NCBI GenBank assembly: GCA_937961455.1
Contig: CALGNN010000092.1
Location: 1-41,410, forward strand
Length of the DNA stretch: 41,410 nt
Direction: 5' to 3'
Origin: an uncultured Saprospiraceae bacterium
Lineage (GTDB): Bacteria > Bacteroidota > Bacteroidia > Chitinophagales > Saprospiraceae
The translations under genes were made by a program, and so were the position numbers. A model generated the notes under the pieces. The model was not told where the DNA came from, ran no database searches, and saw nothing but the letters and a program-made list of their open reading frames with translations. Below, piece by piece: positions 1 through 41,410 of the stretch (position 1 is its first letter; each line of letters starts with the position of its first letter).

Positions 1-90
1 TGCGAATTTAACAGCAAAAAGGTTTGTCTGCACTTATACATGACAGGCCCAATTGATAATCTATATCATCTTGAAATACCTTCGCTGTAG
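1..90 (+). CDS. possible 3' end of a gene cut by the window edge
   Basis: One plus-strand frame is open from the first base and closes at a TAG at 88-90, giving 29 codons with no start inside the window. It could be the C-terminal tail of a gene starting upstream. The stretch is too short to recognise a family, and an open run of this length can occur by chance in AT-rich DNA. Between 91 and the likely start of the next gene at 281 I see only AT-rich leader sequence. Confidence 0.25.
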   Translation, partial: CEFNSKKVCLHLYMTGPIDNLYHLEIPSL

Positions 91-280
91 TTTCCTTATT
101 GTGTTTAACCAGTTTATATTATATATATTCTTGAAGTGGTAAAAAGGTTGCGTGGAAGCATCCAAAAAAAATGTTGTTTTGCTATGCACCGAAATGCTTA
201 TGAACAGATTGACCTATACTTCTCGCAGCTTTTATAAGCAAATAGATAATTACACTTATATTTATTTTAATACTGAAAAC

Positions 281-805
281 ATGGACGCGCTAATTAATCA
301 CATCAATTATATCAAACTTAGAAAACCACATGCGATTGCGTACCGTTTGATCAGGTTGGAGAGTTTGAAAAATTATCCAAATAGTTTTGGTGCCAGATAC
401 GAGGATGCTTTAAGGCAAGAAAAGATGGGCTATGAAAGCTACATTGAAGAAGCGCATCCTGATAATTTTATTATTGGTGCATTTAGTCAAGAAGCACTCA
501 TAGGAATTTGTGGATTTTATAGAATGACAGACACTCGATGTTGTCATAGAGGCAATATCATACAGATGTACGTTAAGCCTGAATTTCAAAAAAAAGGCAT
601 TGGTTTTACTTTATTGAAGGCAACAGTAGAAGAAGCTTTCCTAATCCAAGGAATAGAGCAAATTGAATTAGGAGTTATGTCAAATAATCTGTCGGCAATT
701 AAGATTTATGAGAACTTAGGTTTTAAAGTATTTGGTACAGAGAAAAACAGTTTAAAAGTTGATGGCGGATATATTGATTTACATCAAATGGTACTATTTA
801 AATAA
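281..805 (+). CDS. GNAT family N-acetyltransferase
   Basis: This is a predicted acetyl-CoA-dependent N-acetyltransferase of the GNAT superfamily; its substrate is unknown. The N-terminal block (IKLRKPHAIAYRLIRLESL) matches the usual GNAT opening strand and helix. The acetyl-CoA-binding motif A is clear near the C-terminal third: MYVKPEFQKKGIG, followed by a helix, then ELGVMSNNLSAIKIYENLGF, the typical motif B. The open frame extends upstream to a GTG at 152 (217 aa), but the GNAT fold begins only a few residues after the ATG at 281. I therefore prefer 281, which gives 174 aa, a normal family length. It converges on the T9SS gene ending at 878, with the tandem repeat between them. The family is secure; the start and the substrate are not. 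Confidence 0.85.
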   Translation: MDALINHINYIKLRKPHAIAYRLIRLESLKNYPNSFGARYEDALRQEKMGYESYIEEAHPDNFIIGAFSQEALIGICGFYRMTDTRCCHRGNIIQMYVKPEFQKKGIGFTLLKATVEEAFLIQGIEQIELGVMSNNLSAIKIYENLGFKVFGTEKNSLKVDGGYIDLHQMVLFK

Positions 806-811
806 TACCCA

Positions 812-880
812 AAAAAGCCAAACAGCTAAAAAGCTAAATAACTAAAAAGCCAAAAAGCTAAATACCAAAAAGCCCAATCA
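812..880. repeat. degenerate 8/16-bp tandem repeat (AAAAAGCY units)
   Basis: AAAAAGC occurs five times, starting at 812, 828, 844, 852 and 867, so the spacings are 16, 16, 8 and 15 bases. The 16-base unit reads AAAAAGCYAAAYARCT, which is itself roughly two 8-base units. The array fills the gap between a plus-strand gene ending at 805 and a minus-strand gene ending at 878. Read on the minus strand it is a series of GCTTTTT blocks, so it might help end transcription. A slipped-strand origin is the simplest explanation. Confidence 0.75.
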
Positions 881-2116
881 AAAAATCTGTAAAATAGCGT
901 TTTGGATATTCCCAAAAGCTTCCAACTTTAATATGTAAGAGCCCGCATGCAATCCTCGAATATCTAAAGGAATATCATATTTCCCTTCCTCATAAATGCC
1001 TTCCAAATCATATGTTTTTACCTTCCTGCCATCTACAGTCCATAGTTCTAAGGTAGGGCTAAAGGCTACTCGATAAAAGGAAAAAGAAACGTGGGTAACA
1101 TCTTGTGCTGGATTTGGGAAAACAGTAAGGCTGTTTTCAAAATCGCATGTCAGCTTTTCTTCAGTGCTGAAGAGTACGCTTTCAATATTATCGGTATAAT
1201 CTAAATAGTTGACATTATAATAGACCCTTAAATTTGAGCGACTATTTTTTTCATCAACGAATGTATAGCTTGAAGGAACAAAAGAGGTCTTGCCAGGTAT
1301 TTGATGAATGAGCTCCCAAGTAGGCTGACCATCGTATCTTCTGTATATTTTGTAAAGACCGTCATTTGCTTCGACCTCTGTATTCCAATTAATTCTAATG
1401 GCTTCACAGTCAGTGGCGACCATGTCATAATTTGTAAGTTCTGGTAAGGCGTAACCCAATCCTTCTGCGCAAGGTCCAAGAGTAGGGTCTGGGTCATAAT
1501 AATCCCAGTTTCCATTGACGGTGCTTTCATCTAAAGCTAATGGAGGTCCACCAGCAGGATTGATGTATATGGCTTGAAGACCATCTGACCCGGGACTAAA
1601 TCCTGTGCCGTCTTGATCTTTATCAAAAACTAATGATGGGCAAATGTCTGCATTACCTCCAAAAAAGGTACTACCGTCTGGAAGGGTTCCAGAATTAAAG
1701 CATGCTTCAAATAAATAGGTTACTTGTGGTGCGACTGCAATTTCAGTAGCTGCGTTTCCAACTCTTTTAAGATTATCAAATATGTACACAAAGTCACCGA
1801 TAAAACCGAAAAAGGATTGACCTGCTCCTGCTGCACCTATGATAGTTTCTCCACCAGTTTCAACAAAATAATTAGGATCTGGATCTCGGAATTCTACGAA
1901 GCCCATTTGCGCTTCGTCAATGTACATTCGCATATTTAATTCGTCCAATAAAATTCCAGGAATATCTGCTGAGGCTACGACATCCGCACAAAGATAAAAG
2001 TTGATATTGTCAATTGTGGGGTTTACGAAGCTCATCGTGATTTCTTGAGAATTAAGAGAACCACTTAATAATATTGTGAATAGAAACAGGGAGACCCATT
2101 CTTTAAAACTTTTCAT
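878..2116 (-). CDS. secreted protein with T9SS type A sorting domain
   Basis: This is a predicted secreted or surface protein of unknown function. A signal peptide covers about residues 1-23 (hydrophobic LFLFTILLSGS, then SLNSQ). The first 200 residues form a beta-rich region with an acidic segment, DKDQDGTGFSPGSDG, which could bind calcium. Residues of about 235-325 resemble a fibronectin type III domain (INWNTEVEANDGLYKIYR...). The last 80 residues are a typical T9SS type A sorting domain: LTVFPNPAQD near 331, then a GLHAGSYILKLE block near the end. Such proteins cross the outer membrane through the type IX system, after which the sorting domain is normally removed. The start is an ATG and the stop a TGA. 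It lies downstream of the split adhesin on the same strand, 90 bases away. Confidence 0.85.
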   Translation of the reverse strand: MKSFKEWVSLFLFTILLSGSLNSQEITMSFVNPTIDNINFYLCADVVASADIPGILLDELNMRMYIDEAQMGFVEFRDPDPNYFVETGGETIIGAAGAGQSFFGFIGDFVYIFDNLKRVGNAATEIAVAPQVTYLFEACFNSGTLPDGSTFFGGNADICPSLVFDKDQDGTGFSPGSDGLQAIYINPAGGPPLALDESTVNGNWDYYDPDPTLGPCAEGLGYALPELTNYDMVATDCEAIRINWNTEVEANDGLYKIYRRYDGQPTWELIHQIPGKTSFVPSSYTFVDEKNSRSNLRVYYNVNYLDYTDNIESVLFSTEEKLTCDFENSLTVFPNPAQDVTHVSFSFYRVAFSPTLELWTVDGRKVKTYDLEGIYEEGKYDIPLDIRGLHAGSYILKLEAFGNIQNAILQIF

Positions 2117-2130
2117 TGATAGTACTATTT

Positions 2131-2145
2131 AAGCCAAAAAGGCTT
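2131..2145 (-). promoter_or_regulatory. small hairpin just upstream of the 2116 start codon
   Basis: AAGCC-AAAAA-GGCTT is a perfect 5-bp inverted repeat with a 5-base loop. It sits 15 bases upstream of the start codon at 2116 and after the stop of the adhesin at 2207. It could be a weak terminator for the upstream gene or a leader hairpin. The stem is short, so chance is a serious alternative. Confidence 0.3.
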
Positions 2146-2206
2146 GCCATTATTATAGTTAAAAGTAGCGGAGGAGATTGCTATCGTAAATATAAAAAAA
2201 ATATGT

Positions 2207-3319
2207 TTATCGAATAAGCATTACATCACCACTTAGCAATTCAGTATTCCCTGTTTCATGGAGTACTTCAATGACATAGGCATATACATCAATGTGGGAG
2301 GCTTCATTTCTATAAATACCATTCCACCAATATTCAGAACTGTGAATGGGAAAGTCAGTTGCAGCGTAAACTTTTTCACCCCATCGATCAAATATTTCAT
2401 ATTTGAGCACTTGAATATCGTATTGAGTCGCAGTAAATATTTGGAAGACATCATTCAAGCCATCTCCATTTGGTGAAAATATATTGGGTACATAAATGGG
2501 ACATTCAGGGTGCTCAATTTCGATTTGATCCGTATACATGCAACCAACTTGGTCTTCTATGATCAAATCATAAATACCTAATTCAAGAGGAACGGCTCCA
2601 CCAGTTGCTTGGAATACTTCTCCATTTAATGTATAAATAAAACTGCCCGTGCCGCCTGTTGCGACTACTTCGAAACTTCCAGTTGTAGAAGGACACTCTG
2701 GAGGTGTAGAGATAATTTGTTGTACCGAAATACTGTCGGTAAAATCTATGCTTACTTGGCCAAGGTCTGTACACTGATCATCATCCATGACTTCAATGGT
2801 ATAGGTGCCAGCAGATAAGTTAGAAAAAACATTACTGCTTTGGAATACACCTTGATTCAAAGAATATTGGTAATTCATGGTGCCTTGTGTTGCAATGACT
2901 TCTATAGATCCATTTTGACCTTGACATATATCTTCAGAAATAATCGGGATGGATGTGATTTCAGGTAGGGTACTTGCATCAATACTGATGTTGGCAATAT
3001 CACTGCAATCATCTGCATCCGTAATGACCACTACATAATCTCCTGGGGGAACATTCACAAAGGTGTTTTCTTCTTGAAAATTAATACCATCAATAGAATA
3101 TTCTACAAAAGGATTTGAACTCGTAATAGAGATGATTCCATTATCTTCTGCACAACTAGTATTGACCCCTTGGACTTCAATAATTTCTATAGGGATGGGT
3201 TCCGTTATTTCAGCATTCATGGTTGCAACACAACCGTTTAAATTTCGAATATAAACCAGATATTCACCTTGATCTAAGCCTGTAAACTCCCCTTGATTAT
3301 TCCAATTTATACTGTCCAT
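2207..3319 (-). CDS. C-terminal fragment of the split adhesin (SprB repeats + CHU_C domain)
   Basis: This fragment starts at an ATG two codons after the TAG and has no signal peptide. It holds the rest of repeat one and then three SprB-like repeats of about 80 residues. Each repeat ends in a turn such as PGDYVVVITDADDC or AGTYTIEVMDDDQC. The last ~100 residues form a CHU_C / gliding-motility-associated C-terminal domain, with the signature VPNIFSPNGDGLNDVFQI followed by YEIFDRWGEKVY. Translated alone it could not be exported, so it is best read as the downstream half of a broken gene, although the internal ATG could in principle restart translation. The stop is TAA. Confidence 0.6.
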   Translation of the reverse strand: MDSINWNNQGEFTGLDQGEYLVYIRNLNGCVATMNAEITEPIPIEIIEVQGVNTSCAEDNGIISITSSNPFVEYSIDGINFQEENTFVNVPPGDYVVVITDADDCSDIANISIDASTLPEITSIPIISEDICQGQNGSIEVIATQGTMNYQYSLNQGVFQSSNVFSNLSAGTYTIEVMDDDQCTDLGQVSIDFTDSISVQQIISTPPECPSTTGSFEVVATGGTGSFIYTLNGEVFQATGGAVPLELGIYDLIIEDQVGCMYTDQIEIEHPECPIYVPNIFSPNGDGLNDVFQIFTATQYDIQVLKYEIFDRWGEKVYAATDFPIHSSEYWWNGIYRNEASHIDVYAYVIEVLHETGNTELLSGDVMLIR

Positions 3320-3322
3320 GGA

Positions 3323-4039
3323 CTATTCATACAGTTCTCCTCCAGTGTTAGTCAGTACGACTTCGCCCATATCATCACAGGCACCTGGAATGGATTCTAA
3401 TTCTATGTCATTTAATAAATCAATTCCTGATCCGCAAAAAGTAAGATTATCAAGACCTAAACCAAATGCTCCAGCAGTTTCTCTAAAACCAGCAAACCTT
3501 ACACTACCAATTGTTCCTTCGCATCCACTGAGATTAAAGCCCCAATAGGTACATATCCCATCTCCAGTCCCCGGATCTCCATCTCTAATGGTATCAGCCA
3601 GAATAATGTCACCTGCTGCATCTAAGGCATGGATGACAAACTCCTCACCAAAATCCATATCTAGAATACATCCTGAAAAGCTATCAATCGGTTGAGAAAA
3701 TAGAAATTCTACAGGCGTTGCTGTTAGACCCTGCAGCATGCCATCATCAGTTAAAAAGTACAAACCATTGTCATGTCCAGGATTGGGTTGGTCTTCTCCC
3801 CAGATACTGCCAAAGGCTGTTATCGGAGGACCAATATTGGCAAGAATGAGTGGCTCCCCTGTAATTCTCCTACAGGTTATTCCAAAAGTGCTTTCAAATT
3901 GATCAGTAATGTTAAGACCTTCAGAAGGAACTCCACCAGGAATGTTTTCAAAATCAATAAAAACACATTCATTGATGATTTCCTGAGCGCTTACATTCAG
4001 AACAAAAAGTAAAAAAATTAAGCTCGTAAGTTTTTTCAT
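3323..4039 (-). CDS. N-terminal fragment of the split adhesin (signal peptide + beta-rich domain)
   Basis: This 238-residue fragment begins with a clear signal peptide (MKKLTSLIFLLFVLNVSAQ). A roughly 190-residue domain follows, starting with VFIDFENIPGG and containing LDNLTFCGSGIDLLND. That pattern resembles the jelly-roll-like domains often placed at the front of large Bacteroidota surface proteins. The last 25 residues are the first half of a SprB-type repeat, cut by the TAG stop. If translated alone, it would be exported to the periplasm but would lack the C-terminal sorting signal, so it would probably not be placed on the surface. I do not recognise a specific enzymatic function. Confidence 0.6.
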   Translation of the reverse strand: MKKLTSLIFLLFVLNVSAQEIINECVFIDFENIPGGVPSEGLNITDQFESTFGITCRRITGEPLILANIGPPITAFGSIWGEDQPNPGHDNGLYFLTDDGMLQGLTATPVEFLFSQPIDSFSGCILDMDFGEEFVIHALDAAGDIILADTIRDGDPGTGDGICTYWGFNLSGCEGTIGSVRFAGFRETAGAFGLGLDNLTFCGSGIDLLNDIELESIPGACDDMGEVVLTNTGGELYE

Positions 4040-4289
4040 TTGGTTGAGATGAAACTATTCTAAAAGTACGAATAATAAAAGTACCACTTGTACCATAATC
4101 ACCATTTTGATATAGCTTATATACATGTAAAGTGCTAAAAAGCCATATCGCTTACATAAATGACAAATTATCTTTCATAATTGCTGCTCCAATATGGGCT
4201 TTTGTTATCTTTATTTTAACTAGTATACAAGTAGTTATACAAAACGTTGCGTACCTAGAAGACGTCTTTGAAGCCAAAACAGTTGTAAA
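4040..4289. other. 250-bp divergent intergenic region
   Basis: This AT-rich gap separates the divergent adhesin and ASST-like genes, so it should hold both promoters. I see no full TAnnTTTG box for either gene. Near-matches TACTTTTA occur upstream of the minus gene, and TATCTTTA and TATCTTTC upstream of the plus gene. A GCTAAAAAGCC word at 4134-4144 matches the units of the tandem repeat at 812-880. Nothing else is recognisable. Confidence 0.4.
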
Positions 4290-5870
4290 ATGTTAAAAAA
4301 AATGAATCTACTAAAATCTGTTTTTGTAATTGCCCTAGTCATTATTCAGTTACAAATTCATGCACAAGAAGGAATAGCTCTTAATACACCTGAAGCTTTA
4401 AGGGGATATGCTTTAGTTGAAAATTTTTCATCGAATTACTTAGTTGACAATTGTGGAAAAGTGGTTCATGAATGGTCTAACGTTTCGGATACAGATTTAC
4501 ATGCAAAATTACTTCCTACAGGAAATCTCATGTACATAAGAAATAATACGATTTATGAAACCAGATGGGATGGATCACATGAGGTAGTAATTCAAAATTT
4601 TGATAACAACTTAGAGTTTGTCTATGAGGTCATAAAACTACCTAATGGAAATTATTTATCTCTTGGAAGAAGGGGTTTGAATTTTAGTGGATTTCAAGAT
4701 TTAGGCTATCCAACCAATTTAGGCAATCCCTCCGTTGTAGACGTAGTCATCGAATTAGACAAAGATTCTGGTGAAATCGTGTGGGAGTGGAATATCTCAG
4801 ATCATGTAATTCAAGAAAGAGATTCAACATTGCCCAATTATGGGAAACTCTCTGAAAATCCTGGTAAGTTGAATATGGATGCCATATCAGATTACGATTG
4901 GGAATTTTATGAATCTTTTATGATTAATGGTATGGATTACAATCCTGAATTGGATCAAATAGCCCTTAGTGTAAGAAAGATAGGAGAGGTATGTCTCATC
5001 GATCATTCTACTACAACAGAAGAGGCAAAAGGAAGTACGGGCGGTGTACATGGAAAAGGTGGAGATATTATTTATCGTTGGGGTAATCCTCAAAACTATG
5101 ATCAAGGTACAGCATCTGATCGTACCTTGTATTTTCAGCACAATCCCAATTGGATTTTACATGGCGAACACAAGGGGAAAATGATTTGTTACAACAATAG
5201 ATTATCTACACCTTGGCCTACATATTCCTCAGCACCCATTTTTGATCCAGTGAAAGACGCAGATGGCTTTTATGTGAAAAATGAGAATGAAGCTTTCATG
5301 CCTATTCTACCAGAGTTGAAATATGATCAGGTAAGTACGGGTACAGAATTTTATTCAGGCTACACATCAGCAGCAAAATATTTATCGAATGGAACCTTAA
5401 TGATTACTGAAGGTGTCAATGGAAGAATTATGGAAGTAGATGTAGATGGAAGTCTATTATGGGAATATATAGTACCTGATGTAGGGTATGTATTTAGAAC
5501 TGAAAAATATGCATTGGATTATCCAGCATTCGATGGGCAAAATTTTGTAGCAGGAGAGACGATTGAGTTTCCTCCGAGTAGTTATGATTGTACTGATTTT
5601 GCAACTGACGTGAAAGATCTTCCAGATGGTGAAAAAATGATTTCATTAAGTTATGTTGATGATTTTCAGACTGCCAGAATTGTTAGTAATAGCAATGTAG
5701 CTTATACCTATAAAGTATATGATGCGAATGGGAAGTTACTTATCAATCATAACAATCCAGTATTCGAAAATACTATTGATCTTAACCAATGGGTTTCTGG
5801 CATTTATTATTTTCAAGCGATTGATGAAAAAAATCAATTTAGACAGGTAGAAAAGCTTTTGGTGCCTTAA
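4290..5870 (+). CDS. arylsulfotransferase (ASST)-family secreted protein with T9SS sorting domain
   Basis: This protein is predicted to be exported and to adopt the beta-propeller fold of the ASST family, whose members move sulfate between phenolic compounds. A signal peptide precedes the cleavage region near IQLQIHAQ. The propeller includes typical family stretches: GGDIIYRWGNPQNYDQG, LYFQHNPNWILHGEHKG, then a repeat of the type LLWEYIVPD. Histidines that could serve in catalysis are present, but I cannot assign them to the known active-site set. The last ~75 residues (KVYDANGKLL ... WVSGIYYFQA) form a T9SS type A sorting domain, so the protein is likely surface-bound or released. Some family members have lost sulfotransferase activity, so the substrate and activity are open. 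It is divergent from the split adhesin across a 250-base gap. Confidence 0.8.
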   Translation: MLKKMNLLKSVFVIALVIIQLQIHAQEGIALNTPEALRGYALVENFSSNYLVDNCGKVVHEWSNVSDTDLHAKLLPTGNLMYIRNNTIYETRWDGSHEVVIQNFDNNLEFVYEVIKLPNGNYLSLGRRGLNFSGFQDLGYPTNLGNPSVVDVVIELDKDSGEIVWEWNISDHVIQERDSTLPNYGKLSENPGKLNMDAISDYDWEFYESFMINGMDYNPELDQIALSVRKIGEVCLIDHSTTTEEAKGSTGGVHGKGGDIIYRWGNPQNYDQGTASDRTLYFQHNPNWILHGEHKGKMICYNNRLSTPWPTYSSAPIFDPVKDADGFYVKNENEAFMPILPELKYDQVSTGTEFYSGYTSAAKYLSNGTLMITEGVNGRIMEVDVDGSLLWEYIVPDVGYVFRTEKYALDYPAFDGQNFVAGETIEFPPSSYDCTDFATDVKDLPDGEKMISLSYVDDFQTARIVSNSNVAYTYKVYDANGKLLINHNNPVFENTIDLNQWVSGIYYFQAIDEKNQFRQVEKLLVP

Positions 5871-5892
5871 TCATTTAGGAATCAAGCATTGC

Positions 5893-7377
5893 TTATTTAA
5901 TTAGTACTTCTTTTACATTCTGATCTTCGATGCTTAAATAATTACTCGAAGCGTTTTTATCAAAACTTAAGCCTGTTGGAAGATGTCTTTCAATAGGAAC
6001 ATCTAAGCCATTTTGAATGTAGTTGTCAAAATCTTTTTTAGGCTCCTCTGTTACATACGAACGTAGGATTTCAAGAAAGAAATCATGACTTAAATACTTT
6101 CCAGTGTCATCACATTTTTCTAAAATCGTGCGCATCACATCATCTAAGCTCTTATCCGATTCTGCTCTGATTTGATTGTCTAAATGGAAAGCATATATTT
6201 TACCTCTTTTATAAGGCAAGTCTTGTAAGTGTGGATTAGACCAAAAGTTTTCATAGTACATGGAATCATTCGATATGTTCCTTACGGGTGATTGATACAA
6301 GAGCTCAATTTCTTCATTCATCAATACAACAAATTTCTTTAAATCAATTATATCATCTTTTAACATGAGTTTGAAGGTGTAATAATCGGTAAAGCCTTCG
6401 CTAAACCAATATTGCTCCTCCTCATTTGCATTCTTGATCTTTTGCCCTGTCCATTGGTGGAGGAGTTCATGATAGAATAAATATTGAACCCGCCACCATT
6501 CTACTTTATCATTATTCGTAATAAAGCTGGCAAAAGAATTGGTCAATCCGGTGCCACTGACAGAATATCCATTTTGCTCTTCGGTCGGAATTAAGGTGAC
6601 TGAATAATAAGGGTCACTGTAATCTTGCCAAAAAGCTCTATGGCCCCTATTGATTTTTTGAAGGGTATTAAAAAGACTGTCCTCTTTAAAAGGAATCCAA
6701 TCACCTCTGGTCAAAAAGTAAAATGTTTGATCTTTTCCATTATGCTTGTATCTCTTGAAATCACCACCCACAAAAACAGATGATTCGAATTGCTCTTCAT
6801 TCAATTGCAAATCTTGCTTGATCGATGCTCCAAAACTATTATGTATAATATAGTCCCGATTAGGCGTATTCCAATTAAACTCAAAATTCACTGGCTTGTC
6901 CTCATTCCAAATATTAGCAGGAATCATAAATAGCCTTCCACCAAAACTGTGGAAATATCCATCTTCAACAATCGTTCGAAATGATCTCGTAAAGTCCAAT
7001 GGTCCTTGCATATCAGAGATTAAATCATAGCTTATTAAAAGTTCTTTATGAGCCTCATCAGTGATTATAATACGATTGCTATCAGCCTCCATCTTTATGT
7101 CTGACTGGGACGAATTTGTTTCTAATTTACTTATGCTGTTGAATAGATTCTCTTGTCCCCAAGCGTTGTTTTGAAACCACAGAATTAATTTTCCATTTTG
7201 ATCAGTTTTTAATGGAATTTGAAATTGTAAATATTCTGCACTATCTGCATGGATAGGTTTAATATCGTATCGCAAGGATACTGGTGCTTCTATTTGAATA
7301 TCATTGACGCAGGAAAAGGACAATGTTCCAAATAGCACTAGATAGATGATTCTATTCAATTGGATGTATGGCTTCAT
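5893..7377 (-). CDS. M61-like zinc aminopeptidase lipoprotein
   Basis: This is a predicted outer-membrane or periplasmic metallopeptidase of the M1/M61 gluzincin type. Starting at the ATG at 7377, the protein is 494 aa and opens with a lipoprotein signal ending LSFSC (lipidated Cys near residue 23). The zinc motif is HELLH at residues 303-307. The third ligand lies in YWFSEGFTDYYTF (Glu 327), the arrangement seen in glycyl-aminopeptidase-like M61 proteins. An upstream ATG at 7431 would add 18 residues that bury the lipoprotein signal and cross a strong hairpin, so I reject it. The gene lies 88 bases downstream of the S9 peptidase on the same strand, suggesting shared work in peptide breakdown. 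The peptide specificity cannot be read from the sequence. Confidence 0.8.
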   Translation of the reverse strand: MKPYIQLNRIIYLVLFGTLSFSCVNDIQIEAPVSLRYDIKPIHADSAEYLQFQIPLKTDQNGKLILWFQNNAWGQENLFNSISKLETNSSQSDIKMEADSNRIIITDEAHKELLISYDLISDMQGPLDFTRSFRTIVEDGYFHSFGGRLFMIPANIWNEDKPVNFEFNWNTPNRDYIIHNSFGASIKQDLQLNEEQFESSVFVGGDFKRYKHNGKDQTFYFLTRGDWIPFKEDSLFNTLQKINRGHRAFWQDYSDPYYSVTLIPTEEQNGYSVSGTGLTNSFASFITNNDKVEWWRVQYLFYHELLHQWTGQKIKNANEEEQYWFSEGFTDYYTFKLMLKDDIIDLKKFVVLMNEEIELLYQSPVRNISNDSMYYENFWSNPHLQDLPYKRGKIYAFHLDNQIRAESDKSLDDVMRTILEKCDDTGKYLSHDFFLEILRSYVTEEPKKDFDNYIQNGLDVPIERHLPTGLSFDKNASSNYLSIEDQNVKEVLIK

Positions 7378-7409
7378 ATTAGCACTACGGTCAAAATATG
7401 AGAATGTTA

Positions 7410-7444
7410 CACGCCCCTTAAAATATAGCATCTTAAGAGGCGTG
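7410..7444 (-). terminator. 12-bp hairpin between the S9 and M61 peptidase genes
   Basis: The arms are 7410-7421 (CACGCCCCTTAA) and 7433-7444 (TTAAGAGGCGTG), with an 11-base loop. The single mismatch becomes a G-U pair in minus-strand RNA but a C-A clash in plus-strand RNA, so the structure favours the direction in which both flanking genes are read. The tract after the stem is only moderately U-rich. It may be an attenuating terminator, an mRNA processing signal or a stability element. Confidence 0.55.
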
Positions 7445-7465
7445 GTTTATTATTTCAACAAATTT

Positions 7466-9922
7466 CTAAGGCTTTTTAAGCGCTCTTTGTTCTTCTGTTT
7501 GCACGCGGTTTTTTACGTGCGTCTCCAGCCAATTGTCTTGTTCCCAAAGCATGTGTAAAATCGATTCTCTTGCAGCATATCCGTGACTTTCTTTAGGCAA
7601 CATGACCAATCTTACGGTTGCTCCTAAACCTTTCAAGGCATTGAAGTAACGTTGACTTTGCATAGGATAGGTGCCTGAATTATTATCAGCTTCTCCGTGG
7701 ATTAAGAGCAAAGGAGTTTTCATTTTATCTGCATGCATAAAAGGAGACATGGTATAATATACTTCTGGTGACTCCCAATAGGAACGCTCTTCCGCTTGAA
7801 ACCCAAAAGGCGTCAATGTTCTATTATAAGCTCCAGATCGTGCAATCCCAGCAGCAAATAAATCAGAGTGAGAAAGGAGATTGGCTACCATGAAAGCACC
7901 ATAAGAATGACCACCTACACCAACTCTATTGCGATCTACATATCCTAAGTCATCGACTGCATCAATAGCTGCTTTAGCATTGGAGACCAACTGCTCTCTA
8001 AATGAATCATTGGGCTGTTCATCATTCTCACCCAGAATCGGGAAGGCTGCATCATCAAGGACAGCATAACCTCTCATGACCCAATACAAGGGTGATCCGT
8101 AAAAGGGATAGGTGAACTCATTGGGTGACGAAGTGACTTGACTTGCGCTACTCTTATCTTTAAATTCTCTTGGATAGGCCCAAAGAATCATTGGGAGTTT
8201 TTCACCACTTTTTCTGTCATAGCCTGGCGGAAGATAAAGGGTGCCTGATAGGTCTACTCCGTCATCTCTTTTGTAATTAATAACTTCTTTATGCGCTTCC
8301 GTAATGCCTTCAAATGGATTTTCGAAATGCGTTATTTGCTGAGCATTGACAGATCGGCTATAAATGTTCCTAAAATAATAATTCGGGTAATCATTAGCTG
8401 ATTCAATACGACTTAATATTTTTCCACTTTTCATATCTACGGCGGCAAACAATCTTTCCAAGGTGTTTGGATCAGACGCTTGATATAAACGCTTAGATTC
8501 TTTTTGTCCAATTACGTATTCATCAACGAAAGGAAATATTCCCTTGTCTGAATAACCATCTCCCAATAAGTATAATTTATCATCAATGATTTCAAGTACA
8601 AAACGGTTGTATTCATTTCGCTTCATTACAAAATCTCCTGGATCATTGTATCGATCTTGGTAATTTCTATCAAACAATACTTGAGGTTTTTGACTATTGT
8701 CTGAAGGGTTGAAAGCATAAGTTTTTGTATTTCTGGTATTCCACCATCTATCATAAGCAATAGCCGTATCATCATTTCCCCAAGTTATTCCAGCGTATCG
8801 ATTTACTATTTTTATTAATGAGCGAGCTGCTCCTGTGAATGGTGCGTCTTGTTCAAAAATCTCATCTCTCATAGCAACTTCGTTGGCAGGATCTCCGCCA
8901 TCTAAAGCTTCTACCCAATAAATGGTTGAAGGTTTATCACCTCTCCAAGAGATGCTTCTTTTCCCCTTACTGGTTGCCATGAATCCTTTTGGTATATCCT
9001 CTAAGAGTGGACTCGTATGTACATCTTTCACTAAGTCACCAGCTTTATTGAAAACAGAGGTGTTAGTCGGGAATCGATAGTAAGGAACCAAATAAGAAAA
9101 TGGCCGATCTATGACTGAGATGAGTACTAATTCTCCATCTGGTGAAAAAGAAAACGACCTGTACATCGCAGCTGATTTCCAAACGGTTGAATGTCCGGAA
9201 ACATAAACTCGATGCAATTCTGATTTAACCAGCTCTTCAAAATTTTGTTCGTCGGATGCATTTTTCAATAGATCTTGATAGGTTCTATTTTGCGCCATTT
9301 TCCCATCGTTTTCTGAAATCGTAGGTCCAGAAGGAATGGTGACAGCCTGATCAATTAATTCTTTTTTGTCAGCTGGTATAATCTTTACTAATAGACTTTG
9401 ACTGTCTTTGAACCATGAAAACGGACGGCCCATATTAGCGTTTAGTGGTCTGGTCTCCAGTTTTGAAGCTCTGGCTTTATCAATGTCAATTACCCAAAGT
9501 TCCACTTCTAAACCATTGGTGTTGGTGAAAGCCATACGCGATTCATCTGGCGACCAAAGGAAGTATGCCAATTGCCCTTGCTCTGGCATTCCTGATATTC
9601 TAGATTCTTTATTATTATTTATATCCAATATTCTCGCATCATAGTAGTATCTAACACGACTACCAATATTGCTTTTTGGATTGATTCGTAATCCTGCTAA
9701 TCGCATTTCTTCCGCAGACAACTCTTCAATGGATTTATAGGCTTTTCGATAAAGCATTACCCCAGTTGTACCTGCTGAATTAATTCTAAAAGCAGGAGGC
9801 AGGGGAGCATCCACCAAGGCTAAAATGTCATCATGAGGTTTTTGGTAATCTAAGTTTACCTGACCTTCAATTTCCATCAACGACAAGGGGATTAAAACCA
9901 TAAATAATAAGAATTTTTTCAT
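7466..9922 (-). CDS. S9 family serine peptidase, glutamyl endopeptidase-like
   Basis: This is an exported prolyl-oligopeptidase-family serine peptidase of 818 aa with an N-terminal signal peptide (MKKFLLFMVLIPLSL). The N-terminal ~550 residues form the beta-propeller that limits access to the active site. The C-terminal alpha/beta-hydrolase domain has Ser 673 in GGHSYGAF, Asp 746 in HGEADNNSG and His 780 in ESHGYAA. The blocks GIARSGAYNRTLTPFGFQ and HGEADNNSGTYPMQ are those of the glutamyl endopeptidase subgroup (S9D type, including the plant chloroplast enzyme), which cleaves after Glu. Membership of the subgroup is well supported; the actual specificity is inferred. The RidA-like gene is 23 bases upstream and the M61-like peptidase follows, so an operon for peptide degradation is likely. 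Confidence 0.9.
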   Translation of the reverse strand: MKKFLLFMVLIPLSLMEIEGQVNLDYQKPHDDILALVDAPLPPAFRINSAGTTGVMLYRKAYKSIEELSAEEMRLAGLRINPKSNIGSRVRYYYDARILDINNNKESRISGMPEQGQLAYFLWSPDESRMAFTNTNGLEVELWVIDIDKARASKLETRPLNANMGRPFSWFKDSQSLLVKIIPADKKELIDQAVTIPSGPTISENDGKMAQNRTYQDLLKNASDEQNFEELVKSELHRVYVSGHSTVWKSAAMYRSFSFSPDGELVLISVIDRPFSYLVPYYRFPTNTSVFNKAGDLVKDVHTSPLLEDIPKGFMATSKGKRSISWRGDKPSTIYWVEALDGGDPANEVAMRDEIFEQDAPFTGAARSLIKIVNRYAGITWGNDDTAIAYDRWWNTRNTKTYAFNPSDNSQKPQVLFDRNYQDRYNDPGDFVMKRNEYNRFVLEIIDDKLYLLGDGYSDKGIFPFVDEYVIGQKESKRLYQASDPNTLERLFAAVDMKSGKILSRIESANDYPNYYFRNIYSRSVNAQQITHFENPFEGITEAHKEVINYKRDDGVDLSGTLYLPPGYDRKSGEKLPMILWAYPREFKDKSSASQVTSSPNEFTYPFYGSPLYWVMRGYAVLDDAAFPILGENDEQPNDSFREQLVSNAKAAIDAVDDLGYVDRNRVGVGGHSYGAFMVANLLSHSDLFAAGIARSGAYNRTLTPFGFQAEERSYWESPEVYYTMSPFMHADKMKTPLLLIHGEADNNSGTYPMQSQRYFNALKGLGATVRLVMLPKESHGYAARESILHMLWEQDNWLETHVKNRVQTEEQRALKKP

Positions 9923-9945
9923 TTTACATTAGTTAGAGATTGTAC

Positions 9946-10482
9946 TTAATAAGTTTCGACTATAGCTTCAATTTCAACAGCGATATTTCCCGGTAGTGAG
10001 CTCATGCCAACTGCTGCTCGAGCATGTTTGCCTTTCTCTCCAAAGACTTCCACCATTAAATCTGAAAAACCATTTATTACTTTAGAATGATCTGTAAATG
10101 CTGGGTCGGCATTGACCATTCCTGTTACTTTCAATATTTTCTTTACTTTATTTAAATCACCTAATTGCTTTTTCAAAACGGCTAATTGATTTAATCCTAC
10201 TATTCTTGCTGCTTGATATCCTTCTTCCCAAGTCAATTCTGTGCCTACTTTCCCAGTGATATTTGTTCCATCTAATTGCTTTGGACCTTTGCCAGCCAAA
10301 TAGACGATCTTATCAGAATGTGTTGCATGAACATAATTCGCAACTGGGTCAGATAGCTCAGGTAATACTAAGTTTAAACTTTTGAATTTTTCATCAAAAT
10401 CTATCTGAGTGTTGGGTTTGGAAATGCTTTCTTGGCAAGAGCTTAAGAGGAAAATTAGCGATACAATTAATATTTGCTTCAT
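9946..10482 (-). CDS. RidA/YjgF-family lipoprotein
   Basis: The protein has a RidA (YjgF/YER057c/UK114) domain behind a lipoprotein signal ending LLSSC (Cys 16). Cytosolic RidA proteins hydrolyse reactive enamine/imine intermediates. Here the family arginine (Arg 155 in KHARAAVGM) and a glutamate (Glu 170 in VEIEAIVE) are present at the positions expected for imine binding. The N-terminal half of the domain (NYVHATHSDKIVYLAGKGP) fits the subgroup with a longer insert. Export to the periplasm or outer membrane is unusual for the family. The gene is first in a likely unit with the S9 peptidase (23-base gap) and the M61-like peptidase. Its role there is not known; it may act on products of peptide turnover or bind small molecules. 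Confidence 0.85.
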   Translation of the reverse strand: MKQILIVSLIFLLSSCQESISKPNTQIDFDEKFKSLNLVLPELSDPVANYVHATHSDKIVYLAGKGPKQLDGTNITGKVGTELTWEEGYQAARIVGLNQLAVLKKQLGDLNKVKKILKVTGMVNADPAFTDHSKVINGFSDLMVEVFGEKGKHARAAVGMSSLPGNIAVEIEAIVETY

Positions 10483-10536
10483 TGATGATTTGTAAGAAAC
10501 TTAAAATACGATTTCTATATCAAATCCAATAATGAA

Positions 10537-11046
10537 TCAACTAGGATCAGGTACAGAATACAAAATGGGTTTGTCTGTGTAAGAGGCATACAATGGATGA
10601 TAGGGATGTTGTTTTTTTGTCGTTTTGATACAGTACCATTCTGATGTAAAGTTGGATAATAGTTGAGCAGCTTGATCCATATGGGACCCATGATTGCCAT
10701 AAATTAAGGTAGTGCAATCTGCATGGTCCATAAGTAGGCTTAACCATAGCTTGTTGAATTTTCCTATAGGCTTCTTCTCTTTAAATAAATCTCTTGGATC
10801 CGTAGCGCAAAAGGCAAATAGATTGGCTACATAGACGGATCCATAACCCCACCTTTCTGCAAAACCCATGCATCTTCTAATGGTAGGATCATTATGTGTC
10901 GCATTTGCTTTAGAAGGGTTTAGGCCAATAAGGAGTAATTTCTCTTTAGAGGAATCCCAATGTCGGTAAAGTGCATAGCGATATTTTTTATTTGAAGAAA
11001 AAATGGCACCTTCCGATTCTAATTTTTGAATCTTATTCTTCTTCAA
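10537..11046 (-). CDS. DUF1643 domain protein
   Basis: This 169-residue protein matches the DUF1643 family, whose function is not established. The diagnostic part is the N-terminal half: YALYRHW, then LLLIGLNPSKANATHNDPTI, then RRCMGFAERWGYGSVYVANLFAF. It has no signal peptide or membrane segment and is probably cytosolic. No ATG lies before the domain. The only usable start is the TTG at 11046, which lies inside the 3' end of the Rof-like gene (14-base overlap in another frame). That arrangement points to translational coupling. It is the last gene of the run amidase, MlaD, MurB, Rof-like, DUF1643, and its presence in an envelope operon does not by itself explain its role. Confidence 0.85.
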   Translation of the reverse strand: MKKNKIQKLESEGAIFSSNKKYRYALYRHWDSSKEKLLLIGLNPSKANATHNDPTIRRCMGFAERWGYGSVYVANLFAFCATDPRDLFKEKKPIGKFNKLWLSLLMDHADCTTLIYGNHGSHMDQAAQLLSNFTSEWYCIKTTKKQHPYHPLYASYTDKPILYSVPDPS

Positions 11047-11326
11047 GATTTGAAATAGGAGTGAGGCTAATAATTTTATCTAGTCGCAATCTCATGCCAT
11101 CAGTTGAGATCATAAATTCTTCTTTATTTTTTGTTTCTAAGGTCTTTATTTGAATTTTCTTTTCAGCAGTTTGATTGTGTGCATCCTTGTATTTCAAAAT
11201 CAATTGCTGTTTTTGGATGGCATACATTTCAAGGTAATCATAGTAATCGCATGAAATCCGTTGATAGTCTGTTTCTGGTATCTCTTTGTTAGAACAGCTG
11301 TTATTTGAATGTTGATTGTCTTTCAT
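11033..11326 (-). CDS. Rof (YaeO)-like Rho-binding antiterminator homologue
   Basis: The protein has 97 residues, with an N-terminal tail of about 17 residues before a small domain resembling Escherichia coli Rof (YaeO), an inhibitor that binds the Rho terminator. The match rests on DYQRISCDYYDYLE at the start of the domain, aligning with YQPINCDDYDNLE of Rof. It is supported by GMRLRLDKIISL at the end, aligning with TRELRLDKITSF. The middle keeps the alternating strand pattern of an Sm-like barrel. If the match holds, it may modulate Rho, but only the fold is inferred and binding is not shown. It is 40 bases downstream of murB and overlaps the DUF1643 start. Simple secretion is unlikely as there is no signal peptide. 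Confidence 0.65.
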   Translation of the reverse strand: MKDNQHSNNSCSNKEIPETDYQRISCDYYDYLEMYAIQKQQLILKYKDAHNQTAEKKIQIKTLETKNKEEFMISTDGMRLRLDKIISLTPISNLEEE

Positions 11327-11366
11327 TGATGTGTAATACTAACTTGAAGCATCTTAATTTTATTGA

Positions 11367-12368
11367 TTAGAATACATTTACTTCCATTTCCAAACTAATT
11401 CCAAATTGTTCTTTGACAGAAGCTTTGATGTCCTCTGCCAATTTTTTGATTTCGGATCCAGATGCATCTCCATGATTCACGAGCACCAAAGCATGATTTT
11501 TATAAACCCCGTGTGTTCCTCTATTATGCCCTTTCCATCCTGCTTTTTCAATAAGCCATGCTGCGGGGATTTTATATTGTGAAGGGTCATTTGTAGGATA
11601 TGATTTTACATCTGGGTGGTTTAATTGTATTTGTTGCAAAACAGATTGTGTAACAATGGGGTTTTTAAAAAAGCTTCCACTGTTGCCCAGAATTTTTGGG
11701 TCGGGAAGTTTTGAATTTCTAATGGATATGATAATATCTGAAATGTCCTTAATTGTTGGATTAGCAATTCCTTGTTCGTCAAGCTTAGATTTAATTGCCC
11801 CGTATGCTGTTTTAAGTTTAGCTTTTTTTCTTAGTTGCAGACGTAGTTTAGTAATAAAGTATTTGCCTCTGCCTAGATTTTTGAAATAGCTATCTCTGTA
11901 GGCAAATTGGCATTCTTCTTTTGAGAAAAACTTTTTTGATCCGTTGTGCGTATCAATTGCATCGAGACTTAAAAAACAATCTTTAAGTTCAACTCCATAG
12001 GCACCAATATTTTGAATAGGGGCTGCACCGACTGAGCCAGGAATTAAAGAGAGATTTTCGATGCCAGCATAATTATTAGTTACGGCCCAAAGAACCAGTT
12101 CATGCCATTCTTCTCCTGATCCTACTTCCACCGTTACCGTAAAGTCATCTTCGAAAACTTTTGCAATTCCAGTAATTTTATTGTGTAAGACAGTTTGATG
12201 AATGTCCTGAGTAAGCAACATATTCGAACCACCTCCTAAAATAAAAAAGTCTTGATTTGAAGATGCTTTGAAATAATCTGCTATTTGATTTTCGCTTGTT
12301 ATCTTGATGAATTCTTTGGCAAAGACTTCGACGCCAAAAGTATTATGTGCCTTAAGTGAAAATCCCAT
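11367..12368 (-). CDS. murB: UDP-N-acetylenolpyruvoylglucosamine reductase MurB
   Basis: MurB reduces UDP-GlcNAc-enolpyruvate to UDP-MurNAc with NADPH and FAD in the cytosolic stage of peptidoglycan synthesis. The FAD-binding domain is recognisable from NTFGVEV at the start, FFILGGGSNMLL near residue 45 and LSLIPGSVGAAPIQNIGAYG near 105-125. The catalytic-domain signature SGSFFKNP and the terminal SLEMEVNVF carry the conserved serine and glutamate. YAYRDSYFK-type sequence (FAYRDSYFK) marks it as the type I (E. coli-like) form. At 333 residues it has normal length. It is 21 bases downstream of the MlaD-like gene in an envelope operon, consistent with co-expression of peptidoglycan synthesis and turnover genes. 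Confidence 0.95.
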   Translation of the reverse strand: MGFSLKAHNTFGVEVFAKEFIKITSENQIADYFKASSNQDFFILGGGSNMLLTQDIHQTVLHNKITGIAKVFEDDFTVTVEVGSGEEWHELVLWAVTNNYAGIENLSLIPGSVGAAPIQNIGAYGVELKDCFLSLDAIDTHNGSKKFFSKEECQFAYRDSYFKNLGRGKYFITKLRLQLRKKAKLKTAYGAIKSKLDEQGIANPTIKDISDIIISIRNSKLPDPKILGNSGSFFKNPIVTQSVLQQIQLNHPDVKSYPTNDPSQYKIPAAWLIEKAGWKGHNRGTHGVYKNHALVLVNHGDASGSEIKKLAEDIKASVKEQFGISLEMEVNVF

Positions 12369-12389
12369 TAATTACAAACTGAAGTGTGG

Positions 12390-13436
12390 CTAATTAAATG
12401 CTGGATCATCTTCTGGTTTGGCGTATTCTTTTTGTTTTTTGCCAAATACAGAAACATTGACATATCTTTTTGGATTGAGTCTCAAGTCCTGCAAAAGTAT
12501 GTCAAGGTTCTTACTGGTATGATTAAGATTATCATACAATTCATCATCGACAATCAGTTTGCCTAATGTGCCTTCTCCTCCTTTTACTTTGCCAATTAAA
12601 CTACCCAGCTCTCCAATAGATTCACTAGTGCTCTCCAGTGTCCCTTTGAGTTCCAAAACTGCTTTATCTATATTATCTACCGTAGCATTTGCGCTTGCCA
12701 CAGTTTCCGTTAGAGGTAGAGATTTTAGGTTTATGCTGGTTGCTTCAAGATTCGACAAGGTCGCATTGATCTTTCCATCTTGAGCAGCTATGTTAGCAGT
12801 GATGGCATTCAAGTTTTCTACAGCTGCTTCAAATTTCTGTGTTGAACCAGATATTGTTTTATTAAGCTTGTTTGTGATGTTGACAAGATTATTCATGATC
12901 GCTGGCAAGTTTTCTAAACTCTTAGAAATATTAGCACCTTCTTCAGAATCACTTAGTCCATCGATGGATCCTGTTACAGCAGTTTCTATTTTGTTAACAT
13001 ATGAATCTACTTCTGATTCAGGTAACATGGTTGTTAAAAAACTTACAACTCTACCGGGCAATTCTTCCCCTTCTTGAGCGCAATCTGCTCCACGACAATC
13101 TCCCTTGACGTCAAGCTGAATTTCTAAGCCTCCCATGATTCCTGTTGGAGTCAACAAGGCTTCCGTATTTTTTGGGATTCTAAAATCTTCATCAACGTCC
13201 ATTGTTACAGTTACCATTAAATCTTCAGGATCTAATTCGATACCCACTATAGAACCAATTTTGAATCCTTTTAAGGTGACAGAATTTGAAGTTTCTAAGC
13301 CTTGGACATCCTTATATTTAACCGTATAGTAATTAGATCTTTTTAATAAATTCTGTCCTTTGAGATATTTATAACCCCATATGGTTCCTATTAATACAAT
13401 TGTGGCTAGAAGGCCTATTTTAACTTCACTTGACAT
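12390..13436 (-). CDS. MlaD/MCE family protein
   Basis: This is a predicted substrate-binding component of an MCE-type lipid transporter, which moves phospholipids between the membranes. It has one N-terminal membrane anchor (about residues 5-22, IGLLATIVLIGTIWGYKYL) and a periplasmic MCE domain at about 35-115 (YTVKYKDVQGLETSNSVTLK, GFKIGSIVGIEL). A long alpha-helical/coiled-coil tail covers about 180-310. No permease or ATPase gene is next to it here. The gene lies 26 bases after the amidase and 21 before murB, an amidase-MCE order that is common in Bacteroidota. The stop is TAG, which shows that TAG is a normal terminator in this genome. Confidence 0.9.
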   Translation of the reverse strand: MSSEVKIGLLATIVLIGTIWGYKYLKGQNLLKRSNYYTVKYKDVQGLETSNSVTLKGFKIGSIVGIELDPEDLMVTVTMDVDEDFRIPKNTEALLTPTGIMGGLEIQLDVKGDCRGADCAQEGEELPGRVVSFLTTMLPESEVDSYVNKIETAVTGSIDGLSDSEEGANISKSLENLPAIMNNLVNITNKLNKTISGSTQKFEAAVENLNAITANIAAQDGKINATLSNLEATSINLKSLPLTETVASANATVDNIDKAVLELKGTLESTSESIGELGSLIGKVKGGEGTLGKLIVDDELYDNLNHTSKNLDILLQDLRLNPKRYVNVSVFGKKQKEYAKPEDDPAFN

Positions 13437-13462
13437 AAAAACTATTAGATTTAATCTTTGTC

Positions 13463-14671
13463 TTACTTAAACGAACTAATACTGATCTTAGTTTCACCAT
13501 CGTAAGCTACTAAAAAAGCATCTTTAAATCCATTCGACCTAACTTGCATTAAATCTTTCTTGGCTTGAGCTAAAGATGGGTTGGGAAAACTAAGATATTT
13601 AAACATTTGGTTTTCCTCTTTAATCCAAATGTCTGATAAGGTTTTCCATTTATCTCCATCCGTATTTAATTTCGTATCACTTGCAGCTACTTGAATATAA
13701 ATCTTTGGATGATCTGATTTTATTTGATTACTATGAATTTCAATATCCTCTAACTCGACTTTCTCTGAAACCAATACAGCTTTGGTTTCTTGGTTTAGAT
13801 TTGATACTTCCAATTCGATGGCTTGGTTACTTGCCATAAAGCTTCTTTGTTCTTCAGCAGCTTGAGCTTCAATTTGTTCTTTGTACTTGGAAAATGCTTG
13901 TACTAAAGCATCAGCAATGTGCTTTTTTCCTTCTTCACTATGTAAAAAGGCTTCTTCAGATAGATTACTTAAATAGCCAGTCTCTACTAAAACGGAAGGC
14001 ATTGCCGTTTTTCTCAAAACAAGAAAGCCAGCCTGTTTAACTCCTCTATCATGACGATGTGCGATCTTTTTTAAATCTTGTTGAATGTATGATGCAATCT
14101 GGATGGATTGTTCAAGGTGCACATTCTGAAACATGGACAACAGGATATGTCCAAGAGGAGAGTTTGGATCATAGCCTTCATAATTTTGCTCATAATCATC
14201 TTCAAAGATGATGGATGAATTTTCTCTTTTAGCAACTTCTAGATTTTCATCAGCTGTATGGAGTCCCATCACATAGGTCTCAGCACCATGGATTTCTTCC
14301 TTTACATCAAAAAAATTGCAATGAATGGAAACAAATAAATCAGCACTACAATTATTAGCAATTTTTGCTCTTTCATTTAGTTCTATAAATTCATCTGTAG
14401 TTCGTGTATAAACTACATTTAAATTGGGATATTTGCGCCTAAGCTGTTCTCCGAAATCGAGCGCTATATCTAAGACGATATGCTTCTCTTCAGAGTAAAT
14501 GCCTTGACAACCATGATCTTTTCCACCATGACCTGCATCTATGACTATGGAAGCTATTTTGTAGGTTTGAGACGAATTTGGCTGTCCAAACGTTAAAGTA
14601 ATTGTTAAAAGGCTTATAAACGTTGACAGTATACTAAGACGAAGCGTCTTTGTAGAAGATTTAGTTTTCAT
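13463..14671 (-). CDS. N-acetylmuramoyl-L-alanine amidase (Amidase_3) with SPOR-like tail
   Basis: This is a zinc amidase that cuts the bond between MurNAc and the stem peptide in the periplasm, as in cell separation and wall turnover. The preferred start is the ATG at 14671, because a signal peptide follows directly (SILSTFISLLTITLTFGQ); the upstream ATG at 14746 would overlap lptD. Zinc ligands can be seen: His in IDAGHGGKDHG, Glu in YSEEKHIV and His in FVSIHCNF. The catalytic glutamate lies in SVLVETGYLSN. The C-terminal ~75 residues (IYIQVAASDTKL ... FKDAFLVAYDGET) look like a SPOR-type peptidoglycan-binding domain, though divergent. It heads the minus-strand envelope operon and is divergent from lptD. 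Confidence 0.9.
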   Translation of the reverse strand: MKTKSSTKTLRLSILSTFISLLTITLTFGQPNSSQTYKIASIVIDAGHGGKDHGCQGIYSEEKHIVLDIALDFGEQLRRKYPNLNVVYTRTTDEFIELNERAKIANNCSADLFVSIHCNFFDVKEEIHGAETYVMGLHTADENLEVAKRENSSIIFEDDYEQNYEGYDPNSPLGHILLSMFQNVHLEQSIQIASYIQQDLKKIAHRHDRGVKQAGFLVLRKTAMPSVLVETGYLSNLSEEAFLHSEEGKKHIADALVQAFSKYKEQIEAQAAEEQRSFMASNQAIELEVSNLNQETKAVLVSEKVELEDIEIHSNQIKSDHPKIYIQVAASDTKLNTDGDKWKTLSDIWIKEENQMFKYLSFPNPSLAQAKKDLMQVRSNGFKDAFLVAYDGETKISISSFK

Positions 14672-14745
14672 TAATTGTACCTTAGAGAAAGTTATATTAT
14701 AACTTTTTATTATATGTAAATATAACAAAATCATTAAATAATACA

Positions 14746-17421
14746 TTGAATTTACGGTTTTTCATCTTACTGTATTGCTGCTTAAGTTTTGTTAATCTAT
14801 TATCTGCTCAAGAGGATATTCCTGTAAAGCAGCTTGAAATTCGAGATAGCCTAACTATGGATTCCACTGGAGTAGACACCTTAGGGTCACTCCTGGACCA
14901 GATTGTGATATCACCTAATGCTATTGATCGAAAGGTAATTTTTGGTGCTCAAGATTCTCAAATTATAGATAATGCTGCTGGGAAAGTTTTCCTATATGGA
15001 AATGCTTTTGCAGATTATGATAATCTTTCATTACAAGCGGACTATATCGAGCTGAGTTTAGATAGCAGTATTGCTTATGCCAGTGGGATGAAAGATTCCT
15101 TGGGTGAAATAGCTGGTTCTCCAGTCTTGAAGGATGGTGATCAATCATTTGAAGCAAAACGGATGCGTTACAATTTCAAATCACAAAAAGGAATTGTATA
15201 CGATGTTGTTACCCAAGAAGGTGACGTGTTTGTTCATGGTGCCAAAACGAAATTTGTCAATACCCAAATAGATAGTGCCACTAACGAAGATCATATTTAT
15301 AATGAAGATGCTTTATTTACGACCTGCGATCATGATGAGCCGCATTTTGGTATTAGATCTAAAAAGCAAAAACTCATTCCTAATAAGTTGGTTGTGGTCG
15401 GTCCTGCAAATTTGGAAATTAATAAAGTTCCTACGCCCTTATGGTTGCCCTTTGGTTTTTTTCCTATTGCAAAAGGGCAAAGGAATGGACTCATATTTCC
15501 AAGAGACTACGAATATTCAGATAATTGGGGCTTTGGATTGAAGAATATCGGCTATTACTTTCCTATCAACGAAAATATTGATTTGACGCTGACAGGGGAT
15601 GTTTATGTAAAAGGATCTTGGGGAATTCAAATGGCTTCAAATTATGTGAAGCGCTATAGATATAGAGGAGGAGTTAATTTAGCCTTCTCCAGTCGTCGAT
15701 CAGAAATTCCGAATGATTATCGGAAACGTGTGGACAATTCATACAGTATCAGAATCAATCATTCTCAAGATGCAAAAGCACATCCTTATCGAAGTGTCTC
15801 AGCATCCATAAATCTGCAAGGAAATGGATTTAATGATTTGAATAGGGTAGACGCTGATAATGTTTTGTCGAATGAGTTGAGCTCAAATGCATCTTATAGA
15901 TATAATTTTCCTGGGAAGCCCTATGCCATAAGTGCGAATATGAGTCATTCGCAAAATCAAAATACTAGGAAAGTACGATTGACATTACCGACTGTCGATT
16001 TTACGCTTAACAGAATTTATCCATTTAGAAAGAAAGGAAAGCCATCTTCTTCTGAAACGTGGTACGATAAGATCAGCTTTCAATATTCCGCGAATGCAAA
16101 AAATCTAATCAATGCCACAGATACGACCTTGTTTAAGCCTGAGACTTTTAGGAATATGCAAAATGGAGTGAGGCATAAGGCGAATACCAATGCTTCTTTT
16201 AGGATATTGAAATACTTCAATGTTTCACCAGCGATTAATTATGAAGAATATTGGTATTTCAAAACCTTAGAAAAGCAATTTGCTTTTGATCCTTTAGAAG
16301 ATATTGAAATTGACACCATTTGGAATTTAGATATGACGGATTACCAATTGGAAAATGATACCATCTCTTATGGAGAGGTCATTGATAATTTTAATACTGG
16401 TTTTGATTCTTGGAGAAAGTTTGATGCATCCATCTCAGTCAATACCCAGCGATTTAAAACATTAAATTTCAAGAATGGACCTATAAGAGGTTTAAGACAT
16501 GTTGTGAAACCCACTGTCTCATTTGCTTATGCACCTGATCAATCAAGGCTTTTTACAAAGGTGCAATCTGACATAAGGGAATATGTAGATAGTTTATCCT
16601 ATACACGTTTTGATGGAGGTATTTATAGTAGACCTCAAAATTCTAGAGAGCGACTCGGAATCACCTATAGCATCAATAATATTGTAGAAGCAAAATTTTA
16701 CAATAAGAAAGATTCTACCGAAAGAAAGGTCAAACTTTTTGATAATGTTTATGTAGGTGGTAATTATAACTTCATAGCGGATTCACTCAAATGGTCTGAC
16801 GTATCTATTAGGGGTAACTGGAGAATATTCAAAGGGATGACTACCATTAATTATAATCTAAATTTAGATCCTTATGCTTTAAATGAGGATGGTAATGTCA
16901 TTGATGAATTTTATTGGAATGAATCACGAAGACCTTTCAGATTTGAATCTGGAAATTTAGCTGCCACGACCTCTCTCACAGTTAGAAAAATAAAAGAATT
17001 ACTCAATCTTGATAAGCAAGAGAGTGGATCAAGTCAAGGAAGAAAGCAAGGCACAGATTTATCCATGTGGGATTATTTTGATCGGTTCAGCATTTCACAT
17101 AATCTTGCTTTAAGAAGATCTACAATCAATGGTCAGGATACGACCTTTTTGTCTACGCACTCCATAAATGGAAGAGGTAGTTTGGACTTAACTGATAAGT
17201 GGGGAATTACAGTCGGGAATATTGGATATGATTTTATAAATAAAAGTATTACCTATCCTAGTTTAGGTTTTACAAGAGATCTCCATTGCTGGGAATTGAG
17301 TTTTAACTGGCAACCATTTAGGAATACCTATTCTATGTTTATCGGAGTAAAACCAGGAACTCTTGATTTTATTCGAATACCCTATCAACAGAATAATCAG
17401 GATGGTTTTCGGGGATTCTAA
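14746..17421 (+). CDS. lptD: LPS-assembly protein LptD
   Basis: This is the outer-membrane translocon that inserts lipopolysaccharide into the outer leaflet. A signal peptide (FFILLYCCLSFVNLLSAQ) is followed by an OstA/LptA-like beta-jellyroll at about residues 60-200 (GNAFADYDNLSLQADYIEL, KRMRYNFKSQKGIVYDV). A long beta-barrel runs to the end, with the family signature PTPLWLPFGFFP and GYYFPINENIDLTLTGDVY. At 891 residues it is a usual Bacteroidota length. No in-frame ATG precedes the signal peptide; the start is a TTG at 14746. The stop codon directly abuts the YciI-like stop (17421/17422). With waaA and the heptose kinase in the same window, it supports a conventional LPS-bearing outer membrane. 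Confidence 0.93.
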   Translation: MNLRFFILLYCCLSFVNLLSAQEDIPVKQLEIRDSLTMDSTGVDTLGSLLDQIVISPNAIDRKVIFGAQDSQIIDNAAGKVFLYGNAFADYDNLSLQADYIELSLDSSIAYASGMKDSLGEIAGSPVLKDGDQSFEAKRMRYNFKSQKGIVYDVVTQEGDVFVHGAKTKFVNTQIDSATNEDHIYNEDALFTTCDHDEPHFGIRSKKQKLIPNKLVVVGPANLEINKVPTPLWLPFGFFPIAKGQRNGLIFPRDYEYSDNWGFGLKNIGYYFPINENIDLTLTGDVYVKGSWGIQMASNYVKRYRYRGGVNLAFSSRRSEIPNDYRKRVDNSYSIRINHSQDAKAHPYRSVSASINLQGNGFNDLNRVDADNVLSNELSSNASYRYNFPGKPYAISANMSHSQNQNTRKVRLTLPTVDFTLNRIYPFRKKGKPSSSETWYDKISFQYSANAKNLINATDTTLFKPETFRNMQNGVRHKANTNASFRILKYFNVSPAINYEEYWYFKTLEKQFAFDPLEDIEIDTIWNLDMTDYQLENDTISYGEVIDNFNTGFDSWRKFDASISVNTQRFKTLNFKNGPIRGLRHVVKPTVSFAYAPDQSRLFTKVQSDIREYVDSLSYTRFDGGIYSRPQNSRERLGITYSINNIVEAKFYNKKDSTERKVKLFDNVYVGGNYNFIADSLKWSDVSIRGNWRIFKGMTTINYNLNLDPYALNEDGNVIDEFYWNESRRPFRFESGNLAATTSLTVRKIKELLNLDKQESGSSQGRKQGTDLSMWDYFDRFSISHNLALRRSTINGQDTTFLSTHSINGRGSLDLTDKWGITVGNIGYDFINKSITYPSLGFTRDLHCWELSFNWQPFRNTYSMFIGVKPGTLDFIRIPYQQNNQDGFRGF

Positions 17422-17838
17422 CTAAAATAGTTTGCTGCCCATGGCTGCCCAAAAGGGATGAATTTCAACAAGGAGACGACCTGCTTTTACTGCAGGATCC
17501 ATTTGAGTTAATCTTTCAGCTTCTTCTTTAGAAAAACATGAATAGATAACCATGCCTGCAATGCTGCCATCCGAGTCAAAAGGGCCTGCCATGCATATTT
17601 TCTTTTCTTCTGCGAGTTTATTCATATGCGCCATATGACCACGCTGAATTTCTGCAGCTTCTTCTTCGGATTGATCACGATTGGGGCCTGGCTTTAGGAA
17701 TACCATATAATATTTCTTCATGACATAGGTGGTATCTCCTTCTGTCATCTCAAATGTTTCATAGAATTGCTGATCTTCCGTTTGTGCTGCAATAATATTA
17801 GCCGATAAGAAGCTTAGGATGAAGATTAGGTATTTCAT
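17422..17838 (-). CDS. exported YciI-like protein
   Basis: This 138-residue protein has a signal peptide (MKYLIFILSFLSANIIAAQ) in front of a YciI-type domain with a ferredoxin-like fold. Its domain hallmarks are YYMVFLKPGPNRDQSEEEA, the histidine-containing GHMAHMNKLAEEKKICMAGP, and the block EEAERLTQMDPAVKAGRLLVEIHPF. YciI-like proteins are normally cytosolic and their biochemistry is poorly defined; some are thought to handle reactive small molecules. Export is therefore odd. It is last in the unit OmpA-like, M43, DUF6438, YciI, 12 bases after the DUF6438 gene. It ends in TAG, adjoining the lptD stop. Confidence 0.85.
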   Translation of the reverse strand: MKYLIFILSFLSANIIAAQTEDQQFYETFEMTEGDTTYVMKKYYMVFLKPGPNRDQSEEEAAEIQRGHMAHMNKLAEEKKICMAGPFDSDGSIAGMVIYSCFSKEEAERLTQMDPAVKAGRLLVEIHPFWAAMGSKLF

Positions 17839-17850
17839 TAGATATAATGC

Positions 17851-18573
17851 TTATCGGTTAATCAACTTTTTGTTTTGACTTGCTGATAAAACGGCAGGGT
17901 CACCTTGTACGTTTCTTAAAAATTTGTAGGGACCGACTAATGTTTCATCAAAGCTGATCAACCACATATTTTTAGAAGCGTCTATTTCTTTTTTAAGTTT
18001 TGCTCCGACTCCTGAATAGGCTTTAATCCATTCTTCGGCATCAGTTCCTTCTTTAAATTGTACTAGGAGTTGATTGCTTATTTCTGAAGTTTCATATCCT
18101 CCAGTATTTTTTGGATCAGAAATTTTTGTCCATTGTGCCTCTCGATTGATTTTTTCTAACCAATTAACTAGTTCGACTAAATCTTTTGGCAGTCCACCCA
18201 TCCAAGATACAGAGAGTGAAGGATTTGGAACTTCATAAACAAAATGTGTACTCGATCCATCTGCAACATTATCTGGTGGTCTTTTTGACAATGCGACCAT
18301 GTCAATATTCTTTAGCTCATTTTTCACATATTTCATATCAGCTTCTGATAACTGAGTCTCATAGGTGCCCAGCTTTTTTGCGTGAGCTTTTCCATTGTAT
18401 TTCAATGTCCCGTCATTAAGGAGTGTAATACTATAAGTGGGGCAACGACCAAAGCAAGGTGACTTAGAATAAGAGAATATCTTTTCTTCAGCTTCAACTG
18501 ATTCTGAGATAGTAGTCGTCTTACAAGCTCCAAATGTGGCAAAGACTAAAAGGATCATTAAATACCTGTTCAT
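17851..18573 (-). CDS. DUF6438 lipoprotein with subtilase-propeptide-like C-terminal domain
   Basis: The lipoprotein signal ends TFGAC (Cys 17), taking the ATG at 18573 as start. Residues of about 35-115 form a DUF6438 domain with the cysteine pair SPCFGRCPTYSITLLNDG and then GTYETQLSEADMKYV. The function of DUF6438 is unknown. The last ~75 residues (NQLLVQFKEGTDAEEWIKAY ... MWLISFDETLVGPYKFL ... VQGDPAVLSASQNKKL) resemble the N-terminal prodomain fold of subtilisin-like proteases, a fold also used as a protease inhibitor. No protease domain follows. Because it lies 43 bases downstream of a secreted M43 protease, an inhibitor or chaperone role is possible, but this is inference from fold and position only. 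Confidence 0.75.
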   Translation of the reverse strand: MNRYLMILLVFATFGACKTTTISESVEAEEKIFSYSKSPCFGRCPTYSITLLNDGTLKYNGKAHAKKLGTYETQLSEADMKYVKNELKNIDMVALSKRPPDNVADGSSTHFVYEVPNPSLSVSWMGGLPKDLVELVNWLEKINREAQWTKISDPKNTGGYETSEISNQLLVQFKEGTDAEEWIKAYSGVGAKLKKEIDASKNMWLISFDETLVGPYKFLRNVQGDPAVLSASQNKKLINR

Positions 18574-18616
18574 GCGCATTATTTTATATACTAAGAATAT
18601 GGTCTGCAAAATAGTT

Positions 18617-19831
18617 TCAATAAATAAGGAGTTTAAGATTTTCTTTGATTTTTTCTTGGTCTCTTACGATACAGAAGTAAATACCTTTAGCCCAACTTTG
18701 GGTTGAAAAAATAAAACTTGTACCTCGATAATTTTCTTGTTTGGCAACTAACTTTCCAGCACTATCAAAAATATATATGTGATTATTAGCGTCCTTGGAT
18801 TCCGCAATGCTGAGATTTGCACTTTGTGATAATGGGTTATAATTGATATAATATTGATCTTCCGCTGGAGGTACAGGGCCATTTAATCCCCATTCGCATT
18901 TATTTGAGTTTATCAAATCAGCTCTTTGGATTATAAATTCATCAACTCTTTGTTTTTGACCAAGGGTGAAAAAATTAAGACAAGGATCGTTTGTAAGGTC
19001 CATAAAATTCATGTACATATCTGGCGATCCACAAGATGAAGGCTCTTGCTCAGGACATCCAAAATTTGCGAGCTCTTGACTTGGAGTGTCACTCACTAAA
19101 TCATCAGCGTTGCAGTCATTATTTTCAGGTCCATGCAAGTGATACAATCCGAGATAATGGCCGATTTCATGCGTGGCAGTTCTTCCCAGTGATATGCCTT
19201 GAGGATTTTGACTAGATTCATAACGGCCAAAATATTTTGGATCTATAACGATCCCGTCTAAGGATTTGTCTGCAGTCCAAGGGAACGAAGAGCGACCCAA
19301 TAAACCTCCCATATCGGCGACCCAAATATTTAGATAAAGATTGGGATCCCATGCATCAACACCTCCTTTAGATTCTTGATGAATAATGTATTCGCTATTA
19401 TTATCACGAGCGATTCCAATGTTATCAATGTTGGTCGATTTTCTTGTTATGCCAGTAGTATAATTTCCATTTGGGTCTGTATGTGCCAAACAAAATTCAA
19501 TTTCCATATTAGCAACGAGATCTTGATATTTTTCTGGAATACTGGCTCTATTGATGGCTAAATTATTATAGTCTTCGTTGAGTACATCTATTTGAGAAGC
19601 TACACGTGCATTTGATACATTTTCCATATTTTCATGGTATATAATGTGCACCACTATCGGAATACTAATGGGTGCTCTTTGGTAAAGATCCAATGATTCA
19701 TTTGTCGGAATTTCAAGTGGAGTTTCAGCACTACACCAATAGCTTTGTTTTCCTTGAGCCTCCAAAACCTGATGGTTTGCACTAAGCAAAATCAATAAAA
19801 ACCAAATACTATAATTTTGTATCCAATGCAT
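18617..19831 (-). CDS. M43 (pappalysin-like) metalloprotease with T9SS sorting domain
   Basis: This is a predicted secreted zinc protease of the metzincin M43 family. After a signal peptide (IWFLLILLSANHQVLEAQ), the catalytic motif HEIGHYLGLYH gives His 221, Glu 222, His 225 and His 231. The Met-turn is in MYMNFMDLTND. Family features before the motif include PIVVHIIYH and VASQIDVLNEDYNN. The last ~75 residues form a T9SS type A sorting domain (HIYIFDSAGKLVAKQ, ... WAKGIYFCIV). The start at 19831 is an ATG whose T is part of the OmpA gene's TGA (TGATG), so translation is coupled; an alternative TTG lies one codon upstream. It is 43 bases upstream of the DUF6438 lipoprotein. Confidence 0.9.
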   Translation of the reverse strand: MHWIQNYSIWFLLILLSANHQVLEAQGKQSYWCSAETPLEIPTNESLDLYQRAPISIPIVVHIIYHENMENVSNARVASQIDVLNEDYNNLAINRASIPEKYQDLVANMEIEFCLAHTDPNGNYTTGITRKSTNIDNIGIARDNNSEYIIHQESKGGVDAWDPNLYLNIWVADMGGLLGRSSFPWTADKSLDGIVIDPKYFGRYESSQNPQGISLGRTATHEIGHYLGLYHLHGPENNDCNADDLVSDTPSQELANFGCPEQEPSSCGSPDMYMNFMDLTNDPCLNFFTLGQKQRVDEFIIQRADLINSNKCEWGLNGPVPPAEDQYYINYNPLSQSANLSIAESKDANNHIYIFDSAGKLVAKQENYRGTSFIFSTQSWAKGIYFCIVRDQEKIKENLKLLIY

Positions 19832-20811
19832 CAATATTGATAACGATCTAAAAATTGATATATGTCGTCGAGTTTAGGACTTAATACAATTTCAATGCGT
19901 CTGTTTCGCTTTTTTCCTTCTGCATTATCATTGGAATCAATCGGATCATAGTAGGCTCTTCCAGAAGCAGTAATACGCTTTGGGTCCACTTTAAGGATAC
20001 TTAAATACTTGACAATATTGGAAGCTCTTGAAACGCTTAGATCCCAGTTTTTCTCCGAGCTTCCGTCAGTATCTGTATGGCCTTGTACATTTACTTGGAT
20101 GTCTGGATTGTCAATTAAAACCTTAGCTACTTTTCTTATGGCGTCCTTCCCTTTATTGTTTATAGTTGTGCCACCCTTTGGGTATAGGAGTTCTTGGCTA
20201 AGTGAGATATATACTTTGCCTTCTTTTTCACTTACATTTAAATCTGCATTGGCAATCCCTATCAGCGCTTTATTCAATTTTTCTTTTAAAGATTTGAGTA
20301 TTTCAGATTGTGCGATCAGCGAATTTTTTAGTGCTTCGATTTTTTGCTCTCGCTCGTTGATGGCTTCTAATAATAATTCCTGTTTTAATGCTTCTTCTTG
20401 GAGCCTTTCACTTAGCGCCTCAAGATTTTGTTCTTTGCTTTCAAGTTCTTTCTCCTGTGCTATGAGGCGTTCGTGTATGGTGGCTCTTTGGTCTGTGGCA
20501 AATTCAACAATTTTATCTTTTCTATTATCAAGATCATCATATTTGATTTGGAGTTGATTGAATGCCCTGCGTGTATCTGTATATTTATCACTTAAATCCT
20601 TGAGAAGTTTGTCCATCTCTTTAACACCATTTTCACAATTGGATAATTCTTCTCTCAACTCCTGATTAAGAGCGTCTACTTTTTTTAATCGTAGATTTTC
20701 TGTTTCAAATAAGCTGCGCTCTTGCAAACTCAATGTATACTTCTTTTTAGAAACACATGAATAGGTAAGCACGGACCCAACTAAGATGAATAAGAAGTAG
20801 ATCTTTTTCAT
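19831..20811 (-). CDS. OmpA-family coiled-coil lipoprotein
   Basis: This protein is predicted to be an outer-membrane lipoprotein tied to peptidoglycan. With the ATG at 20811 as start, it has a lipoprotein signal ending TYSC (Cys 19). A long heptad-like coiled coil follows at about residues 25-185, rich in Glu, Lys and Leu. A C-terminal OmpA/MotB domain covers about 200-315, with peptidoglycan-binding signatures NVQGHTDTDG, LSVSRASNIVKYL and KKRNRRIEIVL. The upstream extension to 20847 would bury the signal and is rejected. It is the first gene of the minus-strand unit continuing into the M43 protease, with a TGATG overlap. A TAATTTTG promoter-like box lies 23 bases upstream. Confidence 0.92.
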   Translation of the reverse strand: MKKIYFLFILVGSVLTYSCVSKKKYTLSLQERSLFETENLRLKKVDALNQELREELSNCENGVKEMDKLLKDLSDKYTDTRRAFNQLQIKYDDLDNRKDKIVEFATDQRATIHERLIAQEKELESKEQNLEALSERLQEEALKQELLLEAINEREQKIEALKNSLIAQSEILKSLKEKLNKALIGIANADLNVSEKEGKVYISLSQELLYPKGGTTINNKGKDAIRKVAKVLIDNPDIQVNVQGHTDTDGSSEKNWDLSVSRASNIVKYLSILKVDPKRITASGRAYYDPIDSNDNAEGKKRNRRIEIVLSPKLDDIYQFLDRYQY

Positions 20812-20834
20812 TTGATTATTTGCATTAATTGAAT

Positions 20835-20842
20835 CAAAATTA
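20835..20842 (-). promoter_or_regulatory. TAnnTTTG-type -7 box upstream of the OmpA-like gene
   Basis: The minus strand reads TAATTTTG, a full match to the Bacteroidota -7 consensus TAnnTTTG, 23 bases upstream of the ATG at 20811. It lies inside an AT-rich 8-bp inverted repeat (TTTGATTA ... TAATCAAA), which might be an operator. I do not see a good -33 TTTG. The match is short, so it could be chance. Confidence 0.45.
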
Positions 20843-20893
20843 ATCAAATAATTGTAGCCTAATGATGCTTTGATGTGATTGTTTGGCTGCTCG

Positions 20894-21967
20894 TTATGTA
20901 TTACTTATTTCTCCACCACAACTACTGCCTGCTCCAGCCGTACAGCCATAGCAATGCTGATTCAATACAATGGCTCTATCGTTCAATTTTTCCATATCGA
21001 AATCATCAATATGTTGCACGGGTGCTGCTACTTTAAGATCCAACATTTGATTGAAATCGCAATCATAAATATAACCATCCCAAGAGACAGAGATGGTATT
21101 TCTGCACATGAGGCCATCAACGGTTGATGGGTTGTAAGCATCTACGAGCGATTGCATATAGCTTTCATAATTATCAGATTCTAGTAAGTATTCCAAAAAT
21201 CTGCTAATGGGAAGATTGGTAATAGCATACAAACTGTTGAAGACAATTTGGTATCTTCTTTCTAACTGGTTCTTGAATTCTTTTTCAAGAGATACTTGGG
21301 AAGCAGGTAAAAAGGCTCCTGAAGGGTTGTATACTAAGTCTAAAATAAGCCCAGTGCCTTCTTTGCCATATCCTACTTCATTTAATTTTTGCAATGCTTT
21401 TATGGAATCTTCAAATACTCCATCGCCTCTTTGACCATCTGTTCTCGACTTTGTGAAATAGGGTAAAGAAGAAATAACTTGAACCTTATTTTTGGCAAAA
21501 AACTCAGGAAGGTCATGGTATTTTTTGTTGGCCATAATGATGGTGAGATTGCATCGGTTCATTACCAGCCTTCCATCATTGGCACATTCTTCGACAAACC
21601 ATCTGAAATTGGGGTTCATTTCTGGAGCACCACCTGTGATATCAACTTTAGGAATATCATATTCACGAATAATTTCAAGGCATTTTTCTAAATGCGCTCG
21701 ATTCATATTTTCTTCTTTCCGATCAGGCCCCGCATCTACATGGCAGTGGGCGCATGTTTGATTACAAAGTTTTCCAATATTAATTTGAAAAATCTCAACC
21801 TTGTCAGGTCGCAATTCTTTATGACCTAATTGTTCAATCTTGGAGGTAAATCTTTCAAACTTGTCATCTACCAGCTCCTTGCCATTCAACACATTTAATT
21901 GATAAAATCCTGTAGATAATTTATCAGCTCTCGAATGTAATGATTTACTTCTCTGCTTTACTCCCAT
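20894..21967 (-). CDS. arsS: arsenosugar biosynthesis radical SAM protein ArsS
   Basis: ArsS is a radical SAM enzyme thought to build arsenosugars from methylated arsenic and an adenosine-derived group. The radical SAM cluster motif is CNQTCAHC (Cys 68, 72, 75). The family features VDITGGAPEMNPNF, RCNLTI and GLILDLVYNPSGAFLP follow. The C-terminal end has a cysteine-rich CYGCTAGAGSSCGGE (Cys 339, 342, 350) matching the region that may be a selenocysteine site in some relatives; here all are cysteine codons. At 357 residues it is full length. It is 2 bases downstream of the AhpD-like gene, the usual ArsS partner arrangement. No arsM methyltransferase or ArsR regulator is seen in this window. 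Confidence 0.93.
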   Translation of the reverse strand: MGVKQRSKSLHSRADKLSTGFYQLNVLNGKELVDDKFERFTSKIEQLGHKELRPDKVEIFQINIGKLCNQTCAHCHVDAGPDRKEENMNRAHLEKCLEIIREYDIPKVDITGGAPEMNPNFRWFVEECANDGRLVMNRCNLTIIMANKKYHDLPEFFAKNKVQVISSLPYFTKSRTDGQRGDGVFEDSIKALQKLNEVGYGKEGTGLILDLVYNPSGAFLPASQVSLEKEFKNQLERRYQIVFNSLYAITNLPISRFLEYLLESDNYESYMQSLVDAYNPSTVDGLMCRNTISVSWDGYIYDCDFNQMLDLKVAAPVQHIDDFDMEKLNDRAIVLNQHCYGCTAGAGSSCGGEISNT

Positions 21968-21969
21968 AT

Positions 21970-22308
21970 TTACATACTTATGTCTTTGACATGATTCATC
22001 ATTTGTACTCCGTTTACTAAACTTGCTCCAGATCTAATTGCAGCAGCCACGTGGACTGCTTCCATCATCTGTTCTTCATCTGCTCCTTTTTCTAAACATC
22101 CTTTGGAGTAGGCATCGATGCAATAGGGACATTGTACGGTATGTGCAACAGCTAAAGCGATTAATGATTTTTCTCGCTGTGTCAATGCTCCTTCTTCGAA
22201 TACCGTATTATAATATTCAAAGAATTTTTTTCCCATTTCTTCTTGAAATTCTGTGATATTTCCAAACTTCTTTAGATTCTCAGGATCAAAATAATTCTTA
22301 ACTGCCAT
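21970..22308 (-). CDS. arsenosugar-associated peroxidase-like (AhpD/CMD) protein
   Basis: This 112-residue protein belongs to the carboxymuconolactone decarboxylase/AhpD group and to the subgroup that co-occurs with arsS. The redox motif is CPYCIDAYSKGC (Cys 60 and 63), preceded by REKSLIALAVAHTVQ and followed by EQMMEAVHVAAAIRSGASLVNG. AhpD-type proteins use this CxxC for thiol-disulfide or peroxidase chemistry. The arsenosugar-linked members have no firmly established reaction. It is the upstream gene of a two-gene unit with arsS (2-base gap), divergent from the pyrophosphatase-like lipoprotein gene at 22392. It is small and cytosolic, with no signal peptide. Confidence 0.9.
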   Translation of the reverse strand: MAVKNYFDPENLKKFGNITEFQEEMGKKFFEYYNTVFEEGALTQREKSLIALAVAHTVQCPYCIDAYSKGCLEKGADEEQMMEAVHVAAAIRSGASLVNGVQMMNHVKDISM

Positions 22309-22391
22309 TTAGTTTTTAACTTAGAGTTAATAAATGTACTTTATTCCAGAATGGTTTAATCATTCTTTTATTAAAGTTGATTGAAAATGTA

Positions 22392-23021
22392 ATGATACTG
22401 ACATTCAAAAGAATTAATAACTTCTTTTTCATAATTTTTGTGCTTTTCTTCTTTGCTTGTGAAAACAAGGTAAGTAGCCCGTATGGCCATTTTGAAAAGT
22501 CAAATTCTAAAAAAGAATACGAAGGGCAAGAATCATCCGTTCAAGGGGTTGTGGTAATTTCTGCTGGTAGCAATGAAATTATGCAATATGATACCACTCA
22601 AAGGAGGATTGTGAGCTTGGATAGTATGGTATCTTTTCTACCATATCCTGGTAACTATGGATTCATTTCGAGTACGGTGATGAAATCTGAAGAAGGAAAG
22701 GTTCAAGGGCCTATTCCATTGTTAATTATATCAGAGGCAATAGAGTCAGGAAAAGTTGTTCCGGTTATTCCAATTGGAGTTTTACGCACAAATGAAAACC
22801 AAAATGCTATCGAGATGGTTATAGCTATACCGGAAGATGAATCTAAGCAGACCATTAAGACAGATAACTTTGAAGATTTTATCTTGCAATACGATCCTGC
22901 TAAATTTCAAATCCAAGAATGGTTTGTGAATTATAAGGGCTATGGTAAAATTAAATTAATGGGATGGCAAGATGGTAACTATGCTTATCGTTTAATAGAT
23001 AAGTGGAAAATTAAAAATTGA
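22392..23021 (+). CDS. pyrophosphatase-fold lipoprotein, probably catalytically inactive
   Basis: This 209-residue lipoprotein (signal ending FFFAC, Cys 23) aligns with family I inorganic pyrophosphatases: FLPYPGNYGFI near 82-92, then IPIGVL and VIAIP. Compared with the E. coli enzyme, the metal-binding and catalytic residues are changed. The DGDPVDVL block is QGPIPLLI here, so Asp 65, 67 and 70 become Gln, Pro and Leu. Asp 97, Asp 102 and Lys 104 correspond to Asn, Ala and Glu, and Arg 43 to Ser. The two tyrosines of the YP.NYG block are kept. It should therefore not hydrolyse pyrophosphate in the known way; its role, perhaps binding, is open. I use the ATG at 22392 because a TTG at 22377 adds nothing. 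A FemAB/GNAT-like gene follows after 29 bases. Confidence 0.75.
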   Translation: MILTFKRINNFFFIIFVLFFFACENKVSSPYGHFEKSNSKKEYEGQESSVQGVVVISAGSNEIMQYDTTQRRIVSLDSMVSFLPYPGNYGFISSTVMKSEEGKVQGPIPLLIISEAIESGKVVPVIPIGVLRTNENQNAIEMVIAIPEDESKQTIKTDNFEDFILQYDPAKFQIQEWFVNYKGYGKIKLMGWQDGNYAYRLIDKWKIKN

Positions 23022-23050
23022 TCATTTAGAATAATGAAAATGCCCAAAAG

Positions 23051-24271
23051 ATGAGTATTGAGGTGGCTGCAAAATCGATAATTAGTTCTAAGCTAGATGA
23101 AAACTATAGTATTCAAGTATATGAGACTATCATTGATCTAGAGGAGGTGTGGGATAGTTTAGTGCCTGTTAAAAAGTTCTTTCTTCGCACTCCATATTTA
23201 AAAGTCGTTGAGAAAAGTCCACCTAAAGATATTAAGCCTCTATACATATTATTCAGAGATGCCCAAGGGGAGCCTGTAGGTGTTTCATATTGTATGTTAA
23301 AAAATTTCAAAGCAGACGAAAGTCTTAATTACGAAAAAGCTCAGTCTAAAAATTGCTTCTTCAATGCAATAACCAAATACTTCAGAAATTTTGTAGCCGG
23401 TAAAATTGTTATTGACACGCTTGTTATGGGGAATCTCCTTTTAACTGGGGAGTATGCATATTATTTTAAAGTACCATTAGATAAGGATACCATATTTAAA
23501 TATCTGGATCAAAGTATTACCATATTACAAGAGAGTTTTAAAAGTAAGGGTACGCAATTATCTGTTCACTTAATTAAAGACTTTTATGGTAAGGTAGAGG
23601 TGAAGGATGAACGATTGGCTGATAAATTTTATGAGTTTAAAGTAGAGCCGAATATGAAGTTGGATGTCAGAGACCATTGGTTGAATTTTGATCATTATCT
23701 GGCTGACATGAAATCCAAATATAGGGTTAGAACGAAAAAAGCCATAAAGAGAAAAGAGCAATTAGTCTTAAGGGATTTAACTGTAGATGAAATAGTTAGT
23801 TACTCCAGTCAATTATACGATTTGTACTTGTCCATTGCTAAGAATGTTGGATTCAATTTAGTTGATCTTAATCAGAATTACCTCTTGGATTTAAAAAAGG
23901 CTTTCGGAGATGATTTTCGAGTATTTATATTCGAGTTAGACGGTGAGATATTATCATTTTTCACACTATTCCAACTAGAAGATGTATTGGATGCACACTA
24001 CATTGGATTTGAAAAAGAATTGAATAAACAATATGATCTTTATTTAAATATGCTCCTAGAAATGGTGCGTTTTGGTATCGATAATAAATTCAAGCAGATT
24101 CACTTTTCAAGAACGGCAAGTGAAATCAAAAGTAGTATTGGAGCTTATCCTGTTGATATGTATTGTTATATCAAACATCAAAGTACTGTCACAAACAAAT
24201 TCATGCCTCATATTTTTGAGTATCTGAGACCTGAAGAAAATTGGACACAACGCCTACCTTTTAAAGACTAA
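23051..24271 (+). CDS. FemAB/GNAT-like acyltransferase
   Basis: This 406-residue, probably soluble protein is likely an acyltransferase of the FemAB-like or GNAT superfamily, of unknown substrate. The clearest match is in the C-terminal half: LADMKSKYRVRTKKAIKRK, then a helical block with FRVFIFELDGEILSFFTLFQ. It continues DAHYIGFEKELNKQYDLYLN and ends FSRTASEIKSSIGAYPVDMY. That resembles the GNAT-type half of peptidoglycan interpeptide or acyl-transfer enzymes. The N-terminal half (IDLEEVWDSLVP...FFLRTPYLKVVEKSPP) fits the first domain of the same two-domain architecture. No signal peptide. It follows the pyrophosphatase-like lipoprotein by 29 bases and is probably co-transcribed, but the functional link is not known. 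Confidence 0.65.
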   Translation: MSIEVAAKSIISSKLDENYSIQVYETIIDLEEVWDSLVPVKKFFLRTPYLKVVEKSPPKDIKPLYILFRDAQGEPVGVSYCMLKNFKADESLNYEKAQSKNCFFNAITKYFRNFVAGKIVIDTLVMGNLLLTGEYAYYFKVPLDKDTIFKYLDQSITILQESFKSKGTQLSVHLIKDFYGKVEVKDERLADKFYEFKVEPNMKLDVRDHWLNFDHYLADMKSKYRVRTKKAIKRKEQLVLRDLTVDEIVSYSSQLYDLYLSIAKNVGFNLVDLNQNYLLDLKKAFGDDFRVFIFELDGEILSFFTLFQLEDVLDAHYIGFEKELNKQYDLYLNMLLEMVRFGIDNKFKQIHFSRTASEIKSSIGAYPVDMYCYIKHQSTVTNKFMPHIFEYLRPEENWTQRLPFKD

Positions 24272-24372
24272 TTGCGCTTTAAAGCTCTTCGATTTGATAT
24301 TTCAGCTAATACCTAGTTTTAAATTAAAACTAATGACCATTAGTTTGTATCTTTATCTTTTCATATTATATT

Positions 24373-26451
24373 TTGAAAGCAAGTACCAAAAAGAAGTCTA
24401 AACGTAAATCAAATCCTTCGACTGAGATCATGTTGATGGCCTATCAAGCAATGTGTCAGGCAAAGACGTTGACAGAACTTTATGAAGAACAATTTAAACT
24501 GGTTTCAAAATATGTACATGCTACCTCCAGAGGGCATGAAGCCATTCAAATTGCGACTGGGCTTCAGTTATTTCATTATGACTATGCATTTCCTTACTAT
24601 CGAGATGATGCATTCTTATTGGCGATGGGTTCTAGCCCTTACGATTTGATGTTGCAATTACTTGCAAAGAAAGATGACCCTTTTTCTGGTGGACGGAGTT
24701 ATTATTCTCATCCGAGTATTAATGATCCTGATAAACCCAAAGTCCCACACCAATCTTCTGCAACCGGAATGCAAGCCATTCCTGCAACTGGGACCGCTAT
24801 GGGTATGGCCTACAAAGAGCGTCTTGAAATAGCCGAAAGACATGATGCTGTGGTTGTTTGCTCCATGGGTGATGCAGCAATTACCGAAGGAGAAGTTGCT
24901 GAAGCTTTTCAAATGGCTGCTTTAAAGCAACTCCCTATTTTATATTTAATTCAAGATAATGAATGGGATATTTCAGCCACAGCTGAAGAAATCAGGGCGC
25001 AAGATGCGTCAGGATACATAAAGGGATTTCATGGGGTTACCTGTCTTCAAGTCGAAGGCAATGATTTTATTGCATCCTACAATACTGTACAAAAAGCCTT
25101 GAAGATTATTAGAGAAGAGCGAAGACCTGTTTTGATTCATGCGACAGTGCCTTTGCTGAATCATCATACTTCTGGGGTGCGGATGGAATGGTATCGTCAT
25201 GATCTAGAAGAAGATCAAGCCTTGGATCCTTTTCCAATAATGGTGTCACAAATGCTTGAGGCAGGATTTACAGAAAAAGAGTTAGAAAAAATTGATGCCA
25301 AAGTGCGTGCGGATATTTTAATAGATTTTGAAAAAGCAAAAAAAGCGAAAGATCCAGAAGCCTCAGATTTATTCGATCATGTTTTTGCGCCTACAACTAT
25401 AACAGAAGAAACAGGCATTCGTATCCCAGAAGATGGAGAGGAAATCGTAATGGTAGATGCTGCATTGAAAGCTATTGAAGAACTCATGGGAGCGCACAAG
25501 GAATGTTTACTCTATGGTCAAGATGTAGGAGGAAGGTTAGGAGGGGTCTTTAGAGAAGCTGCTACACTCGCTCAAAAGTTTGGAGATGCAAGGGTATTCA
25601 ATACGGCCATTCAGGAAGCATTTATTGTTGGGTCCACCGTTGGGATGTCTGCCGTTGGATTAAAGCCGATTGTCGAAGTCCAATTTGCAGATTATATTTG
25701 GCCAGGACTCAATCAATTATTCTCAGAAGTTAGCCGTTCTTGTTTTTTATCAATGGGAAAATGGCCAGTGAGTATGATCCTCAGAGTACCTATTGGAGCT
25801 TATGGAAGTGGAGGCCCTTATCATTCGTCTAGTGTTGAATCAGTCTTATCAAATATTAGAGGAATTAAAATTGTTTATCCGAGCAATGGGGCAGACTTAA
25901 AGGGATTGATGAAAGCTGCTTACTATGATCCTAATCCTGTAGTGATTTTAGAACATAAAGGATTGTATTGGTCCAAGGTTCCAGGCACACAGTATGCAAA
26001 ATGCAAAGAACCTGCTGCTGATTACATATTACCCTTTGGGAAAGCAAATATTGTCCAAGAAGTCCATAGGGCGGATGATATAAATCAATTGAGTATTATC
26101 ACTTATGGAATGGGTGTTCACTGGGCTTTAAATGCGACAAAAGATATCAAAGATCAAGTGGAGATTATCGACTTAAGAACCATACACCCTTTAGATGAGG
26201 ATACCATTTTTGATTCAGTAAGAAAAACTTCGAGATGTTTAGTAGTAACTGAGGAGTCCGTTGATAATTCTTTTGCAAGGGCCCTTGCTGGTAAGATTCA
26301 AGAAATTTGTTTTAATGATTTAGATGCTCCGGTAATGACCATAGGATCAGAAAATGTGCCAGCTATCCCATTAAATAGCACGCTTGAAAAAGCTATGCTG
26401 CCTTCTGCAGAGAAGCTGCTAATAAAAATCAATCAGATCCTTTCTTACTGA
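24373..26451 (+). CDS. fused E1 alpha-beta thiamine-dependent ketoacid dehydrogenase
   Basis: This 692-residue protein joins the E1 alpha and beta chains of a 2-oxoacid dehydrogenase (branched-chain or related type), which decarboxylates a 2-ketoacid with thiamine diphosphate. The alpha half includes YVHATSRGHEAIQ and the cofactor motif region at 164-198: SMGDAAITEGEVAEAFQ ... YLIQDNEWDIS. The usual GDG is GDA here. The beta half begins around 355, with LYGQDVGGRLGGVFREA and later FADYIWPGLNQ and IDLRTIHPLDEDTI. The start is a TTG (24373), with a lysine-rich leader; an ATG at 24430 is an alternative and would keep the fold. No E2 or E3 gene is adjacent. Its 3' end overlaps the anti-sigma gene by 7 bases. 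Confidence 0.9.
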   Translation: MKASTKKKSKRKSNPSTEIMLMAYQAMCQAKTLTELYEEQFKLVSKYVHATSRGHEAIQIATGLQLFHYDYAFPYYRDDAFLLAMGSSPYDLMLQLLAKKDDPFSGGRSYYSHPSINDPDKPKVPHQSSATGMQAIPATGTAMGMAYKERLEIAERHDAVVVCSMGDAAITEGEVAEAFQMAALKQLPILYLIQDNEWDISATAEEIRAQDASGYIKGFHGVTCLQVEGNDFIASYNTVQKALKIIREERRPVLIHATVPLLNHHTSGVRMEWYRHDLEEDQALDPFPIMVSQMLEAGFTEKELEKIDAKVRADILIDFEKAKKAKDPEASDLFDHVFAPTTITEETGIRIPEDGEEIVMVDAALKAIEELMGAHKECLLYGQDVGGRLGGVFREAATLAQKFGDARVFNTAIQEAFIVGSTVGMSAVGLKPIVEVQFADYIWPGLNQLFSEVSRSCFLSMGKWPVSMILRVPIGAYGSGGPYHSSSVESVLSNIRGIKIVYPSNGADLKGLMKAAYYDPNPVVILEHKGLYWSKVPGTQYAKCKEPAADYILPFGKANIVQEVHRADDINQLSIITYGMGVHWALNATKDIKDQVEIIDLRTIHPLDEDTIFDSVRKTSRCLVVTEESVDNSFARALAGKIQEICFNDLDAPVMTIGSENVPAIPLNSTLEKAMLPSAEKLLIKINQILSY

Positions 26452-27326
26452 TAAGTCCTTTTTGCGTCATTGCTTTTATTCTGTTCGAATCCCATCCTTT
26501 CTAAGGTACCATTGTTGACATTTGGCATCAATCCGATATTTAATTCATCTTTACTCTTTACATTAATCAATAATTGATTACTGTCGGTGTGCGTTCTAAA
26601 TAAGAAAGTTTTACCTCCGATAAGTGATTGATCCAACTCGAGTGAAATATTGTTAGGCTTATTTAGGCTAGATACGTTTAAATAAAACTGATTACCCTTT
26701 TGACTTATATCTAAATTTTGTACATTTTGCAAGGCTTGCTCTTCTGGGAAATTAGCCCCATTAGCTGGCGTAACATCCGTGAATTTCCAATTACCAAGCA
26801 AGGCTGAAACCGTTGAAAGGTTGCTGTCCATTATAGACATTTTATACTTCGAGGATTTCATTTTTATATCGCCGGATGCAGGGGCGCTGGAACTACTAAA
26901 GTCTGTATATCCATTTGAGTTGTAATTTAAGCTCTGATCTACTGAGCTTAAACGTGTCACTGGATCTGCTTCATAATAGGCATTAATCGACTTAACAATG
27001 TTGGTGGAATTATAAATGGATTCTGATAAACTTGTCATTGGGCCATCTTCTAAATTTTCGAAAACAGCTGCAGAAGCATATTGGCGATTGCCGGTATTAT
27101 TGATATTATTATTAATGAACCAAAAACAGCCAAATAATACTGCTATTGAGGCGGCTATTCCTACAAAATTATACAAAGGACTTATTCTTCTGACAGGCTT
27201 TTTCTGGTCCGCATCTAGCAAATCTGAAACTCGATTAAATAAATCGGCCTTAGGCTTAATTTCGAGATTGTCCGCCTTTGATTTTATTTCATTAAATAAT
27301 GGATCATTGTGCTTTTCCATATCCAT
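26445..27326 (-). CDS. putative membrane anti-sigma factor
   Basis: This 293-residue protein has one membrane segment at about residues 52-70 (FVGIAASIAVLFGCFWFI), a cytosolic N-terminal part of about 50 residues and a periplasmic C-terminal part of about 220 residues. It starts one base after the ECF sigma gene's stop codon, the usual layout of an ECF sigma/anti-sigma pair. The N-terminal stretch (EIKSKADNLEIKPKADLFNRV) could be the sigma-binding part, but no known zinc anti-sigma motif is visible. The periplasmic domain has no recognised family. The assignment rests on position and topology. It converges on the E1 gene and overlaps it by 7 bases, tail to tail. Confidence 0.6.
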   Translation of the reverse strand: MDMEKHNDPLFNEIKSKADNLEIKPKADLFNRVSDLLDADQKKPVRRISPLYNFVGIAASIAVLFGCFWFINNNINNTGNRQYASAAVFENLEDGPMTSLSESIYNSTNIVKSINAYYEADPVTRLSSVDQSLNYNSNGYTDFSSSSAPASGDIKMKSSKYKMSIMDSNLSTVSALLGNWKFTDVTPANGANFPEEQALQNVQNLDISQKGNQFYLNVSSLNKPNNISLELDQSLIGGKTFLFRTHTDSNQLLINVKSKDELNIGLMPNVNNGTLERMGFEQNKSNDAKRTYQ

Positions 27327-27327
27327 C

Positions 27328-27855
27328 TTATGTATATTCTTTTAAATTAATTATTGATCTCAATTTTTTCTTTGCCAGAATCAATTGTGATTTTGACGTA
27401 TTAATACTGATCCCTAAAAGTGTTGCAATTTCTTTGTGTTTATAACCTTCAATCACGTATAAATTAAAAATGGTTCTGTATCCATTAGGTAATTGATCGA
27501 GTACTTTTAAAATATCATTTTCTGATAGACTATGTTCAATAGTCGGATTCACTGGCTTAGTGTGAAATTCAAGATCGTCATCAACAAATTTCATTTTCCT
27601 TTTTCTCAAAGCCATCAAGGCCTCATTAACAATAATTCTTCTCATCCATCCTTCAAAACTTCCTAAGAACTTAAACTTGTCTAAATTTTTAAAGACTTTA
27701 TACATACCTGTTACCAATACATCTTCTGCATCAATTTCATTTTTCATATATCTCATGCACACAGCGTAAAATTTTGAACTGTATTTGTCAAATAAATCTT
27801 GCTGGGCTTGACGATTATTGGCTAAACAAGCTGATATGAGTTCTTTTTCAGTCAA
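27328..27855 (-). CDS. ECF-type RNA polymerase sigma-70 factor
   Basis: This 175-residue protein is an extracytoplasmic-function sigma factor. Region 2 is at about residues 12-75 (DLFDKYSSKFYAVCMRYMKN, EIDAEDVLVTGMYKVFKNL). Region 4 is at about 110-165 (VLDQLPNGYRTIFNLYVIEGYKHKEIATLLGIS), with a helix-turn-helix. The short linker between the regions is typical. Within region 2, LVTGMYKVF differs slightly from the more common LQEGFIKVF. No ATG is available; the start is a TTG at 27855, which matches the usual N-terminus of the family. Its putative anti-sigma partner starts one base downstream. The genes it controls cannot be told from this window. Confidence 0.9.
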   Translation of the reverse strand: MTEKELISACLANNRQAQQDLFDKYSSKFYAVCMRYMKNEIDAEDVLVTGMYKVFKNLDKFKFLGSFEGWMRRIIVNEALMALRKRKMKFVDDDLEFHTKPVNPTIEHSLSENDILKVLDQLPNGYRTIFNLYVIEGYKHKEIATLLGISINTSKSQLILAKKKLRSIINLKEYT

Positions 27856-28046
27856 TGTTTTGATTCCTTTATACTTTAATGGATGCCTGATTCATTTATT
27901 TTGGTGTGCGTTCTTTTTATTCCAAAGGAATTTTTATTTAAGATACAAATTCTCTTATCCAATTTCATTTAGCGCAAATCTGTGTTTTAAGGATACCAAT
28001 AGGCTTAGGCTGTTAATCCAAAACATTAATTGTATGATAGAAATCC

Positions 28047-28054
28047 TATATTTG
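28047..28054 (+). promoter_or_regulatory. TAnnTTTG -7 box upstream of valS
   Basis: TATATTTG is a full match to the Bacteroidota -7 consensus TAnnTTTG and lies 25 bases upstream of the valS ATG. I see no convincing -33 TTTG at the expected spacing. The rest of the 224-base gap between the divergent sigma and valS genes shows nothing recognisable, and no T-box leader. Confidence 0.5.
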
Positions 28055-28079
28055 CGGAGCTTAAATTGTAAGATTGGAT

Positions 28080-30743
28080 ATGGAAATTTCGAATAGATAT
28101 CAGGCAAGTGACATAGAATCCAAATGGTACGACCATTGGGAAGAAAAAGGATATTTCAAAGCTAGTCCAGACGAGCGAGAACCATATTCTATAGTTATAC
28201 CTCCTCCAAATGTAACTGGTGTTTTACATATGGGGCATATGTTAAACAATACCATTCAAGATATCCTGGTTCGACGAGCAAGATTGCAAGGAAAAAATGC
28301 CTGCTGGGTACCTGGAACAGATCATGCATCAATTGCAACTGAAGCTAAGGTGGTTAAGAAGTTAAGAGCTGAAGGCATTAAGAAGTCAGACATTGGTAGA
28401 GATGAATTCATGAAACATGCTTGGGACTGGACAGATAAGTATGGTGGAATTATTCTACAGCAGCTAAAGAAATTAGGCGCCTCATGTAATTGGGAAAGAA
28501 CGGCCTTTACTATGGATGAATCAAGATCAAAGGCCGTTTATGAAGTCTTTGTTGATTTATTTAAAAAAGGAAAAGTATACCGTGGGCATAGAATGGTAAA
28601 CTGGGATCCTGAAGCGCAAACCGTTTTGTCTAATGAAGAAGTTTTATACAAAGATGAGACGACAAAACTCTATCACGTTTCGTACAAAATAGAGGGATCT
28701 GATAGCGAATTTATAACGATTGCTACTACTAGACCTGAGACCATTTTGGGAGATTCTGCAATTGCAGTTCATCCAGATGATGAACGCTATGCACATCTTA
28801 AAGGAAAGAATGCCATTGTACCAATAGTGGATCGTGTAGTGCCAATAATATTTGATGATTATGTCGAAATGGAGTTTGGTACAGGTGCTTTGAAAGTTAC
28901 GCCTGCACATGATACAAACGATTATGATATTGGAAAAAGGCACAATCTTGAAACGATTGATGTATTGACTCCAGATGGGAAGATAAGTGAAGCGGGGCAG
29001 TTTTTTGTAGGTATGGGGAGATTTAAAGCTCGTACTGAGTTGGCAAAGCAATTAGACGAAATGGGTCAGCTGGTAAAGGAAGAAAATTACAAACATAGCG
29101 TAGGTCGATCTGAAAGAACCAATGCAGTGGTAGAGCCGAGATTGTCATTGCAATGGTATGTGGACATGCCTTCGTTAGCAAAACCTGCCCTAGATGCAGT
29201 GTTAGAAGGAGACATTAAATTTTTTCCTGACAATGCAAAGAATACCTACAGGCATTGGATGGAGAATATCAGAGACTGGTGTATTTCGAGGCAACTGTGG
29301 TGGGGGCATAGAATTCCTGCATATTATTTAGATCAAGGTCCAGATAAAGAAGAATTGGTTTTTGTAGCCTTAAGTCCTGAAGAAGCTTTAGCGGAAGCTA
29401 GAGTGAAAACACAAAATGAGCAATTACAGATTGAAGATTTAAAGCAGGATGAAGACGTTCTTGATACTTGGTTTTCTTCATGGTTGTGGCCGATTAGTGT
29501 ATTTAATGGTTTTGAAAATTCTGAAGATTTTAATTATTACTACCCGACATCTGTTTTGGTTACAGCGCCAGATATTATCTTTTTGTGGGTGGCAAGGATG
29601 ATCATGTCTGGATATGAATGGAAGAATCAGTTGCCTTTCAAACATGTGTATTTTACAGGTATGGTGCGAGATAAGAAGCGAAGAAAAATGAGCAAGTCTT
29701 TGGGTAATTCTCCAGATGCTTTAGAGCTCATCTCTGAGTTTGGAGCTGATGGAGTAAGATTTGGAATGTTGTCTTGTTCTCCCGCAGGAGGAGATTTATT
29801 ATTTGATGAAAAACTGGTAGAGCAGGGTAGAAATTTTTGTAATAAACTGTGGAATGCATTAAGGCTGATTAAGGGATGGGAAGTAGTTGAAACGAATGAA
29901 TCATCTTCTCAGTCTGATATCAATGCACTTGCGATTCGTTGGTTTGAGCATAAAATGAAACAAGTAGTTTCTAATATTGATGGCCAATTTGATCAATATC
30001 GTTTGTCAGAGGTTTTAATTCAATTGTATAGTTTTATTTGGGGGGATTTTTGTGGTTGGTATTTAGAGATGATCAAGCCTTCTCAAGGAAATAAAATAGA
30101 TCGTCAAAGCTATGATAAGACCTTGCAAATATTTGAGCAATTGTGCACATTGCTACATCCGTTTATGCCATTTATCACTGAAGAGATTTGGCATCAATTG
30201 GCGGAGCGAGAAGAAGGAAACGATTGTATGATGAGTGCTTATCCTTCGATTGATCATTCTTTTGATGCTGGTTTTATAAAACAGTTTGAGCAGGCAAAAG
30301 ATATCATCTCAAATGTTAGGGATGCGCGGAATAAACATGGTTTGAAGAGGGCAGAACTCCTGAATGTTCAATATGACGAGGCGACAGAGATGGTAGAATT
30401 ATTGGCACATGATGGAATGAAAGCGATGTTAATGAAGATGGCCATGTTAGATCGTTTAGAAAAATCATCTACTAATTTTGAACATGCGCATGAGTTTATT
30501 TCTGGTACGGCAAAACTCTATGTCGAGTTAGAGGGCGGTATTGATGAAGCTGCGGAAAAAGAGCGCCTTATGAAAGAATTAGATCATGCTAAATCATTTG
30601 TGGCAGGCATAGAAAAGAAATTAGCTAATGAGCGATTTGTTAATAATGCTCCTGAAGCAGTCGTTGCCAATGAGCGTAAAAAAATGGCTGACGGACAAGA
30701 GCGTATGAAAATGATTGAAGAAGCACTTGGTCGATTACATTAA
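28080..30743 (+). CDS. valS: valine--tRNA ligase
   Basis: ValS charges tRNA-Val in the cytosol. The class I signatures are present: HMGH at residues 50-53 (PPPNVTGVLHMGHML) and KMSKS at 536-540 (RDKKRRKMSKSLGNSP). The editing (CP1) domain covers about 190-345 (TTRPETILGDSAIAVHP). The anticodon-binding domain follows, then a C-terminal coiled coil (about 820-885) typical of ValRS. I use the ATG at 28080, two codons after a TTG that gives the longer frame. The product is 887 residues, normal for the family. It converges on the PhoH gene, with only 14 bases between the stop codons. Confidence 0.96.
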   Translation: MEISNRYQASDIESKWYDHWEEKGYFKASPDEREPYSIVIPPPNVTGVLHMGHMLNNTIQDILVRRARLQGKNACWVPGTDHASIATEAKVVKKLRAEGIKKSDIGRDEFMKHAWDWTDKYGGIILQQLKKLGASCNWERTAFTMDESRSKAVYEVFVDLFKKGKVYRGHRMVNWDPEAQTVLSNEEVLYKDETTKLYHVSYKIEGSDSEFITIATTRPETILGDSAIAVHPDDERYAHLKGKNAIVPIVDRVVPIIFDDYVEMEFGTGALKVTPAHDTNDYDIGKRHNLETIDVLTPDGKISEAGQFFVGMGRFKARTELAKQLDEMGQLVKEENYKHSVGRSERTNAVVEPRLSLQWYVDMPSLAKPALDAVLEGDIKFFPDNAKNTYRHWMENIRDWCISRQLWWGHRIPAYYLDQGPDKEELVFVALSPEEALAEARVKTQNEQLQIEDLKQDEDVLDTWFSSWLWPISVFNGFENSEDFNYYYPTSVLVTAPDIIFLWVARMIMSGYEWKNQLPFKHVYFTGMVRDKKRRKMSKSLGNSPDALELISEFGADGVRFGMLSCSPAGGDLLFDEKLVEQGRNFCNKLWNALRLIKGWEVVETNESSSQSDINALAIRWFEHKMKQVVSNIDGQFDQYRLSEVLIQLYSFIWGDFCGWYLEMIKPSQGNKIDRQSYDKTLQIFEQLCTLLHPFMPFITEEIWHQLAEREEGNDCMMSAYPSIDHSFDAGFIKQFEQAKDIISNVRDARNKHGLKRAELLNVQYDEATEMVELLAHDGMKAMLMKMAMLDRLEKSSTNFEHAHEFISGTAKLYVELEGGIDEAAEKERLMKELDHAKSFVAGIEKKLANERFVNNAPEAVVANERKKMADGQERMKMIEEALGRLH

Positions 30744-30757
30744 ACGCCTTATTCAGG

Positions 30758-32080
30758 CTATAGTAATTTATTTGCGAGGTCAGCTAATTCAGATCTTTCA
30801 CCTTTTTCTAAAGTAATATGAGCAAAGAGCTTATTTCCTTTTAGCTTGTCAATAATGTAACTCAATCCATTACTGTTTTCATCCAAATAAGGCGTATCTA
30901 TCTGCTGTATGTCCCCTGTGAAAATAATCTTTGTACCTTCCCCAGCTCTAGTAACAATCGTCTTGATTTCATGAGGCGTCAAATTTTGAGCTTCATCAAT
31001 AATGAATATTACTTTTGTCAAACTTCGACCTCGAATAAAATTCAATGCAGTAATACTCAAGTCTCCATTTTCTTGCATATCATCAATCCATCTTTTCTTC
31101 CGTGAATTTTCACCATATTTCGCTTTAATGACTTTTAAGTTATCCCAAAGAGGCTGCATGTAGGGTGAAATTTTTTCCTCTGCATCACCTGGCAAGAATC
31201 CTATATCTCTATTATTTAAAGGTATGATGGGTCTAGATAAAATTATTTGATCATAGCTCTTTTTCTGTTCAAGAGCAGCAGCTAGAGCTAATAAGGTTTT
31301 GCCAGTACCAGCAACTCCTTGTAGCGCAATCAGTTTAATCTTTGGATTGAGCAATGCATTCAAGGCAAATGTTTGTTCAGCATTTCTAGGATTAATCCCA
31401 TAGGCATATTTCTTCTCTACCAGTTCTATTTGATCCAGAGATGCATCGTACCTTGCAAGAGCAGATTGAGAACAATTATTTAAGATGTAATAGCCATTGG
31501 CAATTTTGGAGTCTTTTAATATTCCAGATTCTTCAATCGATTTGTTGCTATATAATTGCTTGATAATTTCTCCATCTAAATCTTCAATGGATGCGCTGGA
31601 AGTTTTACTTAAATCAACTGCATCTATTACCTTTCCTGTTTTATAGTCTTCTGCCGCAAGACCAATCGCTTTCGCTTTAATTCTTAAGTTAATATCTTTC
31701 GTTACAAGAATTACTTGGGATTTAGGATAGGCTATTTTTTGAGCCAATGCGACATTGATGATTTTGTTATCGTTTTTAGCAGAGCCAAAAATGCTGATGG
31801 CATCTTGATTAATAGCGTCTGAATGCAGCGCAATTTTTAATGCTCCTTTTCCTTCACCAAGAGAAATCCATTCGTTGAGTTCTTTTGCTTCTGATATTTT
31901 ATCCAAAAACCTGATTACATTTCTTGCTTCAAAATTGGTGGTTTCGTTCCCCAATTTAAAATTGTCTAATTCTTCAAGAACTGTAATGGGTATTACGATA
32001 TCATGTTCTTCAAAATTATTAATGGCAGTATGATCAAATAGTAGGACAGAAGTGTCAAGTACGAATTGTTTCTTCAACAT
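30758..32080 (-). CDS. PIN-PhoH family ATPase (RNase-ATPase fusion)
   Basis: This 440-residue protein joins a PIN ribonuclease domain to a PhoH-type ATPase. The PIN domain (about 5-135) shows the acidic positions Asp 9 (VLDTSVLLFD), Glu 36/37 (VLEELDNF), an aspartate near 104 and Asp 129 (LVTKDINL), fitting metal-dependent RNA cleavage. The PhoH domain (about 230-438) has a Walker A motif at 255-262 (GVAGTGKT), Walker B in FIIDEAQNL and a following TGDIQQID. Related PIN-PhoH proteins (YlaK type) act in RNA processing and in toxin-antitoxin contexts. No antitoxin gene is adjacent here. The ATG start at 32080 follows a 145-base gap after the T9SS gene. The stop is TAG. Confidence 0.9.
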   Translation of the reverse strand: MLKKQFVLDTSVLLFDHTAINNFEEHDIVIPITVLEELDNFKLGNETTNFEARNVIRFLDKISEAKELNEWISLGEGKGALKIALHSDAINQDAISIFGSAKNDNKIINVALAQKIAYPKSQVILVTKDINLRIKAKAIGLAAEDYKTGKVIDAVDLSKTSSASIEDLDGEIIKQLYSNKSIEESGILKDSKIANGYYILNNCSQSALARYDASLDQIELVEKKYAYGINPRNAEQTFALNALLNPKIKLIALQGVAGTGKTLLALAAALEQKKSYDQIILSRPIIPLNNRDIGFLPGDAEEKISPYMQPLWDNLKVIKAKYGENSRKKRWIDDMQENGDLSITALNFIRGRSLTKVIFIIDEAQNLTPHEIKTIVTRAGEGTKIIFTGDIQQIDTPYLDENSNGLSYIIDKLKGNKLFAHITLEKGERSELADLANKLL

Positions 32081-32166
32081 ATTACATTTCTATATATAAT
32101 AAAAATACTTAATATGTTGACCTATACAAATATTTGTATAGTAATTTTTAAGTTGGAATCGTGGGG

Positions 32167-32210
32167 TAATAAAAAAAGGAGCTGCTAAAAAACAACTCCT
32201 TTTTTTATTA
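32167..32210 (-). terminator. rho-independent terminator, perfect 15-bp stem
   Basis: TAATAAAAAAAGGAG at 32167-32181 is perfectly complementary to CTCCTTTTTTTATTA at 32196-32210, with a 14-base loop. On the minus strand the 3' side of the stem leads into a T-run, so it is a good intrinsic terminator for the T9SS gene that ends at 32226, 16 bases upstream of the stem in the direction of transcription. The symmetric A/T tracts mean it could work in both directions. Confidence 0.8.
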
Positions 32211-32225
32211 TTTGAAAGAATAAAA

Positions 32226-34172
32226 TTATTCTTTAACGAATTTATGTGTTTTGGTACCTGCCTCAGTAGCAATTCTAATAAGGTAAGTTCCAGGACTATA
32301 TGATGATACATCAAATGAAGTAACTTCATTTGTGATTTTTGAAAAGTGTTTGTTAGCAATCACTTTTCCATCAATTGTCGCAACAGTAACTGTAGCATTT
32401 GACGCTTCTGATAATTCAATTTCTGCTTTGATAATATCAGTTGTTGGATTTGGATATACAACGAATGCAGTTTCCTCAAGGGCTACATCATCAGTTGTTA
32501 CAGCCAATGCCAAGTTCATTCTTAAAATGGGTGATGCAGGTCCTCCGGTAAAACCACCGAACCATCCACCAGAGAAGAATAAGAATTCATTTGCTTGATG
32601 CTCAGTAGTAAATAGGTGTAATGGTGAAGTATCACCACTTCCTCCCCAATGCATAAACAATGCATAACTTTTACCTGCTTCTAGAATGGGTGATTCATCA
32701 TCTCCATCACTATTTAACCAAGCCATTTCAGATCTAGGATAAGGCACAAGATCTCCACCAGCTGGTACAGAACCAGAAGTCGTTCCAATAAATGTCATAC
32801 TTGGATGTAAAAAGTCAAGCGCTGAATCTGAATAAAGTGTACTGATATCAAAATCTCCACCAAAAGTACCCGTATTTAATTCCCATAGATAAATGTCAAA
32901 TAATCTTCCAGCTACAGGGTTTGGATCGGCAGCAACTCTACCAACACCATAGGTAATGTTTGAGATTTCATATAATTCTGCACAAGTTGAACCTAAAGTA
33001 TAGTTTACACCAATCGCATAAAATCCACCATCAGGCCATGTACCAATCGCTCCATCAGCATCATTTTCTTTAGCAAATTGTAAAACACCTTCTGGCGTAT
33101 CACCATCAGTAACTTGGAAAATTTGTGTTGAGCTATTATCATTTGGATTTGCATCTGCACTTGGCGTTACAACGTTGTGTACGATTTCATATACACCAGG
33201 ATCAAATCCAGTTGGAGCCCATCCTGTAGTAATCGTGATCGTATCAATAGCTCCAGCTACAATAGGATCAAATTCAACACTATCGGTTCTCATGACATCC
33301 CCAGTAGCATTATTTACTACTTGAACTCTATAAGTACCTCCTTGATCAGTTCCACCTAGATTTTGAATAGCTGCACTGTAGAAGAAAGTATCTATTTCCC
33401 ATGAACAAGCAGGTGCTTGAGCATTAGCTGGTGTATAGAATAAATCATCTAATACAAGACTTAAGTTAGTCTCAGGTAATTCAATTAAAGCCACATCATC
33501 AATCATCCAGAAGTAATAGGAACCTGACCAAACAAATCTTATCATTACACTGTCTTGATCAGCCGCAAACTCACTAATGTTTAATATGAATCCTTCATTG
33601 ACAGCATCACTGCTACAATCAGGGATGTTGCTTGCAATATTCCAAGTTCCTCCACCGTCATTAGAAACTTCAACGCTGGTCGCACCTGTAAAACATCTCA
33701 TGTAACTCCAGTAAGAAATAGCAACAGTAGATCTGCCCGTACAATCAATCATTGGAGAAGTTAGAGATCCGCTATTTCCAGCTCCTGAAAAACTTGCGCC
33801 ATCAAAAGCAGGTGCAGCTCCAGAACCTAAGCTAGTAGCTACTACGTTGCCGTCAGCATCAAATTCTAAATTTCCACCATGATCCAACCACTCTGAATCA
33901 AAAAGTGCAGCTCCATTAGCAGCTGAAGCAGAGCCTATAGGTGCGTCACCAAACAAGGTTGCCGGAGATAATCCATCTGGAGTGTGAACCCATACTGCAT
34001 TCGCAGCAGAGTCAGCCACGTGTGAACTTAATCCTTCAGTAACCCAATCATTTAGGCCACCATCAAATTCTGAATTAGCATCACCTGGGCCTCCCCATAT
34101 GTAAGTTTGTGCATTTAACATCCCTAATGGTAAGAGTGCCAATAGACAAATATTTAGTAATAATTTCTTCAT
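32226..34172 (-). CDS. large secreted protein with T9SS type A sorting domain
   Basis: This 648-residue secreted protein has a signal peptide (LLLNICLLALLPLGMLNAQ). A MAM- or jelly-roll-like region covers about 25-235 (INCYWSYM-like blocks: ISYWSYMRCFTGATSVEVS; FVWSGSYYFWMIDDVALIE). A CARDB-like segment follows near 245-365 (YFYSAAIQNLGGTDQGG style: FFYSAAIQNLGG), then a beta-rich domain. The final ~75 residues are a T9SS type A sorting domain (FVVYPNPTTDIIKAEIEL ... YSPGTYLIRIATEAG). Its natural partner and substrate are not known; adhesion or an extracellular structural role is likely. A strong terminator follows. The upstream gap of 121 bases to the heptose kinase holds no clear consensus promoter. 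Confidence 0.8.
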   Translation of the reverse strand: MKKLLLNICLLALLPLGMLNAQTYIWGGPGDANSEFDGGLNDWVTEGLSSHVADSAANAVWVHTPDGLSPATLFGDAPIGSASAANGAALFDSEWLDHGGNLEFDADGNVVATSLGSGAAPAFDGASFSGAGNSGSLTSPMIDCTGRSTVAISYWSYMRCFTGATSVEVSNDGGGTWNIASNIPDCSSDAVNEGFILNISEFAADQDSVMIRFVWSGSYYFWMIDDVALIELPETNLSLVLDDLFYTPANAQAPACSWEIDTFFYSAAIQNLGGTDQGGTYRVQVVNNATGDVMRTDSVEFDPIVAGAIDTITITTGWAPTGFDPGVYEIVHNVVTPSADANPNDNSSTQIFQVTDGDTPEGVLQFAKENDADGAIGTWPDGGFYAIGVNYTLGSTCAELYEISNITYGVGRVAADPNPVAGRLFDIYLWELNTGTFGGDFDISTLYSDSALDFLHPSMTFIGTTSGSVPAGGDLVPYPRSEMAWLNSDGDDESPILEAGKSYALFMHWGGSGDTSPLHLFTTEHQANEFLFFSGGWFGGFTGGPASPILRMNLALAVTTDDVALEETAFVVYPNPTTDIIKAEIELSEASNATVTVATIDGKVIANKHFSKITNEVTSFDVSSYSPGTYLIRIATEAGTKTHKFVKE

Positions 34173-34293
34173 AATTTCTTTTATTATTTATAAAATTCTT
34201 TAGACTAGTAAATGTAATAAAAATTAGACTTTTTATGGACTTTCATCTGGTTTCAGTCGCAAATTAGTCATATAAATTTTGTCGCCAAATGGG

Positions 34294-35271
34294 CTATTTT
34301 TGTGCAAACGATTCTCTTAAATATTCCATATTCAAAGGCACTGCTCCTAACTCCCTGATTACTGAGGCTCCTGCCAATAGACATAGTCTTGCAATTTCAG
34401 CATTGGGTAGTTGTAAAAATAAAGCCAATGCTGCTATACTTATGACGCTATCACCTGCTCCAGTGACATCTAATAAGTTTTCATTGATGGCATCATACTG
34501 CTTGCTTTCATCCTGATTACTAATGACCAGGCCTTTCTCTGAGAGGGTCACCATAATACAAGGTATTTGACTTTTTAAATGTAACTGCTTAATCCATGAT
34601 TTGATATCCTCGTTAATTTCTTTTTGATTAGAAAAGGCTTGCTTGAGTTCTTTCAAATTGGGTTTGAATAGATTTACCTCTGTATAACTGAAAAAGTTAT
34701 TGAATTTTGGATCCACCGCGACGAAAAGATTATGTTCTTTTGCTTCAGCCAATAAGTAGTTTATCATTGGAGTTGACAGTAAACCTTTATTGTAATCTTG
34801 AATAATCAAAATATCATATGGATCACTTTTGAGCGTGGTTTGGACTACTTCTTTAAGTAATTTATATTCAACATCATCTATGTCATGATCATCTTCAGAA
34901 TCGACACGCACAAGATGTGAGCTTTGATCCATTACTCTAGTTTTTACTGTAGTTCTCCGAGTCTCTGATTCAATGATTGCATCCGTAATTGTCGGATTTT
35001 CTGCAAGTAATTCTCGAATAATTGCACCTTCATGGTCTTTACCAACTAGGCCGATAATGGTGCATTTACATCCGATGCTAGCAAGGTTTAAGCCCACATT
35101 TGCAGCCCCGCCTAAGAGGTTTTTTCGGTCTTGCAATTGTATTAATGGTACCGCTGCTTCTGGAGAGTTGCCACTGACGGTTCCTTGTAAATATCGGTCC
35201 AACATAATATCCCCAACAAGTAATACTTTAAGGGATTTCATTTTATGCCATATCTCATCGAAATCACTCAT
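34294..35271 (-). CDS. rfaE1: D-glycero-beta-D-manno-heptose 7-phosphate kinase
   Basis: This PfkB-fold kinase phosphorylates heptose 7-phosphate in ADP-heptose synthesis, an early step of the LPS inner core. Its family features are LLVGDIMLDRYLQGTVSGNSPEAAVP near the start, LLGGAANVGLNLASIG near 55-70, DILIIQDYNKGLL in the middle and the catalytic DVTGAGDSVIS near the end. It lacks the adenylyltransferase domain found in fused HldE, so it is the stand-alone kinase type (325 aa). The start overlaps the waaA stop by 4 bases (ATGA), indicating translational coupling. It is third in the minus-strand unit barrel protein, waaA, kinase. Confidence 0.92.
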   Translation of the reverse strand: MSDFDEIWHKMKSLKVLLVGDIMLDRYLQGTVSGNSPEAAVPLIQLQDRKNLLGGAANVGLNLASIGCKCTIIGLVGKDHEGAIIRELLAENPTITDAIIESETRRTTVKTRVMDQSSHLVRVDSEDDHDIDDVEYKLLKEVVQTTLKSDPYDILIIQDYNKGLLSTPMINYLLAEAKEHNLFVAVDPKFNNFFSYTEVNLFKPNLKELKQAFSNQKEINEDIKSWIKQLHLKSQIPCIMVTLSEKGLVISNQDESKQYDAINENLLDVTGAGDSVISIAALALFLQLPNAEIARLCLLAGASVIRELGAVPLNMEYLRESFAQK

Positions 35272-36494
35272 TCAAGGAAATTTTGCTCAAGGTATTGAAA
35301 AACATTCAATGATGCACCTCGATGTAAATCCAAATAAGCCCTATTTATCGCGGCAATTTTTTCTAATTTCTCTTCTGCGCAATTAGCTTGAAGCAGATCT
35401 AAAAGTTCAGCTGAATTTTTGAATTCAAAAGCTGCACCTAATTTTATAAGCTCTTTAGCTTCACGAAATTTTTGATGATTTGGGCCAAAGAATATAGCTA
35501 AACCAAAACTGCAAGGCTCCAAAATATTATGAATGCTTTTGCCAAATCCTCCACCGATGACGGCAATGTCTGCATATTTATAAGAAGCTGATAAATGTCC
35601 TATAGTATCTAGAATGAGTATTCTAGAATTGTTTATACTTCCTTCTGTCAATTCACTATACTTTAGAATATTTTGATCTTTAAGTATTCCTTCTATTTCT
35701 GCAATTTGCTTTTTCTTGATTTCGTGAGGGGCAATTAGCATTTTGTATTCCTTAAAGTGATCATGATTTAAAATACTTTTGGCTTTTTCAACTTCAGCAG
35801 GATATGCAGAACCAATAATAATTAGTTTGGAATTATTTTTAAATGCTTCAATGATTGGCAAAGAAATAGCTTGCTTTGCTATATGCAGTACTCGGTCTAT
35901 TCTTGTATCACCATTATAAGTGAAATTTGAAAATCCTTTAAGTCGATACTCATTGATAAATCTTGATTCAGAAAGAAATATTTGCCGAGCATTTTTTAAA
36001 AATTTTCCGCCTTTTAAACGAAACCCAAAGTGATTAGGATTGAAATTACTACTAACAAATAGGTATGGAATATGCTTATTATTAAGTATGTCTAAAGTGT
36101 TGGCCCAAAATTCATTTTTGATAAAAATACAAACATCTGGCTTGAGTTGATTAATGAACAAATTCATCCTTTTTGGTAAATCACCAGGCATATAAAGGAC
36201 CTGATCAACTTGGGAATAATTTTTTCGAATTTCATACCCAGAAGGGGAGAAAAAACTCAAGCTTATGAATACTTCAGAATAAGTGTCTCTAAGTTTTTCA
36301 ATGATCTCTCTTGCTTGTTCAAATTCTCCTAAGGAAGCACAATGAAACCAAAAATGCTTTTGCTTTTTGGAAGAACTTAAGATATTATTTTGTTTGATCC
36401 TTCCTACATACCATTCTTTAGCCTTGCTGTTAAAAGACTGATTCAATCTAATAATGGTAATGTAGCAAAACACAATAAAGCTGTAAAGGATCAT
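35268..36494 (-). CDS. waaA: 3-deoxy-D-manno-octulosonic acid transferase
   Basis: WaaA (KdtA) transfers Kdo to lipid A in the inner membrane. The protein has an N-terminal membrane anchor (IVFCYITIIRL) and the family signatures FWFHCASLGEFEQAREII, YMPGDLPKRMNLF, IKNEFWANTL and GGFGKSIHNILEPC (GT30-type GT-B fold). At 408 residues it has normal length. Its stop overlaps the start of the heptose kinase by 4 bases, and the barrel-protein stop is 3 bases upstream of its start. Together they form an LPS inner-core operon, matching lptD elsewhere in the window. Confidence 0.94.
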   Translation of the reverse strand: MILYSFIVFCYITIIRLNQSFNSKAKEWYVGRIKQNNILSSSKKQKHFWFHCASLGEFEQAREIIEKLRDTYSEVFISLSFFSPSGYEIRKNYSQVDQVLYMPGDLPKRMNLFINQLKPDVCIFIKNEFWANTLDILNNKHIPYLFVSSNFNPNHFGFRLKGGKFLKNARQIFLSESRFINEYRLKGFSNFTYNGDTRIDRVLHIAKQAISLPIIEAFKNNSKLIIIGSAYPAEVEKAKSILNHDHFKEYKMLIAPHEIKKKQIAEIEGILKDQNILKYSELTEGSINNSRILILDTIGHLSASYKYADIAVIGGGFGKSIHNILEPCSFGLAIFFGPNHQKFREAKELIKLGAAFEFKNSAELLDLLQANCAEEKLEKIAAINRAYLDLHRGASLNVFQYLEQNFLE

Positions 36495-36497
36495 ATT

Positions 36498-37241
36498 CTA
36501 ATAGTAGATCTCTTCAGGTTTTTTACCACTTATTACGGGTAAATAATAGCAAAATCTTAAGGCAACAACAATGTCAAGTCGTTTTTCATTCATGACTGTT
36601 CCACTAGCAAAGTCAAAATCTCTTCTTGATTGTGTGAAACCTTCAAATAGCTCTAAAGCGATGTGATAGTTGAGTCTTCTACTTGGGGTTAATTGTTGAA
36701 ATCTAATGGATTGATATAAGCCCAGTCCATTGGTCAATCTATCGTATCCTTTTAGATAAGCACCTGCAAGATAATCTGCTGCTACACTATTATCTTGAAC
36801 CCTGATTTTATGCTGCAAAAGCCCAGCTCCAACATTAGCAGAAAAAGCCATTCCATTGTCTTTGAATCTATGATAATAACCCAAACTTAATCCAGAATAG
36901 AAACCTCTTTGGCGTAATTGAACATCTGCTACTCCACCTGAGGAGCCAAATAGAAACCCTTGAGAATTTCGAAGACCAGCTAATACGTCTTCTTTGACTT
37001 CAGATCCATAATGGAAGTGGTATTGTAATCCTACAATTAATTTTTTAGCTGGTAGTATATATTCTAGTCCAGAACCTAAGGCCAAGTGATTTCCAAATCG
37101 CCCTTTGAGGTCTGCCTGAGAAGATTGAAAGCCATAGCTAAATTGTAGTCCTAAAAAAGGACTATCCTTATCAAGTTTAAATTCTTGCGCTTGAACAGCA
37201 ACAGAACATAAAATAAATAGTAAAATAATATTAAACTTCAT
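36498..37241 (-). CDS. outer membrane beta-barrel protein
   Basis: This 247-residue exported protein has a signal peptide (FNIILLFILCSVAVQAQ) and alternating hydrophobic strands that fit an outer-membrane beta-barrel (LQYHFHYGSEVK, SGLSLGYYHRFKDNGM, LDIVVALRFCYYLPV). No specific family is recognised. It is first in the unit with waaA (3-base gap) and the heptose kinase, so a role in the outer membrane or in LPS handling is suggested by position only. It ends in TAG. It is divergent from the UDP-sugar gene at 37311. Confidence 0.7.
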   Translation of the reverse strand: MKFNIILLFILCSVAVQAQEFKLDKDSPFLGLQFSYGFQSSQADLKGRFGNHLALGSGLEYILPAKKLIVGLQYHFHYGSEVKEDVLAGLRNSQGFLFGSSGGVADVQLRQRGFYSGLSLGYYHRFKDNGMAFSANVGAGLLQHKIRVQDNSVAADYLAGAYLKGYDRLTNGLGLYQSIRFQQLTPSRRLNYHIALELFEGFTQSRRDFDFASGTVMNEKRLDIVVALRFCYYLPVISGKKPEEIYY

Positions 37242-37285
37242 TTATAAATAACAAGGCTAAAAATATGGTTCAAATTACGGATTTA

Positions 37286-37293
37286 TATCTTTG
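37286..37293 (+). promoter_or_regulatory. TAnnTTTG -7 box upstream of the nucleotide-sugar operon
   Basis: TATCTTTG fully matches the Bacteroidota -7 consensus TAnnTTTG. It lies 17 bases upstream of the ATG at 37311, so the leader would be short. No good -33 TTTG is seen at the expected distance. Confidence 0.55.
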
Positions 37294-37310
37294 CAGTACA
37301 AATTAACTTA

Positions 37311-38252
37311 ATGAAGCGCGTTTTAATTACTGGTGCAGCAGGATTTTTAGGATCACACTTGTCAGATAGGTTTTTAAAGGAAGGCCACCATGTTATAGGC
37401 ATGGATAATTTGCTAACAGGCAATTTAAAGAATATTGAACATCTCTTTCCTCGAAAAGACTTTGAATATTATCATCATGATGTTTCAAAGTTTGTGCATG
37501 TTCCTGGCCAACTTGATTATATCTTGCACTTTGCTTCACCAGCTAGTCCTATAGATTATTTGAAAATGCCCATTCAAACCTTGAAGGTGGGTTCTTTAGG
37601 AACACACAACCTCCTTGGACTTGCCAAAGCAAAAGGCGCAAGAATCTTAATTGCCAGTACAAGCGAAGTATATGGCGATCCTTTGATTCATCCTCAAAAT
37701 GAAGAGTACTGGGGTAATGTGAATCCTATTGGTCCAAGAGGCGTGTATGATGAAGCGAAAAGATTTCAAGAAGCCATAACCATGGCGTATCATACTTATC
37801 ACAATCTTGAAGTTAGAATAGTTAGAATATTTAATACCTATGGACCGAGAATGCGCGTTAATGATGGGAGAGTATTGCCTGCATTTTTCTCCCAAGCTAT
37901 CAAAGGAGAAGAATTGACAGTTTTCGGTGATGGATCTCAAACGAGAAGTTTCTGCTATGTTGATGATTTAGTAGAAGGCATATACAGATTGTTGTTATCA
38001 GAGTATTCACTTCCTGTGAATATTGGTAATCCAGATGAAATTACAATCAGTGAATTTGGGAATGAAATTTTAGCCATGGTAGGAAACCCCTCTGCGAAAT
38101 TAAGTTTCCATGATTTGCCAGTAGATGATCCTAAGAAAAGAAAACCAGATATAACAAGAGCTAAAGAAATATTAAATTGGGAACCTAAGATCAGTAGAGC
38201 TGAGGGACTCAAAAGAACTTATGAATACTTTAAAAAAGTTGTAAAAATATGA
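37311..38252 (+). CDS. UDP-glucuronate decarboxylase-like NAD-dependent SDR
   Basis: This extended short-chain dehydrogenase of 313 residues looks like UDP-glucuronic acid decarboxylase (UDP-xylose synthase). The NAD-binding motif is [10 protein letters not shown] and the catalytic YxxxK is in YDEAKRFQE. Its family-typical blocks are [31 protein letters not shown] and [13 protein letters not shown]. The product UDP-xylose would feed surface polysaccharide synthesis. The stop overlaps the start of the dTDP-glucose dehydratase by 4 bases (ATGA). Another nucleotide-sugar epimerase or decarboxylase of the same family is possible, since I cannot test the substrate. Confidence 0.85.
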
Positions 38253-39319
38253 GTGCATTTACAAAAAACATTTTAGTCACAGGTGGTGCGGGATTTATCG
38301 GATCACACTTAGTAAGATACTTTGTAAACAAATATCCAGATTATAAAATAATCAATTTGGATTTACTGACCTATGCAGGGAATTTGGAAAATCTTAAAGG
38401 TATTGAAGATGCTCCAAACTATGAATTTGTTAAAGCTGACATTACAAATATTGATGAAATTAGAAACATCTTTACATCATATAATATAGACCATGTAATT
38501 CATCTCGCTGCAGAGTCTCATGTAGATCGGTCGATTGAAAACCCCTTAAGTTTCATTACTACCAATATTACTGGAACTGCGATTTTACTTATTGCGGCCA
38601 GAGAACATTGGGGAGATTTTAAGGATAAAAGATTTTATCATGTATCAACTGATGAAGTGTATGGTAGCTTAGGAGCTGAAGGTTTTTTCTATGAGGATAC
38701 TTCTTATGATCCAAGAAGTCCTTATTCAGCATCCAAAGCAAGTAGTGATCATTTAGTGAGAGCATTTAACCATACTTACGGAATGCCAGTGGTAATTTCT
38801 AATTGTTCTAACAATTATGGTCCTTATCAGTTTCCTGAAAAGTTGATTCCTTTGATGGTAAATAATATTCTACATAAAAAGAATTTGCCCGTCTATGGTG
38901 ATGGCACCAATGTGAGAGATTGGCTTTGGGTAGGAGATCATGTTACAGCAATTGATACCATCTTTCACAATGGAAAAGATGGAGAAACTTATAATATCGG
39001 TGGAGAGAACGAATTACAAAATATTGAGTTGGTCCACATGCTTTGTGATCTAATGGATGAAAAATTAGAACAACCAGTTGGTTCTTCAAGAAATCTTATA
39101 ACTTTTGTTACTGATCGTCTAGGTCATGATGCTCGTTATGCTATTGATGCAACGAAGCTAAAGAAGGAATTAAATTGGGAGCCATCTATTCAACCTAATG
39201 AAGGAATGTCTAAAACCATTGATTGGTATTTAGATAATACAGAATGGTTGGAAAATGTTACTTCGGGAAAATATCAAGAATATTATGAGGCCGCTTATGG
39301 CAATAGAGACTTGGTATAA
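38249..39319 (+). CDS. rfbB: dTDP-glucose 4,6-dehydratase
   Basis: RmlB/RfbB converts dTDP-glucose to dTDP-4-keto-6-deoxyglucose, the entry to dTDP-rhamnose and related sugars. Recognition rests on [14 protein letters not shown] at the NAD site, [22 protein letters not shown], the [10 protein letters not shown] YxxxK motif and [15 protein letters not shown]. At 356 residues it is full length. It starts within the upstream SDR stop (4-base overlap), so both enzymes are made together, supporting surface glycan synthesis. The other rml genes are not in this window. Confidence 0.94.
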
Positions 39320-39329
39320 TTAGATAAAA

Positions 39330-40535
39330 TTATGATGTAATAGCTACAATACCTGGTAGATCTTTTCCTTCTAGGTATTCTAGCATTGCACCACCACCTG
39401 TTGAAACAAAACTAATTTTATCTGCTAAATTAAGTTTGTTTATAGCGGCTACAGAGTCTCCACCACCAACCATAGTATAAGATCCATTTTGTGTGGCTCT
39501 TGATAAACTATCTGCGATAGCCTGTGTCCCGGCTTCAAATTTACTCATCTCAAATACACCCATTGGCCCATTCCAAATAACGGCTTTGGAATTCAAGATG
39601 ACATTTGAAAAATCAACTCGAGCTTTGGGCCCAATGTCTAAGCCCATCCACCCATCTGGGATATGATCACTCTGTGCAACATTAGTTTTAGCCTCATTTG
39701 AAAAATCGTCCGCAATGATGGAATCAACTGGTAGGTGAATTTTTACACCTTTTTGATTGGCTTTTTCAAGCGTCTTTAATACATCATCTATTCGATCTTC
39801 TTCAAAGATGCTATTACCTATATTTCCAGCCTTCGCTTTGATGATCGTATAAGCCATTCCTCCTCCAATAATAATGTGATCAGCTCTATCAATCAGTTTA
39901 TCAATTAGTAGAAGTTTGTCAGAGACTTTAGCGCCACCCATGATAGCCGTAAAAGGCTTGTCATCCATTTTAAGAATAGCCTCTGCTTGCTTTATTTCTT
40001 CTTGCATCAACAAGCCAAGTGCTTTTGCATCTGCATCAAAATTTTGGGCAATTACAGCCGTACTTGCGTGTGCTCTGTGAGCGGTTCCAAAGGCATCATT
40101 GATGTACACATCTGCAAGGTCTGCGAGTTTTTTTGCAAATAATGCATCACCTTTTTTTTCTTCTTTGTAGAATCTGGTGTTTTCTAACAAGACAACTTCC
40201 CCGGCTACAATTGAATTACTTTTTTGAACCGCCTCTGCGCCAATGCAATCATCGATGAAGCTTACTTCTCGACCAATTTTTTCGGATAAAAATTTTGCAA
40301 CAGGCGCAAGAGAAAATTTAGCTTTGTCAATTGATCCATCTTCCTTAAGCTTTTTTAGCGGTCTACCTAGATGCGAAAGTAACTGAAGAGAAGCCCCTTG
40401 TTCAAGTATATAATTAATACTAGCAAGTGCCTTTTCAATTCTTGTCGCATCAGTAATAATGCCACTAGTGTTAATTGGGACATTGAAGTCAACACGCATG
40501 ATGACCCTTTTGCCCGATAAGTGAAGTTGTTGCAT
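39330..40535 (-). CDS. pgk: phosphoglycerate kinase
   Basis: Pgk is the glycolytic and gluconeogenic enzyme that makes ATP from 1,3-bisphosphoglycerate. Its signatures are VIMRVDFNVPI at the N-terminus, LLSHLGRP, MGGAKVSDKLLLI and GGGDSVAAINK, ending with FVSTGGGAMLEYLEGK. At 401 residues it has family length. It lies 14 bases downstream of gap on the same strand, so they probably form an operon. It converges on rfbB, with 10 bases between the stop codons. Confidence 0.96.
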   Translation of the reverse strand: MQQLHLSGKRVIMRVDFNVPINTSGIITDATRIEKALASINYILEQGASLQLLSHLGRPLKKLKEDGSIDKAKFSLAPVAKFLSEKIGREVSFIDDCIGAEAVQKSNSIVAGEVVLLENTRFYKEEKKGDALFAKKLADLADVYINDAFGTAHRAHASTAVIAQNFDADAKALGLLMQEEIKQAEAILKMDDKPFTAIMGGAKVSDKLLLIDKLIDRADHIIIGGGMAYTIIKAKAGNIGNSIFEEDRIDDVLKTLEKANQKGVKIHLPVDSIIADDFSNEAKTNVAQSDHIPDGWMGLDIGPKARVDFSNVILNSKAVIWNGPMGVFEMSKFEAGTQAIADSLSRATQNGSYTMVGGGDSVAAINKLNLADKISFVSTGGGAMLEYLEGKDLPGIVAITS

Positions 40536-40549
40536 GCCCTTGTTTAAGA

Positions 40550-41410
40550 TTAAACCATTTTACATAACTGTGCAAGTCTTGCTGAATAACCTGCCTCATT
40601 ATCATACCAGCAGACTACTTTTACCATCTTGCCCATTACTTGAGTAAGCGGCGCATCATATATGCAAGAATGTGGATTTCTAACAATATCAGAAGATACG
40701 ATTGGATCAGTTGAGTATTGAAGAATTCCTTTTAAGTTAGTTTTGGCAGCTTTAGCAAAAGCACTATTTACTTGATCAACTGTTACCGCCTTTGGCGTTA
40801 AAAAGTTTAATTCGATTAGAGAACCTGTGATAATTGGGACTCTCATTGCCATAGCGAATAATTTTCCACTTACTTGAGGAAGTACTTTTCCAACAGCGAT
40901 TGCCGCACCAGTGCTTGTAGGTACAATATTATAAGCAGCTGCTCTAGCTCTTCTCAAGTCAGCATGAGGAGCATCTTGTATTCTTTGGTCAGAAGTGTAA
41001 GCATGCGTGGTTGTCATAGAACCTTGCACAAAACCTACGCTTTTTAAAATGACATCAAGTGTTGGTGCTAAACAGTTAGTGGTGCATGAAGCATTTGAAA
41101 TTAACTTATCTGTCTTTTTTAGTTTTTTATCATTGACGCCAATTACAATAGATTTGAATCCTTCACCTTTTGCAGGAGCTGATAAAATGACTTTTTTTGC
41201 TCCAGCCTTTAAGTGTAAGGAAGCCTTTTCTTTATTTCGAAAAACCCCAGTACACTCTAGAACAACATCAATACCTAATTCTTTCCATGGTAATTTACTT
41301 GGGTCTCTTTCTGATGAAGCCAAGATTTTTTTTCCTTTCACAATTAAGGAATTCTTAGTAGCTCTGACTGCACTTTCAAATTTTCCATGTGCTGAGTCAT
41401 ATTTAAGTAA
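40550..41410 (-). CDS. gap: glyceraldehyde-3-phosphate dehydrogenase, 5' end outside window
   Basis: GapA oxidises glyceraldehyde 3-phosphate with NAD and phosphate. The catalytic cysteine is in SNASCTTNCLAP, with EAGYSARL and QDAPHADLRRARAAA-like blocks (HADLRRARAAAYNIVPT). The frame continues past the GTG at 41341 to the window edge; those extra 23 codons read LLKYDSAHGKFES..., the expected GAPDH sequence, so the GTG is not the start. About 45 N-terminal residues holding the NAD-binding motif are missing. It is 14 bases upstream of pgk. Confidence 0.95.
   Translation of the reverse strand, partial: LLKYDSAHGKFESAVRATKNSLIVKGKKILASSERDPSKLPWKELGIDVVLECTGVFRNKEKASLHLKAGAKKVILSAPAKGEGFKSIVIGVNDKKLKKTDKLISNASCTTNCLAPTLDVILKSVGFVQGSMTTTHAYTSDQRIQDAPHADLRRARAAAYNIVPTSTGAAIAVGKVLPQVSGKLFAMAMRVPIITGSLIELNFLTPKAVTVDQVNSAFAKAAKTNLKGILQYSTDPIVSSDIVRNPHSCIYDAPLTQVMGKMVKVVCWYDNEAGYSARLAQLCKMV

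Follow-up and report, generated by a model that had tools for sequence, protein, structure and literature searches.

The locus studied here raises the question of what has become of a member of the family I pyrophosphatases (PPases), textbook examples of conserved enzymes, in which the residues of catalysis have been replaced. It lies in a stretch of DNA of 41,410 nucleotides from an uncultured Saprospiraceae bacterium, which we call the window. The original prediction, made from the letters of the sequence, described a lipoprotein with a pyrophosphatase fold that had lost its metal-binding aspartates, and suggested that it had been repurposed as a binding or structural protein. The open reading frame begins with ATG at 22392 and its stop codon ends at 23021, with coordinates and translation as first given. 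Reading of the sequence reveals the feature of a bacterial lipoprotein, i.e. a signal sequence (MILTFKRINNFFFIIFVLFFFAC) with a lipobox, FFAC (residues 20–23), whose cysteine is residue 23. The features of the locus are summarized in Table 1. Throughout, L denotes a locus, G a genome and g a genus.

Table 1. Features of the lipoprotein gene and its neighbors, in window coordinates.
Feature	Position	Strand	Basis
PPase-like lipoprotein with gutted active site, 209 aa	22392..23021	+	frame, PF00719 match, AlphaFold2 model, alignment
Signal sequence and lipobox, last residue Cys23 (codon 22458-22460)	22392..22460	+	read from sequence
V55, I63, Q65 replacing E20, K29, E31	22554..22586	+	alignment
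S78 replacing R43	22623..22625	+	alignment
Former metal loop VQGPIP replacing DGD(A/P)LD (D65, D67, D70)	22701..22718	+	alignment
E135, I140, M142 replacing D97, D102, K104	22794..22817	+	alignment
FemX-like tandem-GNAT transferase, PF13480, 406 residues	23051..24271	+	29 bp downstream, conserved neighbor
AhpD-like protein, TIGR04169, divergent upstream neighbor	21970..22308	-	family match
ArsS radical SAM protein, TIGR04167	20894..21967	-	family match

The predicted pyrophosphatase fold was borne out. The protein matches PF00719 with E = 1.6e-18 and 67.4 bits, above the curated cut-off of 23.5, with the PPase domain spanning residues 53–205, and family I PPases of the PDB match it by sequence (best E = 4.7e-12). 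As had been proposed, the structure was predicted and aligned with family I PPases, and the PPase fold was recovered. The AlphaFold2 model, calculated from an input alignment of 43 sequences, has pLDDT = 87.7 and pTM = 0.78. The best 50 rows of a Foldseek search with this model were all PPases, and alignment with PPase crystal structures by VIA-align gave Z = 20.3–22.0 with an rmsd of 2.0–3.0 Å over 149–164 residues in the 50 rows shown. By sequence and by fold, the protein belongs to a known family.

The active site was mapped by alignment of the sequence with those of E. coli Ppa and intact lipoproteins. We considered ten catalytic residues (E20, K29, E31, R43, D65, D67, D70, D97, D102 and K104), given in E. 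coli numbering. None of the ten is kept in the window protein. The five metal-binding Asp residues 65, 67, 70, 97 and 102 are replaced by V, G, P, E and I, the first three of these being V104, G106 and P109 of the former metal loop, and the substitutions originally listed for these, Lys 104 and Arg 43 are correct according to the alignment. The exchange of D97 for E135 is the only conservative change among the ten. This complete loss is not a matter of chance, since 72 of the 81 intact-type rows in the same alignment keep all ten residues; the others keep nine (two rows), eight (five) or seven (two). The intact-type rows comprise 76 of lipoprotein type and five cytosolic sequences (L055, L072, L074, L075 and L079), with subfamily-B rows excluded; those keeping seven to nine residues are four of lipoprotein type and five cytosolic, and all rows with eight are cytosolic. 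The window protein shares with E. coli Ppa and the family I PPases the sequence profile, the fold and Y51, Y55, Y141 and K142 (its Y85, Y89, Y181 and K182). However, E. coli Ppa is cytosolic and catalytic, whereas this is an apparently exported lipoprotein in which the five metal Asp residues together with E20, K29, E31, R43 and K104 are replaced. It is thus a member of family I by sequence and by fold, and judged from the alignment it would fail as an enzyme on the features examined.

A search for lipoproteins with similar catalytic losses, also proposed at the outset, provided 63 gutted homologs from the family of the window that were read. These are the window protein with L165–L184 (21 together) and L214–L255 (42); as their genomes were selected because the matches looked weak or short, the sample is non-random and gives no prevalence. 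Two cytosolic sequences (L066 and L108) and a fragment (L046) were excluded, the gutted Pontibacter sequence L039 is not among the 63, and L260 was identified after the counts. A pseudoenzyme should have lost its catalytic residues in the orthologs too, and this is what we find; the 63 rows keep none (28 rows), one (24), two (9) or three (2) of the ten. Invariant or nearly so are Cys23, Trp192 and Trp/Tyr177 (each aligned in 63/63) and Gly59 (61/63). The gutted relatives, L170 among them, have in common with the window protein the lost catalytic set, the lipobox and the core. Most are shorter and without the K29–R43 hairpin, whereas the window copy is nearly full length and among the least eroded. 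K29 and E31 fall in a gap, the hairpin being missing, in 15 of the 22 gutted rows tabulated first, and the metal loop is gapped in some. A recent pseudogene or a sequencing error is ruled out by the clean frame and by a loss common to many genomes.

The original prediction also took the lipid anchor as a sign of repurposing, and this part of it did not survive. A contig scan for relatives kept the best 80 of 494, and 54 of those 80 were translated. Most of the nearest relatives among these 54, which come from Saprospiraceae, Flavobacteriaceae and other Bacteroidota, are lipoproteins in which the motifs around EIPAGTN, GGDGDALD and D-K are intact. The relatives therefore constitute a widespread lipoprotein family with intact active sites; lipid anchoring as something new to the window gene is ruled out, and the anchor is ancestral. 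What stands of the original prediction is the PPase fold, the lost catalytic set and the lipoprotein nature of the protein. No close relative of the window gene was found, the best identity among the matches listed being 41%. Intact Bacteroidota lipoprotein PPases (such as L111, L113 and L011) resemble it, within that identity, in lipobox, length and often in their neighbors, but keep the catalytic set that it lacks. The window protein matches 212 of the 398 genomes of its own family (E 1e-5) and a profile of eight gutted sequences matches 272, with intact and cytosolic PPases counted in both cases.

Some intact-type lipoprotein PPases carry what look like early changes, namely GGDGG for GGDGD (L095 and L045) and E31D, D65E and D67E (L015). 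There is also a second intact lipoprotein type, with YLGYP..YG(M/F)IP and GGDGDPLD (L205, L206, L212, L256, L257, L042–L044, L047, L102 and L104). In the stretches read this type shows no linkage to the FemX-like gene, and genomes of genus g86 hold it plus a gutted copy elsewhere.

The model of the FemX-like neighbor (pLDDT = 85.3) has the tandem-GNAT fold. Its best structural rows are Weissella FemX and S. aureus FemA (Z about 19), and then N-myristoyltransferases (Z about 17). The fold is shared with FemABX transferases at an identity of 10–15%. According to the model the neighbor is FemX-like by fold; with N-myristoyltransferases at such a value of Z, transfer from aminoacyl-tRNA to a peptidoglycan precursor, as in FemABX enzymes, would be one candidate for its activity. 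No link of the partner gene to sulfonolipid synthesis was found in the literature searched, in the partial texts available. The transferase lacks an evident signal sequence, and we therefore do not assume direct contact between it and the lipoprotein.

At 49 of the 63 gutted loci a FemX-like gene follows immediately on the same strand; for the remaining 14 the stretch fetched contains no such gene. Among 90 intact-type loci the FemX-like gene is adjacent in 25, at 0.5–0.8 kb in 12, at 3.8 kb in one and lacking from the stretch in 52, a group that also takes in cytosolic PPases, other families and short contigs. In four of the 12 (L001, L007, L011 and L015) a second GNAT gene separates the PPase and FemX-like genes. 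With flanks of only about 1.5 kb for loci from the genome search, and with some short contigs, failure to see a partner gene in a stretch does not prove its absence. The AhpD-like divergent neighbor is found in the window, at gutted L166, L170 and L180, and at intact L008, L011, L014 and L018. Since it is common to intact and gutted loci, these are the same locus, at which the decay has occurred in place.

The FemX-like gene is present in 323 of the 398 family genomes. Forty partner loci (20 + 20) with no PPase-like neighbor listed were checked for an overlooked lipoprotein, and none was found in 39; the other, L260, has an extra gutted member at the site predicted by the neighbor gene, without Trp192. 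A hidden lipoprotein beside every partner gene is therefore ruled out. With the partner gene in so many genomes and 39 of 40 checked loci lacking a lipoprotein, the latter is an accessory and not a requirement.

Several further genes recur in the vicinity. At L266 (G012) ArsS (TIGR04167) adjoins the FemX-like gene divergently with no lipoprotein between them, possibly an empty version of the locus of the window. A fused 2-oxoacid dehydrogenase E1 component lies downstream near the FemX-like gene in the window (24373-26451). It is near that gene, in other order, in nine of 20 partner loci without a lipoprotein (L187, L190, L191, L192, L194, L195, L196, L200 and L202; in L192, whose frame is truncated, the match is confined to the transketolase domains). 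A DUF6438 protein (17851-18609 in the window) is also near the locus in L167, L174, L179, L184, L011 and L014, giving seven of 68 clustered loci, of which five are gutted. The window further encodes an M43-type metallopeptidase with a type IX secretion tail (18617-19834).

The genome of the window has one other PF00719 match (contig C218), which is intact and has no signal sequence. The 21 genomes with a gutted copy contain 17 intact PF00719 matches, i.e. two lipoproteins of another type (G179 and G242) and 15 of cytosolic type, all 15 without a signal sequence and one a fragment. None of the 17 is of the partner-linked lipoprotein type, so within these 21 genomes the gutted gene as a paralog beside an intact copy is ruled out. 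An intact PF00719 PPase was not found in six of the 21 genomes (G010, G017, G027, G072, G181 and G302), where the assembly may be incomplete or another kind of PPase present.

The neighbor gene provides an independent tree with which to follow the loss. The partner-gene tree contains 39 intact-linked loci, 49 gutted-linked loci and 20 loci without a PPase-like neighbor; it is a quick tree with SH-aLRT support only and a midpoint root, and gutted genes without a partner (genera g32 and g85, G103, G125 and Pontibacter) are absent from it. A branch with SH-aLRT 84 has 47 of the 49 gutted loci on the same side; these represent 20 genera and include the window, which pairs with G010 (support 95). 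The remaining two, L180 (G181) and L169 (G027), sit among intact loci. A single clade of all 49 is rejected with p-AU = 0.0215, with the caution that the trait itself was used to choose the group and that the tree is a quick one. The PPase tree, built with the catalytic columns removed and with the cytosolic L049 carried as intact, gives four changes for 22 gutted rows, two of them forced by well-supported branches, although it has long branches and is not relied on for counting losses. In it the main gutted set falls beside intact L011, L015, L090, L126 and L149. Gutting arose at least twice, and probably more often.

The best reading, at about even odds, is that these proteins are an old pseudoenzyme lineage that arose more than once and persists as an envelope protein without catalysis. 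The starting point would be a gene for an exported, lipid-anchored, intact family I PPase upstream of the FemX-like transferase gene. The alignment and the partner-gene tree suggest that the metal and catalytic residues were lost once in the ancestry of at least 20 genera belonging to the family of the window, and independently in some other lineages. The gene has been kept; its lipobox, barrel core and C-terminal helices stay conserved while the K29–R43 hairpin and metal loop have eroded or disappeared in most gutted relatives. The product is likely a non-hydrolytic envelope protein, held by lipid outside the cytoplasm, in which the PPase scaffold and a surface around K171, W177 and W192 might hold a partner protein or ligand. 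It may share a physiological module with the adjacent FemX-like transferase. The fuller account, in which an ancient clade of dead lipid-anchored PPases in at least 20 genera, together with independent origins, became a non-enzymatic envelope protein in a two-gene FemX-like module, is put forward tentatively, as somewhat short of an even chance. Repurposing is supported indirectly, by the 63 open frames, the lipobox Cys, the shared FemX-like neighbor (49/63) and purifying selection in close pairs.

A serious rival is that the gene is a slowly vanishing relic on which selection has relaxed; with no further need for an exported PPase activity, the gene would decay slowly and then be lost with no new function. 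We think this unlikely, if well worth weighing. Comparable loci present a series of intact, gutted and absent states, the last possibly exemplified by L266, and the partner gene often stands without a lipoprotein, as expected for such decay. Moreover the gutted proteins diverge faster than the neighbor protein. At 49 gutted loci the mean identity is 0.221 for the lipoprotein vs 0.333 for the neighbor, compared with 0.471 vs 0.349 at 13 intact loci. Yet this faster divergence would fit a less-constrained pseudoenzyme just as well. Against decay without function stand the frames that are open in 63 homologs of many genera, the invariant Cys and Trp residues, and a position 171 that is more conserved than among intact relatives (Lys/Arg in 58/63 gutted rows vs 44/81 intact-type rows). 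In genus g26 pN/pS is 0.12–0.17 in six pairs despite synonymous sites near saturation, and eight pairs from four other genera give 0.11–0.53 on a mixed scale (dN/dS, or pN/pS where saturated). These ratios appear to show purifying selection in close gutted pairs, all of genera other than that of the window, whose own copy has no match so close. Retained function is therefore favored over the relic, because the Cys and Trp are retained, many frames are open and the gutted genes are spread over 20 genera.

Alternatively, the window copy might bind phosphate or pyrophosphate without splitting it, through Y85, Y89, Y181, K182 and E135 at the metal side. All four phosphate-side residues are kept in the window protein, and D97 has become Glu. 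However, K29, R43 and K104, which make the remaining phosphate contacts in family I PPases, are gone, and the Tyr and Lys residues are lost in most gutted relatives too (Y51 is kept in 19/63, Y55 in 5/63, Y141 in 6/63 and K142 in 20/63). Such an anion holder is improbable.

Family I PPases are oligomers, and the gutted protein might act as a regulator by assembling into mixed oligomers with an intact PPase that the same cell exports; an intact exported homolog is present in only two of the 21 gutted-copy genomes (G179 and G242), which makes this very improbable. The original prediction held that other acidic residues placed in the active site would count against it; what we find of this is weak, a Glu at position 97 in the window protein and in 23 of the 63 gutted rows. 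Hydrolysis by a rebuilt active site, for which that Glu and E100 and E101 near the former metal loop might be cited, is the least credible reading, given that the five metal Asp positions hold mixed residues across the 63 gutted rows and that the hairpin or some of the loop is missing from several gutted proteins.

No pseudoenzyme branch of the family I PPases was found in the literature searched, which was available short of full texts. Related genomes offer intact, gutted and empty states at comparable loci, and this makes the family a good case for asking what remains of an enzyme once catalysis has been dropped. The automatic label 'inorganic pyrophosphatase' is probably wrong for gutted genes of this kind. 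The pairing with the FemX-like gene suggests that Saprospiraceae have an envelope module of two genes.
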